Shown here one piece after another: positions 1-64,000 of a stretch of 64,000 nucleotides of DNA (position 1 is the stretch's first letter; each line of letters opens with the position of its first letter). This DNA comes from Candidatus Nucleicultrix amoebiphila FS5 (GTDB lineage: Bacteria > Pseudomonadota > Alphaproteobacteria > Caedimonadales > Nucleicultricaceae), in the NCBI RefSeq assembly GCF_002117145.1, contig NZ_CP008743.1:62001-126000 (forward strand), in the 5' to 3' direction. The notes under the pieces were generated by a model. That model saw only the letters and a list, made by a program, of their open reading frames with translations. It made no database searches and was not told the DNA's origin. The translations under genes were made by a program, and so were the position numbers.

Positions 1-449
1 ATAAATCCTACAACACGATCTCCTTTTTTAACACCAAGCTCTCTGAGCGCTTGAGCAAGCTGACTAACTGTTGAAATCAACTCATGATACCTTATACGAC
101 GTTGAATTTGATCCTCGCCCCAAAAAATAATGACATCTGAGTCATTGCGTGGATGAAGAAGGTTCTCAGCGTAATTGAGACGAGCCTCAGGAAAAAATTT
201 ACATTTTTCTATTGAGGTATGAGAAAGAAAATTTGTTTTTCCTTTGGTTTGAGAAATAACGCCGCAAAAATCCCAAATTTCTGACCAAAACTCAGGAGAG
301 TGTTCAATACTCCAATCATAGAGAGAATCATAATCTTTGAGAAAAATATCATATTTTTTTGAAATAAAGTTCATAAACCGCGTCATATTGGCTGCGGCTA
401 TTTTATCAGATGAGGGTTTCCAGAGGGGCTCCATCTTACTCTCTTTCAT
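1..449 (-). CDS. acetoacetate-CoA ligase, N-terminal part (runs off left edge)
   Basis: The reverse strand is open from an ATG at 449 to the window edge, giving the first 149 codons. The translation contains NMTRFMNF, YDWSIEHSPEFW, WDFCGVI and PEARLNYAENLL, the order and wording of the N-terminal cap of acetoacetyl-CoA synthetases (acyl-CoA synthetase superfamily), followed by the start of the AMP-binding domain (GDRVVGF). The enzyme activates acetoacetate to acetoacetyl-CoA with ATP and CoA, feeding ketone bodies or polyhydroxybutyrate into acetyl-CoA. The catalytic part lies outside the window. A second ATG at 434 is better placed after a GAGAG box, so the true start may be five codons in. 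Acetyl-CoA synthetase is the alternative, but the N-terminal wording fits the acetoacetate enzyme better. Confidence 0.8.
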   Translation of the reverse strand, partial: MKESKMEPLWKPSSDKIAAANMTRFMNFISKKYDIFLKDYDSLYDWSIEHSPEFWSEIWDFCGVISQTKGKTNFLSHTSIEKCKFFPEARLNYAENLLHPRNDSDVIIFWGEDQIQRRIRYHELISTVSQLAQALRELGVKKGDRVVGF

Positions 450-569
450 TTTTTTCTTAAGGTTAACATGAGCTGAGGAGCGGATCAAAGATGCTTTATT
501 GAAATCTCTGGATTAAAGTATAAAAATTGGATAATTTTTGAATAACTTTGTCAAAATTGAGAGGGAATC

Positions 570-1133
570 ATGAAGAAAAATTTAATCGCATGTGTGATGT
601 TGAGTGGTCTGATGGGGGGATGTGGAATAACAAACGAACCAGAAGTGCAATTACAACAGTCTTATAAAGAGCTGGCTCCAATATCGCTAAACGTTACCTC
701 TATTGATGTTATTAGTGCAAACAAATCTAAAACAGGATTAGAGCGTCATAATCAGCTGCTTTTTGCAGAGGTTGAAAAATGGGCTCGTGAACGCTTTTTA
801 CCGGCAGGGCAACATGGAACGGCTGTTGTAAAAATTAGTGATCTTTCAATCGTAGAATCACCTTTAAGTGGTGGTAAAGGAAATCTTTTTGCTTCTCGTA
901 AAGATCAATACATGGGAACCTTAGCGATACGTGTCAGTATCAATGATGCTGTAGGTTTTGAAAAATCATATGTTGAAAATCAAGTGAAGCGTTCAGTGAT
1001 AGTGCCTTCAAGTTCTTCTTTGCTTGAACGTGAGAATAAAGTGAAACTCTTGATTATGGAAATGATTCACGACCTGGATGCTCAATTGTCTATCAATATC
1101 AAAGAACATTTGGGTTATAATCTTGCTTTCTAA
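570..1133 (+). CDS. putative lipoprotein, alphaproteobacterial conserved hypothetical
   Basis: This 187-residue protein starts at an ATG preceded by GAGGGA. It opens with a short basic-hydrophobic signal peptide ending in LMGGC, so Cys18 is the likely lipidated residue, although Met at -3 is not the commonest choice. The mature part contains RHNQLLFAEVEKWARERF and a later TPL/SPL-type stretch. This resembles, from memory, uncharacterised lipoproteins found beside cca in alphaproteobacteria; I cannot name a function. It lies 24 bases upstream of the CCA-adding enzyme gene on the same strand and is probably cotranscribed with it. It is likely a periplasm-facing, membrane-anchored protein. Confidence 0.72.
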   Translation: MKKNLIACVMLSGLMGGCGITNEPEVQLQQSYKELAPISLNVTSIDVISANKSKTGLERHNQLLFAEVEKWARERFLPAGQHGTAVVKISDLSIVESPLSGGKGNLFASRKDQYMGTLAIRVSINDAVGFEKSYVENQVKRSVIVPSSSSLLERENKVKLLIMEMIHDLDAQLSINIKEHLGYNLAF

Positions 1134-1157
1134 AAGCATAAAAATTAGGTGACTTGA

Positions 1158-2351
1158 GTGACACCCACAGGAAAGATTCCTATTCAAAATTGGATGCGCA
1201 CGGAAGAAATTGTAACGTTGTTTCGTGCTTTTCCTGATCACAAGGATAATTTACGTTTTGTTGGAGGGTGCGTTAGAGACACTCTTTTAGGATTACAAGG
1301 TTTTGATATAGATTTGGCGACCCCTTTGACACCTGAAGCTGTAATAGATTTGCTTAAAAAAGCGAACATAGTGGTGATACCAACGGGACTAGCTCATGGC
1401 ACTGTTACTGCAGTTATTAATAAAATACCCTTTGAAATTACAACGCTCCGTATTGATACTGAAACTTACGGAAGGCATGCGCAAGTTAGTTTTACAGATC
1501 GTTGGGATGAAGATGCGAAGCGACGAGATTTCACTTTTAATGCACTTTACCTTGATTATGACGGTGAGCTCTACGATCTATTTCATGGTCAGAAAGATCT
1601 TGAGGCGGGACGCGTCAAATTTATTGGTAATCCTTTAGATCGTATTCAAGAAGATTACCTACGTATTCTGCGCTATTTTAGGTTCTTAGCGTATTATGGC
1701 CGTGAACAACCTTTAAAAAAGACGCTTGAAGCGTGTCATGCGTTATCACCTTATCTTACTACAATATCGGGTGAACGCATTCATAAAGAGCTTTTAACGT
1801 TATTGAAAGCGTCTAATCCTCTAAATGCTCTACAATATATGGTTTCAACAAGTGTTTTTAGGGTCTTATTTGGATTTGAACCCAAATTTGAATATTTAAG
1901 AAATATTCTTGAAGCAGAAAAAAAGAATCAAATAGAAGCTTCTGGCCTAAGAAGGTTTTATAGTATTTTTAAAGAGTTTCCCGCTGAACTTCATCATGCT
2001 CTAAAACTTTTTCGATTTTCCAATATTGAAAAAAAATATTTGGAGAAAATCCATTTGGCTCTTGATCATCATCATTGGCTTCTTCACAAACGGCTTTATT
2101 ATTTTGGTAGGGAGGTGATGATTGATGTTCTGCTTCTTGAAGGAGAGAAATCTCAAATTATTCAGCTTGCAAAATCTTGGAAATCCAGTGTCTTTCCAGT
2201 TAAAGGACAACACATTCTCAATCTAGGTATTCCAAAAGGGCCGCAAATCTCAAAGAAATTATCCAAGATTGAGGAGTGGTGGGTGGATCATGAATGTCGT
2301 CCTACTCTGAATGAATGTTTGGATTATGCTAAAAGTCTTATGAAACAATGA
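1158..2351 (+). CDS. cca: CCA tRNA nucleotidyltransferase / poly(A) polymerase family
   Basis: The enzyme adds or repairs the 3' CCA of tRNAs without a template. The class II nucleotidyltransferase head is clear: GGCVRD at residues 36-41, the metal-binding D-x-D (FDIDLAT) at about 49-55, then RRDFTFNAL and DYLRILRYFRF typical of the neck region. The 397-residue length is normal for the short bacterial form without an HD domain. The start is GTG at 1158 with AGGTGA five bases upstream; no ATG lies near the N terminus before codon 13. All three tRNAs in this window encode CCA themselves, so here the enzyme would mainly repair ends. A poly(A) polymerase role cannot be excluded from sequence alone. 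Confidence 0.92.
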   Translation: MTPTGKIPIQNWMRTEEIVTLFRAFPDHKDNLRFVGGCVRDTLLGLQGFDIDLATPLTPEAVIDLLKKANIVVIPTGLAHGTVTAVINKIPFEITTLRIDTETYGRHAQVSFTDRWDEDAKRRDFTFNALYLDYDGELYDLFHGQKDLEAGRVKFIGNPLDRIQEDYLRILRYFRFLAYYGREQPLKKTLEACHALSPYLTTISGERIHKELLTLLKASNPLNALQYMVSTSVFRVLFGFEPKFEYLRNILEAEKKNQIEASGLRRFYSIFKEFPAELHHALKLFRFSNIEKKYLEKIHLALDHHHWLLHKRLYYFGREVMIDVLLLEGEKSQIIQLAKSWKSSVFPVKGQHILNLGIPKGPQISKKLSKIEEWWVDHECRPTLNECLDYAKSLMKQ

Positions 2352-2455
2352 TCTTGAGTCGTAACATTTTGTAACAAAGAGGATTTTGCTGGGTTTCATA
2401 ATATGCAGTAAATTAAACCTAGTAGCAATAAAGAAAAGATATAAAAAATTACAAA

Positions 2456-3388
2456 ATGGCAATGCAAAACACACAGAAGCAAAAAACCGTCGCAAAACCA
2501 GTTTCTTTTAAAGGAATAGGTACTCATTCAGGTGTTCCCGTAACAATGACACTTTACCCTGCAGAAGCCAATTTTGGAATTTGGTTTCAGCGTATTGATC
2601 TTGCGGATCAACCTATGGTTCAAGCTCATTGGTCAAAAAGTGTTCCCATTCCTTTTTGTACACAAATTCGTCAAGATTCAGTGTTTGTTAATACAATTGA
2701 ACATTTACTTGCTGCTTTAGCTGCTTTGGAAATAGATAATCTTTTGATCAAGATAGATGGACCTGAAGTTCCAATTATGGATGGCAGTGCTGCACCTTTT
2801 ATTTCTGCTATAGAAAAAGAAGGCATTAAAGAGGAAATGCACACAAAGAAATTAATCCGTGTTCTTAAGCCAGTGCGCGTGGAAGAAAATGGAAGATCTG
2901 CAGAACTTTTTCCATCAAGCCACTTGAAAATTGATTTTTCTTTGGATTTTAAAGGAAGAGATGGTCTCAAAACACAGAATTATTCTTTTCAGGGATCTGC
3001 GGCTGAGTTTTTAAAGGATGTGGCTTCTGCCCGTACATTTGGTTTTTTTGACGATGCTGAAAAATTGTGGGCTGCAGGTTTTGCAAAAGGATCGTCTTTA
3101 GAAAACGCTGTTGTTATTAAGGATGGAAAACCACTCAATAATGAAGGTTTTCGTTATGAAGATGAATGTGTGCGTCATAAAGTTCTTGATGCTTTGGGAG
3201 ATCTGTACCTTGCAGGAGCGCCTCTTCGTGCACGCTACCATGGGATTAATGCTGGTCATGAATTAAATGCAAAGCTGCTACAGGAACTCTTTGCTGATCA
3301 AGAGGCTTGGTGTTTTGAAGAGTCTTATCCTTTAGAATCAACTGTTTTCTCATATATTACACTTAAACCTGTACATCTTTCATCATAA
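2456..3388 (+). CDS. lpxC: UDP-3-O-acyl-N-acetylglucosamine deacetylase LpxC
   Basis: LpxC catalyses the committed, zinc-dependent step of lipid A synthesis in the cytoplasm, removing acetate from UDP-3-O-acyl-GlcNAc. All metal and catalytic residues are visible: His83 in NTIEHLLAAL, His241 and Asp245 in RHKVLDALGDLYLAG, and His268 in AGHELNAKLL. MDGSAAPF near residue 108 is also family-typical. At 310 residues it is full length. It heads the conserved run lpxC-bamD-recN-ligA. The organism therefore makes lipid A, unlike many tick- or insect-borne Anaplasmataceae. The ribosome binding site before the ATG is weak; a second ATG lies two codons in. Confidence 0.97.
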   Translation: MAMQNTQKQKTVAKPVSFKGIGTHSGVPVTMTLYPAEANFGIWFQRIDLADQPMVQAHWSKSVPIPFCTQIRQDSVFVNTIEHLLAALAALEIDNLLIKIDGPEVPIMDGSAAPFISAIEKEGIKEEMHTKKLIRVLKPVRVEENGRSAELFPSSHLKIDFSLDFKGRDGLKTQNYSFQGSAAEFLKDVASARTFGFFDDAEKLWAAGFAKGSSLENAVVIKDGKPLNNEGFRYEDECVRHKVLDALGDLYLAGAPLRARYHGINAGHELNAKLLQELFADQEAWCFEESYPLESTVFSYITLKPVHLSS

Positions 3389-3466
3389 GCTATAAAAAGC
3401 TTGTCCAAGAACCCAAGATTGGGCTATTAAAGCCATAATAAACTTTGATCACAGGCTTAGAAAATA

Positions 3467-4342
3467 ATGCTGACTTTCCATTTTCGTTTTTACAAATTTT
3501 ATATGGCGCTTTTAATCGCAGGTGCTGTGCTGATACAAGGTTGCTCTGAAAAAGAAGAGCCTTATGTTGAGCGCTCTGTAGACGATATTTATAACACCGC
3601 TATGGATTACTTAGAAGATAAGCAGTTTGAAAAAGCCGCAGCAGAATTTGGTGAAGTGGATAGACAGCACCCTTATTCACCTTGGGCTGCTAAAGCTCAA
3701 TTGATGGCAGCATATGCCTATTACGAAAAGCAAAAATATGACAGAGCTTTAACTGAAATTGAAACATTTATTCAGTTGCATCCAGCTCATAAAGATATTG
3801 CTTACGCTTATTATCTTCAGGGACTCTGCTATTACGAACAAATTTCTCCCATTAGACGCGATCAAAAAATTACTGAGCTGGCATTGCAAGCTTTCGAAGA
3901 TGTGATTAAGCGTTTTCGTAATACAAAGTATGCAAAAGATGCACGTTTAAAAATAGATCTTTTGCATGATTCATTGGCAGCGAAAGAAATGCTTGTTGGT
4001 AGAGATTATCTTAGCATTAGGGCGTATATCGCTGCATTGGGACGTTTCAAAACCGTAGTTGATAAGTTCCAAACAACTTCTCATGTTCCAGAAGCGCTGC
4101 ATCGTATGGTTGAAGTATATTTAGCTTTAGGATTGAATGAAGAAGCTCGCAAGGCTGGCGCTGTCCTTGGTTACAACTTCCCAGGCAGCTCTTGGTACGC
4201 TGATTCTTATTATTTACTTGAGGGAAAAGACTATAGTCCAGCAGATTCAAAAAAGAAGCAAAAATCCTTTTTTGAATGGGGGGAACCCGCGCTGCACTAT
4301 GATACCCATCAAGATCCAGGCAAATCTAAATATATATACTGA
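3467..4342 (+). CDS. bamD: outer membrane assembly lipoprotein BamD (ComL)
   Basis: BamD is the essential lipoprotein partner of BamA in the machine that inserts beta-barrel proteins in the outer membrane. The signal peptide ends in VLIQGC with Cys26 as lipidation site (Cys14 if Met13 is the true start). The mature part is built of TPR-like helices: YNTAMDYLEDKQFEKAAAEF, then VDRQHPYSPWAAKAQLMAAY and AYYLQGLCYYEQI. The last two are BamD signatures. The length of 291 residues is slightly longer than usual, with a lysine-rich tail after the last repeat. It is separated by 2 bases from recN, so the two are translationally linked. Confidence 0.93.
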   Translation: MLTFHFRFYKFYMALLIAGAVLIQGCSEKEEPYVERSVDDIYNTAMDYLEDKQFEKAAAEFGEVDRQHPYSPWAAKAQLMAAYAYYEKQKYDRALTEIETFIQLHPAHKDIAYAYYLQGLCYYEQISPIRRDQKITELALQAFEDVIKRFRNTKYAKDARLKIDLLHDSLAAKEMLVGRDYLSIRAYIAALGRFKTVVDKFQTTSHVPEALHRMVEVYLALGLNEEARKAGAVLGYNFPGSSWYADSYYLLEGKDYSPADSKKKQKSFFEWGEPALHYDTHQDPGKSKYIY

Positions 4343-4344
4343 CA

Positions 4345-8874
<4,530 letters not shown>

Positions 8875-8984
8875 TAAAATGCATGAGATATTTTAGCTCT
8901 TTTTAAATCTATTAAAATGTAACCTTCCATTACAATTAGAAACATTTATTGAAATGGTCAACAGAATCTCTAGAGGAGGTCATC

Positions 8985-10013
8985 ATGCTAATCATTCGGT
9001 TTTTTCTAGCAACATTATTATTTTTTGTAACCAATGTTAACGCAGTCGACATGACTCCTCCAACAGAACTGGAAGATGAAAGTCAAACAATAGCTAAAAA
9101 AATAGTTATTATAGAAGATGATCACAACATCGGTACAGATTTCAATAATACTGAAAGCGTTATTTCCACATCAGAAGCCTCTATAGAACCCCTTAAAATA
9201 TTAGAAGAGGAACAAACGATTAAGAATGAAAGTATAACGGCTGTACAAGAGGTTTCTGAAAAGTCAGTCAAAAAAGTAGAAGAAGAATCAGCACTAGAAA
9301 CAAAAGTGGTTTCATCATCTTCGTCAGAGAAAACAGTTCTAGGTGTTGAGAGCGAAGAATCTACTCAGACCCCTGATGAACAGAGTATCGCTCTGGCCAA
9401 AAAAATTCTTGCTGAAGAAATTGAGTTAGCTAAGCAAGAAAGAGGATTTTATCTGCCATACTTAGAAGAGCCTCTCTTAGATGAAGATAAGAAATTTATA
9501 GGACTCATCAGAGAGCAATTCGCCAAGATTCCTTTTGATAGTAACGTACATAGTATGACGGTTACTTTTGCAAGGACACATTACTCTAGAATAAAGAAAA
9601 TAGAGCAAAGTTATTTAAAAATAACTACGGATGCTACTTTAAAATCTATCAAAGAAATTAAAGAAGGCTTAGAAAGTTATATGGAGATAATCAAGGCTCA
9701 AGAATTAGAATTACCAAAGAAAGACGTTCAAAAATTAACAGATCGGATGCCTGCAATCGCAAAAATGCTTACCCAGATTGAATCTGTGTATTGGAACAAT
9801 CCAACTGATGGCGAAACAACAGTGAATTTAAAAGAAGTATTCTCACATACCTATACGCTTGCTCAAACTTATGGGCCAGATTATTTGGGATTACTGTGTG
9901 AAAAGCTTGCTGAAAACTATGAAACTCAAGGGGGATGCCACCCAGGTGTGAACGGACGTCTTGTTGCCTTTTATTTTACACTCTTAACTGACGCAATTGG
10001 TGAGATTAAATAA
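8985..10013 (+). CDS. secreted hypothetical protein with acidic low-complexity region
   Basis: The ATG at 8985 has GAGGAGGT just upstream and begins a classic signal peptide (MLIIRFFLATLLFFVTNVNA, then VDM), so the upstream in-frame TTG at 8949 is rejected. The mature protein has about 120 residues of Glu/Ser/Val-rich low-complexity sequence (for example SSSSEKT, VESEESTQTP). A more ordinary helical C-terminal part of about 180 residues follows, ending with two Cys near GLLCEKLAENYETQGGC. I recognise no domain. It is probably periplasmic or exported. It is followed by another small secreted protein gene (10170), which may be a functional neighbour. Confidence 0.75.
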   Translation: MLIIRFFLATLLFFVTNVNAVDMTPPTELEDESQTIAKKIVIIEDDHNIGTDFNNTESVISTSEASIEPLKILEEEQTIKNESITAVQEVSEKSVKKVEEESALETKVVSSSSSEKTVLGVESEESTQTPDEQSIALAKKILAEEIELAKQERGFYLPYLEEPLLDEDKKFIGLIREQFAKIPFDSNVHSMTVTFARTHYSRIKKIEQSYLKITTDATLKSIKEIKEGLESYMEIIKAQELELPKKDVQKLTDRMPAIAKMLTQIESVYWNNPTDGETTVNLKEVFSHTYTLAQTYGPDYLGLLCEKLAENYETQGGCHPGVNGRLVAFYFTLLTDAIGEIK

Positions 10014-10169
10014 AGTTTTTATCATACTCTTCACAAATTTTAGTTTTGATAACTAATGACATAAAATAATTATAAATAAATAATTTTTTAATAATTAATA
10101 ACTACTCTTCAAGTAATTAATAAAAAATAAAAGTTATGTAAAAATTAAATTAATTTAATAGGTGTGGTT

Positions 10170-10490
10170 GTGAAGTATTTAAAATTTTATAAAATTCTTG
10201 CTATTGGAGGATTGCTATTCAATAGCGATCGTCTGCTAGCAGAAGTATTTTATGATGTCAATCAGCAGATGGAAACAACGCCAGGATTGTCTCAAGGTTA
10301 TGAAGATTTACTTAAAGACATGGATCAGTTAATCGGAAAGTTTCCTGTTAATCAAAACCAAAAAGAACGTGTCGTAGTCTCTTTAATGGAAAAAGCACGT
10401 CAATTACTCACTAAGTATCAATTGGATTTAGAAAAAACAGCTAAAGCTAAAGCCCAAAAAGAACAGGCAGAAAATTTGAAAAACAGTTAA
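10170..10490 (+). CDS. small secreted hypothetical protein
   Basis: The 106-residue product starts with a signal peptide (MKYLKFYKILAIGGLLFNSD, then RLLA before EVFYDV). GTG at 10170 is preferred because AGG lies seven bases upstream; a GTG at 10164 is the in-frame alternative. The mature part is helical and ends in a Lys/Ala/Gln-rich stretch (AKAKAQKEQAENLKNS). There is no recognisable domain or Cys. It overlaps by 4 bases the 3' end of the convergent transporter gene. A very AT-rich spacer of about 150 bases separates it from the preceding secreted-protein gene, so it may have its own promoter. Confidence 0.6.
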   Translation: MKYLKFYKILAIGGLLFNSDRLLAEVFYDVNQQMETTPGLSQGYEDLLKDMDQLIGKFPVNQNQKERVVVSLMEKARQLLTKYQLDLEKTAKAKAQKEQAENLKNS

Positions 10491-11506
10491 TCAAAGCTCA
10501 TTTTACGGAAGCGATAAGAGTTATCAAGGCTCATCAAAACGATACCCATTATAATGACGGCGGTACCTGCCCAGACACTTAAGGATTTGGGAAACTCATT
10601 AAAAACAAGGTAGCTCAACCCGGTGCTAAGCACGAGTTTAGAAAATCCGAAGGGGTTTAAAAATGTTATTTCGGCAAGACTTAAGGCCTTTGCAAGTGAA
10701 TAATTGGCTGCAGCAGATAGCAAACCAAGCACTAACATCCATAATATATGTTCTAACGTAGGAGTTGACCAATGCATAACTGCCGGAATAAACGATGCAG
10801 GAACCATCAAAAATAGTAAGTAAGTGGTTAATACACGTGGGGATTCTCCACGAATGCCCAGCTGACGTCCTGTAAGCTTTGAAATGGCTATCATTACGGC
10901 AGACCCTAGTGGTAAGAAAGAGATCCAGCCGTATTCAATGGTCGAGTTTGTAAGTGTAAGATCTGGAAACAGCACCTTATCTGGACGTGTTATAATGAAG
11001 GTCCCTATAAAGCCTGTTAATATTCCCCCCCAACGTAAAAGTCCAACGCGCTCTTGTAAATAGAACTTTGCTCCAATGACTGCAAACATAGGACCAGTAA
11101 AATTCAAGGCCAGCGCTTTAGCAATATCCATGTAAAATAACGAGAAATACCATAAAGTTACCCCCATAACAGCAGCAACGGCACGTACTATATGAAGAAC
11201 GGGTTCTTTTGTCTTGAGTGATGAAAACCCGCTCTTAGCGAAAGTAGGCAGCATAAAAAAAGCGGCACATAGATACTGTAGGAAGGTAATTTCATAAGGA
11301 GAGAGCGGATGTTCAAATCCTCCAGAGCCGCCATTTATATAGCGAACAACAATATTGACTAAAGCAAAACTAAAACATGACAATACCTTCCAAAAGGCAC
11401 CTTGCCATTGGATTGCAATGAATGGACGATGAAACGGAAGCACTTCAGCATTCTGCACTTTGGTGCCTGAAGTCCTGCCCATTTTTAATTTATGCTGTGT
11501 TCGCAT
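10487..11506 (-). CDS. DMT superfamily (EamA) transporter
   Basis: This is a 339-residue inner-membrane protein with about ten predicted hydrophobic segments in the two-fold EamA arrangement. Markers are the first helix WKVLSCFSFALVNIVVRYI, then SPYEITFLQYLCAAFFMLP, ALNFTGPMFAVIGAKFYLQERV, and in the second repeat LAEITFLNPFGFSKLVLS. The repeated 'hxxPxFxxxxxxxxLxE' pattern is typical of drug/metabolite exporters such as RhaT/YdcZ-like and S-adenosylmethionine carriers of intracellular bacteria. The substrate cannot be told from the sequence. The N-terminal 30 residues before the first helix are hydrophilic, so a later start is possible. Confidence 0.85.
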   Translation of the reverse strand: MRTQHKLKMGRTSGTKVQNAEVLPFHRPFIAIQWQGAFWKVLSCFSFALVNIVVRYINGGSGGFEHPLSPYEITFLQYLCAAFFMLPTFAKSGFSSLKTKEPVLHIVRAVAAVMGVTLWYFSLFYMDIAKALALNFTGPMFAVIGAKFYLQERVGLLRWGGILTGFIGTFIITRPDKVLFPDLTLTNSTIEYGWISFLPLGSAVMIAISKLTGRQLGIRGESPRVLTTYLLFLMVPASFIPAVMHWSTPTLEHILWMLVLGLLSAAANYSLAKALSLAEITFLNPFGFSKLVLSTGLSYLVFNEFPKSLSVWAGTAVIIMGIVLMSLDNSYRFRKMSFD

Positions 11507-11603
11507 TTCTTATGCCGTCAACCTACCTGAACTTAAGAAATATATAAGCATTAGATTATCAATTTCCAACAAATTTAGAAAAGATATTGATACGGCGCAG
11601 GCC

Positions 11604-13427
11604 TTAATCTTCTTGCTTTCTACTTTCACGTTTACGTGCGTTTGGATCTAACATAGCCTTACGTAAGCGTATGGCCGTAGGAGTGACTTCTACACGCTCA
11701 TCATCCCCAATGTAAGACATAGCTTGTTCAAGGGTCATTATACGAGGAGGAGTCAAGCGAATAGCCTCATCTTTTCCTGCAGCGCGGACGTTAGAGAGCT
11801 GTTTTGCTTTAAGGGGATTAACTTCCAAGTCATTTTCACGGCTATTTTCACCTATGATCATTCCCTCATAAACTTCATCTCCAGGATTGATAAAGAGCAC
11901 GCCTCTTTCTTCAAGGTTATTCAGGGCATAAGCTACTGCTTTGCCAGATCCGTTAGAAATCAAAACACCATTGCGTCGTTTTTCTATGGCTCCTTTATGG
12001 GGAGCATACCCATGAAATAACCGACTCATGACACCCGTTCCACGTGTATCTGTTAAAAATTCACCCAAATAACCAATGAGACCGCGCGCGGGTGCAATAA
12101 AAACGATACGTGTTTTTCCTCCGCTAGAAGGACGCATATCTTTCATTTCACCTTTTCGAGTACCCATTTTTTCAACAACAACGCCTGTAAATTCATCATC
12201 CACGTCAATTTGTACTTCTTCCATAGGTTCCAAGCGTTCGTTGGTCTTAGGATCGGTTTGATACACAACTCTTGGACGACTAATCGAGAGTTCATAGCCT
12301 TCACGTCGCATGGTTTCAATGAGAACTCCTAATTGAAGCTCTCCACGACCGGCGACTTCAAAAGCATCGCGATCTGCGGTTTCATGAATTTGAATAGCTA
12401 CGTTACTTTCAGCCTCTCTTAAGAGTCTATCTCGAATAACTCGAGAAGTAACTTTAGCTCCTTCGCGTCCTGCTAAAGGGGAGTCATTGATGGAGAAAGT
12501 CATGACCAAAGTTGGAGGATCAATAGGTAAAGCTGGGATCGGGGTATTAACTTCAAGAGCGCAAATAGTATCAGCAACTGTTGATTTCTCTAAACCGGCA
12601 ACAGCAACAATATCACCTGCTTCAACACGATCTACAGCTTCGCGTTTTAATCCTCTGAATGCGAGAATCTTAGTAAGACGTGACTGTTCAATAATTTCTC
12701 CCTTATGATTAAGGGTTTTTACAGGCATGTTGACTTGAGCAGCACCAGAAGTTACCCGTCCAGTGAGAATACGACCTAAATATGGATCAGCTTCTAACGT
12801 AGTGACCAGCATACTAAAAGGAGCATTGACATCACCTTTAGGAGGAGCAACATGTTCCGCTATAATGCGGAAGAGGGGAGTCAGGCTCTCTTTTTCATCT
12901 CCCGGAGCTTTAATGGCCCATCCTTCCTTAGCGGAAGCATAGATTACTGGAAAATCTAACTGTTCATCAGTTGCTTCTAAAGCAACGAATAGATCAAATA
13001 CGGCATTAAGCACTTCATCAGCCCGGGCATCAGGCCGATCTGCTTTATTGAGCACTACTATGGGTCTTAATCCTTGCTTCAAAGCTTTCATCATAACGAA
13101 TTTAGTTTGAGGCATTGGGCCTTCTGCAGCATCGACAAGCAGGAGAACGCCATCGACCATACTTAAAATACGTTCAACTTCACCACCAAAGTCAGCGTGT
13201 CCAGGGGTATCAACAATATTAAAGCGAACATCATTCCAAAGAATCGAGGTACACTTTGCAAGAATGGTAATGCCTCTTTCTCGTTCAAGTTCATTAGAGT
13301 CCATCGCGCGTTCAGCGACGGCTTGATTTTCTCGAAAAGTTCCGCTCTGTCGGAACATGGCATCTACCAAGGTTGTTTTTCCATGATCGACGTGTGCTAT
13401 GATAGCGATATTACGTAGTTTTGTCAT
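11604..13427 (-). CDS. typA: ribosome-associated GTPase TypA/BipA
   Basis: TypA is a translational GTPase of the EF-G type that binds 70S ribosomes and supports assembly and stress adaptation. Visible motifs: G1 [13 protein letters not shown]2/switch I with [10 protein letters not shown]3 [17 protein letters not shown]4 VLNKADRP, and the C-terminal domain [10 protein letters not shown] and [10 protein letters not shown]. Length 607 matches the family. It is transcribed away from the histidine kinase gene; a gap of about 450 bases without genes lies upstream. Confidence 0.97.
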
Positions 13428-13883
13428 AAGGGTATTTAATCACAAGTAAGTTAAAAAATATAAAACCAGAAAGCTCCTTTTACTGGAAAGCTCTCGCAAA
13501 GTCCAGATATCTTCAAGCATTGAGATAAAAGACATTCTCTTTCTTTATCATCTCTTCCTTCTTTTGATAAAGAGTAATTATTTGTCACAATGTCATTGTT
13601 GATATCCCCTCGAAATAAGCATTTAATATCGTTTTTCATCCTTAAGCCATCTTAATTGACCATTAAGAACAAAAATATTTTAATTCAATTTAAAGAACTA
13701 ATGACAGGTTCTTTATCTAAAAAATTAAATTCTTTAATAGGAAAAATTTCTAGGCCATTAAAAGTTTTAACAGAGCAAAGAGTTGTTCAGCTTATCTTTC
13801 ACAGAATATCTCTGATTCTTTTAAGAGATTCAAAAATTTTTCTTTAGTTAGCAATTGTTAATTAATCTTATATAGGCTTATTT
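13428..13883. other. intergenic gap between typA and histidine kinase gene
   Basis: This stretch is very AT-rich and separates the divergent typA (-) and kinase (+) genes. Short open frames on both strands lack a start with a ribosome binding site and have no recognisable product. It should hold promoters for both genes, but I see no convincing -35/-10 pair. No repeat or RNA structure stands out. Confidence 0.5.
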
Positions 13884-14972
13884 GTGTTTAAAAGGATAAA
13901 AAAGAGAATGAGTTCAGAGAACAAGGCTCAAACTGCTAATAAATATTATTTCATTGATCTCATTAGTAAAAGTACGGTGATTAATGTCATTGCTGTTTTT
14001 TCTATAGCAGCCATATTTCTTGCACAAGTCGTTGCTTATTTTTTATGGCATTATGTTTATGGAGTTGATCTTTACGAGGTCATATTTGTTACTTTTTTAA
14101 CAACAATTATCGTTGCTTTACCTCTTTTAACACTCTTTGCTTACATTATTCGTGAAATTGTACACCAGAATAACGACCTCAAACAAAATGAAATAGAACT
14201 CAATTTCCAGAAAGCGCAGCTTACGGAGGCTATGATTAAATTAAAAGGAGCTAGAGATATGGCCATTGAGGCCAATAATGCTAAAAGCCGTTTTTTGGCT
14301 AATATGAGTCATGAATTTAGAACGCCTCTGACTGCTATCATTGGGTATGCTGAGCTTCTTGTGGATGAGTTTAAAGATCAACCTTTTTCGAAAGATTTAG
14401 ATAAGATTCTAGATTCAAGTCGGCATTTGCTTGATTTAGTCAATGATGTTCTTGATCTTGCAAAAATTGAAGCGGGGAAGGAAGAGATGAATATCAGCAC
14501 TTTTCCCATTCCAAAATTGATTGATGAAGTGCTCGAAATTACCAATCATCTTTCTAAAAAGAATAATAATGTTATTCATATTGATTTTGAAAATGACGTA
14601 AAGATGATTTCTACTGATCGCAGTAAAATAAGACGTTGTCTTATTAATTTGTTATCGAATGCCTGTAAATTTACTGAGAATGGTAACATCAACCTTAAGA
14701 TTTTTAAAAATCAAAAGGCTCAATATCCAATGTATTTTTTTGAAGTTAAAGATACGGGTATTGGTATGACAGAGAAAGAAATGGAAAAAATTTTTAAGTC
14801 TTTTACACAAGCTGACGAAACAACAACGCGAAAGTATGGTGGCACCGGACTTGGATTGGCGATCACAAAAAAATCTTGTCAATTGTTAGGGGGAGATGTG
14901 ATGGTTCAAAGTGAAAAAGGCCGCGGGTCTACTTTTACTATGTATATTCCCTCAGAAGATCATTTAAACTAA
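13884..14972 (+). CDS. membrane sensor histidine kinase (orphan)
   Basis: This is an inner-membrane two-component kinase with two N-terminal membrane helices (about residues 32-58 and 63-90), a short coiled coil (95-130), then HisKA and HATPase domains. The H-box is NMSHEFRTPLTAIIGYAELL with phospho-acceptor His143. The N-box is INLLSNACKFTENG, G1 is DTGIGM, the F-box is IFKSFTQAD and G2 is GGTGLGLAI; all are intact. The periplasmic loop is only a few residues, so it probably senses something in the membrane or cytoplasm. No response regulator lies nearby. The start is GTG at 13884; ATG at 13908 is an alternative. Confidence 0.92.
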   Translation: MFKRIKKRMSSENKAQTANKYYFIDLISKSTVINVIAVFSIAAIFLAQVVAYFLWHYVYGVDLYEVIFVTFLTTIIVALPLLTLFAYIIREIVHQNNDLKQNEIELNFQKAQLTEAMIKLKGARDMAIEANNAKSRFLANMSHEFRTPLTAIIGYAELLVDEFKDQPFSKDLDKILDSSRHLLDLVNDVLDLAKIEAGKEEMNISTFPIPKLIDEVLEITNHLSKKNNNVIHIDFENDVKMISTDRSKIRRCLINLLSNACKFTENGNINLKIFKNQKAQYPMYFFEVKDTGIGMTEKEMEKIFKSFTQADETTTRKYGGTGLGLAITKKSCQLLGGDVMVQSEKGRGSTFTMYIPSEDHLN

Positions 14973-14980
14973 ATAAGATG

Positions 14981-15001
14981 TGCTGATGATAACCATCAGC
15001 A
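14981..15001. terminator. hairpin between convergent genes, possible terminator
   Basis: TGCTGATG at 14981-14988 pairs with CATCAGCA at 14994-15001 around a 5-base loop. It lies between the convergent ends of the kinase and glycine-zipper lipoprotein genes. There is no strong T-run on either side, so a termination role is only plausible. Confidence 0.4.
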
Positions 15002-15013
15002 TATCCTGAATGC

Positions 15014-15511
15014 TTAGCCATTAAATGGAACAACGCGGGATCGTCCATCTCTTCCAACGATTAAAAAGACAGATTGTCCTGGTTGAAATGCTGGTTGTAG
15101 CCCCTGAACAACGGTCCGCATCTCCCCATTATGCAAGCTCACTGTATATTCTAGAGCCTCTTGTGTTTCTAGTGTCTTTTGTGCGAATGCTCCTGCAGTT
15201 GCACCTATGAGAGCACCTGCAGCGGTTGTTGCCACATTACCCTTGCCTTTACCAAATTGATAACCAGCGACACCCCCTGCGATTCCACCGAGAGCTGCAC
15301 CGGCTGTATTTTCTTGAAGTTTCTCAGAGCCTTGAACAGAAACTTTACGAACGCTTACAATTGTGCCTTGAAAAGTTTGTTGAGCCTCTCCAACGTGAGA
15401 TTCTTTATATACGTTTGGTGAAATTTCACGTGCACACCCTGCAGCTACAATAGCTAAGGCACTCACGCTTGCTATGCGTAAGCTTTTATTAAATTTAGTA
15501 CGTAATTGCAT
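15014..15511 (-). CDS. glycine-zipper outer membrane lipoprotein (SlyB / 17 kDa antigen-like)
   Basis: The signal peptide ends in IVAAGC, giving a lipidated Cys26. It is followed by a glycine-zipper membrane segment (AGAALGGIAGGVAGYQFGKG and AAGALIGATAGAFAQ) and a small C-terminal beta domain. This matches the rickettsial 17 kDa antigen and SlyB/PcpY group, abundant lipoproteins that stabilise the outer membrane. ATG at 15511 has GGAGG five bases upstream and is chosen over an in-frame ATG four codons earlier. The 165-residue length is normal. It stands alone between the kinase and nth. Confidence 0.86.
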   Translation of the reverse strand: MQLRTKFNKSLRIASVSALAIVAAGCAREISPNVYKESHVGEAQQTFQGTIVSVRKVSVQGSEKLQENTAGAALGGIAGGVAGYQFGKGKGNVATTAAGALIGATAGAFAQKTLETQEALEYTVSLHNGEMRTVVQGLQPAFQPGQSVFLIVGRDGRSRVVPFNG

Positions 15512-15574
15512 ACAGTCCTCCAATTATATTTGTCAGCCTTCTATATCAGATTTATGATGAATAAGGGAAGAGGG

Positions 15575-16258
15575 TCAAAATTCCTTCAATGGATAGAGGC
15601 AAATATCATTGATGAGGCATTTTGAACATAAAGGTTTTTTTGCCTTACATATATATCTGCCATGCAAAATAAGCCAATGATGAGCGTAAGAGTGAAACTC
15701 TGAGGGGATCATCTGATAAAGCTTTTCTTCTACTGCTTCAGGCGTTTTACCTGGTGCCATCCCTGTGCGATTTGCTACTCTAAAAAGATGAGTATCGACA
15801 GCGATTGTGGGATGATTAAATGCCGTATTTAAGACAACATTAGCTGTTTTTCGTCCAACGCCTGGTAGGGCTTCTAAGGCTTGCCGATTATGAGGAACAT
15901 CTCCATTATGCTTATCAATTAAGATTTGGCATACTTTTATAATATTCTTTGCCTTCGTATTATAGAGTCCGATTGTTTTAATATAGTTTTTCAAGGCATC
16001 TTCCCCTAATGACAATATTTTTTGAGGAGTATCAGCTTTTAAAAAAAGGTGCTTTGTGGCTTTATTGACACCCTTGTCTGTAGATTGAGCAGATAAAATG
16101 ACAGCAATCAAAAGAGTAAATGGATTGGTAAAGGATAGTTCACCTTGTGGATGAGGAGTAGCTGCAGAAAAACGCTTGAATATTTCTCGTACATCTTCAT
16201 TAGATAGTAAGTATTGACGTTTTTTAATTTTTTGAGTTTTTACCAAAATTTTACCCAA
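15575..16258 (-). CDS. nth: endonuclease III (DNA glycosylase/AP lyase)
   Basis: Nth removes oxidised pyrimidines and cleaves the abasic site in base excision repair. Helix-hairpin-helix LPGVGRKTANVV contains the catalytic Lys137. The catalytic Asp155 is in AVDTHLFR. The 4Fe-4S cluster cysteines (204, 211, 214, 220) have the C-x6-C-x2-C-x5-C spacing. The only in-frame starts near the N terminus are TTG codons; TTG at 16258 is used here, so the first 15-20 residues are uncertain. Otherwise length (227) is slightly above the 210 typical of the family. Confidence 0.94.
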   Translation of the reverse strand: MGKILVKTQKIKKRQYLLSNEDVREIFKRFSAATPHPQGELSFTNPFTLLIAVILSAQSTDKGVNKATKHLFLKADTPQKILSLGEDALKNYIKTIGLYNTKAKNIIKVCQILIDKHNGDVPHNRQALEALPGVGRKTANVVLNTAFNHPTIAVDTHLFRVANRTGMAPGKTPEAVEEKLYQMIPSEFHSYAHHWLILHGRYICKAKKPLCSKCLINDICLYPLKEF

Positions 16259-16427
16259 TCGCTGTTTTATATGAGCTTTATTTATCTATTTAGGCTTTTA
16301 GCGTGATTGTGATCTTTGCGCAAGAAAGCTTGAAAAAAATAGGATCTGGCGTTGCTTTTTTTATAGAAGGGCGATATCTAAGATGTAAATCATCGCCAAG
16401 GATAGGTATCCAGCGAATATGTCGCAT

Positions 16428-16512
<85 letters not shown>

Positions 16513-16545
16513 GTAAATGAGATTAAATATACGTAAGGGATTTCA

Positions 16546-17913
16546 ATGCAAGTAAAAGAAATCAAGTCAAAAGGCTTAAAACACGAATTTCAGGTAACCG
16601 TACCTTCCACCTTCATTGAAAAGAAAATGGTGGAACGCCTTGAGTACCATGGTCGATCAATTCGTATCTCTGGGTTTAGACCCGGAAAGATTCCTCTAGA
16701 TGTCTTAAAGAAAAGATATGGGGCAGCCGTGCGTAACGAAGTGATTGAAGAAGTGATTAAAGAATCTAATCAGAAGGTTATTCAAGAGAAGAATCTTCGA
16801 CCAGCCTTACAACCTCAGGTTAAGATAAATTCTGAAAAAGAGGGTGCTGACCTTGATTATGTTATGACTTTTGAAGCCTTGCCAGAAATTAAAACGCCGA
16901 AATTGGATAAATACTCTTTCGAAAAGCTAGGGGCTTCTGTTGACAAAAAACAAATCGATAAGTCTCTTAAGAATTTGTCTCAAGGCTATAAAGGACGAGA
17001 AGACCACAAACCAGATCACAAGGCTTCTAAAGGCGATGTTGTTGTTATCGACTTTGACGGACGTTTAGAGGATGGTAAAAAGATTGAAGGTGGATCAGGA
17101 AAAAATGTTGAGCTGGAGTTGGGCTCTAATTCTTTTATCCCAGGATTTGAAGATCAACTCATCGGGTCAAAGGCTGGCGATGACGTCAAAGTAAAAGTCC
17201 CTTTCCCAAAGGACTATCATGCTAAAGAGTTAGCAGGTAAATCAGCTGAATTTGCAGTTACTGTAAACAAAGTACAAAAAACAGTTGAGCCAAAGATTGA
17301 CGACGAATTTGCCAAGAAACTCGGTATAGAAAGTGCTGAAAAACTGGAAAAAATTATTTCAGATAAGCTGAAAGATGAATATGCACGTATGTCTTTCTTG
17401 CTTTCAAAAAGAGCAGTACTGGATAAATTAGCTGAAGATAATAAATTTGAAGTTCCTGAAACCTTAGTTGAGAATGAATTTAACGTTATTTGGGAAGAGA
17501 TTAAAAAAGAACATAAAGCTGAAGAATCTAACCCTAAAAAGAAAAAAACTGAGAAATCTGAAGATTTAGAAGATCCAAAGCTTAAGCAGCAATATAAAGA
17601 TATAGCAGAGCGTCGCGTACGTTTAGGTCTTCTTCTAGCGGAAATCGGTCGTGAAAATAAGATTGATGTTACTCAAAAGGAACTTGAAAAAGCTATTTTA
17701 GAGCAGGCACGTCAATATCCTGGTCAAGAAAAAATGGTTTTTGACTATTTTCGTGAGCATCCTCACGCTTTGGCTTCGTTGAAGGCGCCAATTTTTGAAG
17801 ATAAAGTGATTGAATTAATTTTGCAGAAAGCAAAAATTAATGAAAAGACGGTAACCTTTGAAGAGCTTGAAAAGGCCGTCATTGAAATTACTCAAGGTGA
17901 CGATGCAGAATAA
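16546..17913 (+). CDS. tig: trigger factor (ribosome-bound chaperone, peptidyl-prolyl isomerase)
   Basis: Trigger factor binds at the ribosomal exit tunnel and protects nascent chains. The N-terminal ribosome-binding domain has the signature GFRPGKIPLDVLKKRYG (about residues 43-60). The FKBP-type isomerase domain spans about 160-250 (KGDVVVIDFDGRLEDGK, FIPGFEDQLIGSKAGD). The C-terminal arms follow. A lysine-rich insert (NPKKKKTEKSEDLEDPKLKQ) sits near residue 325 and is longer than in many relatives. Total length 455 is normal to slightly long. Gene order tig-clpP-clpX-lon is widely conserved. Confidence 0.97.
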   Translation: MQVKEIKSKGLKHEFQVTVPSTFIEKKMVERLEYHGRSIRISGFRPGKIPLDVLKKRYGAAVRNEVIEEVIKESNQKVIQEKNLRPALQPQVKINSEKEGADLDYVMTFEALPEIKTPKLDKYSFEKLGASVDKKQIDKSLKNLSQGYKGREDHKPDHKASKGDVVVIDFDGRLEDGKKIEGGSGKNVELELGSNSFIPGFEDQLIGSKAGDDVKVKVPFPKDYHAKELAGKSAEFAVTVNKVQKTVEPKIDDEFAKKLGIESAEKLEKIISDKLKDEYARMSFLLSKRAVLDKLAEDNKFEVPETLVENEFNVIWEEIKKEHKAEESNPKKKKTEKSEDLEDPKLKQQYKDIAERRVRLGLLLAEIGRENKIDVTQKELEKAILEQARQYPGQEKMVFDYFREHPHALASLKAPIFEDKVIELILQKAKINEKTVTFEELEKAVIEITQGDDAE

Positions 17914-17943
17914 AAAAGTATAGAAAACAAAAGGAGAAGGCGC

Positions 17944-18579
17944 GTGGCTGGCATTAGTGAGATTTATCTAAACACTCTAGTTCCTATGGTTGTGGAGCAA
18001 ACAAACCGTGGTGAGAGAGCCTACGATATATATTCACGTCTTTTAAAAGAAAGAATCATTTTTCTTGTTGGGCAAGTGACAGACGAAACAGCCAGCCTTG
18101 TGTGTGCTCAGTTGCTTTTTCTTGAATCGGAAAATCCTAAAAAGGATATTTTCTTTTATATAAATTCTCCAGGAGGTGCGCTTCATGCGGGGCTTGCGAT
18201 GTACGATACAATGCAATATATCCGTTGTGATGTGTCTACGATTTGTTTGGGAATGGCTGCTTCTGCGGGGTCTTTGCTTCTTGTAGGAGGTGCGAAAGGG
18301 AAGCGGTATTCTTTGCCAAACTCTCGCATAATGATCCATCAACCCTTAGGCGGTGTGCAAGGTCAAGCCACTGATATTGAGATTCATGCAAAAGAAATTA
18401 TTGATCAAAAGAAGAATTTGAATCGTATCTATGCCGATAAAACCGGACAAACGCTTAATCAAATAGAGAAAGCTATGGAAAGAGATCATTTTTTATCGCC
18501 AGACGAAGCAAAAAAATTTGGTTTAATAGATCAAGTTATTCATTTAAGAGCAAAGCCTGAAGATGAAAAAAAGTCTTAA
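17944..18579 (+). CDS. clpP: ATP-dependent Clp protease proteolytic subunit
   Basis: ClpP forms the double-heptamer proteolytic chamber that works with ClpX (next gene). The catalytic triad is visible: Ser107 in GMAASAGS, His132 in MIHQPLGG and Asp181 in ERDHFLSP. The 211-residue length is normal. The start is GTG at 17944 preceded by AGGAGA. It is 30 bases after tig and 126 bases before clpX. ClpXP would be expected to degrade tmRNA-tagged proteins in this organism. Confidence 0.98.
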
Positions 18580-18705
18580 TGGGGACTATATAACGTACCG
18601 TTAACGTTTTGTATAAGCTTTCAGGATATCTTAATAGAGTGTATGCGATTGAGCTTAAGAAATATAACAAGTTAATAAAGGCGCAGTTAGCAAGGCAGAG
18701 GTGTT

Positions 18706-19980
18706 ATGGAAAAAGATAATGAAGACATGAACAACAAAGACATTCTCCATTGTTCCTTCTGTGGAAAAAGTCAACATGAGGTCAGAAAGCTGATTGCTGG
18801 CCCAAATGTGTTTATTTGTGATGAATGCGTTGATCTTTGCATCGAGATTATTCGTGAAGAGGGGGGAACGGGCGTTTCTACTCCCGGAGAAGCTATTCCA
18901 ACTCCAAAAGAAATTTACAATGTTTTAAACGATTATGTTATTGGTCAAGATCACGCAAAGCGTATCCTTTCTGTGGCTGTTTATAACCATTATAAACGTA
19001 TAGAATCATTGAGTAAAAATGGTGATATTGAAATAGCAAAATCCAATATTCTTTTAGTAGGGCCTACCGGTTGTGGTAAGACTTTGTTGGCACAAACTCT
19101 TGCACGTATTTTGGATGTCCCATTTACCATTGCAGATGCTACGACATTAACAGAAGCAGGGTACGTTGGTGAAGATGTTGAAAACATTATTTTAAAGCTG
19201 TTACAAGCAGCTGAATATAATGTGGAGCGTGCTCAAAAAGGTATTGTTTATATTGATGAAATCGATAAGATTTCTCGTAAGTCAGACAATCCATCAATTA
19301 CACGAGATGTTTCTGGTGAAGGTGTTCAACAAGCTTTATTGAAAATTATGGAAGGCACTGTTGCTTCAGTTCCTCCTCAAGGTGGTCGTAAGCATCCCCA
19401 ACAAGAGTTTCTACAAGTTGATACGACGAATATCTTGTTTATTTGTGGTGGAGCATTTGCTGGTCTTGAGAGAATTATTTCGGCTCGCGGAAAAGGATCT
19501 TCCATTGGATTTATGGCCGACGTAAAGGCGCCTGATGATCGTAAAACGGGTGAGCTCTTGCAAAGCATTGAACCAGAAGACTTATTAAAGTTTGGGTTAA
19601 TCCCTGAATTCGTTGGTCGTTTGCCAGTGTTAGCGACACTTAATGACCTCAGTGAAGATGCTTTGATCGAAATTCTCTTGAAGCCTAAAAATGCAATCAC
19701 TAAGCAATACCAGAAATTGTTTGAAATTGAAGGGGTATCGTTGGTTTTCAAAGAGGAATCTTTACAAGCAATCGCCAAAAAAGCGATTGTGAGAAATACA
19801 GGTGCACGCGGGTTAAGATCTATCCTTGAAGATATTTTATTGGATACTATGTTTGAGCTTCCAAGCTTGAAAAATGTGAAGGAAGTCGTTATTAGTCGAG
19901 AGGTCGTTGAAGGCGAAGCGAAACCTTTACTTATATATAGCGAACAAGCTAATGTGAAAGAAAAGGCGAGCAAAGCATAA
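18706..19980 (+). CDS. clpX: ATP-dependent Clp protease ATPase subunit ClpX
   Basis: ClpX is the AAA+ unfoldase that selects substrates, including ssrA-tagged proteins, and feeds ClpP. The N-terminal zinc-binding domain has Cys16, Cys19, Cys38 and Cys41 (CSFCGKS ... CDECVDLC). The AAA+ core has Walker A GPTGCGKT, the pore loop GYVGEDVE, and Walker [11 protein letters not shown]. The IGF-type ClpP-binding loop appears as SSIGFMAD. The 424-residue length is standard. Confidence 0.98.
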
Positions 19981-20014
19981 ATTGCTTTAATCGCTTGTAA
20001 CATTTTTCAAAGGA

Positions 20015-22441
20015 ATGACCTTGAGCAAGATTAAAAAGCAAGCGGAACTTTTATCTTTTCCCGTACTTCCCTTAAGGGACATAGTTGTATTTCCTAACAT
20101 GATTGTGCCTCTTTTCGTTGGGCGAGAAAAATCTGTTAAAGCGCTTGAAAAAGTTGCTGCGATGAATGAGCAGCATGTTCTTCTTCTGACTCAAAAAGAT
20201 GCATCTTTAGACAATCCGAGCAAGGACGATCTTTATAGTGTGGGAACAGTCGGTCAAATTCTGCAACTTCTGAAATTACCCGATGGCACAGTAAAAGTTT
20301 TAGTTGAAGGTCTGCATAGATCTGCAATTCGCGAATATTCAGAATCAAATGGGTATTTGGAAGCATATGCAGAAGCAGTAAAAGAAACGACTCAAGAAGG
20401 GCCTGATTTTGATGCCTTAATAAGGACAACATTATCGCTTTTTGAGCAATATATTAAACTTAACCCAAAAATACCTGCTGATGTCATGAATACTTTGGGG
20501 AAAATTGATAATCCAGCCAAACTTTCTGACACACTAGCTTCTCATCTTTCATTGAAAAAGATCATTGATAAACAAAATCTTTTGGAAACCTTTTCAGTTA
20601 ACAAGCGGTTTGAAAAAATTTGTGACTTTATGGGATCTGAAATTAGTGTGCTTCAAGTTGAAAAGCGCATTAAAAGTCGTGTTAAACGTCAAATGGAAAA
20701 ATCTCAGAGAGATTACTATTTGAATGAGCAGCTCAAAGCTATTCAAAAAGAACTTTCAGAGATTGAAGATGGACGTGACGAATTAAGCGAAGTTGAAAAG
20801 AGAATTGCAAGTTTAAAATTAACCAAAGAAGCGCGCGAAAAAGCAGATTCAGAAGTTAAACGCTTGAGAAGTATGAGTCCTATGGCCTCAGAGGCCACTG
20901 TTGTACGCAACTATTTAGATTGGTTGCTTGGGATTCCTTGGAGTTCTCCAAGTAAAATTAAAAAAGATATAGACTTGGCTGAAAAGACACTCAATGAAGA
21001 TCATTATGGCCTAGAGAAAGTCAAAGAGCGTATTTTAGAGTATTTAGCAGTTCAAAATCGTGTTGGTAAAATTAAGGGGCCTATTATATGCCTCGTAGGC
21101 CCTCCTGGTGTCGGTAAAACTTCTTTGGGGCAATCCATAGCAAAAGCAACGGGACGTAATTTTGTTCGTATTTCTTTGGGTGGCGTTAGGGATGAAGCTG
21201 AAATCCGTGGACATAGAAGAACTTATATAGGGTCTATGCCTGGAAAAATTATTCAGGGGATGAAAAAGGCTAAAACTTCAAATCCTTTATTTCTTTTGGA
21301 TGAAATTGATAAGCTTGGCGCTGATTGGCGAGGCGATCCAACTTCTGCTCTTTTAGAAGTGTTGGATCCAGAGCAGAACTTTTCTTTCAATGATCACTAT
21401 CTTGAAGTGGATTATGATCTTTCTGATGTAATGTTTATTACAACGGCAAATAGCTTAGACATGCCTCAGCCATTACTTGATAGACTCGAGATTATCCGTT
21501 TAGCGGGGTATACCGAAGACGAAAAAGTTGAAATTGCTAAACAGCATCTCATTCAGAAACAATTGAAGATTCATGGTCTTAAAAAATCAGAGTGGTCTAT
21601 AAATACTGAGGCTCTCAGAAAGCTTATTCGCCATTATACTCGCGAAGCTGGTGTGCGTAATTTGGAACGAGAACTTGCCAATTTAATGCGTAAAGTTGTT
21701 AAAGACATCGTCTCAAAGAAGAAAAAATCAGTAAGCTTAACACCATCAAACCTTGGAAAATATGCAGGTGTCGAGCGTTTCCAATTTGGAGTATCCGAAG
21801 AAAAGAATCTGGTTGGAGTTACGACTGGCTTAGCTTGGACTGAGGTTGGTGGTGAATTGCTCATGATTGAAGCTGTGATGTTGCCTGGTAAAGGAAAAGC
21901 GATTGATACCGGTAAGCTCGGAGAAGTGATGAAAGAATCTGTTCAAGCTTCGTGGAGTTTTGTTCGTTCAAGAGCGGCTTCTTTTGGGATTGAACCGCCT
22001 ATTTTTGAAAATAATGATGTGCATGTGCACGTTCCAGAGGGAGCGACACCTAAGGATGGTCCATCAGCAGGCATTGCGATCTGTACGTCGATGGTTTCTG
22101 TCTTAACAGGCATCCCAGTTAAAAATGATGTTGCGATGACAGGAGAAATAACTTTGCGTGGCAGAGTTCTTCCTATTGGAGGTCTGAAAGAGAAACTATT
22201 AGCAGCTCTTCGTGGTGGGATCAAAACGGTTCTGATTCCTGAAGGCAATCAAAAGGATTTAGTTGATATTCCAGATAATATTAAAAAGGGGCTCAAAATT
22301 CTTCCTGTTAAAACTCTTGAAGAAGTGTTGCATTTTGCTTTGACTAAAAAGCTGAAGCCTATTATTTGGACACCCAAGAAAAAGACTAATTTAAAATCAG
22401 GGGACGATAAGTCTCAAGAGGATACTCTCACTGCTCATTGA
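20015..22441 (+). CDS. lon: ATP-dependent protease Lon
   Basis: Lon degrades misfolded and regulatory proteins. The N-terminal substrate-binding domain begins LPVLPLRDIVVFPNMIVPL-like at residue 14. The AAA+ domain has GPPGVGKTSLGQSIA and LFLLDEIDKLG. The C-terminal protease domain carries the catalytic Ser in PKDGPSAGIA and Lys in GIPVKNDVAMTGEI. Total length 808 is normal. The ATG at 20015 sits immediately after AGG, too close for good initiation; TTG at 20021, six bases after AGGA, may be the real start. The gene ends at a strong terminator shared with bamE. Confidence 0.97.
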   Translation: MTLSKIKKQAELLSFPVLPLRDIVVFPNMIVPLFVGREKSVKALEKVAAMNEQHVLLLTQKDASLDNPSKDDLYSVGTVGQILQLLKLPDGTVKVLVEGLHRSAIREYSESNGYLEAYAEAVKETTQEGPDFDALIRTTLSLFEQYIKLNPKIPADVMNTLGKIDNPAKLSDTLASHLSLKKIIDKQNLLETFSVNKRFEKICDFMGSEISVLQVEKRIKSRVKRQMEKSQRDYYLNEQLKAIQKELSEIEDGRDELSEVEKRIASLKLTKEAREKADSEVKRLRSMSPMASEATVVRNYLDWLLGIPWSSPSKIKKDIDLAEKTLNEDHYGLEKVKERILEYLAVQNRVGKIKGPIICLVGPPGVGKTSLGQSIAKATGRNFVRISLGGVRDEAEIRGHRRTYIGSMPGKIIQGMKKAKTSNPLFLLDEIDKLGADWRGDPTSALLEVLDPEQNFSFNDHYLEVDYDLSDVMFITTANSLDMPQPLLDRLEIIRLAGYTEDEKVEIAKQHLIQKQLKIHGLKKSEWSINTEALRKLIRHYTREAGVRNLERELANLMRKVVKDIVSKKKKSVSLTPSNLGKYAGVERFQFGVSEEKNLVGVTTGLAWTEVGGELLMIEAVMLPGKGKAIDTGKLGEVMKESVQASWSFVRSRAASFGIEPPIFENNDVHVHVPEGATPKDGPSAGIAICTSMVSVLTGIPVKNDVAMTGEITLRGRVLPIGGLKEKLLAALRGGIKTVLIPEGNQKDLVDIPDNIKKGLKILPVKTLEEVLHFALTKKLKPIIWTPKKKTNLKSGDDKSQEDTLTAH

Positions 22442-22481
22442 GTATAGGGGGGCTTGTCAAAAGAACTTCTTTACAAATGAA

Positions 22482-22508
22482 AAGGGGCCATCATGGCCCC
22501 TTAATTTT
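22482..22508. terminator. Rho-independent terminator, probably bidirectional (lon / bamE)
   Basis: AAGGGGCCA (22482-22490) and TGGCCCCTT (22494-22502) form a nine-pair GC-rich stem with a 3-base loop. A-rich sequence lies to the left and TTAATTTT to the right, so transcripts from both converging genes would end here. Confidence 0.85.
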
Positions 22509-22526
22509 AAAATCTTATTCTATTGT

Positions 22527-22973
22527 TTACTTTTTCTTTTCATCTTTACCGATGCGACCAAAGCTTCCAAACACTTGTTCTAAAGCGGATCGTTCAGCTT
22601 CAATGTAAGGCGTTTCTCTTTGAACTGGTTCAATCTCACGACCTTTTTCATCGAGATATTTGATTGTTTGAACAAGACCTTCTCTGTCAAAAGTGACCTT
22701 GAGGACTTTTTCTTCTAAAATTTTTGGATCAAAAAAAGATACAGTTTCAGTACGTCGATAAATATAAAGCCAAGTATTCTTATCAAATGATTCAATATCT
22801 GTGGGACTTCCTAAAACACGAAAAACATCTTCTCTTGTGTGTGCGCCTATCTTGACCTTTTCAACGTTTGCATCATCGATGATTTTTCCACGTTGATCTA
22901 TGCGTGCGCTGCACGCTGATAAAAAGATACTCACTGAGACAGTGCTTAATATAAGTAATTTTTTTGAAATCAT
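22527..22973 (-). CDS. bamE: outer membrane assembly lipoprotein BamE (SmpA/OmlA)
   Basis: BamE is a small lipoprotein of the beta-barrel assembly machine. The start ATG at 22973 has GAGGAG eight bases upstream, and gives a signal peptide ending FLSAC with Cys21 lipidated. The SmpA/OmlA fold is seen in VEKVKIGAHTREDVFRVLGSP (start to about residue 55) followed by TWLYIYRR and LKVTFDREGLV. The 148-residue product includes a charged tail after the domain. It is downstream of the secretin gene on the same strand (72 bases) and could be cotranscribed. Confidence 0.92.
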   Translation of the reverse strand: MISKKLLILSTVSVSIFLSACSARIDQRGKIIDDANVEKVKIGAHTREDVFRVLGSPTDIESFDKNTWLYIYRRTETVSFFDPKILEEKVLKVTFDREGLVQTIKYLDEKGREIEPVQRETPYIEAERSALEQVFGSFGRIGKDEKKK

Positions 22974-23045
22974 CGAATTCTCCTCATTACCAACTCTTTT
23001 GCCGGGTAATAGAGCAAATGTCAAGGAAATGGAATGGAACTGTTT

Positions 23046-24737
23046 TTAAGGATTAAATTCAGAACGTCGAGGATCATTGCCAAAAGAGTCATATAGTTTT
23101 TTGTCCTTTTGACTAACAAGGGGCGCTTCAAGATAAAATAAATGATCCTCCGTATCGTCTAAAATAGTGGCTTTCAGAAAAATGATGAGTTCTGTCACGC
23201 TGTGTTCACTAGATTTAGCTTTGAAAAAATTTCCTATGACGGGAAAATCACTCATGAATGGTATGCTTGATTTTTCATTATCGGAGCGTTCTTCCATAAG
23301 ACCTCCCATCACGACAATTTCTCCTGAATTCATGCTTATTACTGAATCCATTTCTCGAATCTGAACCTGAGGAATAAGTGATTGCTGTTCTTGCTTTGAA
23401 ACAATCGCCACGGCCGGATCTTCTTTTTCTCCAACTATGCGTGAAATAGTGGGTCTTAGGGTAAGTATGATGCGTCCATTTTCAAGATTGATTGCTGGAT
23501 GGACAACCATGACAAGACCTATTGGAACAGTCTGAATTTCACTTGATACATGAACATGTTCTCTCTTGTTGTCATACCCAAAGTCACGATCGTAATCGAT
23601 GCGAAAAAAAACACTGTTCGTCGCTACTTTAAGAATAGCTGATTGATTGTTGAGGACTGTGAGGCGAGGACTTGAAAGAGTGCGAACAGTGCCAAATTTT
23701 TCTAAAAAACTCACAATTCCAGTAAGGTGGTGACCACTTCCGCCAAGCGTAAAGACATCTCTTGTTGGAATTTTCTCAGAATTAAATGGACCTGGAGTTA
23801 TGAGTCGACCGAGGGGAGATTGAATAACAAAGTTACCTTTTAGAGAATTCCAATTAATGCCACTTTTAAATTCTTCTTTGAGATTTATTTCTAATATTTT
23901 AGCTTCAATAAGAACTTGTGTTGCAGTGTTTTTTCTGAGTATTTCAAGATATTTTTCAATTTGTTTATGCTGTGTCTCGTTTGCAAAAATAGTTATAAGA
24001 CCTGCTTGTTTGTGAAGCGTAAATCGTGTTCCGTCCATTTCTTGCAAAGAGGGATCTTGGAAACCTAGAAGCAACTCAAGATTATTATATAATTCCTCCC
24101 AGAAATCACTTTCTGAGTCAGCGCTTAGTAAGGTGCTTGATCCATTATCAGAGTCTATGTTGACTCCTTCTGAAACTGCAAATACATCAGTAGCGACAGA
24201 AACGCGATTTTGATTCTTACGATGCATAACCATAAATTGAATATTGTAGTTTTTTATATAGGGGGTATCAGGTTCAATATGTAGAATTCCATCTTTATGG
24301 CGATATCGAAGATGAGCATCTTGGCAGATTTGTTCTAGAATTTGATTAAAAGGCTTTTGATGTGCATTAACTATCAAACTTCCTTCAATATCTGGTGAAA
24401 TAATCATATCAGTCCCAGTCTGTTTACTGAGTGTAAGTAAAATTTCCGTGATAGGGATGCTGTTCGTAAATGTCAGACTAATTCTTTGGTCGGACAATCT
24501 GACGGGGAGTTCTTGAGCGCTTTTTTTTGTAATTAAGTTTAAGTTTTTTTGATGAGTATCAGAAGAAGATTTTAAGAGTTCTTTATACTCATTTTCCTGC
24601 AATTTTGTTACAGAATCATAATGTTGGTAATATTTAATGTTTTCATTACATCCGCACAGAATGAATATACCTAAGGTTATAAAGATAGAGAGCAATGAAT
24701 TTTTCAAAATAAGTCTATCGACCAAATTCTTAAGCAA
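23046..24737 (-). CDS. secretin of the MshL/PilQ family, lipoprotein
   Basis: Secretins form the outer-membrane gate of type II secretion, type IV pili and related systems. The signal peptide ends LCGC with Cys30 lipidated. An STN domain follows (ISLTFTNSIPITEILLTLSK, about residues 81-150), then an N-domain (TATQVLIEAKILEINLKEEF). The secretin core comes last, with VRTLSSPRLTVLNNQSAILKV and GGLMEERS through ELIIFLKATIL. The block SDSESDFWEELYNNLELLL recalls MSHA-pilus MshL. No ATG is available: TTG at 24737 or TTG at 24707 could start translation. No other pilus or secretion gene is in the window. Confidence 0.85.
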   Translation of the reverse strand: MLKNLVDRLILKNSLLSIFITLGIFILCGCNENIKYYQHYDSVTKLQENEYKELLKSSSDTHQKNLNLITKKSAQELPVRLSDQRISLTFTNSIPITEILLTLSKQTGTDMIISPDIEGSLIVNAHQKPFNQILEQICQDAHLRYRHKDGILHIEPDTPYIKNYNIQFMVMHRKNQNRVSVATDVFAVSEGVNIDSDNGSSTLLSADSESDFWEELYNNLELLLGFQDPSLQEMDGTRFTLHKQAGLITIFANETQHKQIEKYLEILRKNTATQVLIEAKILEINLKEEFKSGINWNSLKGNFVIQSPLGRLITPGPFNSEKIPTRDVFTLGGSGHHLTGIVSFLEKFGTVRTLSSPRLTVLNNQSAILKVATNSVFFRIDYDRDFGYDNKREHVHVSSEIQTVPIGLVMVVHPAINLENGRIILTLRPTISRIVGEKEDPAVAIVSKQEQQSLIPQVQIREMDSVISMNSGEIVVMGGLMEERSDNEKSSIPFMSDFPVIGNFFKAKSSEHSVTELIIFLKATILDDTEDHLFYLEAPLVSQKDKKLYDSFGNDPRRSEFNP

Positions 24738-24757
24738 TTAAAATTTATGATAAATTT

Positions 24758-24787
24758 AATGTAATGACAATTTATGTTTTTTGTCAA
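24758..24787 (-). promoter_or_regulatory. candidate sigma-70 promoter for the secretin gene
   Basis: On the minus strand TTGACA (24787-24782) is followed after 18 bases by TACATT (24763-24758). The predicted start, near 24751, lies just upstream of the TTG start codons. The -35 is perfect and the -10 matches 4 of 6. Confidence 0.4.
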
Positions 24788-24936
24788 ATTGGAATTTTTA
24801 TAAAATCCTCTTCGCTTGAACAGGATCTTTTCTATCGAGATCAGACATTTAGAGTTTAGAAACGTCGTGAGAAGGTTTGCTAAAATGCGGAAATTAGTCT
24901 AATTTAAGCCTTTGTAATGAAAGATTGAAGTAGACG

Positions 24937-25614
24937 ATGACATCTTTAGAAGGTCCCTATATCAAAGCTCAAAGTGGACAAACAAAACAAGTGATTCTCT
25001 TGCTACACGGCTATGGAGCTGATGGGAATGATTTGATAAGTTTAGGAGAAACCTTGAAAATGGTTTTTTCTGACGCGGATTTTATAGCGCCTCATGCACC
25101 CTTTATGTGCCAAGTCAATCCCTTTGGGCGTGAATGGTTTGATTTAAGAGATTGGGAAGCCAGTCTATTTGAAGATCAGGAATATCTATTGCAGATGTTT
25201 GATCGTACTAAAAGCGCTCGATCAATTTTAAATCAATTTATCGACGAAGTTTTAGCGGAAAATAACTTACAAGAATCCAATTTGGCTTATCTTGGATTTT
25301 CACAAGGATCAATGATGGCACTTGCGACAGCTTTAAATCGTACGAATCCTTGTGCTGGCGTGTTAAGTTATTCAGGTGGTTTTGTATGCCGTGATAAATC
25401 TTACGTTAAATCACGCCCTCCAATCTACCTTGTTCATGGTGAAGACGATGAAGTGATCCAATATCAAGCTATGGAAAAAACTGCTCAATTTCTTCAATCG
25501 GTTTCTATTCATCCACAGACTTTGCTCTGTGAGCATACACCGCACAGTATCAGTCAAGAAGGCCTCGAAGCTGGCGCTCGATTTTTAAAGGCTTGTTTTG
25601 CACAAGCATCTTAA
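24937..25614 (+). CDS. phospholipase/carboxylesterase family alpha/beta hydrolase
   Basis: This cytoplasmic serine hydrolase belongs to the acyl-protein thioesterase/carboxylesterase group (YpfH/EstB-like). The oxyanion segment is LLLHGYGADGNDLI. The nucleophile Ser122 is in LGFSQGSMMA, Asp171 is in HGEDDEVIQ and His203 is in TPHSIS, so the triad is complete. There is no signal peptide. The 225-residue length is typical. Substrate (short-chain esters, lysophospholipids or thioesters) cannot be told. It stands upstream of mdh on the same strand with 72 bases between. Confidence 0.88.
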   Translation: MTSLEGPYIKAQSGQTKQVILLLHGYGADGNDLISLGETLKMVFSDADFIAPHAPFMCQVNPFGREWFDLRDWEASLFEDQEYLLQMFDRTKSARSILNQFIDEVLAENNLQESNLAYLGFSQGSMMALATALNRTNPCAGVLSYSGGFVCRDKSYVKSRPPIYLVHGEDDEVIQYQAMEKTAQFLQSVSIHPQTLLCEHTPHSISQEGLEAGARFLKACFAQAS

Positions 25615-25683
25615 AAACTTTCATGTTAACTTTTTGACAAAGATTTGTTGATACAAAGAAGAAAAACCACAGTGAAGGAATAA

Positions 25684-26661
<978 letters not shown>

Positions 26662-26747
26662 GAAGAAAGGATTTTTCAACAATTTGATAAAGTGTTAAAT
26701 TGTATATTAATATTCTGCAAATTATGTTGTGAAAAGATGTAAGAAAA

Positions 26748-27917
26748 ATGAAGATACATGAATACCAAGCAAAAAAACTTTTAAGTGGATTTGGCGTTGC
26801 AATCGCCAAGGGTGCCATTGCTTATACGCCTAAAGAAGCTAGAACTGTAGCTAATGATTTAGGATCTTCACCGTGGGTGGTTAAAGCTCAAATTCATGCT
26901 GGTGGTCGAGGCAAAGGAGGAGGAATTAAACTTTCCAAAACCCTTGAAGAAGTTGAAAACTATACGGCCGCAATGATTGAAAATAAACTTGTTACACCTC
27001 AGACAGGTCCGGAAGGACAAATTGTTCGCCGTGTATATATTGAAAAAGGGTGTAATATCAAACAAGAACTTTATCTGTCATTGCTTGTGGATCGTAAGAC
27101 TGGACGAGTTATGGTCATTGCGTCAGCAGCAGGGGGGATGGACATTGAAGCTGTTGCAGATAAAACTCCTGAAAAAATAATTAAAAGAACTGTTGATCCA
27201 CTTGTTGGTTTTCAACCTTATTTAGCGCGCGAAATATCATTTGCAATTGGGTTGAAAGGGGGAGAAGCACTCAAAGTTGCTGCTTTGATTTCGTCAACGT
27301 ACAAGGCGTTTGTTCATTATGATGCTAGCTTAATTGAAATTAATCCTCTTGTGGTCACCAATGAAGGTGATGCTCTGGCTCTAGATGCAAAAATGACATT
27401 TGATGATAATGGTCTTTTTAGACATCCTGAGATTGAAGAGTTGCGCGATGTGCAAGAGGAAGACCCAGCAGAGCTTGAAGCAGCACGTCATTCACTTAGC
27501 TATATCAAACTGGATGGAAATATTGGTTGCTTAGTTAATGGTGCAGGATTAGCTATGGCGACGATGGATGCTATAAAATTATATGGTGGAGAACCAGCGA
27601 ATTTTCTCGATGTAGGCGGCGGTGCTCCCCGTGAACGTGTGACAACAGCTTTTAAGCTTATTCTTTCTGATAAGAATGTAGAAGGAATTTTGGTCAATAT
27701 TTTCGGAGGTATTATGCGCTGCGATATCATCGCAGAAGGAATTGTAGCAGCTGCAAAAGATGTGGGAATTCATGCTCCATTAGTTGTACGTCTCGAAGGC
27801 ACTAATGTTGATTCTGGAAAAAAGATCTTAGCAAATTCAGGTCTTGCGATCATATCAGCAGATAATTTAGGAGATGCTGCTGAAAAAATAGTTAAAGCTG
27901 TAAAGGAGGCCGCGTAA
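26748..27917 (+). CDS. sucC: succinyl-CoA synthetase beta subunit
   Basis: With SucD it makes ATP or GTP from succinyl-CoA. The ATP-grasp domain begins [17 protein letters not shown] and has [16 protein letters not shown]; the C-terminal CoA-ligase part has [27 protein letters not shown] and [15 protein letters not shown]. The 389-residue length is exact for the family. Its stop overlaps the sucD start by one base (TAATG), so subunit synthesis is coupled. Confidence 0.98.
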
Positions 27918-28798
27918 TGGCCGTAATGATTGATTCAAATACTAAAGTAATTTGCCAAGGATTTACGGGTGCACAGGGGACTTTTCACTCTGAACAGGCT
28001 ATTGCCTATGGAACAAAGATGGTGGGGGGAGTTACGCCTGGAAAAGGAGGCTCAAATCATCTTAATTTACCAGTTTTTGATACAGTTGCTGAAGCAGTGA
28101 AAGAGACTGGTGCAAATGCAACGGTCATATATGTTCCTCCAAGCTTTGCAGCAGATGCTATTCTTGAAGCAGTTTATGCTGAAATTCCGCTTATTGTTTG
28201 TATCACAGAAGGAATACCAGTTGTTGACATGATCCACGTTAAGCGTGTTCTAGAGTTCAGCAAATCAAAGCTCATAGGTCCGAATTGTCCGGGTGTAATT
28301 ACGCCTGGTCAGTGTAAAATTGGTATTATGCCTGGTCATATTCATCGTCCTGGTAGCATTGGTATTGTTTCTCGTTCAGGGACGCTAACTTATGAAGCTG
28401 TATGGCAAACTACTCAGGTAGGGCTGGGACAATCTACCTGTATTGGAATTGGTGGAGATCCAATTCCTGGGACTAATTTTATTGATTGCCTAGATCTTTT
28501 TATGCATGATCCGGAAACTCAAGGGATTATTATGATTGGCGAGATTGGGGGCACAGCTGAAGAAGAAGCAGCTGAATTTATTCAATCTCATAAGGTTAAG
28601 AAACCTATTGTGAGTTTTATCGCTGGTACAACTGCACCGCCGGGTAGGCGTATGGGGCATGCAGGTGCCATTATTTCGGGTAGTGAAGGTACTGCTGCCA
28701 GTAAAATGAAGGCCCTTGAAAAGGCAGGCGTAGTCGTTGCGCGGTCGCCTGCTGAGATAGGTGTGACAATGCATACTGTAATGAAAAAAGCTTCGTAA
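27917..28798 (+). CDS. sucD: succinyl-CoA synthetase alpha subunit
   Basis: The alpha subunit binds CoA and carries the phosphorylated histidine. Motifs: [36 protein letters not shown], and the active His in [13 protein letters not shown]. The 293-residue length is normal. The start is translationally coupled to sucC and sucA begins 25 bases downstream. Confidence 0.98.
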
Positions 28799-28823
28799 AA
28801 GTATTAAAGAGCTCAAGAATCAT

Positions 28824-31673
28824 ATGAAGAAGAACGAGTTGTTATCATCGATTTATACAGGCAACGCTGCAATCTATTTAGAAAGTATGTTCGCTGCTTA
28901 TTTGCGCGATAAGGATAGCATTGATTCTACCTGGCGTGAGTTTTTTGAAGGGCTTGGGGATAATCCAGAAGGTCTTCTAAAAGACATTTTAGGCGCAAGT
29001 TGGTCTCCCCGTAAATTTGAACGTAGTGATGAAGAACCAAAAAAAGAGACGAAAGATCTTCCTAAAACAACAATGGAAAAGCGAGTTGTTTCTGAAGATG
29101 TATTGCAAAAAACTATAAAGGCGCTTGAATTTATCCAAGCTTATCGTGCCCGTGGACATCTTAACGCAATCTTGGATCCATTAGAGCTTACTCAGCCGAT
29201 TGCTCATCCTGAATTGAATCCAAAATATTTTGGATTTAGCGAAGAAGAATATGACATACCCATAACCATAGGGGGGATTTTTGGACGAGAGAAAGCTTCT
29301 ATTCGAGAGCTGGAGACCACGCTTAAGACGATCTATTCAGGTACAATTGGTTTTGAGTATACCTACATTTTAAATGTTCAAGAACGTGAATGGCTTCAAA
29401 ACAGGATTGAACGGATCCGTACACAATTTAGTATTGATCAGAAAACAAAAATTCTTAAAAATCTAATTAGCGCTGAGTCTTTTGAAAGGTTTCTGCAAGT
29501 AAAATTTACAGGAGCAAAACGTTTTGGATTAGAGGGTGGTGAAACCCTTATGCCTGGACTTGAATCGATTCTCCAAACATTATCTAAAGATGGTACTCAA
29601 GATGTTTTTATTGGTATGGCGCATCGAGGACGTCTGAACGTTATTGTAAACTTGATTGGTTGGGAGCCACGTTCAATTTTAGCTGAATTCCAGGGTCAAC
29701 ATGGTGAACCAAATTCAGTCTCTGGCTCAGGCGACGTAAAATATCATCTTGGTGTTTCAAAAGAACGAGAGGTTGATGGACACAAGATGCATCTCGCCTT
29801 ATTGCCTAATCCTTCTCATCTTGAATTTATTAATCCTGTCGTTATGGGAAAAGTGCGAGGTCTTCAGACAATCACAAACGATGCGAGCAGATCTAAGACT
29901 CAAGGGGTTTTAATCCATGGAGATGCGGCATTTGCAGGACAAGGAATCGTAGCGGAAACTTTGCTTTTATCGCAACTTGAAGGATACACGACGGGTGGAA
30001 CAATTCACATTATTATAAATAATCAGATTGGATTTACTGCATCTCCCAATGAAACGAAATCATCTGTTTATTGTTCTGATCTTGCTAAAATGATAGATGT
30101 ACCTGTTTTTCATGTTAATGGAGATGATCCAGAAGCAGTTGTTTGGGTGTCTCAATTAGCAGCGGAGTATCGCCAAACTTTTAAAAAAGATGTATTTATT
30201 GATTTAATTTGTTATCGACGTTTTGGTCATAATGAAATGGACGAACCATCTTTTACTCAGCCCTTAATGTATTCTGTTATTCGTCAACGTCCTTCTATTC
30301 GTGAACGTTATCAATCCAAGCTTAAGGAAGAGGGGAGTTATAATGAAGCTGAGATCACAGCTTTTGTCACTGAATACGAAAGCTTTTTGCAAAGCGAGTT
30401 TGAAGCAGCAAAAACTTTCCATTCTGAGCCTTTGTGGTTAAAAGGTTCATGGCAAAATATTCAAGGACACGTTGATCTCTTTGAAAAAATTGAGACGGGA
30501 GTAGAAAAATCTCATCTTGAAAAGATTAGTAGACAACTTTCTTTAGCGCCAGAAGATTTTAATTTAAACCCAAAGCTCAATAAACTTTTAAAAGATAGAA
30601 TGCAAATGTTTGAAACCGGTGAAGGGATCGATTGGTCGATGGGAGAAGCGCTAGCTTTCGGCACTCTCTTAACAGAAGGTAGAAATGTAAGATTATCTGG
30701 ACAGGATTCTGCGCGAGGCACTTTTACACAAAGACACGCGGTTTACAGTGATCAAACAACTAAAAAAAATTACGCGCATCTCAATCATATTCAGGAAAAT
30801 CAGGGAATCTTTGAGGTTATAAACAGCCCGCTCTCTGAATCAGGCGTGATGGGTTTTGAGCTCGGATATTCTTACGCTGACCCTATGTCTTTAGTTCTTT
30901 GGGAAGGACAATTTGGTGATTTTGCAAATGGTGCCCAAGTCATTATCGACCAATTTTTATCGGCAGGCCAGGCAAAATGGTTGAGATTGTCCGGACTAGT
31001 GTTGTTGCTGCCTCATAGTTATGATGGACAAGGACCAGAACATACATCTGCTAGACTCGAGCGCTATCTTCAGCTTTGTGCTGAACACAACATGATCGTT
31101 GCAAATTGTTCTACACCCGCTAACTATTTTCATCTTTTGCGTCGACAAATTCATGGCAAAACACGGCGTCCTCTTATCATTATGACACCTAAAGCTTTAT
31201 TGCGACATCCAAAGGCTGTTTCAAAAATAAATGATATGGGACAAGGAACTGTTTTCCAAGAAGTGATCCCGGATCTATATGACAAGCTTTTTAAAGAGAG
31301 TAAAATCAAACGTGTTATTCTCTGCAGTGGCAAAGTCTATTACGATCTTCTGGAGGAAAGAGAAAAGAGAAATATTAATAATATAGCTTTAATTCGTCTT
31401 GAGCAGTTCTATCCTTTTCCTGAAGAACATTTAATTAAAATTCTCACAAGCTATACTTCTGCTGAACTAATTTGGTGCCAAGAAGAACCTCGCAATATGG
31501 GGGCTTGGCATTTTCTTGATCGTAGATTAGAAGCTGTCTTAGAGAAGGTAAAAATGAATTCGAAACGACCAATCTATGTTGGCAGACCTGATTCAGCATC
31601 TCCAGCAACAGGTTATTCTGATTGGCATAATCGAGAACAGAAAAAGTTGATTAACGAGGCATTAAGTTTATAA
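28824..31673 (+). CDS. sucA: 2-oxoglutarate dehydrogenase E1 component
   Basis: SucA is the thiamine-diphosphate-dependent decarboxylase of the 2-oxoglutarate dehydrogenase complex. The N terminus has the E2-binding segment (AIYLESMFAAYLRDKDSI, then WREFFEGLGD). The catalytic core has GMAHRGRLNVIVNLIG, HGDAAFAGQGIVAETL and the ThDP fold with GDDPEAVVWV. The C-terminal part has the RHAVYSDQ, FANGAQVIIDQF and GQGPEHTSARLERYLQL signatures. At 949 residues it is full length. It belongs to the TCA operon. Confidence 0.98.
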   Translation: MKKNELLSSIYTGNAAIYLESMFAAYLRDKDSIDSTWREFFEGLGDNPEGLLKDILGASWSPRKFERSDEEPKKETKDLPKTTMEKRVVSEDVLQKTIKALEFIQAYRARGHLNAILDPLELTQPIAHPELNPKYFGFSEEEYDIPITIGGIFGREKASIRELETTLKTIYSGTIGFEYTYILNVQEREWLQNRIERIRTQFSIDQKTKILKNLISAESFERFLQVKFTGAKRFGLEGGETLMPGLESILQTLSKDGTQDVFIGMAHRGRLNVIVNLIGWEPRSILAEFQGQHGEPNSVSGSGDVKYHLGVSKEREVDGHKMHLALLPNPSHLEFINPVVMGKVRGLQTITNDASRSKTQGVLIHGDAAFAGQGIVAETLLLSQLEGYTTGGTIHIIINNQIGFTASPNETKSSVYCSDLAKMIDVPVFHVNGDDPEAVVWVSQLAAEYRQTFKKDVFIDLICYRRFGHNEMDEPSFTQPLMYSVIRQRPSIRERYQSKLKEEGSYNEAEITAFVTEYESFLQSEFEAAKTFHSEPLWLKGSWQNIQGHVDLFEKIETGVEKSHLEKISRQLSLAPEDFNLNPKLNKLLKDRMQMFETGEGIDWSMGEALAFGTLLTEGRNVRLSGQDSARGTFTQRHAVYSDQTTKKNYAHLNHIQENQGIFEVINSPLSESGVMGFELGYSYADPMSLVLWEGQFGDFANGAQVIIDQFLSAGQAKWLRLSGLVLLLPHSYDGQGPEHTSARLERYLQLCAEHNMIVANCSTPANYFHLLRRQIHGKTRRPLIIMTPKALLRHPKAVSKINDMGQGTVFQEVIPDLYDKLFKESKIKRVILCSGKVYYDLLEEREKRNINNIALIRLEQFYPFPEEHLIKILTSYTSAELIWCQEEPRNMGAWHFLDRRLEAVLEKVKMNSKRPIYVGRPDSASPATGYSDWHNREQKKLINEALSL

Positions 31674-31699
31674 AATTGAGTGGTGCGAGGTAAAATAAA

Positions 31700-32953
31700 A
31701 TGGCAACAAAAAATCCTGGTGATATCGTCGTTCCTCCTTTAGGTGAGTCGGTTTCAGAAGCAACAATTGCACGTTGGCTTAAAAAAAAAGGCGACGTTGT
31801 AAAACTTGACGAGGCTCTTGTTGAGTTAGAAACTGATAAAGTCACATTAGAAGTGAATGCACCTCAAGCAGGTATTCTAAATGAAATTAACGTGGCCGTG
31901 GGGGCAACGGTTAGAGTAGGTGATTTACTTGGATCTATCGCAATCAGTGGGACGCAAATTTCAACAGAACCCTCTAAAGTTGAATCTTCTCCAAAACCAG
32001 TTATTGAAGAACAAAAATCCCCTCAAAAAGAAGGAGCGCTTTCTATTGCTGATCTTTTAAAAAATCAACAGAAGATTTCCAAAGCAGAATCATCTGGACC
32101 GAGTGCAAAAAAAATCGCAGAAGAAAACAATCTGAATTTAAAAGATGTTCCAGCAACAGGTAAAGACGGACGAGTAACAAAAGGCGATGTATTAGGTTTT
32201 CTTGATCAACCGCCTCAAGAAGCGAGTGCTAAACAAGCTCCAATTTCTGTTGAACGCATAGAGGAGCGTGTGAAAATGACGCGTTTGCGTCAGAGAATTG
32301 CTGAACGTTTAAAAGAAGCACAAAACACTGCAGCCATGCTTACGACTTTTAATGAGATTGATATGAGTCGTGTGATGGATTTGCGTAATACATATAAGGA
32401 TAGCTTTGAGAAAAAGAATGGTGTGCGTTTAGGCTTTATGTCTTTTTTCGTCAAAGCTGCAGTGAGTGCCTTGAAAGAAATTCCTAGTGTGAACGCTGAA
32501 ATTTCTGGAGATGAGATTGTCTTTAAAAATTATTACGATATTGGCGTTGCAGTATCTGCCCCTCAAGGTTTAGTGGTACCTGTTTTGCGTGGAGCAGATA
32601 TTCTTAATTTTGCAGGCATTGAACAGGAAGTTGTTAACCTTTCTAACAAAGCACGTGATGGGAAATTAGCTATTAGTGATCTCTCAGGCGCCACATTTAC
32701 TATTACGAATGGCGGTGTTTTTGGTTCACTCATGTCCACACCTATTTTAAACTACCCACAATCTGGTATTCTAGGTATGCATAAAATTCAAAAACGTCCA
32801 GTCGTTGTGGACGATAAAATTGAGATTCGACCTATGATGTATATAGCACTAACTTATGATCATCGCATTATTGATGGGCGTGAAGCTGTTACTTTCCTTG
32901 TTCGTATAAAGGAATGCGTCGAAAATCCAGAACGTTTATTGTTGAACGCATAA
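31700..32953 (+). CDS. sucB: dihydrolipoyl succinyltransferase E2 component
   Basis: E2 carries the lipoyl arm that passes succinyl groups from SucA to CoA. The N-terminal lipoyl domain has the modified lysine in [12 protein letters not shown] linker and the E3-binding domain ([17 protein letters not shown], residues about 134-170) follow. The catalytic domain ends with the active-site [15 protein letters not shown]. Length 417 is normal. The lpd gene begins 12 bases downstream. Confidence 0.98.
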
Positions 32954-32965
32954 AAGAAAAAAGAA

Positions 32966-34372
32966 ATGTCAAAAAACTATGATCTTATAATAATTGGTGC
33001 GGGACCTGGTGGATATGTAGCGGCTATACGTGCAGCACAACTGGGGATGAAAGTAGCGTGCGTTGACAAACGAAAAACGCTAGGCGGGGTGTGTCTTAAC
33101 GTTGGATGCATTCCTTCAAAAGCTCTTTTACAATCCTCTCAAAAGTGGTCAGAGGTGAACAAACTGCTTGATATTCATGGCATTGAAATTTCAGGTGCTA
33201 AGTTGGATTTAAGCAAAATGATGGCGCGTAAAAATAAAGTTGTTGAAGATCTGACACGCGGTATCCAGTATCTCTTTAAAAAAAACAATATTGATTTTAT
33301 TCAAGGGCTTGCATCTTTCAAATCTACGAGTCAGGTGAGTGTGAAAAATGATTCAGGGAATGAAACAGTTTTGAATGCGGATAAGATCATCATCGCTTCT
33401 GGCTCTTCACCTACACTCTTACCGGGAATTTATCTTGATGAGGAAAAGGTTGTAAGTTCAACAGGAGCTCTTAGTTTAAACATATTGCCTGCAAAGATGG
33501 CTGTGATCGGAGGCGGTTATATAGGCCTTGAAATGGCTTCTGTTTGGAGCCGACTGGGGTCTGAAGTGACTGTGATTGAATTTTTCGATCGTATTGTTCC
33601 GATGATGGATAACGAAGTAGGACAAGCCCTTTTGAAAAGTTTACGTAATCAAGGGATTAATTTTAAGCTTTCTACAAAAGTTACCAGTGTTAAAAAAGCT
33701 AAAAATGGTCTTACGTTAACTCTGGAGTCAGCTCAAGGGGGAAATATAGAAGAGCTTGATGCAGATGTTTTGCTATCGTCCGCAGGACGTCGTGCAAACA
33801 CGGAAGGCTTAGCTTTAGAAAAAATTGGTGTTGCTCTAGAAGAAGCCGGACGCATAAAAGTTGATGAGAATTTTAAAACTTCAGTAAATGGAATTTATGC
33901 TATTGGTGATGTAATACGTGGACCTATGCTGGCTCATAAAGCTGAAGAAGAAGGGGTCGCTGTTGCTGAATATCTGGCAGGTCAAAAATCTCATGTAAAT
34001 TACGCTGTCATTCCAGCCGTTATTTACACACATCCGGAAGTCGCGAGTGTTGGTAAGACCGAAGAAGAACTAAAAAAATCCAGTATAGCCTATAAAGTAG
34101 GAAAATTTCCTTTTTCAGCCAATAGTCGTGCAAAAGCCAATTCGGATGTGGAGGGGTTTGTCAAAGTGATTTCCCACGCTGTTTCAGATGAAGTCTTGGG
34201 AGTTCATATTATCCATTCTGAAGCAGGAACTATGATTGCTGAAGCAGCTATGGCTATGGAATTTAAAGCTTCAAGTGAAGATATTGCACGGACGTGTCAT
34301 GCTCATCCAACGCATAGTGAGGCTCTAAAAGAGGCGGCTTTGTCAGTCCTTGGACGTTCCATCCATATCTAG
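32966..34372 (+). CDS. lpd: dihydrolipoyl dehydrogenase E3 component
   Basis: Lpd reoxidises the lipoyl arm using FAD and NAD+. The FAD fold is IIGAGPGGYVAAIRAAQLG and the redox-active disulfide is GGVCLNVGCIPSKALL. The NAD fold is IGGGYIGLEMASVWSRLG. The C-terminal interface has HAHPTHSEALKEA with the catalytic His-Glu pair. The length of 468 is normal. It is the last gene of the 2-oxoglutarate dehydrogenase cluster and could also serve pyruvate dehydrogenase if the genome lacks a second copy. Confidence 0.97.
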   Translation: MSKNYDLIIIGAGPGGYVAAIRAAQLGMKVACVDKRKTLGGVCLNVGCIPSKALLQSSQKWSEVNKLLDIHGIEISGAKLDLSKMMARKNKVVEDLTRGIQYLFKKNNIDFIQGLASFKSTSQVSVKNDSGNETVLNADKIIIASGSSPTLLPGIYLDEEKVVSSTGALSLNILPAKMAVIGGGYIGLEMASVWSRLGSEVTVIEFFDRIVPMMDNEVGQALLKSLRNQGINFKLSTKVTSVKKAKNGLTLTLESAQGGNIEELDADVLLSSAGRRANTEGLALEKIGVALEEAGRIKVDENFKTSVNGIYAIGDVIRGPMLAHKAEEEGVAVAEYLAGQKSHVNYAVIPAVIYTHPEVASVGKTEEELKKSSIAYKVGKFPFSANSRAKANSDVEGFVKVISHAVSDEVLGVHIIHSEAGTMIAEAAMAMEFKASSEDIARTCHAHPTHSEALKEAALSVLGRSIHI

Positions 34373-34484
34373 ATTAGCGCGTTTTTATTATTTTCTATTT
34401 TTGTAACTAACCGTTTTTATTAACGATAAATTAATAATTGCAATGCTTATAATATACTGTTGAAAATCAAATGGAGCTAACAAT

Positions 34485-34859
34485 ATGAAAAAGAACGTTA
34501 TTTTGCTTTCAATGCTTGCACTTTGCACTGTTGGCGTAACAGAAACTTATGGTGCCGGCATAACAGATTTACTCGCAACAATTAAAAAGAAGGGTAGTCC
34601 CAAGGAAATTTGTAAAAAGGCGAGCTTTTTTAGCGGTGTTGTTACAATTCGCTCATTTGAAGGCGCGCTTTGTAAAAATAAAGTAGTCGCTGCTGTTGCA
34701 GAACAAATATGTCCTAACGCAGCTTCAGATTATATGGATTCTGGATGTCACAAAGAAGCTGTTAAAGCTTTGGCAGGCAAAACACCTGCTCAAGTGACTG
34801 AAGAAGCAAAAGCAACAGGTACTTCAGATGAGCAAAAACTTGTAGAAGCTGCTGGATAA
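34485..34859 (+). CDS. small secreted four-cysteine protein, unknown family
   Basis: The 124-residue product has a clean signal peptide (MKKNVILLSMLALCTVGVTE, then TYGA before GITDLL). The mature 100 residues contain four Cys (in KEICKKA, GALCKNK, EQICPNA and SGCHKEA), a number that suits two disulfides, and an Ala-rich C terminus. I recognise no domain. It has its own good terminator just downstream and a TATAAT-like box at 34448-34453 upstream, so it is probably an independent transcript between lpd and hppA. Location is likely periplasmic or extracellular. Confidence 0.72.
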   Translation: MKKNVILLSMLALCTVGVTETYGAGITDLLATIKKKGSPKEICKKASFFSGVVTIRSFEGALCKNKVVAAVAEQICPNAASDYMDSGCHKEAVKALAGKTPAQVTEEAKATGTSDEQKLVEAAG

Positions 34860-34879
34860 ATCTATTTACGTCTTTTAAG

Positions 34880-34909
34880 AGCCCAGTTTAAAAAACTGGG
34901 CTTTTTCTT
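34880..34909 (+). terminator. Rho-independent terminator after the four-Cys protein gene
   Basis: AGCCCAGTTT (34880-34889) pairs with AAACTGGGCT (34893-34902) around a 3-base loop, followed by a T-rich tail (TTTTCTTTT). Confidence 0.9.
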
Positions 34910-35069
34910 TTGAAGAAACCACTGTCTCCATTTCATCGCTTAAAATAATGAAATCTAACTCCATTCTTGCAAGGTGGAAGAGTTTCTGGCACTGTCTTTC
35001 CAACCTTTGAAAAGGAAGGAGAAGGGTTCTCCTTTTAAAATAATTATGAACAACAACAGGATTTGAGGA

Positions 35070-37151
35070 ATGTCACACTCATACTATCTTGCCATTATTG
35101 GTTGTGGTGCTTTGGCTCTTTTATATGGCCTATATGCATCACTCAGCGTATTAAAAGAACCACAAGGAAGCAAACGGATGCAAGAAATCGCCGGCGCCAT
35201 TCAGGAGGGAGCGAGTGCATATTTAAACCGTCAATATTCAACGATTGCTCTTGTTGGAGTTATTATAGCGGCTCTATTAACTTACTTACTAGGAAAAGCC
35301 GTTGGTTTAGGCTTTGTGATTGGTGCGACCCTTTCGGGTATTACTGGGTATGTGGGAATGTTTGTCTCTGTAAGAGCAAACGTTAGGACTGCAGAGGCAG
35401 CAAGAAAGAGTATGTCCCATGCTTTGAACGTTGCGTTTAAAGGAGGAGCTATCACAGGAATGCTTGTAGTTGGATTAGGTCTAATTGGAGTAACCAGCTA
35501 TTATGTTTTTCTGAAAACAGGTCAACATGCCCAACGTCAATTACTCGAAGCCCTCATTGCTCTTAGCTTTGGAGCTTCATTGATTTCTATTTTTGCGCGT
35601 CTTGGTGGCGGCATTTTTACGAAAGGTGCGGATGTTGGTGCTGATCTGGTTGGAAAAATCGAAGCGGGCATTCCAGAAGATGATCCCCGTAATCCTGCGG
35701 TTATTGCCGATAACGTTGGTGATAACGTAGGTGATTGTGCAGGTATGGCGGCCGATCTTTTTGAGACTTATGTGGTTACAATCGTGGCAACAATGGTGTT
35801 GGCGGCAATTTCCACATCGGGAGCTACGCAAGAATTGCTTATGGGCTATCCTCTTGTAATTGGTGGAGTATGCATTGTAGGGTCGATCTTGGGAACTTTC
35901 GCTGTCAGGCTATCAAAAAACAAAAACATTATGGGAGCTTTGTATAAAGGTTTAATTACCTGCACTGTTCTATCTGCCATTTTTGTTGTTACGGCTACTC
36001 ACTATCTCCTTGGTTTTCATAATACTTTTGAAATCTCTGGCCATCTTGTAACAGGTATGAATTTATTATCCTGTGTATTTACAGGATTAGTGGTAACAGG
36101 ACTTATTGTATGGATTACTGAATACTATACATCGACAAATTTTCGTCCTGTTAAAAGCATTGCATCTGCTTCAAAAACAGGTCATGCGACTAACATTATC
36201 CAAGGCCTTGCTGTATCAATGGAATCCACGGCTTTACCAGTTCTTGTAATTTGCGGAGGAATTCTTGTAGCCTTTATGAATGCTGGACTTTTTGGTGTAG
36301 CGATTGCTGCTACTTCAATGTTGGCCTTAGCGGGAATGATTGTTGCTTTAGATGCCTATGGTCCAATTACTGACAACGCTGGTGGTATTGCTGAAATGTC
36401 CGAGATGCCTTCTTCAGTTAGAACTGTTACAGATGCTTTGGATGCCGTTGGTAACACGACAAAAGCAGTAACCAAAGGGTATGCTATTGGATCTGCAGGT
36501 CTTGCAGCTTTAGTGTTGTTTACAGCTTATACAGAAGATCTACATCATTATTTCCCAAGCTCTCAATGTTCCTTTAGTCTTCAAGATCCCTATGTTGTGA
36601 TTGGTCTCTTTATAGGCGGTCTATTACCTTATCTCTTTGGAGCTATGGGAATGATGGCAGTGGGGCGGGCAGGAGGTGCAGTTGTCCTTGAAGTACGTCG
36701 TCAATTTAAGGAAATCAAAGGTATCATGACAGGTAAAGCAAAACCTGAATATGGTCGTGCAGTTGATCTTTTGACAAAAGCTGCAATCAAGGAAATGATT
36801 ATACCTTCTTTATTACCGGTATTGGCTCCGCCTCTTCTATATTTTGTGATTTTGCCTTTTGCTGGTCAAACAGCAGCATTCACAGCAGTAGGAGCAATGC
36901 TTTTAGGAACGATCGTAACCGGCCTCTTTGTAGCAATTTCTATGACTTCAGGAGGTGGTGCGTGGGACAACGCCAAAAAATATATTGAAGATGGACATTT
37001 GGGTGGAAAAGGTTCTGATGCCCATAAAGCAGCAGTGACAGGAGATACGGTTGGTGACCCATATAAAGATACTGCAGGTCCGGCTGTGAACCCTATGATT
37101 AAGATTGCGAATATCGTTGCACTTTTGTTATTGGCGATATTAGCGCATTAA
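35070..37151 (+). CDS. hppA: membrane-bound H+-translocating pyrophosphatase
   Basis: This inner-membrane pump couples PPi hydrolysis to proton translocation. About 16 membrane helices are visible. The PPi-binding signatures are [37 protein letters not shown] and, near the C terminus, [18 protein letters not shown]. The segment [18 protein letters not shown] has Lys where K+-dependent enzymes have Ala, so the potassium-independent type is expected (family knowledge). Length 693 is normal. The leader contains a hairpin (AAGGAGAA/TTCTCCTT, 35016-35034). The gene ends at a bidirectional terminator. Confidence 0.96.
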
Positions 37152-37172
37152 TAACGAAGTATCATGAGGCAA

Positions 37173-37200
37173 AAAAAAGGGCCCTGTAGGGCCCTTTTTT
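37173..37200. terminator. bidirectional Rho-independent terminator (hppA / MFS gene)
   Basis: AAAAAAGGGCCC (37173-37184) and GGGCCCTTTTTT (37189-37200) form a 12-pair stem with loop TGTA. The A- and T-runs serve as the U-tract in both directions for the convergent genes. Confidence 0.92.
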
Positions 37201-37218
37201 ATACCTTCTTTTTAATCT

Positions 37219-38493
37219 CTATGCAGGTTGAATTTCAGGAACAAGTTTAACATCTTTCTTATAAATTTCTTTTATAAATAAGACAATAAACGAGGCCGCG
37301 ATTAAACATGCAGGGATAATCAAAAGAGCAATTCGAAAATCATCGATGCTATAAGAAGCTTCACCAGTAGCCCCTGTTGTGCCTGAACTTAACCTCAAAA
37401 TATAACCAAGAAGAGGCTGAAGGATGACCCCAGAAATCATACAAAGCATGTTGTGGGTGCCGGAAGCAGTCGCTGTACGACTTCTCAGGTTAATGTCTGC
37501 TACACCGCCAAATGCGACAAACTGACCGGATGATAGGAAACCTGCAAAAAGATACAACCACTCTGTAACCGCAAAGGATTTTGGAGGGTAAAAAATCATT
37601 ATTATGAAGAGAATACCTGTGCTGATAGCACTAACAGCCATTGTCCATCGATAACTTTGAAAGAGAGCAAGTACTCCTGACCACGCAGGTCCACCAACAC
37701 CAACACCAATATAAAAATAAGCAATAGCTTCAGCTGCAGTTGTGCGATCCGTGTTAAAAAGTTTAGTTAAATAAGGGACTCCCCATAGATCCGCAAATCC
37801 AGAAAGAGGAGCGTACATAAGCATACCATAAAGACCAAAGAGCCATGTTTGAGGGTTTTGAAGAATACCACGAATAGCATAAAAAATATTTTCTTTTGGT
37901 AGATTTTTCGATTGAGTAACTATAGGCTTGCTGCGAACAACACTAAAAGCAAGTACTGCAATAAGCGCGCTTATAACCCCTAAAATAAGATTGACAGTTT
38001 GCCAATCATAAGCATCAAGAAGCATGGAAAGAGGACGTGTTCCTCCGACAGCTCCCGTCGTTCCAATAATCAAAGCCATTCCTACGAAAAATGTAAGAAG
38101 TTTTGGAGGAAGCCATTCAGAAGAAACTTTAATACATGATAGAAGACCAAAAGCTGAACCTATTCCCATTAGAAAGCGTCCAACGGTTAAAACGCTGAGA
38201 TCAGTACTGGTTGCGAAAATAAAACATCCTAAAGCACACAAAACGCATGCTACGCTGAGAGGATGACGAACACCCACTCGGTCTATGAGTATTCCTGCAG
38301 GAATCTGCATGCCTGCGTAACCATAATAATAGGCTGACGCTAAAACCCCAAGTATACAAGCATCAACGCTGAGGGTCGTCATAAGATCTTCAGCCATAAC
38401 ACCAGGAGAAACACGAATAATGAATTGGAAACCATAGAAAAGGGCGGCACAAAACCACATGATGAGCCCCTTAGTCGAAAGCATCTTTAGCAT
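37219..38493 (-). CDS. MFS transporter
   Basis: This is a 424-residue inner-membrane carrier with about twelve hydrophobic segments. The first helix is followed by FIIRVSPGVMAEDL. The loop 2-3 signature appears as GILIDRVGVRHPL, close to the MFS G-x-L-a-D-r-x-G-r-r motif. Related carriers are frequent in Legionella and other intracellular bacteria; the substrate is not evident. It ends in a short charged tail. It converges with hppA and is divergent from the acetyltransferase gene across a 358-base gap. Confidence 0.86.
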   Translation of the reverse strand: MLKMLSTKGLIMWFCAALFYGFQFIIRVSPGVMAEDLMTTLSVDACILGVLASAYYYGYAGMQIPAGILIDRVGVRHPLSVACVLCALGCFIFATSTDLSVLTVGRFLMGIGSAFGLLSCIKVSSEWLPPKLLTFFVGMALIIGTTGAVGGTRPLSMLLDAYDWQTVNLILGVISALIAVLAFSVVRSKPIVTQSKNLPKENIFYAIRGILQNPQTWLFGLYGMLMYAPLSGFADLWGVPYLTKLFNTDRTTAAEAIAYFYIGVGVGGPAWSGVLALFQSYRWTMAVSAISTGILFIIMIFYPPKSFAVTEWLYLFAGFLSSGQFVAFGGVADINLRSRTATASGTHNMLCMISGVILQPLLGYILRLSSGTTGATGEASYSIDDFRIALLIIPACLIAASFIVLFIKEIYKKDVKLVPEIQPA

Positions 38494-38851
38494 TAGTTAT
38501 TCACTTTCAAATTTGCAAATACAAAAAAATATCCCCCTTAGGTGTCTAAAATTCAGACATCTTGATAGAGGAAAATTCAATAAATTACTAAACTATTAAA
38601 AGATGTTTTTTGATTTAGAGTCAATTAATATTTTTTGAATTGACTAAATATATGATGTAAAAAACTCATAGAAAAATCTCTTTAAAGATTAGACTTTTCG
38701 ATCAGAATATTCACTATACCCTATGTGGATTAGCAGGGAAAAATATTACCGACAGTAATAAGCTAACAATAGCTCTGTATTTCATAATTCGCACCTGTTA
38801 TATATTTTTTTAAATTTCTTAATTGTTAAATGGATTGTTAGAGGACTCCCT
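38494..38851. other. intergenic gap with inverted repeats between MFS and GNAT genes
   Basis: This AT-rich region between divergent genes holds no credible gene. Two small inverted repeats are visible: TGTCT/AGACA around 38541-38558, and AGTCAATT (38619-38626) with AATTGACT (38638-38645). Either could be an operator or a weak hairpin. Promoters for both genes should lie here but I cannot assign -35/-10 boxes. Confidence 0.45.
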
Positions 38852-39289
38852 ATGAGAGAAGACTTACATGAGATTGAATTTACAACGAATCCAAGTTTGG
38901 AAGTTTTAGCGACTTTGACAAAAGGAATTAACGACGATTCCAATGAGAGTGGAATTCATTCTGACGTTGAGCCTTTTGGGCTTGTCTTGCGTGATAAAAA
39001 TGAAAAAATTATCGCAGGTGCTAGTGGCTTCGTTCTCTACGGGGGCATTTATACGGCTCAACTATGGGTGGATAAGCTTCTAAGGGGAAAGGGTCTTGGA
39101 AGAATGTTGATGGGGAAAGTACACGATTATGCGAGAAGCAAAGGGTGCTTGATCTCTACACTGCGTACAATGAGTTTTCAAAGAGCATTAAAATTTTATG
39201 AGAAATTAGGATATTACGTTGAATATAAGCAAGAAGGCTATGAAAACGGCCATGCTTGTCTTTATCTTGTAAAAAATTTGAAAAAATAA
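38852..39289 (+). CDS. GNAT family N-acetyltransferase
   Basis: The 145-residue protein has the GNAT core: a strand with IIAGASGFVLYGGIYTAQLWV, the acetyl-CoA pyrophosphate loop as RGKGLGRMLMGKVHDYARSKG (positions about 82-102), and the C-terminal FYEKLGYYVEYK. The acceptor could be a small molecule or a protein N terminus; nothing in the neighbourhood tells which. The start has GAGGA upstream. Confidence 0.86.
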   Translation: MREDLHEIEFTTNPSLEVLATLTKGINDDSNESGIHSDVEPFGLVLRDKNEKIIAGASGFVLYGGIYTAQLWVDKLLRGKGLGRMLMGKVHDYARSKGCLISTLRTMSFQRALKFYEKLGYYVEYKQEGYENGHACLYLVKNLKK

Positions 39290-39388
39290 TATCTAAATAA
39301 ATTTAAATAAACTTAATACTCTCTTTAAGAAATATAAAATGTTTTTATGTAATCTATAACTATTGGTTGTTTTTGAATGGAATGTAAA

Positions 39389-39709
39389 ATGCTGAAGTTT
39401 ATTTCAATGTTAATGGTGTGTGTTGTTTTTTCTTCAAGTGCCGACGCTCAATGTCCACGTAATTCAACAGTTCAAAGGATATTTGGTCATCTTTTTTCAG
39501 GTCAAAAAGTAAATATAGACGGTAATGTGTGGGCAGTTGAAAGAATGAATTCAGACGTTGAGTTTTTAGACAGCGATCCTCAAAGAGTTGATACTCCCAA
39601 AGAAGCGTTAGCGCAAAATAGTAAAACCTGTGTTTATGAAGCTTATGATGCTAGAGGGCATAAAAGCTCTTTAACAATGAATGATCATGGCCCATTACAT
39701 TTTAGATAA
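39389..39709 (+). CDS. small secreted hypothetical protein
   Basis: The product has a signal peptide (MLKFISMLMVCVVFSSSADA, then QCPRNS). ATG at 39389 with GGA seven bases upstream is chosen over the in-frame ATG at 39377. The mature part of about 86 residues has two Cys (CPRN and KTCVYEAY), possibly forming one disulfide. It has a beta-rich look (KVNIDGNVWAVER, TCVYEAYDARGHKSSL) and ends HGPLHFR. I recognise no family. It precedes the MsrQ-like gene by 37 bases and may be in one transcript with it. Confidence 0.62.
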   Translation: MLKFISMLMVCVVFSSSADAQCPRNSTVQRIFGHLFSGQKVNIDGNVWAVERMNSDVEFLDSDPQRVDTPKEALAQNSKTCVYEAYDARGHKSSLTMNDHGPLHFR

Positions 39710-39746
39710 GAAAATAAAATGTGAAGCGTAGCATAGAGATTTCATC

Positions 39747-40349
39747 ATGCTTGGTGTAATTAAGAAGTTTTTTCATAAATATAAAGCATGGATGATCACC
39801 CATGCGGCTGTCCCCCCTCTGCTTTTTCTTTTAGGGTATGATCCTAATAATTGGAAGCTACTTACGCCTTATTCTGGCTATTTTTCATTAGCTATGTTAG
39901 CTCTGGTGGTGAGTTTAAATCCTTTACGAAAAATTTTCCCCACTGCAAGCTTTCTAAGAACTCTTAATCTCTATCGTCAACAAATAGGAGTAGCATGTTT
40001 TTCTTACGCTGTAATTCACATTCTATGCTTTATCATTAAACGAAGCGATATATTAGAGACTTTAAAATATTTTTTGCATCCAGCATTAATCCCAGTCGTT
40101 TTTGTCGCTTTTCCTATTTTCTTTCTATTAGCGCTGACGAGCAATAAGTATTCTTTGAAAAAGCTTGGGTTTTTGAAATGGAAAAAATTGCATAAGATGG
40201 TTTATTGGGCTGAAGCGGCCGTATTTCTTCATATGCTTTTAGTCGGGCAAAAGCTCTATGCTTTTCTTATTTTTATTCCTTTAGTGACTCTTCAAAGCTT
40301 CTCACGAAAATATACAAAGAAAGAACCACAAGGCATCAGTAAAAAATGA
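39747..40349 (+). CDS. msrQ: MsrQ-like heme-binding membrane protein (ferric reductase-like)
   Basis: MsrQ is the inner-membrane heme b partner that passes electrons to the periplasmic methionine sulfoxide reductase MsrP. The 200-residue protein has about six hydrophobic segments. The MsrQ-like signatures are LRTLNLYRQQIGVACFSYAV, IHILCFII and WKKLHKMVYWAEAAVFLHML. Two of the histidines in these helices are the likely heme ligands. No msrP gene is beside it. A ferric-reductase-like role in another pathway is the alternative. Confidence 0.75.
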   Translation: MLGVIKKFFHKYKAWMITHAAVPPLLFLLGYDPNNWKLLTPYSGYFSLAMLALVVSLNPLRKIFPTASFLRTLNLYRQQIGVACFSYAVIHILCFIIKRSDILETLKYFLHPALIPVVFVAFPIFFLLALTSNKYSLKKLGFLKWKKLHKMVYWAEAAVFLHMLLVGQKLYAFLIFIPLVTLQSFSRKYTKKEPQGISKK

Positions 40350-40355
40350 AGGAAG

Positions 40356-40979
40356 TTACTGATCGTTTGATTTTGTTTTAAAGTACTTGTAAAACAAAAA
40401 AATAATTATAAAAGCTGCCCAAGCATAGTTAGAATACATCAAGAACTGATTGCTGTTTATGTTAAATTTTGGGGTATCTATATTTTCTAGTATTTCTCTA
40501 AAAGAAAAAATCCCTATGAGAGATGATAAAATCAGCTGAGGCCAAATCATAAGGTGAACGATAAACTTATCGATAGGCCGCTCTGCCGGCTTTAAACCTT
40601 TTAAGATTTTGACTTTAATTGTTGAAAAGTAATAGCGCGTTCCAAAAAGCCCAAGGCCAACAATCAAGAGTATCCGGGGGAAGGGTATTAGAGCTAAGAA
40701 GGTGTAATTAATAACTAAAATATGAGATAAAACGCCGGTGTATAAAAAAAATAATTGAAAAAGAGCGGCTTCCAAATACATGCGTCTATAGGCCAGCCAA
40801 TAGGACGAGAAAAAAGTCGCAGGCCAATTCCAATAAAAATGCCGCTCTCCCGTCAAGAGTTTCTCAGCGGCTTGTTGGTAATAGCGATCAGCTTCATTAC
40901 CATCCCCCTTTTCTATATAATTCAATAAAGTTTGTTTGGATATGCGTGCCATAGTTGCGTCCTGATTCATAAATTTCAA
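40356..40979 (-). CDS. DUF2628-type membrane protein
   Basis: This 207-residue protein has a soluble N terminus and about four membrane helices. The block ERHFYWNWPATFFSSYWLAY, followed by RRMYLEAAL, matches the wording of DUF2628 proteins (F-N-W-A-A-F-F-...-W-x-x-Y-R-K-M-Y). The function is unknown. It converges on the MsrQ-like gene with 6 bases between. ATG at 40979 is used; Met4 or Met10 are possible later starts. Confidence 0.72.
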   Translation of the reverse strand: MKFMNQDATMARISKQTLLNYIEKGDGNEADRYYQQAAEKLLTGERHFYWNWPATFFSSYWLAYRRMYLEAALFQLFFLYTGVLSHILVINYTFLALIPFPRILLIVGLGLFGTRYYFSTIKVKILKGLKPAERPIDKFIVHLMIWPQLILSSLIGIFSFREILENIDTPKFNINSNQFLMYSNYAWAAFIIIFLFYKYFKTKSNDQ

Positions 40980-41019
40980 AACACCCAGTTACTTAACAAT
41001 CTCGAGATTTGCAAATAAA

Positions 41020-41369
41020 CGCCTTATAAAAGCGAGGGGCTTCTGTTGCCCGGTGCCCCTCCGACCGCGTTATTGAGAATTAAGCAGCAGCTGCTACAGC
41101 TGGTGCAGATCCCGCACCCATTGAAGGGGTTGGAACCGTAAAATTCTTAACAACGAATGCAGTATTTTTAGCTGCACTTATTTGATATAGCCCGATAACG
41201 GCGGTACAATGCCGGGCAAAAACCATACCTTTCAACGCACGTCGATCCTATTTCACCCCCACCAAAAGGGCCTATTTTTAAGGCCTTTTTGGTGGAGGCG
41301 CCGGGTACCGCCCCCGGGTCCGTATCGCCTATTGCGTATAGCGTTTATCACCATAGTCAGTTACCTGAC
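41020..41369 (-). ncRNA. ssrA: transfer-messenger RNA, circularly permuted two-piece form
   Basis: The tmRNA rescues stalled ribosomes and tags the nascent chain for proteolysis. The acceptor piece comes first (about 41369 to 41290): T-arm ACCCGGGGGCGGTACCCGG, then CGCCTCC, A and an encoded CCA (41292-41290). A hairpin spacer follows. The coding piece starts at 41260 with GGGGGTGAAATAGGATCGAC; its GGGGGTG (41260-41254) pairs with CGCCTCC (41300-41294) to form the acceptor stem. The resume codon GCA is at 41175-41173, preceded by AATAAGT. An open frame of 31 codons runs to TAA at 41082-41080. The tag begins AAKNTAFVVKNF and ends GSAPAVAAAA. A GAGGGGC/GCCCCTC stem follows the stop. Outer ends are approximate. 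Confidence 0.93.
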
Positions 41370-41375
41370 ACTATT

Positions 41376-41404
41376 AGTATAGTGATGTTTAATGAAAATT
41401 GCAA
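41376..41404 (-). promoter_or_regulatory. sigma-70 promoter of ssrA
   Basis: On the minus strand TTGCAA (41404-41399) and TATACT (41381-41376) are separated by exactly 17 bases. The predicted start at about 41369 is just before the tmRNA acceptor piece. Confidence 0.8.
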
Positions 41405-41429
41405 ATTTTGTTAATATTTTGCCTAAGGA

Positions 41430-41684
41430 TTAGGCTTTGCGAAAGCGTGATATAATTTGCCCATCAAGTTCGATAACTGCATGCCAATCGTTTAATCGAC
41501 GATCCCAAGTAAGTCTATCCCCATATTGAGCTTCATAGATGACTGTTGGTTCTTCGTTTTCTTCTCGCAAAGCAATGCAGCGAACAATATAGGGTTTTTC
41601 ACCTTTAATATCACGATAATGATAATAAATAGACCCGACTTCGGGGTCTGAGACCGTTATTTTTTCCTTGAGTTTTGTAGACAT
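41430..41684 (-). CDS. DUF1653-like small protein
   Basis: The 84-residue cytoplasmic protein has GSIYYHYRDIKGEKPYIVRC, then IALREENEEPTVIYEAQYGD and TWDRRLNDW, resembling the DUF1653 pattern (Y-x-H-Y-K-G ... V-x-x-I-A ... E-x-x-V-V-Y-x-x-x-Y-G ... W-x-R). No biochemical role is established. It starts 3 bases after the DUF2948 gene, so the two are cotranslated, and it ends just upstream of the ssrA promoter. Confidence 0.7.
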   Translation of the reverse strand: MSTKLKEKITVSDPEVGSIYYHYRDIKGEKPYIVRCIALREENEEPTVIYEAQYGDRLTWDRRLNDWHAVIELDGQIISRFRKA

Positions 41685-41687
41685 AAC

Positions 41688-42137
41688 CTAAGCAGCAAGA
41701 GCGTGTTCAGGTTTTTGATGGGTCCACCAAGGTTCATCAAGATCTTTGAGATGACAAAGGATTTTCTCTACATGAAGACATATGGCTTTACCCCCAGAGA
41801 ATAGCAAATGAACTTCTCCATCAATATCACCATGAACAGCCAATAAACAAAGAGGCTGATGACGATCTTTTTTGGGATGAATTCCATTGGCACGAATTTT
41901 ATGAACATGGGAAAAGTAGATACCTGAATGAATCCGTTGATGGAGTTTAACCCCTTCATGTTCTTCGCCTGGGTGTTCCCAGCGAAAGCGATTTGCGAGG
42001 AGAACAAAAACCTTAGGATCTTTGTGGTAATGCATCGTTGTTGGATAGAGAATAGCATCCTGCAAATGGGCAGAGAAAATCTTTAAATCTGTATGATCCT
42101 CAGCTCTTAATTTAAGAGGCGTATGTTCTGTCGTCAC
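41688..42137 (-). CDS. DUF2948 family protein
   Basis: The 149-residue protein has [20 protein letters not shown], then [47 protein letters not shown] and [20 protein letters not shown]. This is the full DUF2948 pattern, a family nearly confined to alphaproteobacteria and usually next to murA. GTG at 42137 is the likely start because AGGGAG lies six bases upstream, giving a 26-base overlap with murA; an ATG at 42173 is the alternative. The function is unknown. Its constant link with murA hints at a cell-wall connection. Confidence 0.85.
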
Positions 42138-43404
42138 TGGCTTCTCCCTGAATTCTTTCAATTTGTGCGCCACAAGCCCTTAATTTATGTTCTACTTTTT
42201 CATAGCCTCGGTCAAGATGATAAACGCGACTCACAACAGTTTCTCCTTGTGCTGCAAGACCCGCAAGAACGAGAGACACGGATGCCCGTAAATCTGTTGC
42301 CATTACTGGAGCACCTTTAAGGAATTTCTTACCACGAACTAAAGCTGTGTTGCCTTTCACTTGTATATCTGCCCCCATACGATTCAGTTCAGGAACATGC
42401 ATAAAACGATTCTCAAAGATAGTTTCTCTAATAATAGAAGCGCCATCGGCAATAGTCATGAGTGCCATTATCTGAGCTTGGAGATCAGTGGCGTAACCAG
42501 GATAGGGCTCTGTCGTAATATCTACAGGTCCTAATCGACCTGTATGTTCTGCATGAATAGTATCTTTTGTGGTTGTAATCTTAATTCCTGCTTGCATTAA
42601 AACGGGTAAAACCGTGGGAATAAGAGTAGGATCTGTGTGAGTTAATAAGAGCGAGCCACCAGTGATTCCAGCGGCCATAATATAAGTTCCTGTTTCGATG
42701 CGGTCTGGCAAAATGCTATGAGTGGCTGCCTTGAGAGAATCAACCCCCTCAATTATTAAGGTTGTAGAGTCCAAACCAGTGATCTTGGCTCCCATCTTTA
42801 TAAGACAATGGGCAAGGTCAGTTACTTCTGGCTCTTGAGCTGCATTAATAAGACGTGTGACGCCTTTGGCGAGTACCGCTGCCATCATAAGATTCTCGGT
42901 TCCTGTGACGGAGACTAATGGGAAAGTTATATCAGCACCTTTAAGACCTTTTGGAGCGCGTGCTGTTACATAGCCTGCTTCTAGCTCAATCTCCGCTCCC
43001 ATTTGTTCAAGGCCCTTAATATGAAAATCAATAGGTCGAGTACCTATAGCGCAACCCCCAGGAAGAGATACACGCGCATAGCCTGTGCGAGCAACCAGAG
43101 GTCCCAAAACCAAAATTGAAGCGCGCATTTTGCGCACGAGATCATAAGGAGCTTCTTTATCATGAATATCATCGGCTTTAAGAATGATTTCATGGCTGCT
43201 TGGTACATGGGTAAGGCTGACGCCCATATGTTCCAAAACTTGAGCTAACGTTTCGATATCGTGGAGTTCAGGCAAGTTAGTCAATGTGAGAGGTTGATCC
43301 GTTAAAAGAGAGGCTGTCATCAATGGTAGCGCCGCGTTTTTGGCGCCAGAGATGCGAATAGTACCTTTTAGAGGGTTGCCTCCGATAATGCTGATTCTAT
43401 CCAT
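42112..43404 (-). CDS. murA: UDP-N-acetylglucosamine 1-carboxyvinyltransferase
   Basis: MurA commits UDP-GlcNAc to peptidoglycan by adding enolpyruvate from PEP. Lys22-Asn23 ([11 protein letters not shown]) and the catalytic Cys118 ([16 protein letters not shown]) are present; the Cys is the usual fosfomycin target. The EPSP-synthase fold repeats and the segment [14 protein letters not shown] are clear. Length 430 is normal. It begins 7 bases after dcd. The organism therefore keeps at least the first peptidoglycan step. Confidence 0.97.
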
Positions 43405-43411
43405 GGGTTAT

Positions 43412-43987
43412 TCAGCTTGCTGTACGACGTCGAATAACGTGAGGGAGAGTAACTCCTTCTTGGCCCATATACTTTCCTTGACGATCTTTATAGGAAACTT
43501 CGCAGACATCAGTGGCTTTCAGGAACAAAAATTGGCATGCACCTTCATTGGCATAAATCTTGGCGGGGAGGGGGGTAGTGTTTGAAAACTCAAGCGTTAC
43601 ATAACCTTCCCACTCGGGTTCTAAAGGTGTAACATTCACGATAATACCGCAACGCGCATAAGTGGATTTGCCAAGACAGATCACTAAAACATCGCGCGGA
43701 ATTCGAAAATATTCAACAGTACGAGCCAAGACAAAACTATTAGGGGGGACGACACAAACGTCAGTTTCCCGTTCAACAAAACCGCGATGGGAAAAATCTT
43801 TCGGATCAACGATCGCATTATCAACGTTCGTAAACACTTTGAATTCGTTAGCGACACGAGCATCATAGCCATAGGATGAGAGCCCATAGGAGATTTTTCC
43901 TTCGGCAACCTGGCGGTCTTCAAAAGGGGTAATCATGGCATGGCGTTTAGCTGTTTCGCGGATCCAGGTATCGGGAAGAATCGGCAT
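43412..43987 (-). CDS. dcd: dCTP deaminase
   Basis: Dcd converts dCTP to dUTP for thymidylate synthesis. The trimeric dUTPase-like fold is seen: [19 protein letters not shown], then [40 protein letters not shown] with the catalytic Ser/Arg region, and [20 protein letters not shown] with the catalytic Glu. The 191-residue length is normal. It is the first gene of the dcd-murA-DUF2948-DUF1653 transcript. Confidence 0.96.
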
Positions 43988-44281
43988 GGTTTCTCTCTTG
44001 TAAAGTTTATAATAATGATCGCTCGATACTAAGCGTAAGGCTTATGTTGATGCAAGCGGATTTTCCGCTCAAACGAACTTCCTTCTTATTTTTTTATAGC
44101 GTACGTCAATGATACGGATTCCTCTCCCTATTATTACATTTCTTTAGATCTCATGCCCGAGAGGGAGGAATATCTCAATTAAAGCAGTTAAAACAATGGG
44201 TTTCTGGATTTTTAATCTAGTGATCTAGGACAGCCCCATAAACAAAAATATAAAGATTTAAGAACGGGAAAATAAGGAGTT

Positions 44282-44357
44282 TGGTGGAGTCAGGGGGGAT
44301 CGAACCCCCGACCTCTACAATGCCATCGTAGCGCTCTCCCAGCTGAGCTATGACCCC
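44282..44357 (-). tRNA. tRNA-Ala (anticodon GGC)
   Basis: Read on the minus strand, the acceptor GGGGTCA pairs with TGACTCC, followed by A and an encoded CCA (44284-44282). The D-arm is AGCTCAGCTGGGAGAGC. The anticodon loop ATGGCAT gives GGC. The T-arm GGGGGTTCGATCCCCC completes the cloverleaf of 76 bases. Confidence 0.96.
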
Positions 44358-44474
44358 AATCAAGGTGTTGAAATTAAGATGAAGTCAAAGATTCTGCAAG
44401 CAGTTTTTTTATTTTAAGTGAAAAATGCATAAAACAAATTGATGGACTTTAAATGAATGCTCATAAGATCAATT

Positions 44475-45629
44475 TTAGTTGATTTTTAGAGTAGGCATAC
44501 CAAAGAGATATCCTTGACCATAATCGCACTCCATATCAGTCACTTGTGCTAAATCATTCTCAGTTTCAATTTTTGATACGATCAAATCGACATATTTACT
44601 ATAAGCTTTCTTTTTAAAAGCTCGAATGGCATCGAGAGAATGGTTTTTGACGTAACTCGCAAGAATATTTTGATCAATTTTTAAAAAGCGTATCTGATGG
44701 GCATATAATTGATCAAAATCGAGATCAAGAGACTTGAGGTGTTCCAGTGAAAACTGACAGCCAAATTTAGATAACTGCTTAATAGTTTTAAGAGTATGAT
44801 CGGGACTTTCTGTAAGGCATGCAGCATCTAATTCAAAAGTTAAATTTTGCGCAAGATTTTGATTAAGCTCAATGAATTCAACCAATCCTTGTAAAAAATC
44901 TGAATCTTCAAGAGTTTTTAAGGAAACATTACAAAAAAATCCCAAGTTTAAGTCTTTTTTTTGAGATTTGCGTAAGAGGTTAATGCACTTAAATAGGAGA
45001 GTGTTATCAATAATTCTAATCAGAGATTCCTCTTCTGCTATCTGTAAATACTGATCTGGAATGAGAATATAGTTATTGTGACTGTGAATGCGAGAAAAGC
45101 ATTCAATATAACGGTTCTTTCGTTGTGGTAAGCTCACTATGGGCTGGAGCAGCATTTCAATTTTATCTTGTTTCAAAGCATGGTGAATTTCACCCAAAAG
45201 CTCTTCTCGTGAAAGCTGATGAGCACTTGTATCCGTTAAAGCTTTGCTCTCTGGTATAATTGAGCGTTGTTCTGATGGTGCTTCTATTTCTTTACCATGA
45301 AAATAAGAATCCAACTGATGTTGTAAAAACTCATGCATTTTTAATTCAAGTTCTTCTAGAACTTTGTTTTGATTCAGTTGAAAGCTTGTGATTTTTTGTA
45401 CCAAAATCTTTTGTTCGGCGTGAATTGCCGCTAGATTGACGCTCATTTTCTGAAGATTTGAATTTAAAAGTGCTTCATGGAGAAACAACATAAAAAGATA
45501 ACTGATACAAGCAACTAAGCTGATCTCAAAAGGAGTCCAGTTCGGCAGAAAATAGATAAGCCCTATTCCTAACCCCAGACATAAAAAGCCATAAAAAAAG
45601 ATAAATATTACTTTGCTTTGAATTGCCAA
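44475..45629 (-). CDS. membrane-anchored degenerate EAL-domain protein (TipF-like)
   Basis: The 384-residue protein has two N-terminal membrane helices (about residues 6-30 and 35-54), a coiled-coil stretch (55-115) and a C-terminal EAL-like domain (about 145-380). Active EAL phosphodiesterases need E-A-L, two Asp in D-D-F-G and a Glu in A-E-G. Here these are ECF, LEHLKS and VSKIE. The catalytic Asp pair is missing, so hydrolysis of c-di-GMP is unlikely, although FLKID, CNVS and QGYLFGMP remain. The layout matches Caulobacter TipF, a c-di-GMP receptor for flagellum positioning. No flagellar gene is nearby. A receptor or scaffold role is inferred. Confidence 0.78.
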   Translation of the reverse strand: MAIQSKVIFIFFYGFLCLGLGIGLIYFLPNWTPFEISLVACISYLFMLFLHEALLNSNLQKMSVNLAAIHAEQKILVQKITSFQLNQNKVLEELELKMHEFLQHQLDSYFHGKEIEAPSEQRSIIPESKALTDTSAHQLSREELLGEIHHALKQDKIEMLLQPIVSLPQRKNRYIECFSRIHSHNNYILIPDQYLQIAEEESLIRIIDNTLLFKCINLLRKSQKKDLNLGFFCNVSLKTLEDSDFLQGLVEFIELNQNLAQNLTFELDAACLTESPDHTLKTIKQLSKFGCQFSLEHLKSLDLDFDQLYAHQIRFLKIDQNILASYVKNHSLDAIRAFKKKAYSKYVDLIVSKIETENDLAQVTDMECDYGQGYLFGMPTLKIN

Positions 45630-45784
45630 GAGCTATCCTTGTTATTAATTATGTCCCTCATTCAAAAAGACATTAATGCCTCTCTCAACTGCTTGTATTA
45701 AAACTCAAACATCCCTAAAAAACTACTAACAATCTATAATTTTTTAAGGTATGGTCAGTAAAAATCAAATCTCCAATAAGCAAC

Positions 45785-48550
45785 ATGACTGAAACACAAA
45801 ACCGTCAAAAGCATTTATATCTGATTGATGGATCAGGCTTTATCTTTAGAGCTTACCATGCCCTGCCACCGTTAACGCGCATGGATGGTACTCCAGTGAA
45901 TGCGGTGTATGGTTTTACGTCCATGCTTTTAAAAATCCTCGATAAAACAGATGTGGATTATTTTTGTGTTGTTTTCGATTCAGCACGTCGAAATTTTAGG
46001 CATGATATTTACTCTCAATATAAAGCTAATCGTCCAGAGCCTCCAGAAGACCTTATCCCCCAATTTCCTTTGATAAGAGAAGTTTGTAACGCTTTTAATG
46101 TGGCAATGATTGAACAGGAAGGTTATGAGGCTGATGATCTTATTGCTGCATATGTAGATGAAGCACAGAGAAATGATACACAGGTAACGATCGTTTCTTC
46201 AGATAAAGACCTTATGCAGTTAGTTCGTGGTGGGGTTGAGATGCTTGATCCCATGAAAGACCGCATTATTGGTAGGCAGCAAGTGATTGAGAAATTTGGA
46301 GTCCCTCCTGAGAAAGTGATTGAAGTCCAAGCACTTGCGGGTGATAGCGTTGATAATATTCCAGGCATTCCTGGGATTGGTTTGAAAACGGCAGCGGAAC
46401 TAATTAATGCTTATGGAACTGTGGAAGAATTATTAGCGCGTTCTTCCGAAATTAAACAACCTAAAAGGCGACAGTCACTGATTGATCATGCTGAAGATGC
46501 TCGTATTTCGAAAAGACTTGTCGTTTTGGATAATACTGCTCCTTTAGTGAAGCATTTTAATGAACTGAACCGCCAAGAGATAGATCCTGATAAAGCCTTA
46601 CATTTTTTAAAAGAACAAGGATTTAAGACGCTTATTTCTCGATTGGAACGTCAGTGGCAAGGAACGGAAAATCAGCTGCCTAATAATGTTAATGACCAGC
46701 TTAAAAAAGAATATGAGCTGATTGTAACTCCTGATCACCTGAAAAAGTGGATCAAGGCTATTTACAATGTTGGTAAAGTTGCAGTGGATACTGAAACAAC
46801 AGGACTCGATCCAATGCAAGCTGATCTTGTTGGAATTTCTTTAGGACTGCCAGATGGAAAAGCTTGCTATATCCCAATTGCACATAAAAAGGCTCAACAA
46901 CAGCTCACACTTGGCGATTTCGCTTCTTCCGAAAGTGAAGCCTTAAAGCAGATCCCTTTAAGTCAGATAGTGGATCTTCTAAGTCCCCTCATGGCTGATC
47001 CCTCTATTTTGAAGGTTGGTCATAATATTAAATATGATTTACTGGTCTTAGCGCGTTATGGATTTAATCTCGATACTATCGATGACACGATGGTGATGTC
47101 GTATGTTTTAGATGGCACAAAGAATGGCCATGGAATGGACGAATTAGCAAAACTGCATCTGAATTATAAAACTATTACTTTTGAAGAAGTCGCGGGTACC
47201 GGTAAAAACCAAATTACGTTTGATTATGTTGATTTGAAAAGAGCTTTAGAATATGCAGCTGAAGATGCTGACATTACCTTCAGGCTTCATACGCTTTTCA
47301 AAAAAAGATTGGTGACCGAGTCTGCTACAAGTGTTTATGAAAACATTGATCGTCCGCTCATACCTGTTCTGAAGGATATGGAGCAGACGGGGGTTAAGAT
47401 TGATGTCAATTATCTTGATCAATTAGGGAAAGAGTTTCAAAAAAGATTGTTAGAGCTAGAAAAGGAAATCCATGGATTGGCTGGTGAGGACTTTAACATA
47501 GGATCACCAAAGCAATTGGGAGAAGTTCTTTATGATAAACTCAAGCTACCTGGAGCGAAGAAAAGCAAGCTAGGCGCTTATGTAACCGATGCAGACACAC
47601 TAGAAACCCTCGCGGGACAAGGAATAGTTTTGGCGGAGCGTGTACTCGATTGGCGACAACTCGCAAAACTTAAAAGTACATACACAGATGCTTTGGTGAG
47701 ACAAATTAACCCAAAGACACTAAGACTTCATACCTCATATGCGATGACTATCACTTCCACGGGAAGATTGTCATCTAGTAATCCTAATCTACAAAATATC
47801 CCCATTCGAACAGAAGAAGGACGAAAAATACGTCGCGCTTTTATACCTGAAGTAGGATTTAGTCTTATGTCACTTGATTATTCACAAATCGAGTTAAGGT
47901 TATTAGCTTGTATGGCAGATATTGAGTCCTTAAAAGAAGCATTCAGAAAAGGCTATGATATTCATGCTTTAACAGCTTCAGAAGTGTTTAATGTTCCTTT
48001 TGAATCAGTGAGTCCAGAATTACGTCGTCAAGCCAAGGCAATTAATTTCGGCATTATCTATGGCATGAGTGCTTTTGGTTTATCGCAGCAACTTAAAATA
48101 TCAAGAGAAGAGGCTGGGCAATATATAAAAGCTTATCACCTCAAATATCCAGGAATTACACAATACATGGAGGCTACCAAAGAAAATGCCAGACGGCAGG
48201 GTTTCGTTGAAACAATGTTTGGTCGTAAATGTTATATCAATAGTATTCTAGATAAAAATCCTGCCCGTAAGAATTTTGCTGAACGTCAAGCCATAAATGC
48301 TCCCCTCCAAGGATCTGCGGCTGATATTATTAAAATTGCCATGTGTCATATTAAGCCCGTGCTTACAAAAGAAAACTTAAAAGCAAGAATGCTCTTGCAG
48401 GTCCACGACGAGCTTATTTTTGAAGTCCCTGAAACACAAGTTGAGTTGACAGCTAAAATCGTTAAGGAAACGATGGAAACAGCTGTAAGGATTGATGTGC
48501 CTATGATTGCCGATATTGGCATAGGTCATAATTGGGCCGACGCGCATTAA
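45785..48550 (+). CDS. polA: DNA polymerase I
   Basis: PolA fills gaps and removes RNA primers. Domains in order: 5'-3' exonuclease (LIDGSGFIFRAYHALPPL, VVFDSARRNFRH, EGYEADDLIA, GDSVDNIPGIPGIG; residues 1-290); 3'-5' proofreading exonuclease with intact acid residues (VDTETTGLDP, KVGHNIKYDLLVL; about 310-510); and the polymerase domain (SSSNPNLQNIPIR, MSLDYSQIELRLLA, RRQAKAINFGIIYGMS, LLQVHDELIFEVP). Length 921 is full. All three activities are predicted to work. Confidence 0.98.
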   Translation: MTETQNRQKHLYLIDGSGFIFRAYHALPPLTRMDGTPVNAVYGFTSMLLKILDKTDVDYFCVVFDSARRNFRHDIYSQYKANRPEPPEDLIPQFPLIREVCNAFNVAMIEQEGYEADDLIAAYVDEAQRNDTQVTIVSSDKDLMQLVRGGVEMLDPMKDRIIGRQQVIEKFGVPPEKVIEVQALAGDSVDNIPGIPGIGLKTAAELINAYGTVEELLARSSEIKQPKRRQSLIDHAEDARISKRLVVLDNTAPLVKHFNELNRQEIDPDKALHFLKEQGFKTLISRLERQWQGTENQLPNNVNDQLKKEYELIVTPDHLKKWIKAIYNVGKVAVDTETTGLDPMQADLVGISLGLPDGKACYIPIAHKKAQQQLTLGDFASSESEALKQIPLSQIVDLLSPLMADPSILKVGHNIKYDLLVLARYGFNLDTIDDTMVMSYVLDGTKNGHGMDELAKLHLNYKTITFEEVAGTGKNQITFDYVDLKRALEYAAEDADITFRLHTLFKKRLVTESATSVYENIDRPLIPVLKDMEQTGVKIDVNYLDQLGKEFQKRLLELEKEIHGLAGEDFNIGSPKQLGEVLYDKLKLPGAKKSKLGAYVTDADTLETLAGQGIVLAERVLDWRQLAKLKSTYTDALVRQINPKTLRLHTSYAMTITSTGRLSSSNPNLQNIPIRTEEGRKIRRAFIPEVGFSLMSLDYSQIELRLLACMADIESLKEAFRKGYDIHALTASEVFNVPFESVSPELRRQAKAINFGIIYGMSAFGLSQQLKISREEAGQYIKAYHLKYPGITQYMEATKENARRQGFVETMFGRKCYINSILDKNPARKNFAERQAINAPLQGSAADIIKIAMCHIKPVLTKENLKARMLLQVHDELIFEVPETQVELTAKIVKETMETAVRIDVPMIADIGIGHNWADAH

Positions 48551-48614
48551 GAGTTGTGTTTAAACTAAAAAACTGTATAACCATTTTATCAGCAAGTTAT
48601 CTTGGGAGATTAAT

Positions 48615-49175
48615 GTGAGAATAATAAACATTTTATTCGTTTTTTTCTGTCTGATTTCAAGTAGTTCATCCTGGTCTGCTTGCAGAAGCCCAGAAGAAAT
48701 AGTTCTTTCGGATGTTTGGGTGAGAGAAAATAAACAAATGCATGGTAATACGGCTGCGTTCATGGAAATACATAATCGCTCGAGCGAGAACCTTACATTG
48801 GTTCGTGCAGAGGTTAATGCTTCTCATAGAGTTGAACTTCACACCCATAAAAAAGATAAATGTAATAACGTTTATCGTATGCGACCTATAAAGAATATTC
48901 CTGTTGCTTCAGGTAAAACTGTCATCTTGCAACCTGGTGGATTGCATATCATGTTGATGAAAATTAGAAAGCCGCTTTTCGAAGGCCAATTGGTACATAT
49001 TAAGCTTATCCTTGAAGATAAGATGGGCAATATTATTGAGAAAGACATTGACGCTGAAGTGCGTAAGGGACCTTGTCATTGTCATCATCATGAAAAAGCT
49101 CAAAAACGGCAGGAAGCATTGGATGTAGTGGAAGAAAGCACTTATCAAGGTAGCGAGTATTTGAACGCAGATTAA
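48615..49175 (+). CDS. periplasmic PCu(A)C-like copper chaperone
   Basis: The signal peptide (MRIINILFVFFCLISSSSSW, then SA) precedes a PCu(A)C domain that usually delivers Cu(I) to cytochrome oxidase. The likely ligands are His76 (VELHTH), Met89 (VYRMRPI), His111 and Met113 (GGLHIMLM), matching the family spacing. A Cys/His-rich segment CHCHHHE in the tail may bind further metal. Start is GTG at 48615 after GGGAGA. Length 186 is a little above the family average because of the tail. It sits between polA and dnaG, a place with no functional logic. Confidence 0.85.
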   Translation: MRIINILFVFFCLISSSSSWSACRSPEEIVLSDVWVRENKQMHGNTAAFMEIHNRSSENLTLVRAEVNASHRVELHTHKKDKCNNVYRMRPIKNIPVASGKTVILQPGGLHIMLMKIRKPLFEGQLVHIKLILEDKMGNIIEKDIDAEVRKGPCHCHHHEKAQKRQEALDVVEESTYQGSEYLNAD

Positions 49176-49197
49176 AGTCACACGAAAAGGAATTTTG

Positions 49198-51039
49198 ATG
49201 GCGTTTCCATCAGATTTTTTAGATGAAGTAAGAGCCCGCCACCCCATAGCAAATGTGGTGCAAAAGCGTGTTAAATTAACGCGCAAGGGGAGGCTTTTGC
49301 TTGGTCTTTGTCCTTTTCATAATGAAAAAACCCCCTCATTTACTGTCTATGAGCAACAAGATACGTATCATTGCTTTGGTTGTGGAGTGCACGGTGATGT
49401 TTTTAGTTTTAAGATGCAAACAGAAGGGTTAAGTTTTCTTGAAGCTGTTGAAAATCTAGCTCTTGAAGCGGGATTGACGCTTCCAAATCTTACACCTCAA
49501 ACCTTTGAGGCACGAGAAAAGAAGAAGACAATCCTTGAAGCGCTTGAAATAGCAACAGATTGGTATGAAAAACAATTGTATCAATCAAAGGCTGGTGAAA
49601 AAGTTCTCCAGTATCTTGAACATCGTCATCTTAGAGATGAAACTTTAAAGAGTTTTCGAGTAGGGTTTGCGCCAGAAGGACCGAGCTCTTTAATCAATTT
49701 CATGAAAGAAAGAGGGTTTGAGGACGAGACTCTTGTAAAAGCAGGCTTGATGATTCGTCGTGAAGGCGGACGAACGATTGATTATTTTCGTGATCGCTTG
49801 CTTTTTCCTATTTTTGACAAACGTGGTGCAGTGATTGCTTTTGGGGGTAGAATTTTAGGAGAGGGTGAACCTAAGTATTTGAATTCTCCGGAAACAGAGG
49901 TGTTTCACAAAAGTAATACTCTTTATGGTTTACATCTTATTAATCGTAAAAATCTTTCAAATCATCCACTTCTTGTTGTTGAAGGATTTGTGGATGTAAT
50001 GATGCTTAAGCAAGAAGGGTTTCAAGCTGTTGCTCCCTTAGGAACTGCAATAACTGAATTGCACATCGCTGAATTGTGGCGCTTAACCCCAACACCTTGT
50101 TTATGTCTAGATGGTGATCTCGCTGGGCAAAATGCTACTTTTAGGGCGGCTGAGAGGGCATTGCCGAATTTAGAGCCTGGAAAATCGCTTTCTATCGCTG
50201 TTCTTCCTCAAGGGGAGGACCCAGATAGTCTGATAAAAGGAGGAGGGAAACCCTTTTTAGAAAAATTGGTTTCTGCTCCCCAACATCTTGTAGACTTTTT
50301 ATGGGAGAGAGTTTTTACCAACGAAGTTTATGATACTCCTGAAAAACGAGCTCTTTTAGAAAAAAAACTTATGAGCTTAGCGGAAACGATTAAGGATCTT
50401 TCTGTTAAACAATATTATAAAGCCGCCTTTAAAAGCAGGATTTTTGAGGTTTTTAGTGGGGCGCTGTATGGCAAAAAAAGAAAAAACGACCTTTTACAGC
50501 CTCTTAAAAAAGCCAAAGTTCAACTGAATACAAGTGCACTAAAGCTTAAAATTCTCTTCGCTGGGCTCTTAAATCACCCTCAAATGATTTATGACGTGGG
50601 AGAAAAGCTCGCAGAGCTTGAAATTATAGATAAAAATTTGATAAAGCTAAGGGATGAGATTTTTTTTGCATTAAATGAACATCGAGATCTTGACGAAGTG
50701 AGTTTAAAGCACCACCTTAATAACCACGGACATGGCAAACTTGTGCAAAGTCTTCTCTCTGAAACTATTTATGTGCATGCACATTTTGCCCGTCCGCACG
50801 TATCAATTGATATGGCGCGTGAGGGTTGGTTAGAAGTGTGGCAGCACCTTTTAGAATCAAAACTCTTCGCTGAAGATATTAAGCGTGCACAATCTCAACT
50901 ATCCGATGCAATGTCATCACAATCTTGGAAGCGAATGCAATTACTCTTTAATCAAGCAAAAACCTACAAACAAAAATCTCAAGAAACATCATTAAATCAA
51001 GATAGTTTTCCTCAACCTTCTTCAAATGTTAAAGGATAA
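49198..51039 (+). CDS. dnaG: DNA primase
   Basis: DnaG makes RNA primers for replication. The CHC2 zinc ribbon is [16 protein letters not shown] followed by HCFGCG (residues 39-65). The catalytic core has [20 protein letters not shown], the TOPRIM acid residues [13 protein letters not shown] and [14 protein letters not shown] helical C-terminal DnaB-binding region follows. ATG at 49198 is used; the upstream in-frame TTG is not needed. Length 613 is normal. Its stop overlaps the rpoD ATG by one base, the usual macromolecular-synthesis pairing. Confidence 0.97.
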
Positions 51040-53774
51040 TGACCGTGGTTAAAAAAGTGCAAAAGAAAATTTTATCAAAAAAAACTGATCCTAAAAAGAA
51101 GCCCGTGTTGAAAGCTCAGCCTAAAAACGCGCAACCCAAGAAGATGACTCCAAAGAAAAGTCCTTCAAAAGTTGTAGTTCCTAAAAAGGCAAAACCTGCG
51201 GTTAAGGCATCGAATAGCAAAGAAAAACAAAAAGTAAAAAATCAGAGCGGCAAAGGATTATTTGCAAAATTAAAAGAATCCTTTAAAGGAAAGCCAGCTG
51301 TTAAATCAAAGTCAGATAAGAAAGAAAAAATCCAGTTGAACAAGAAATCAAAAGCACCTGTATCTCAAAAGAAAAAGGCACCTGTAAAAGCGAACGTAGT
51401 TGTAAAAAACTCAACCAGCAAGACAAAAAATTCTCCTAAAGTTGAGTCTAAAACTCTGCTTCAATCAAAGGTCAAGAAGCCTTCTGTTGCGCCAGTTAAG
51501 GTTGAAACTAAAGCTCCTTTAAAAGTAAAGAAAAAAGGAGTTTTTCAAGAAAAATCTATTGATAAAAAATCAATGGTAAAAAACGTTGATAGTGAGCCCA
51601 TGGATGCCAAGTCATCTCTCAAGAGGCTGATTGCAAGAGGTCAAGAGCGCGGCTACATAACATATGATGAGTTGAACGCTGCTTTACCTCAAGAAGAAAT
51701 TTCATCAGAACAAATTGAAGATGCAATGTCTGTCTTGTCCGAAATGGGGATAAACCTAATTGAGGCCGAAGAAGTTGAAGAACTCGATGAGGTTGATAGT
51801 ATTGAAGGCAAGTCCGATGAAGAAAGCGAAGAAATTTCCGTTGATGTTGATGAAATTGAAGATATCGAAGAAATTAGCGCTTTAGAAGAAGTTGGAGATG
51901 GTGATGATGCGGTTGAAGAGCCTTTAGATGAAGCTGAAGAACTAGTTCAAGAAGAAAAAGAAGCAGATGAAGAAGAGTCCGAAAGCGGTAACCTAAAAGA
52001 TTCCGATGCGGGACGTACCGATGATCCTGTTCGTATGTATTTAAGAGAAATGGGGCAGGTTGAGTTACTTTCTCGTGAAGGCGAAATTGAGATTGCAAAG
52101 CGTATTGAAGAAGGTCGACTCATGATGATTGAAGCGATCTGCGAAAGTCCCTTAACGACCAGAGCGATTATTGGTTGGCGAGACGCTTTGAATGAGAACA
52201 AAATGCTCTTGAGGGAAATCATCGATCTTGAAGATATGTATACCAATGCAGAGACTCCAGAGGCGGAAAGTGCTCTTGAAGATACTCAATTAGAGTCACT
52301 AAACGATAATAAGAAAGCTGTTGAAAGTCCTAAAAAGACAAAAGCTGCTGCTGTTCAGAAAGACGAAATCAAAGAACAAAAAGAGACGAAGTCTAAAAAG
52401 CCAAAAGCAAAATCTGAATTAGAAGATGAAGCTGAAGTTGAAGGCGGAGAAGAAAAAGAAGGTGAAGAAACCGAAGAAGATGATTTTGAAGAAGAGGAAG
52501 AGAGCGGTGCATCCCTTGCTGCCATGGAAGAAGTTTTAAAACCTCAAGTTCTTGAAACTTTCGACAAAATTGCTAAAACATACGCTGAGTTTCATAAACT
52601 GCAAGTTGCAAGATTGAAGCTTACCCAAGAAGGAAAAGAGCCTGCGAAAAAAGATGATGCACGTTATAACAAACTTAAGGCTGACCTCGTTACTTTTGTG
52701 AATGAAGTTAGATTCAGCACGAATTGTATTGATCGTCTTATTGAACAACTTTATGCCTTTAATCGTAAATTGACGACTCTCGAAGGATCAATTCTTCGTT
52801 ATGCGCAAGATTCTGGCGTGAATCGTGAAGATTTCTTGAAAAATTATTATGGACATGAACTTGATCCAAAATGGTTTGATAAAGTGAATAAGCTCACTGG
52901 AAAAGGCTGGAAAAAATTCTTAGAAAAGCACAAAGATGAAGTGAAGGAAATTCGCGATAAAGTTGCTGTGATTTCTGTGGAATCAGGTCTGAACGTGAGT
53001 GAACTGCGTCGTATTGTTCGTGCAGTTCAAAAGGGTGAAAGTCAAGCCCGTCGTGCTAAGAAAGAAATGATTGAAGCCAACTTGCGCTTAGTGATTTCAA
53101 TTGCCAAGAAATATACTAACCGCGGATTACAATTCCTTGATCTCATCCAGGAAGGTAATATCGGATTGATGAAAGCCGTTGATAAGTTCGAATACCGCCG
53201 CGGTTATAAGTTTTCAACTTACGCAACTTGGTGGATACGTCAGGCGATTACACGCTCTATTGCTGATCAAGCGCGTACAATTCGTATTCCAGTTCACATG
53301 ATAGAGACTATTAATAAATTAATTCGTACATCTCGTCAGATGTTGCATGAGATTGGGCGGGAGCCAACCCCTGAAGAGCTAGCAACAAAATTGCTCATTC
53401 CCGTGGAAAAAGTACGTAAAGTCATGAAAATTGCTAAGGAACCGATCAGTCTCGAGACGCCTATTGGTGATGAAGAAGATGGTTCATTAGGCGATTTTAT
53501 TGAAGATAAAAATGCGATTCAGCCACTGGATTCAGCAGTTAACTCAAACTTGCGTGAAACAACAACGCGTGTTCTCGCCAGTTTGACTGCTCGTGAAGAA
53601 CGTGTATTGCGCATGCGCTTTGGTATTGGTATGAATACAGACCATACGCTGGAAGAAGTCGGACAACAGTTCTCGGTTACACGTGAACGTATTCGTCAGA
53701 TTGAAGCAAAAGCGTTGCGTAAGTTAAAACATCCAAGCCGTTCACGTAAATTACGCAGTTTCTTGGATAATTAA
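51039..53774 (+). CDS. rpoD: housekeeping RNA polymerase sigma factor RpoD, with long lysine-rich N-terminal extension
   Basis: RpoD directs RNA polymerase to most promoters. Core regions are intact: 1.1 (about residues 190-260), 1.2 ([20 protein letters not shown], about 328-348), region 2 ([20 protein letters not shown], then [19 protein letters not shown]), region 3 and region 4 ([20 protein letters not shown]). The total of 911 residues is much above the 610-690 usual. The excess is a Lys/Pro/Ala-rich tract of about 180 residues before region 1.1 and an acidic/Lys-rich insert near residues 410-490. GTG at 51045 is a possible start, with AGGA eight bases upstream. Met179, before region 1.1, has no ribosome binding site. 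Confidence 0.96.
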
Positions 53775-53786
53775 GTGTAAATATCC

Positions 53787-53814
53787 TTGACGTGGCTTGG
53801 GAAATCGATATGTT
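53787..53814 (+). promoter_or_regulatory. candidate promoter of the CAT-anticodon tRNA
   Basis: TTGACG (53787-53792) and TATGTT (53809-53814) are 16 bases apart. The predicted start falls at about 53821, five bases before the tRNA. Confidence 0.55.
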
Positions 53815-53825
53815 TCCTTCAGGTG

Positions 53826-53902
53826 GGGCCTGTAGCTCAGTTGGTTAGAGCGCGCCGCTCATAACGGTGTGGTCGTAGGTTCGAGTCCTACCGGGCCCAC
53901 CA
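53826..53902 (+). tRNA. tRNA with CAT anticodon (Met elongator or Ile2)
   Basis: Acceptor GGGCCTG pairs with CGGGCCC (53892-53898), followed by A and an encoded CCA. The anticodon stem CGCCG/CGGTG closes loop CTCATAA, anticodon CAT. T-arm GTAGGTTCGAGTCCTAC is clear. The paired G1-C72 excludes the usual bacterial initiator. Deciding between elongator Met and the lysidine-modified Ile2 needs comparison with the other CAT tRNAs of the genome. Confidence 0.93.
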
Positions 53903-53940
53903 CCTCAAAGAATAAAATAGTCTACTATGCTGGAGATTCT

Positions 53941-55620
53941 ATGGCATCTTATCAATACGTTTACGTGATGAAGCAATTAAGCAAAAGCTTTCCCGGAGGA
54001 AAGCAAGTGCTTAAGGACATCTATCTATCCTTTTTGCCAGGTGCAAAGATTGGTATTATTGGTGTAAACGGCGCTGGTAAGTCCACTGTCATGAAAATTA
54101 TGGCAGGGATGGATACAGAATTTAATGGTGAAGCTTGGGCAGCTGAAGGAGCTACAGTAGGGTATCTTTCACAAGAACCAGAGCTTGATCCATCTTTGAC
54201 CGTTCAAGAAAATATTCTGCTGGGGCTCAAACCCATTAAAGATCTTCTCGATCGTTTTGAAGCTTTAAGTGCGCAATTTGCTGAAGAGCTTTCTGATGAT
54301 GAAATGAACGCGCTTATTGCCGAGCAAGGTGAATTGCAAGAAAAAATCGATGCCGTCAATGGTTGGGAACTAGAACGCACGATTGAAATTGCTATGGATG
54401 CTTTACGTTGTCCTGCGGGAGACGCTGATGTAACCAAACTATCTGGTGGAGAACGTCGTCGTGTTGCTCTTTGCCGCCTTTTGCTACAAAAGCCAGATTT
54501 ATTGCTTCTTGACGAACCAACAAACCATTTAGACGCTGAGTCTGTCGCTTGGCTTGAAAGGCATTTACAAGAGTATCAAGGCACCGTGGTACTCGTGACC
54601 CATGATCGATATTTCTTGGATAATGTCGTCGGTTGGATTCTTGAGTTGGATCGAGGCGAAGGTATTCCTTTTGAAGGCAATTACTCTGCATGGTTAAATC
54701 AAAAACAAAAACGTTTGCAGCAAGAAGAAAAGCAGGAATCTGATCGTCAAAAGACACTGAGTCGCGAATTAGAATGGATTCAACAATCACCAAAAGCCCG
54801 TCAGGCCAAGAATAAAGCGCGTATCCAAGCTTACAACGAATTGTTGGCGCGTGAATCTGAAAGTCGTCAAGCTCCTGCTCAAATTTATATCCCTGCTGGT
54901 CCTAGACTGGGAGGAATTGTTATCGAGATGGAAGGCGTCTCAAAAGGGTTTAATGAACGGTTGCTCATTGAAGATTTAAGTTTTAAGGTGCCTCCTGGGG
55001 CTGTTGTTGGTGTTATTGGACCAAATGGAGCAGGAAAAACAACTCTTTCAAAAATGATTGTAGGTGCAGAAATGCCAGATCAAGGGTCAATGCGTCTTGG
55101 AGACAGTGTACAAATGAACTACATTGATCAGTCTCGAGATTCTCTGAATGATAATAAAACTGTTTGGGAGGAAATTTCTGAAGGGTTGGATGAAATTGAA
55201 CTCGGAAAACGTAAGGTTCAAAGTCGTGCTTACTGTAGTTTTTTTAACTTCCGTGGTCCTGATCAACAAAAAAAAGTTGGTCAACTTTCTGGAGGAGAGC
55301 GCAACCGTGTGCATCTGGCAAAGATTCTAAAATCAGGAGCGAACGTTTTATTGCTCGACGAACCCACGAACGACTTGGATGTCGAGACTCTGCGTGCTCT
55401 TGAAGATGCTTTGCTTAATTTTGCTGGTTCTGCTTTTGTGATTTCCCATGATCGTTGGTTTTTAGACCGCATCGCTACTCATATCCTTGCGTTTGAAGGC
55501 GATAGTAAAGTGGTATGGTTTGAAGGAAACTATGCGGATTATGAAGCTGATCGTAAACGTCGTCTTGGAGATGAGGCGCTCAGACCTCACCGAATTAAAT
55601 ATAAACCGTTAACACGTTAA
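53941..55620 (+). CDS. ettA: energy-dependent translational throttle EttA (ABC-F ATPase)
   Basis: EttA binds the ribosomal E site and gates the first elongation step by ATP level. Two ABC cassettes are present. First: Walker A GVNGAGKS, signature [15 protein letters not shown], Walker [17 protein letters not shown]. Second: [40 protein letters not shown] linker with [16 protein letters not shown] lies between, as in EttA. ATG at 53941 with GGAG five bases upstream gives 559 residues, the family length; an upstream in-frame start would lie inside the tRNA and is rejected. Confidence 0.95.
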
Positions 55621-55699
55621 TTTTTTTTAAGTTAGAGTTGACGATTCCCTAGAGAATTGACATATAGTCATTAATGATTCATTATAAAAAGGATATCTA

Positions 55700-56293
55700 A
55701 TGAAATCCCTTCTCTTTTTTATTTTTCTACTGGCTGCTGTTCCTTGCTTTTCATCTGATGGATTTGGTGAAGTAAGTTGCGAGGAACAAGATCTTCCTCA
55801 GAAATATAGTGAAAGAAAAGACATTATCCATCAGACGCCAAAGTATCATGACCTTGCACAGGTTGATAAAAGCAATATGGGGGCCACAGAAGAAATTTTT
55901 GAGTTTTATGGAAGTCATGCAAAGGTTTTTGAAAACCTAGTTCCTGAAAAAAAAGGGGGCGTTGTTTGTGCATTAAAGGAATTTAAAAAATTAGAAAGGG
56001 CACTTAATCACAGTATAACTCTTTTTAATTACAATAAGATGATTCTGTTGGGGGTTGAAAAAGCAAATCCACACCTTTTAAGAAGTGCCGTCCGCAATCT
56101 TTCTCTTACACCCTTAGTCGCTTTAACCAATGCCTATGGTATAGCGATTGAAAATACTTCTGCCCAACCAAGCCTATTTAGGGCGATTGCTGTAAAAAAC
56201 GGCTGCGTGGCAAAACGATATGAATCTCTTGCCAAATGGTTTGAAAAAAGGTTAACAGCACAACTATCTTCTCTCAATTTAGAGAGGTCATAA
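55700..56293 (+). CDS. secreted hypothetical protein, paralogue of the next gene
   Basis: The 197-residue protein begins with a signal peptide (MKSLLFFIFLLAAVPCFSSD). AAGGAT lies upstream of its ATG. It is homologous to the following gene: both carry TP-x-Y near the mature N terminus, an EFY-x-x-H segment, ITLF-x-YN and GCVAKR near the C terminus. The rest is helical. I recognise no domain. The pair looks like an old tandem duplication; identity outside the shared blocks is low. An exported or periplasmic function is likely. Confidence 0.72.
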   Translation: MKSLLFFIFLLAAVPCFSSDGFGEVSCEEQDLPQKYSERKDIIHQTPKYHDLAQVDKSNMGATEEIFEFYGSHAKVFENLVPEKKGGVVCALKEFKKLERALNHSITLFNYNKMILLGVEKANPHLLRSAVRNLSLTPLVALTNAYGIAIENTSAQPSLFRAIAVKNGCVAKRYESLAKWFEKRLTAQLSSLNLERS

Positions 56294-56476
56294 ATCTAAA
56301 ACGGATTATAATTAATCTTTTCTTCCACTTCGCTTCTGCGGTGATCCTTACATCCCCTTTAAGAGAGGGATCAATCAACTTATCCATCCATTCATATATT
56401 AAATAATATTGACTAATTGAATCACATATGTCAAAAATTTTACTCAATATTAAATCAAAATTTAAGGGAGAGGCTG

Positions 56477-57022
56477 TTGTTTCAGGGTGTCGGAAAAGTA
56501 ATATTATTTATGCTATTATTGACAAGTACGGTTCATGCGTCTGATGACCTCAAGTGGTCTCCAGAAGAAATTCAAGCAAATTATAAACTTTTTAAGCAAA
56601 CAATCAGATCTACACCTGAGTACGAAATGATACCTATACCACAGCGTCAGAGTTTAGAGACTATGGAAGGACTCTGCGAATTTTATGTAGATCATTCTGA
56701 AGATTTTACGGCGCTCTTTAAACAAAGCAAAACATTATCTCAAGGGCTACAGCTCATTAAGAATAGAGCCACGTCTCTTCACCGACCCATTACCTTGTTT
56801 AAATATAATCAAGAGAGACTGACAGGAAAAAGCGGTCAAGCGTTAACCGATTCTGTGATGCAGATGTGCTATGAACCTATGGCAATTGTAAGTAAAGGGT
56901 ATCAAATTGCTATGGGGAATCCAATATTGTTTCCGGGGTTATTTAATGCTCTTACTATGAAGGATGGATGCGTCGCTAAGCGTGCGACAAAATTATCAGG
57001 ATGGTTAAGCAAAAATATGTAG
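56477..57022 (+). CDS. secreted hypothetical protein, paralogue of the preceding gene
   Basis: No ATG begins the frame. TTG at 56477, six bases after GGGAG, gives a good signal peptide (MFQGVGKVILFMLLLTSTVH, then A before SDD); a TTG at 56417 is the longer alternative. The mature part shares with its upstream neighbour STPEYE, EFYVDH, ITLFKYN and KDGCVAKR, and contains two or three Cys (LCEFY, QMCYEP, GCVAK). The protein is about 181 residues. The function is not recognisable. Start position is uncertain. Confidence 0.66.
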   Translation: MFQGVGKVILFMLLLTSTVHASDDLKWSPEEIQANYKLFKQTIRSTPEYEMIPIPQRQSLETMEGLCEFYVDHSEDFTALFKQSKTLSQGLQLIKNRATSLHRPITLFKYNQERLTGKSGQALTDSVMQMCYEPMAIVSKGYQIAMGNPILFPGLFNALTMKDGCVAKRATKLSGWLSKNM

Positions 57023-57122
57023 ATGTCACATTTCAATAGGTGACGATGAATCCCATCATTGCAAGTTCTTCACAGCGTTGAAGACTTGCAATGATACTCT
57101 TGATAGGGTTATTAAAGAATTT

Positions 57123-58343
57123 TTATTCAAATGCAGCTTGTAACTGGGCAGTAATTGATTCCTTAATAAGATTTTTTAAAGTTTGATTTATAGAATCAAT
57201 AACGATTGTTTTATCGCCTGTATTTTTATCTTTTACAAGCTTAGCCTTTTCTCCAAACTTTTTAGTAACTAAGGCACGAGTTTTTGCATTATATTTCATT
57301 TCGCCCTCAAATAAGACAGGGCAATCTGTCAAAATAATTTTCATAAATTTTAAATCAAAAATCGCGTCTGCTTTAATGTTATTCACAATATATCCAGCTG
57401 CTGTTGTTGGCGACATTTTCCCAGAAAATACTTGAGTTTTTATCTTGAATATTTTTTTATCAGTTTGATCCGTAAAAACGCCAATAATATGTGTAACAAA
57501 TTGATCCCAGGTTAGGGGTTTGTTTCTTAGTTTATGGATGGCGTCTGTTGAATCATCTCTTAGTTTACCTTTGAATGTTTTGGATGTTTCGGTGATCCAA
57601 GACTCAAATTTTCTCACTTTATCGACACTGCACTTGCCTGTAAAACCAGAGGCCTTGAAAAAATCGAACAAAACATTCTCTTGAGATTGACGTGCTTTAA
57701 GAAAACCTAAAACCATGGTTTTGAAAGGGGTCTCTGCAGCTTCAAGAAAAGTCGCTGTATATAAGTTGGCTGATTTACGAAAGCTGGAATAAAACCTTAT
57801 TAATTGATCCTTTTTAAATATGAAATTGGTTGCACCCTCAATATATCGAGATTTTATGGTCTCTATGTCTCTAGATTTTTCAAGAGCGTTGATACGTTTG
57901 ATATAAAGTTCTTCGGTATAATCACTCTCTATGGGAGCCATTAAGCCGATTAAATACTGTTTTGAATCAGAACATCCATAAAAATTGAGAAAGGTACTAA
58001 CAATGTTTTTTTCTGTTTCTGTAAGTGCTCTAGGAAACAGAAGATCGATTTCATCGCGCGTCAGGATATTAGCTCTACGTAACGAGGCTTTATAAAACTC
58101 TGCATTCTCTAGTTCAGAGCTTGATGCAAAGGATAGACCTCGTACACACGCGAGGATATCCTGAAGAAAACGCGCTTTGTCATTTGAATATTCTTCAACC
58201 ATGTGCCCTTCAGCATCCGATTGTCCTGTTTGAGCAGTGCGCGCATGTGATGGAACCTCTTCTTCAAGGCCGCTAGAAGCATAACATAGACTAGACACTC
58301 CAAGTGAGCCAATAAAAACAAAATTCATTAAAATAGATTTCAT
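57123..58343 (-). CDS. secreted hypothetical protein (about 406 residues)
   Basis: ATG at 58343 begins a signal peptide (MKSILMNFVFIGSLGVSSLC, then YA before SSGLEEE). The mature protein is mostly helical and charged, with Cys in ILACVRG, FYGCSDS, GKCSVDK and LTDCPVL. No domain is recognised. It converges with the two secreted paralogues but shares no clear sequence blocks with them. A few codons upstream (58361) an extra in-frame start exists but would spoil the signal peptide. Confidence 0.7.
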   Translation of the reverse strand: MKSILMNFVFIGSLGVSSLCYASSGLEEEVPSHARTAQTGQSDAEGHMVEEYSNDKARFLQDILACVRGLSFASSSELENAEFYKASLRRANILTRDEIDLLFPRALTETEKNIVSTFLNFYGCSDSKQYLIGLMAPIESDYTEELYIKRINALEKSRDIETIKSRYIEGATNFIFKKDQLIRFYSSFRKSANLYTATFLEAAETPFKTMVLGFLKARQSQENVLFDFFKASGFTGKCSVDKVRKFESWITETSKTFKGKLRDDSTDAIHKLRNKPLTWDQFVTHIIGVFTDQTDKKIFKIKTQVFSGKMSPTTAAGYIVNNIKADAIFDLKFMKIILTDCPVLFEGEMKYNAKTRALVTKKFGEKAKLVKDKNTGDKTIVIDSINQTLKNLIKESITAQLQAAFE

Positions 58344-58432
58344 AAAACGTCTTTCTCTCAAAAAATGGATACATTGGACAAATAGGCAATGATATGTAAG
58401 AAATCAAATAAATTAATTTATTGTAATATTGA

Positions 58433-59029
58433 TTATATTTTTAATAAAAATCGAATTGGTATTTTAATGTTACTTGCTATTTTTTGAGCACCATTTCTTG
58501 CTGGTTCAAGTCTCCAGCGTTTTACAGTTTCTAGGGCTGCTTGATCAAGGCATTCAAATCCACTAGATTGATAAAGCTTTAGGGCGGAGACTCTTCCGTC
58601 AGTATTCACGTGAGCGAGAAGAATAACTTGGCCCTCGAAGCCTTTTTTGCGCGCAAGAGTAGGATAGATGGGCATGGGCGTTTGACTTGAACCCAAGCTA
58701 TAGGAAACTTCAGTATAAGAAGGCGCAAGTAAGGGAGAGGAGTGAGATTCTGCAGTTGTTGGCAAAACAGAAGGGTCTCTTCTGAGAGTATTATTAAAAG
58801 ATTTGATGAAACCTTTTTGTGACGTTTTCTTAATCTTTGCAATCTTATGAATAACTTTGTTCGATTGACGGGGTTGAGGGGTAACAAATTCAACAGTGAA
58901 ATGGGAAGCCTCTTTCTTTAAAGGAGAACTATGCATGCTGACGACACTTACAATAAGCGCACTATGAATGAGTCCTGAAAGCAGAAAAGCCAAAGATTTC
59001 AAAACAAAAGAAGTTTCATTTATTGCCAT
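58433..59029 (-). CDS. tonB: TonB family energy transducer
   Basis: TonB transmits the proton-motive force to outer-membrane receptors. The N terminus has one membrane anchor (LAFLLSGLIHSALIVSVVSM) with the conserved S-x-x-x-H pattern in SGLIH. A short linker follows, then the C-terminal domain with PIYPTLARKKGFEGQVILLA, VNTDGRVSALKLYQSSG and AALETVKRWRLEPA. The central Pro-rich region is much reduced compared with E. coli TonB. The start overlaps the receptor stop by 10 bases, so both are made together. ExbB and ExbD are not in the window. Confidence 0.93.
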   Translation of the reverse strand: MAINETSFVLKSLAFLLSGLIHSALIVSVVSMHSSPLKKEASHFTVEFVTPQPRQSNKVIHKIAKIKKTSQKGFIKSFNNTLRRDPSVLPTTAESHSSPLLAPSYTEVSYSLGSSQTPMPIYPTLARKKGFEGQVILLAHVNTDGRVSALKLYQSSGFECLDQAALETVKRWRLEPARNGAQKIASNIKIPIRFLLKI

Positions 59030-60894
59030 GTGATTCTCATTCCCGCAAAAGCCCCAATATCGCGTGATCCGTAGCCATAAAAAGATTCCGATTTATCGTT
59101 TAACACGTTTTCAACACGTCCATAGATTTCAAAACTATCATCAATTATATAATTTGCTCCTGCTCTAATTGTGAGAGAGGGAGGAAGAGAGACGGGTTGA
59201 GCAGGGAAGACAGCGAAGTTCAAATCACCTTGACTGCTTTTATAATAAGCACTCAAAAAAGTTTTAAGATTTTCTTGAGGCTTAAAATTTAGGCCTCCTG
59301 AAACGGTATGGGTAGGGAGATATAAAGCACGTTGGTCCCGGGCACTTTCCGTCGCATCCATGAAAGTATAGGCGACTTGAAGATCCCATTTAAGGGAAAT
59401 TTTATAGGTGAGACTTGTCTCAAGTCCCTGAGAACGACGTCGACCTTTATTGATTTTTTGAAAAGTTTGATTGGGTAATTGACGCGTGGAAATTAAATCT
59501 GTGCTGATGAGGTGAAAATAGGTGAGGGAGCCAATAATGGTTTCATCAAGGAAACTTTGTCTCGCGCCAAATTCAAAACTGCGCGTATTTTCTGGCCTGA
59601 GGGTCGGATTACCAATTTTGTTGGGGTGCGATTGATAAAGATCCATAATCAAGGGAAAGCGATATCCCAAGCCATAGCTTGTAAAAATTGTGGTGCTATC
59701 ACATAAATCATAATCCAAGCCGATCCAAGGAGTCATTTTGGTTGCAAATTCTCGGTGCTTGATAAAACGACTACCGATTATCAGTTTGAGACGTTCTGAA
59801 AGATGCCTATTATATTGACTTACGAGCGTTGTGAGGTGATCAGTTTTTGTGCCGACATTCTGCAGATTAGCGATTTCCCGTAAATGCTCGACACCGAGCG
59901 TTAAGGTATGAAACTTACTTATATCCCAGTCAAAATAATATTTAATCTGTTGATTTTCTCCGTGGGTGAGATAAGGACTGGCATCAAACATTGTTGTGCG
60001 TCTTGTGCCATTATTGGCTAGGAGTAAACGATGACGACTTTTTTTATCGTTTGTCTCAAAGCGATTTTCTACTTTGAAAAAATATCTGTCTGTTTCTGAA
60101 AAATTATCCGAGACTGTATAAAATGGTTGTGCACGACGATTGAGGAGAACGCGCGATTCGCCTGCTCTCACCGTCACATCTGTCTCAAAATGAGAAGCGG
60201 GTTTAAAAACTGTTCTTAAGGTGCCATTCCCATTTTGAAAATGATCGGCAACTCTATTGCCATGGAGACGATTCTTTTGTACGCCTGTTCCAGTCCTTAA
60301 AAAAGATCCTCCCAAATAATAATCAAGGCTCGTTTGTGCCCCTTCAATGTTCAATCCTGCTTTTTGTGTGCGATATTGGCCGCCTTCAAGATCATAGCTC
60401 AGTTTTGGTTTATCTTTCCCACGTCTTGTTTCAAAAAGGATAATACCCCCTGCTGCTTGATGATCATAAAAAAGGGCTCGAGGTCCAGGAAGAACAGTCA
60501 TCTTCTGTAAATCTTGTGGGGTAAGATCAGTAATATTAAAGGCACCATCAACACCTGGGTCGTTTTCTCGAACGTTATCGATTAAGACGATGGTATTATA
60601 GGTGTTTGATCCTCGAATCTCTGTACGTGGAAGCCCGCGATTAAAAGCGCTCGGAACAACACTGAGGCTCGGGCTCATTTGAAGGGCTTCAACGGCAAAA
60701 GTATATTGTTTTTCTCTAAAAGCTTCATTTGTGGCCTTAACCATAATGGGAGATCTATCTTCTTGGGTATCGCTTGAGAGTGGTTCTGCTTTTACAATCG
60801 TTTCCTTTAACACTGTTTCTGCAGCATAGGATGTACTTAGATTCATACTGGCTAAAAAGCTCAGTCCAATAAATTGACGACACGAAGGTCTCAC
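59020..60894 (-). CDS. btuB: TonB-dependent outer membrane receptor, cobalamin-type
   Basis: The 624-residue receptor has a signal peptide ending SYAAET, a TonB box close to the mature N terminus (KETIVKAEP), and a plug domain (ALQMSPSLSVVPSAFN, EIRGSNTYNTIVLIDNVREN, VLPGPRALFYDHQAAGGIIL). A C-terminal 22-strand barrel ends with AFAGMRITWQ. Start is GTG at 60894 with GGGAG upstream. The cobalamin riboswitch directly upstream makes a corrinoid the likely substrate. The protein itself is not clearly closer to BtuB than to siderophore receptors, so the substrate call rests on the riboswitch. Confidence 0.88.
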   Translation of the reverse strand: MRPSCRQFIGLSFLASMNLSTSYAAETVLKETIVKAEPLSSDTQEDRSPIMVKATNEAFREKQYTFAVEALQMSPSLSVVPSAFNRGLPRTEIRGSNTYNTIVLIDNVRENDPGVDGAFNITDLTPQDLQKMTVLPGPRALFYDHQAAGGIILFETRRGKDKPKLSYDLEGGQYRTQKAGLNIEGAQTSLDYYLGGSFLRTGTGVQKNRLHGNRVADHFQNGNGTLRTVFKPASHFETDVTVRAGESRVLLNRRAQPFYTVSDNFSETDRYFFKVENRFETNDKKSRHRLLLANNGTRRTTMFDASPYLTHGENQQIKYYFDWDISKFHTLTLGVEHLREIANLQNVGTKTDHLTTLVSQYNRHLSERLKLIIGSRFIKHREFATKMTPWIGLDYDLCDSTTIFTSYGLGYRFPLIMDLYQSHPNKIGNPTLRPENTRSFEFGARQSFLDETIIGSLTYFHLISTDLISTRQLPNQTFQKINKGRRRSQGLETSLTYKISLKWDLQVAYTFMDATESARDQRALYLPTHTVSGGLNFKPQENLKTFLSAYYKSSQGDLNFAVFPAQPVSLPPSLTIRAGANYIIDDSFEIYGRVENVLNDKSESFYGYGSRDIGAFAGMRITWQ

Positions 60895-60984
60895 GGATTA
60901 CTCCCAAATGGTCATTGATAAACAACGCCACCAAAGAGCAAGTGATGCTTCCGTTATTTTCAAACGCCCCGTTAAAAATAATGG

Positions 60985-61150
60985 TGGCTGCAAAGGCAGG
61001 TTTCCTGGCTTTCACCCATTCTCTTCAGACCTTCCCAACAGATGTCAGTGGTATGTTTTGAAGAGTTTATAGTGCTTACAGTTGCGGGGGCAGCTGCGGT
61101 TTTGACCGCATTCCCTATTATCTCTCTTCTTTAAGAGAGCACCCTTACAA
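60985..61150 (-). promoter_or_regulatory. cobalamin (B12) riboswitch
   Basis: Read on the minus strand the leader contains, in order, GGGTGCTCTC, AATAGGGAATGCGG, the B12-box GCTGCCCCCGCAACTGTAA, the CCACTG element, TTGGGAAGGTCTGAAGA, and AAAGCCAGGAAACCTGCC. These are the conserved blocks of the adenosylcobalamin aptamer. It lies between its promoter and the receptor gene. It would turn the receptor-TonB operon off when cobalamin is plentiful. Confidence 0.95.
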
Positions 61151-61169
61151 AAACGAATTCTATCCAATT

Positions 61170-61197
61170 ATTTTAAGAGCGCAAGCTCTTCGATCAA
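61170..61197 (-). promoter_or_regulatory. candidate sigma-70 promoter of the riboswitch operon
   Basis: On the minus strand TTGATC (61197-61192) and TAAAAT (61175-61170) are 16 bases apart. The spacer also forms an AAGAGC/GCTCTT hairpin that could end the upstream gene's transcript. The predicted start is near 61163, just before the riboswitch. Confidence 0.6.
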
Positions 61198-61204
61198 ATT
61201 TTTG

Positions 61205-62011
61205 TTAACCGGCTGCAGCACAGGTGTGTGTAGATTCTCGTGACTCGGCCTCAATATCATTGGCATCGAGAAAACAAACCACAGACCAACGAGCATAAGG
61301 CTTACCGATGATCTGATCGTTTAATTGAATAACATCATGCCAAGCTGGCTTATAATCCGTGCTATTGATTAACTTTGAAAAATTCTTACTTAAGAAAAAG
61401 AGAGCCTCATTGGGGTGATGTTCAACAAGCGTTAAACTGTCTTCATCGAGACCAATTCTCAAACCTCTTTCGCTTTCAGCCAGCGCCAAAGTAAAAGAAC
61501 CAGCATCATAATGTGCTTTGGCGAGTCTTTTTTGCGCGCTTTCCCAATTATAACAAATAAAGCGCAAAATAACGTGCGGCAGTTTGGCTCCAAAAATGCG
61601 CTCATAAAGGCCCGGAGAGTCAGCATCAAAAGGTTTTAAAATATTTTGAGCAGTTTCTTGCGCAGCTTTCCAAATAGGGGACGCTTTTTCAATAAAGTTA
61701 TTCACTCCTGGATGGGCGCGCAAAAAATCTGCATACTGTTCCCTGATGGAATCGTGATAGTGGAAATAGTCTTTGCTATCGTTATAGATGTCGTCTTCGG
61801 GATCTCGATGGATAAACCCAACATCACCGCGGCGATGAATATCGCTTATCTTATAATGAATGTGATGTTTAATGTCGTCGGGTTGTTTTAAAAATTCCAT
61901 GAAGGCTTCAACAGCACCTTGAATCTGTTCATGGCTCATCGCAAAAGGAACCTTGCAATAGTATTGTTTTTTTAAATCTTGTTTCAGGTCAGAAAAAGTC
62001 TTCTGTAGCAT
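61205..62011 (-). CDS. 2OG/Fe(II)-dependent oxygenase-like protein (isopenicillin-N-synthase-like fold)
   Basis: The 268-residue protein has a plausible iron-binding H-x-D (His167-Tyr-Asp169 in KAHYDAGSFTLAL), a later His225 (PAWHDVIQL) and an R-x-S (Arg241-Trp-Ser243) that in this fold binds 2-oxoglutarate. The N-terminal half has KDYFHYHD and GFIHRD. The order of elements is right but the His225 to R-x-S distance is longer than in classic members, so activity is uncertain. The protein ends in a short Ala tail with Cys. It lies upstream of the riboswitch on the same strand, probably as a separate transcript. The substrate is unknown. Confidence 0.66.
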   Translation of the reverse strand: MLQKTFSDLKQDLKKQYYCKVPFAMSHEQIQGAVEAFMEFLKQPDDIKHHIHYKISDIHRRGDVGFIHRDPEDDIYNDSKDYFHYHDSIREQYADFLRAHPGVNNFIEKASPIWKAAQETAQNILKPFDADSPGLYERIFGAKLPHVILRFICYNWESAQKRLAKAHYDAGSFTLALAESERGLRIGLDEDSLTLVEHHPNEALFFLSKNFSKLINSTDYKPAWHDVIQLNDQIIGKPYARWSVVCFLDANDIEAESRESTHTCAAAG

Positions 62012-62200
62012 GGTTTTGGTCCTTAAAAATCATTGCTGGCTTATGCTATAACATCCTGCCGTCACAATAAAAACCAAAAAGTGTGGCACTGATGACATAA
62101 TACGGCATAGATGTGCTGTAATTTTAAAGAGCTCTTTTAAAATTCAAATCCTTATGTAATAATCACAATCGATAAAATAAAAAACAACAGGGAAAACAAT

Positions 62201-62917
62201 ATGTTAAGGAAAGCATTTCTACTTGCCTCTACTGTAGCACTTCTCTCACAACCAGCCAAAGCAGCTTACTTTAAATCCGGATTTATTGCCGGTGGCCATT
62301 TGGGGTTTAGCAGTATGAGCGGTAAATTCTCAACACTCTTTGATGATCGTCTTGGTGCACCAGGACCTTATTCTGCAGGGGGATCCGCCTCGAAGACCAA
62401 TTTTATGGGGGGAATTATTGGGGGGTATCGTCATATTTTTGCTAATGGCGTAAGCTTTGGCGGCGACGTTGTATTGAATTTTAATCGAAGTAAAGAAGCA
62501 ACCAAAATATTTACGCAAGCGAATGCTCCTTTTTTGAATAAATTCAGACGCAAAAATGTAAGCGTAATTCCTGGCATTAGCGTTGGTAAAGTGTTGGGAA
62601 ACCGTTTTCATGGAACTCTTGGCCTTGGTCTTGGTATTTCTCAATTTGAACTACAAGTTATTAACGTGCTCGGGAATGGATCTTTTAAGAAGACTGAGAC
62701 AAAAGTTGGATTTGTGCCTTCCTTAGGTCTAGAGTTTGCCGCCACTGAACGTGTTTCTTTAGTTGCAAACGTTGCTGGAGAATTTTATTCAAAAGTTTCT
62801 AAGACATCTTTTGGGAATGAAATTGCACCCCTGTTCAATAACAATGCTGTGTTTTATTCCAGTTCTTACCGCCCTAATTTCTTTACGGCGCGCCTGGGCT
62901 TTATCGTAAAAATATAA
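62201..62917 (+). CDS. outer membrane beta-barrel protein
   Basis: The 238-residue protein has a signal peptide (MLRKAFLLASTVALLSQPAK, then AAYFKSG) and an amphipathic beta-barrel of about eight strands. Examples are FIAGGHLGFSSMS, FMGGIIGGYRHIF, FHGTLGLGLGISQFEL, and a last strand FFTARLGFIVKI. It resembles the small OmpA/Omp25-like porin superfamily of alphaproteobacteria. There is no peptidoglycan-binding domain. It could be a major surface protein. The gene precedes two tandem secreted paralogues by 23 bases and may be transcribed with them. Confidence 0.83.
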   Translation: MLRKAFLLASTVALLSQPAKAAYFKSGFIAGGHLGFSSMSGKFSTLFDDRLGAPGPYSAGGSASKTNFMGGIIGGYRHIFANGVSFGGDVVLNFNRSKEATKIFTQANAPFLNKFRRKNVSVIPGISVGKVLGNRFHGTLGLGLGISQFELQVINVLGNGSFKKTETKVGFVPSLGLEFAATERVSLVANVAGEFYSKVSKTSFGNEIAPLFNNNAVFYSSSYRPNFFTARLGFIVKI

Positions 62918-62940
62918 AAATAAATGAGGGAGACTTTTAA

Positions 62941-63663
62941 ATGAAAAAAATGACTTATAGAACGCAACACTTATTGTTAGGGATAACCACATCGGTTTTA
63001 ATAACAAGCGCAGGCTGGGCGACACCTCAAAAAAGTTTAGAAGCGCACGGTATTCATACAGATTATGAGACAGCCGTTGTTATGTCTCAAAATCCTCAAC
63101 TGATCACTAAATTTAAAAGTAGAAAAAGAATAGAATCACCCAAAGAATACGTTGTTCGTAAAAAACCGAAGTTAGGATTTAGTTTTGAGAGTAGTGAGAT
63201 TTTCGTCAGTCAAGAGACAACAAAAAACAATCCTGAAGGAGCAGAAGATAAAAAAAATGAAGGTGTTTTTAAAAAGCCTGTAAATCATCCAAATCTTCCA
63301 AAGAAAGTAGACGTACCACAGCCTGCAGTTGTTGTGGTGCCACAACCAAATCCAGTTACGATTGAAGAGAAACAAGACAACGTTATTTTGCAACCACAAC
63401 CCGATCCAGTTACTAAAGAGCAGAAGAAACAGGATGATATAATTCCCCCTCTTCAACCTGAGGTAAAAGTAAACGTTGTCCAAGAACAGCAAGATGAAAT
63501 TATTCCTGAACCACTCCTTAATCCTCAACCAGAAGTTATCGTGCAACAAGAAGCTGTTGTTGTAACAGCTGTCAATACGATAGAAGACGAGCCTAAACAA
63601 AAGACTCTGGTAACAGGAAAAAGAAGAGGAAAGCCGGTTAAAAAAGATGTTCTAGGCGAATAG
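62941..63663 (+). CDS. secreted Pro/Gln-repeat protein, member of tandem family
   Basis: The 240-residue protein starts with a signal peptide (LLLGITTSVLITSAGWA) and a mature N terminus TPQKSLEAHGIHTD that is nearly identical to the next gene. The rest is low in hydrophobic content and holds imperfect repeats of QPxPVTxEEKQDxxI (about residues 130-215), rich in Pro, Gln, Glu and Val, ending in a basic tail (KRRGKPVKKD). It is likely an extended surface or periplasmic protein. No known family is recognised. Confidence 0.74.
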   Translation: MKKMTYRTQHLLLGITTSVLITSAGWATPQKSLEAHGIHTDYETAVVMSQNPQLITKFKSRKRIESPKEYVVRKKPKLGFSFESSEIFVSQETTKNNPEGAEDKKNEGVFKKPVNHPNLPKKVDVPQPAVVVVPQPNPVTIEEKQDNVILQPQPDPVTKEQKKQDDIIPPLQPEVKVNVVQEQQDEIIPEPLLNPQPEVIVQQEAVVVTAVNTIEDEPKQKTLVTGKRRGKPVKKDVLGE

Positions 63664-63706
63664 GATAGAGTGCTTTTGAAAAAAAACCGAAATAGGGAGA
63701 TAATGA

Positions 63707-64000
63707 ATGAAAAAACTGAATAAATTTGAACAACGATTGTTGCTTGGTATCGCTACATCGGTTTTAATCACAAGTGTAGGGTTTGCAACCCCTCAAAAAA
63801 GCTTGGAAGCCCGTGGTATTCATACAGATGCCTCAACAGCGGCCAAAATTGTGAAAAGTCCTGAATTGCTCAAAGAAGTTACTGAACAGGCCAAACCTTC
63901 TGGTGTAGATATCAAAGCCTACGTCGAAACCAAGGAAAAAGCTGCGAAGGGAACAGCTCCAGCTGCGATTGTTGCAGCTGTAAAGGCCAGTGGAGGGGCC
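63707..64000 (+). CDS. secreted protein, member of tandem family (partial, cut by right edge)
   Basis: ATG at 63707 with AGGGAGA upstream opens a frame still running at the window end (98 codons). Its first 41 residues match the preceding protein almost throughout: LLLGIATSVLITSVGFA, then TPQKSLEARGIHTD. Beyond that the two differ; this one continues with a Lys/Ala-rich helical stretch (KEKAAKGTAPAAIVAAVKAS). It represents a second copy of the same family with a different body. Confidence 0.75.
   Translation, partial: MKKLNKFEQRLLLGIATSVLITSVGFATPQKSLEARGIHTDASTAAKIVKSPELLKEVTEQAKPSGVDIKAYVETKEKAAKGTAPAAIVAAVKASGGA

What the first reader, a model, noticed from the sequence alone, without database searches (positions are those of the whole stretch)
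41020..41404. Two-piece tmRNA with an unusually long 31-codon tag frame
Sequence shows a permuted tmRNA: CCA-ended acceptor piece, hairpin spacer, then the coding piece whose 5' end pairs with the acceptor strand. The open frame from the resume codon to the stop is 31 codons (start AAKNTAFVVKNF, end GSAPAVAAAA). Known tags are usually 8-20 residues, and alphaproteobacterial ones normally begin A(A)NDN and end ALAA or AVAA. Here only the Ala-rich end is kept. A long tag could carry an extra signal or unusual ClpX/SspB handling.
Basis: partly seen in the sequence, partly recalled or inferred. Interest (0 to 1): 0.68.

Follow-up and report, generated by a model that had tools for sequence, protein, structure and literature searches.

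The report
Two-piece tmRNA with long degradation tag
This is a genuine bacterial ribosome-rescue RNA (two-piece tmRNA) that encodes a 31-residue protein-destruction tag; the length is about three times the usual, but all relatives of the same order in which the gene was found have tags of 22-35 residues, so it is a lineage trait rather than a one-off oddity.

Summary
On the minus strand (about 41031-41382) lies a circularly permuted alphaproteobacterial tmRNA gene (ARAGORN; Rfam alpha_tmRNA, 230.9 bits), the only one in the genome. Its resume codon sits at the standard place and the frame AAKNTAFVVKNFTVPTPSMGAGSAPAVAAAA (31 codons, TAA) is right. 'Unusual' needs correcting. In 300 decoded alphaproteobacterial tmRNAs, tag lengths fall into two classes, 9-16 and 20-40 residues, none of 17-19. 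All nine tmRNA-bearing genomes of the window's order have 22-35; others reach 39-40. On an RpoB tree, long tags cluster (5-6 changes against 20-23 in shuffles). Long tags often hold a second Asn-x-Asn motif like the ANDN start of short tags (36 of 45, about 15 expected); the window's tag lacks one, though its first nine residues resemble ANQNNAFVV / ANDNNAFVA. The genome keeps SmpB and a full SspB adaptor. Most likely it is an ordinary trans-translation tag read by ClpX through its Ala-Ala end, with an N-terminal extension that docks or once docked SspB (inferred). In Arg/Lys-rich long-tag genomes SspB is markedly more acidic, suggesting co-evolution but from few independent lineages. It belongs to an extended-tag variant that I did not find described.

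The parts
41290..41352 (-). acceptor (tRNA-like 3') piece, T arm and 3' CCA (CCA at 41292-41290); the 5' end of the mature piece is not known (models start at 41352, 41382 or 41408)
41261..41289 (-). intervening spacer (29 nt, AAAAGGCC...GGCCCTTTT hairpin) expected to be cut out by tRNA processing enzymes
   Evidence: removal inferred from the known two-piece tmRNA pathway
41031..41260 (-). coding piece; its 5' GGGGGTG pairs with CGCCTCC of the acceptor piece (7 bp, G3-U70 wobble)
41176..41180 (-). [quoted passage not shown]
   Evidence: role from PMC2481249
41080..41175 (-). tag reading frame, resume GCA to stop TAA: AAKNTAFVVKNFTVPTPSMGAGSAPAVAAAA
41031..41062 (-). 3' element GGAGGGGCACCGGGCAACAGAAGCCCCTCGCT, conserved in alphaproteobacterial tmRNA (terminal pseudoknot region)
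   Evidence: and sequences of relatives; pseudoknot from established knowledge

Best explanation
A functional two-piece (permuted) alphaproteobacterial tmRNA. Shown: the gene, its fold, the standard position of the resume codon, a 31-codon frame ending in Ala-Ala, SmpB and SspB elsewhere in the genome, and tags of 20-40 residues as a lineage trait of this order and several other alphaproteobacterial lineages. Inferred: the transcript is cut at the spacer, charged with alanine, brought by SmpB to ribosomes stalled at mRNA ends, and adds Ala plus the tag. ClpX (or ClpA) grips the hydrophobic ...AVAAAA end, and the N-terminal extension is an enlarged adaptor-docking and linker region derived from an ANDN-type SspB site that in many relatives exists twice. 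In the window's own tag that site has diverged, so docking there may be weak.
For: Gene and frame. Same order: tags of 22, 25, 28, 29, 29, 31, 32 and 35 residues. Bimodal lengths in 300 tmRNAs: 9-16 (253) and 20-40 (47), none 17-19. Long tags cluster on an RpoB tree (6 changes vs 22.5 in shuffles; 5 vs 20.3 without long branches). Internal N-x-N motif in 36 of 45 unique long tags vs 15.4 +/- 2.8 in shuffles. Coding constraint over both motifs of ANDNxAFVAANDN tags: codon-position changes [3,3,15] and [3,5,13]. All nine tags of the order end in Ala-Ala; 298 of 300 overall. SspB present in 75 of 80 genomes including this one, with an ...IISLDSFRKK tail like Agrobacterium 2nys and a core matching Caulobacter-type SspB 2qas/2qaz. 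SmpB in 10 of 10 genomes of the order. No second copy of the tag DNA in the genome, so no sign of a repeat-element insertion.
Against: No expression, processing or tagging data. The window's tag has no internal N-x-N motif, so SspB docking on it is not shown; its similarity to the double-motif tags is modest (5 of 8 compared positions, p about 0.005). The middle of the tag varies greatly between families, which also fits weak constraint. I did not test for ClpX, ClpA or Lon in the genome.
Confidence: 0.7

Rival explanations
1. The extension is functionally neutral: only the last few Ala-rich residues matter, and tag length drifts upward by small duplications and slippage in lineages with reduced or host-associated genomes.
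For: Middle of the tag differs strongly between families; the window's tag has no second docking motif; length differs within the order (22-35). [quoted passage not shown] coli (PMC2481249).
Against: No tag of 17-19 residues among 300 and strong clustering on the tree argue against free drift. Internal N-x-N motifs far exceed shuffles, and both motifs keep their residues while third codon positions change.
Confidence: 0.3
2. The long tag marks a switch of protease or adaptor (for example Lon or ClpA), as in Mesoplasma/Mycoplasma, where an atypical tag is read by Lon.
For: Precedent: the M. florum ssrA tag, atypical in length and sequence, is read by Lon (PMC8138137). No ANDN motif in the window's tag.
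Against: SspB is retained with its C-terminal tail and the Ala-Ala end used by ClpX is kept; in mollicutes the switch accompanies absence of ClpXP. ClpX itself was not searched for here.
Confidence: 0.12
3. The 31-codon frame is a misreading: the true resume codon or stop lies elsewhere and the tag is short.
For: A frame this long is open in 23% of shuffles; ARAGORN did misread some relatives.
Against: Resume offset and UAAGU context are standard; neighbouring frames give no Ala-Ala end; all relatives give long frames from the same resume position.
Confidence: 0.03

Closest known systems
Alphaproteobacterial two-piece tmRNA (Rfam RF01849 / RF04321; Caulobacter type)
   Same: Permuted gene order, acceptor piece first, spacer, coding piece; same T arm, 7-bp acceptor stem, resume context and 3' element; Ala-Ala tag end
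   Different: Tag of 31 residues instead of the common 9-16; no ANDN start; sspB is not the next gene (SspB at genome 490989, tmRNA at 103031)
Extended double-motif tags of other alphaproteobacterial families (e.g. ANDNNAFVAANDNSVVAGEAIAA, ANQNNAFVVACNDNAPIAIAA)
   Same: Over 20 residues, same resume context, Ala-Ala end; first nine residues alike
   Different: The window's tag lacks the second N-x-N motif and has a Pro/Gly/Ser-rich middle
Mesoplasma/Mycoplasma ssrA tags
   Same: Tag atypical in length and sequence (PMC8138137)
   Different: Unrelated sequence; those hosts lack ClpXP and use Lon; here SspB and the Ala-Ala end are kept

Membership tests
Alphaproteobacterial two-piece tmRNA | covariance-model match over the full model above the gathering score | tested here: met
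   230.9 bits vs 50, model 1-355 of 355
Alphaproteobacterial two-piece tmRNA | permuted order with CCA-ended acceptor piece upstream of the coding piece, 7-bp acceptor stem with G3-U70 | tested here: met
   GGGGGTG / CGCCTCC-ACCA
Alphaproteobacterial two-piece tmRNA | resume codon at the standard distance with A at -4, and a stop-terminated tag frame ending in small hydrophobic residues | tested here: met
   offset 76 (others 73-80), UAAGU-GCA, ends AVAAAA-TAA
Alphaproteobacterial two-piece tmRNA | ANDN tag start (usual, not defining) | tested here: not met
   starts AAKN; 243 of 253 short tags start ANDN
Alphaproteobacterial two-piece tmRNA | SmpB partner in the genome | tested here: met
   PF01668, E 2e-54 at genome 362238
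Alphaproteobacterial two-piece tmRNA | processed two-piece RNA that tags proteins in the cell | not testable with these tools
   needs RNA and mass spectrometry data
Double-motif extended tag | length of 20 or more residues | tested here: met
   31
Double-motif extended tag | second internal N-x-N motif | tested here: not met
   none in AAKNTAFVVKNFTVPTPSMGAGSAPAVAAAA
Double-motif extended tag | N-terminal module like ANxNxAFVV | tested here: inconclusive
   5 of 8 compared positions identical to ANQNNAFVV after the first Ala, shuffle p 0.0055

The most novel reading that the evidence does not exclude
Several alphaproteobacterial lineages carry an enlarged trans-translation tag made of two adaptor-docking modules in front of one ClpX degron, co-evolving with SspB (including a charge swap: Arg/Lys-rich tags with acidic SspB), and the window's organism holds a diverged form of it.
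Probability: 0.3. Interest if true: 0.6.

Novelty: new variant of a known kind. Interest (0 to 1): 0.4.

Why it matters
The ssrA tag is the textbook bacterial degron, and in most of the alphaproteobacteria surveyed it is a peptide of 9-16 residues starting ANDN. A tag class of 20-40 residues, spread over many families and often carrying the adaptor-docking motif twice, would make the division of labour between adaptor, linker and ClpX signal testable by natural variation, and would supply new tag-adaptor pairs. It also warns that ARAGORN misreads or misses the longest tags.

Tried and rejected
Insertion of a repeat element into the tag: rejected, no second copy of the tag DNA in the genome. 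Special RNA structure in the tag: fold z-score -1.72, not notable. Tag growth at the expense of the region after the stop: not seen in the 37 loci I could measure (about 28-36 nt in most, with both short and long tags; rank correlation 0.25, p 0.14). SspB loss explaining the missing ANDN: rejected, SspB is present. Phylogenetic test of the SspB charge swap: only 2-3 independent pairs, no power. The first RpoB tree held one wrong reading frame (G042) and some long branches; rebuilt without them. Literature searches found tag length mentioned (mode 10, minimum 2 residues; PMC11915505) but no discussion of long alphaproteobacterial tags; the 2004 tmRNA website paper was not held, so prior mention cannot be excluded.

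Full report
Observation. ARAGORN and Infernal both place a permuted tmRNA on the minus strand of the window: tag AAKNTAFVVKNFTVPTPSMGAGSAPAVAAAA, alpha_tmRNA 230.9 bits over the whole model. It is the only such gene over the cut-off in the genome. The acceptor stem GGGGGTG/CGCCTCC has the G3-U70 pair and is followed by A73-CCA; the spacer is 29 nt; the resume GCA is 76 nt after ATAGGATCGAC and follows UAAGU. The 133 tmRNAs on which ARAGORN and my first anchor search agreed have the resume codon at 73-80 nt, nearly all at 74-78. The -4 adenosine is the main frame-setting base in E. coli (PMC2481249). An open frame of this length is not rare by chance (23% of shuffles); an open frame ending in Ala-Ala is (0.1%).

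Relatives. The order as held has ten genomes; nine have the gene. Tags read from the sequences: 22, 25, 28, 29, 29, 31 (window), 31, 32 and 35 residues. ARAGORN missed the 35-residue tag and cut one 29-residue tag to eight. So the long tag is a lineage trait.

Class survey. I fetched tmRNA loci from about one genome per family of the class, oversampling low-scoring ones, plus named contigs, and decoded 300 tags with ARAGORN and a profile-anchored reading. Lengths are 9-16 in 253 and 20-40 in 47, with none of 17-19. In the class sample 40 of 186 are long; this is not an unbiased frequency. The three tags over 33 residues (35, 39, 40) were each missed or truncated by ARAGORN. Short tags start ANDN in 243 of 253. 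Long tags hold an internal N-x-N in 36 of 45 unique sequences against 15.4 +/- 2.8 in shuffles; the sequences are related, so this is an effect size rather than a strict probability. Clear double forms are ANDNVAFVAANDNTVVEVAVAA, ANDNNAFVAANDNSVVAGEAIAA and ANQNNAFVVACNDNAPIAIAA; among the first kind most changes are at third codon positions. The window's tag has no internal N-x-N, but its first nine residues match this class best (p 0.0055 for the best match, 0.0049 for the sum).

Tree. On RpoB long and short tags need 5-6 changes against 20-23 in shuffles. The window's order lies with other long-tag lineages, while ANDN-double tags also appear inside a mostly short-tag part, so more than one gain, or an old gain with losses, is implied. 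Deep nodes are weakly supported and the placement of long branches is unsure.

Partners. SmpB is in all ten genomes of the order. SspB is in 75 of 80 surveyed genomes, including the window's, whose protein aligns with Agrobacterium 2nys and with SspB 2qas/2qaz and ends IISLDSFRKK. In many of the alphas surveyed sspB directly follows the tmRNA (coordinates); here it is far away (genome 103031 vs 490989). In genomes whose tag has a net charge of +5 or more, the SspB core is far more acidic (mean -10.7 against -6.0 for other long and -3.9 for short tags), and at least two of three sites (window SspB 56, 68, 86) are acidic in 10 of 13 against 2 of 144. The sites were chosen from the same data and only 2-3 independent pairs exist, so this is a lead. 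It suggests that long tags are still read by SspB in those lineages.

Mechanism. Shown: gene, frame, partners, lineage distribution. Inferred: processing, charging, tagging, ClpX recognition of the Ala-rich end, and an adaptor-docking origin for the extension. For the window's own tag the docking function is uncertain because the motif has diverged. Neutral lengthening is the main rival.

Novelty. The gene is an ordinary member of the alphaproteobacterial two-piece tmRNA family with a variant tag. The published database paper gives 10 as the most frequent tag length and 2 as the shortest (PMC11915505). I found no description of the long alphaproteobacterial class, but the library is incomplete and the individual sequences may well be in the tmRNA database.

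Noticed in passing
G005 and G006 (loci L413, L003, L416): Two near-identical species by RpoB: G005 (4 contigs, 99% complete) has smpB and sspB but no detectable tmRNA, while G006 has tmRNA but no detectable SspB. Assembly gaps not excluded.
   Followed up: partly
L220, L225, L231, L272, L275, L296, L299-L302, L314, L102, L141: Arg/Lys-rich long tags (6-11 basic residues, almost no acidic ones); where the SspB gene could be read, their SspB cores are unusually acidic.
   Followed up: partly
L230 (G014), L285 (G161), L006 (G007): Tags of 40, 39 and 35 residues that ARAGORN truncated or missed; automatic annotation probably under-reports long tags.
   Followed up: yes
window 40356-40979 and genome 490989: sspB, often the downstream neighbour of ssrA in the alphaproteobacteria surveyed, is displaced in this genome; the downstream neighbour is a 207-aa hydrophobic ORF.
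   Followed up: no
L319 (G105): A second, lower-scoring tmRNA (72.8 bits, tag ANDNSPVAMAA) beside a standard one in the same genome.
   Followed up: no
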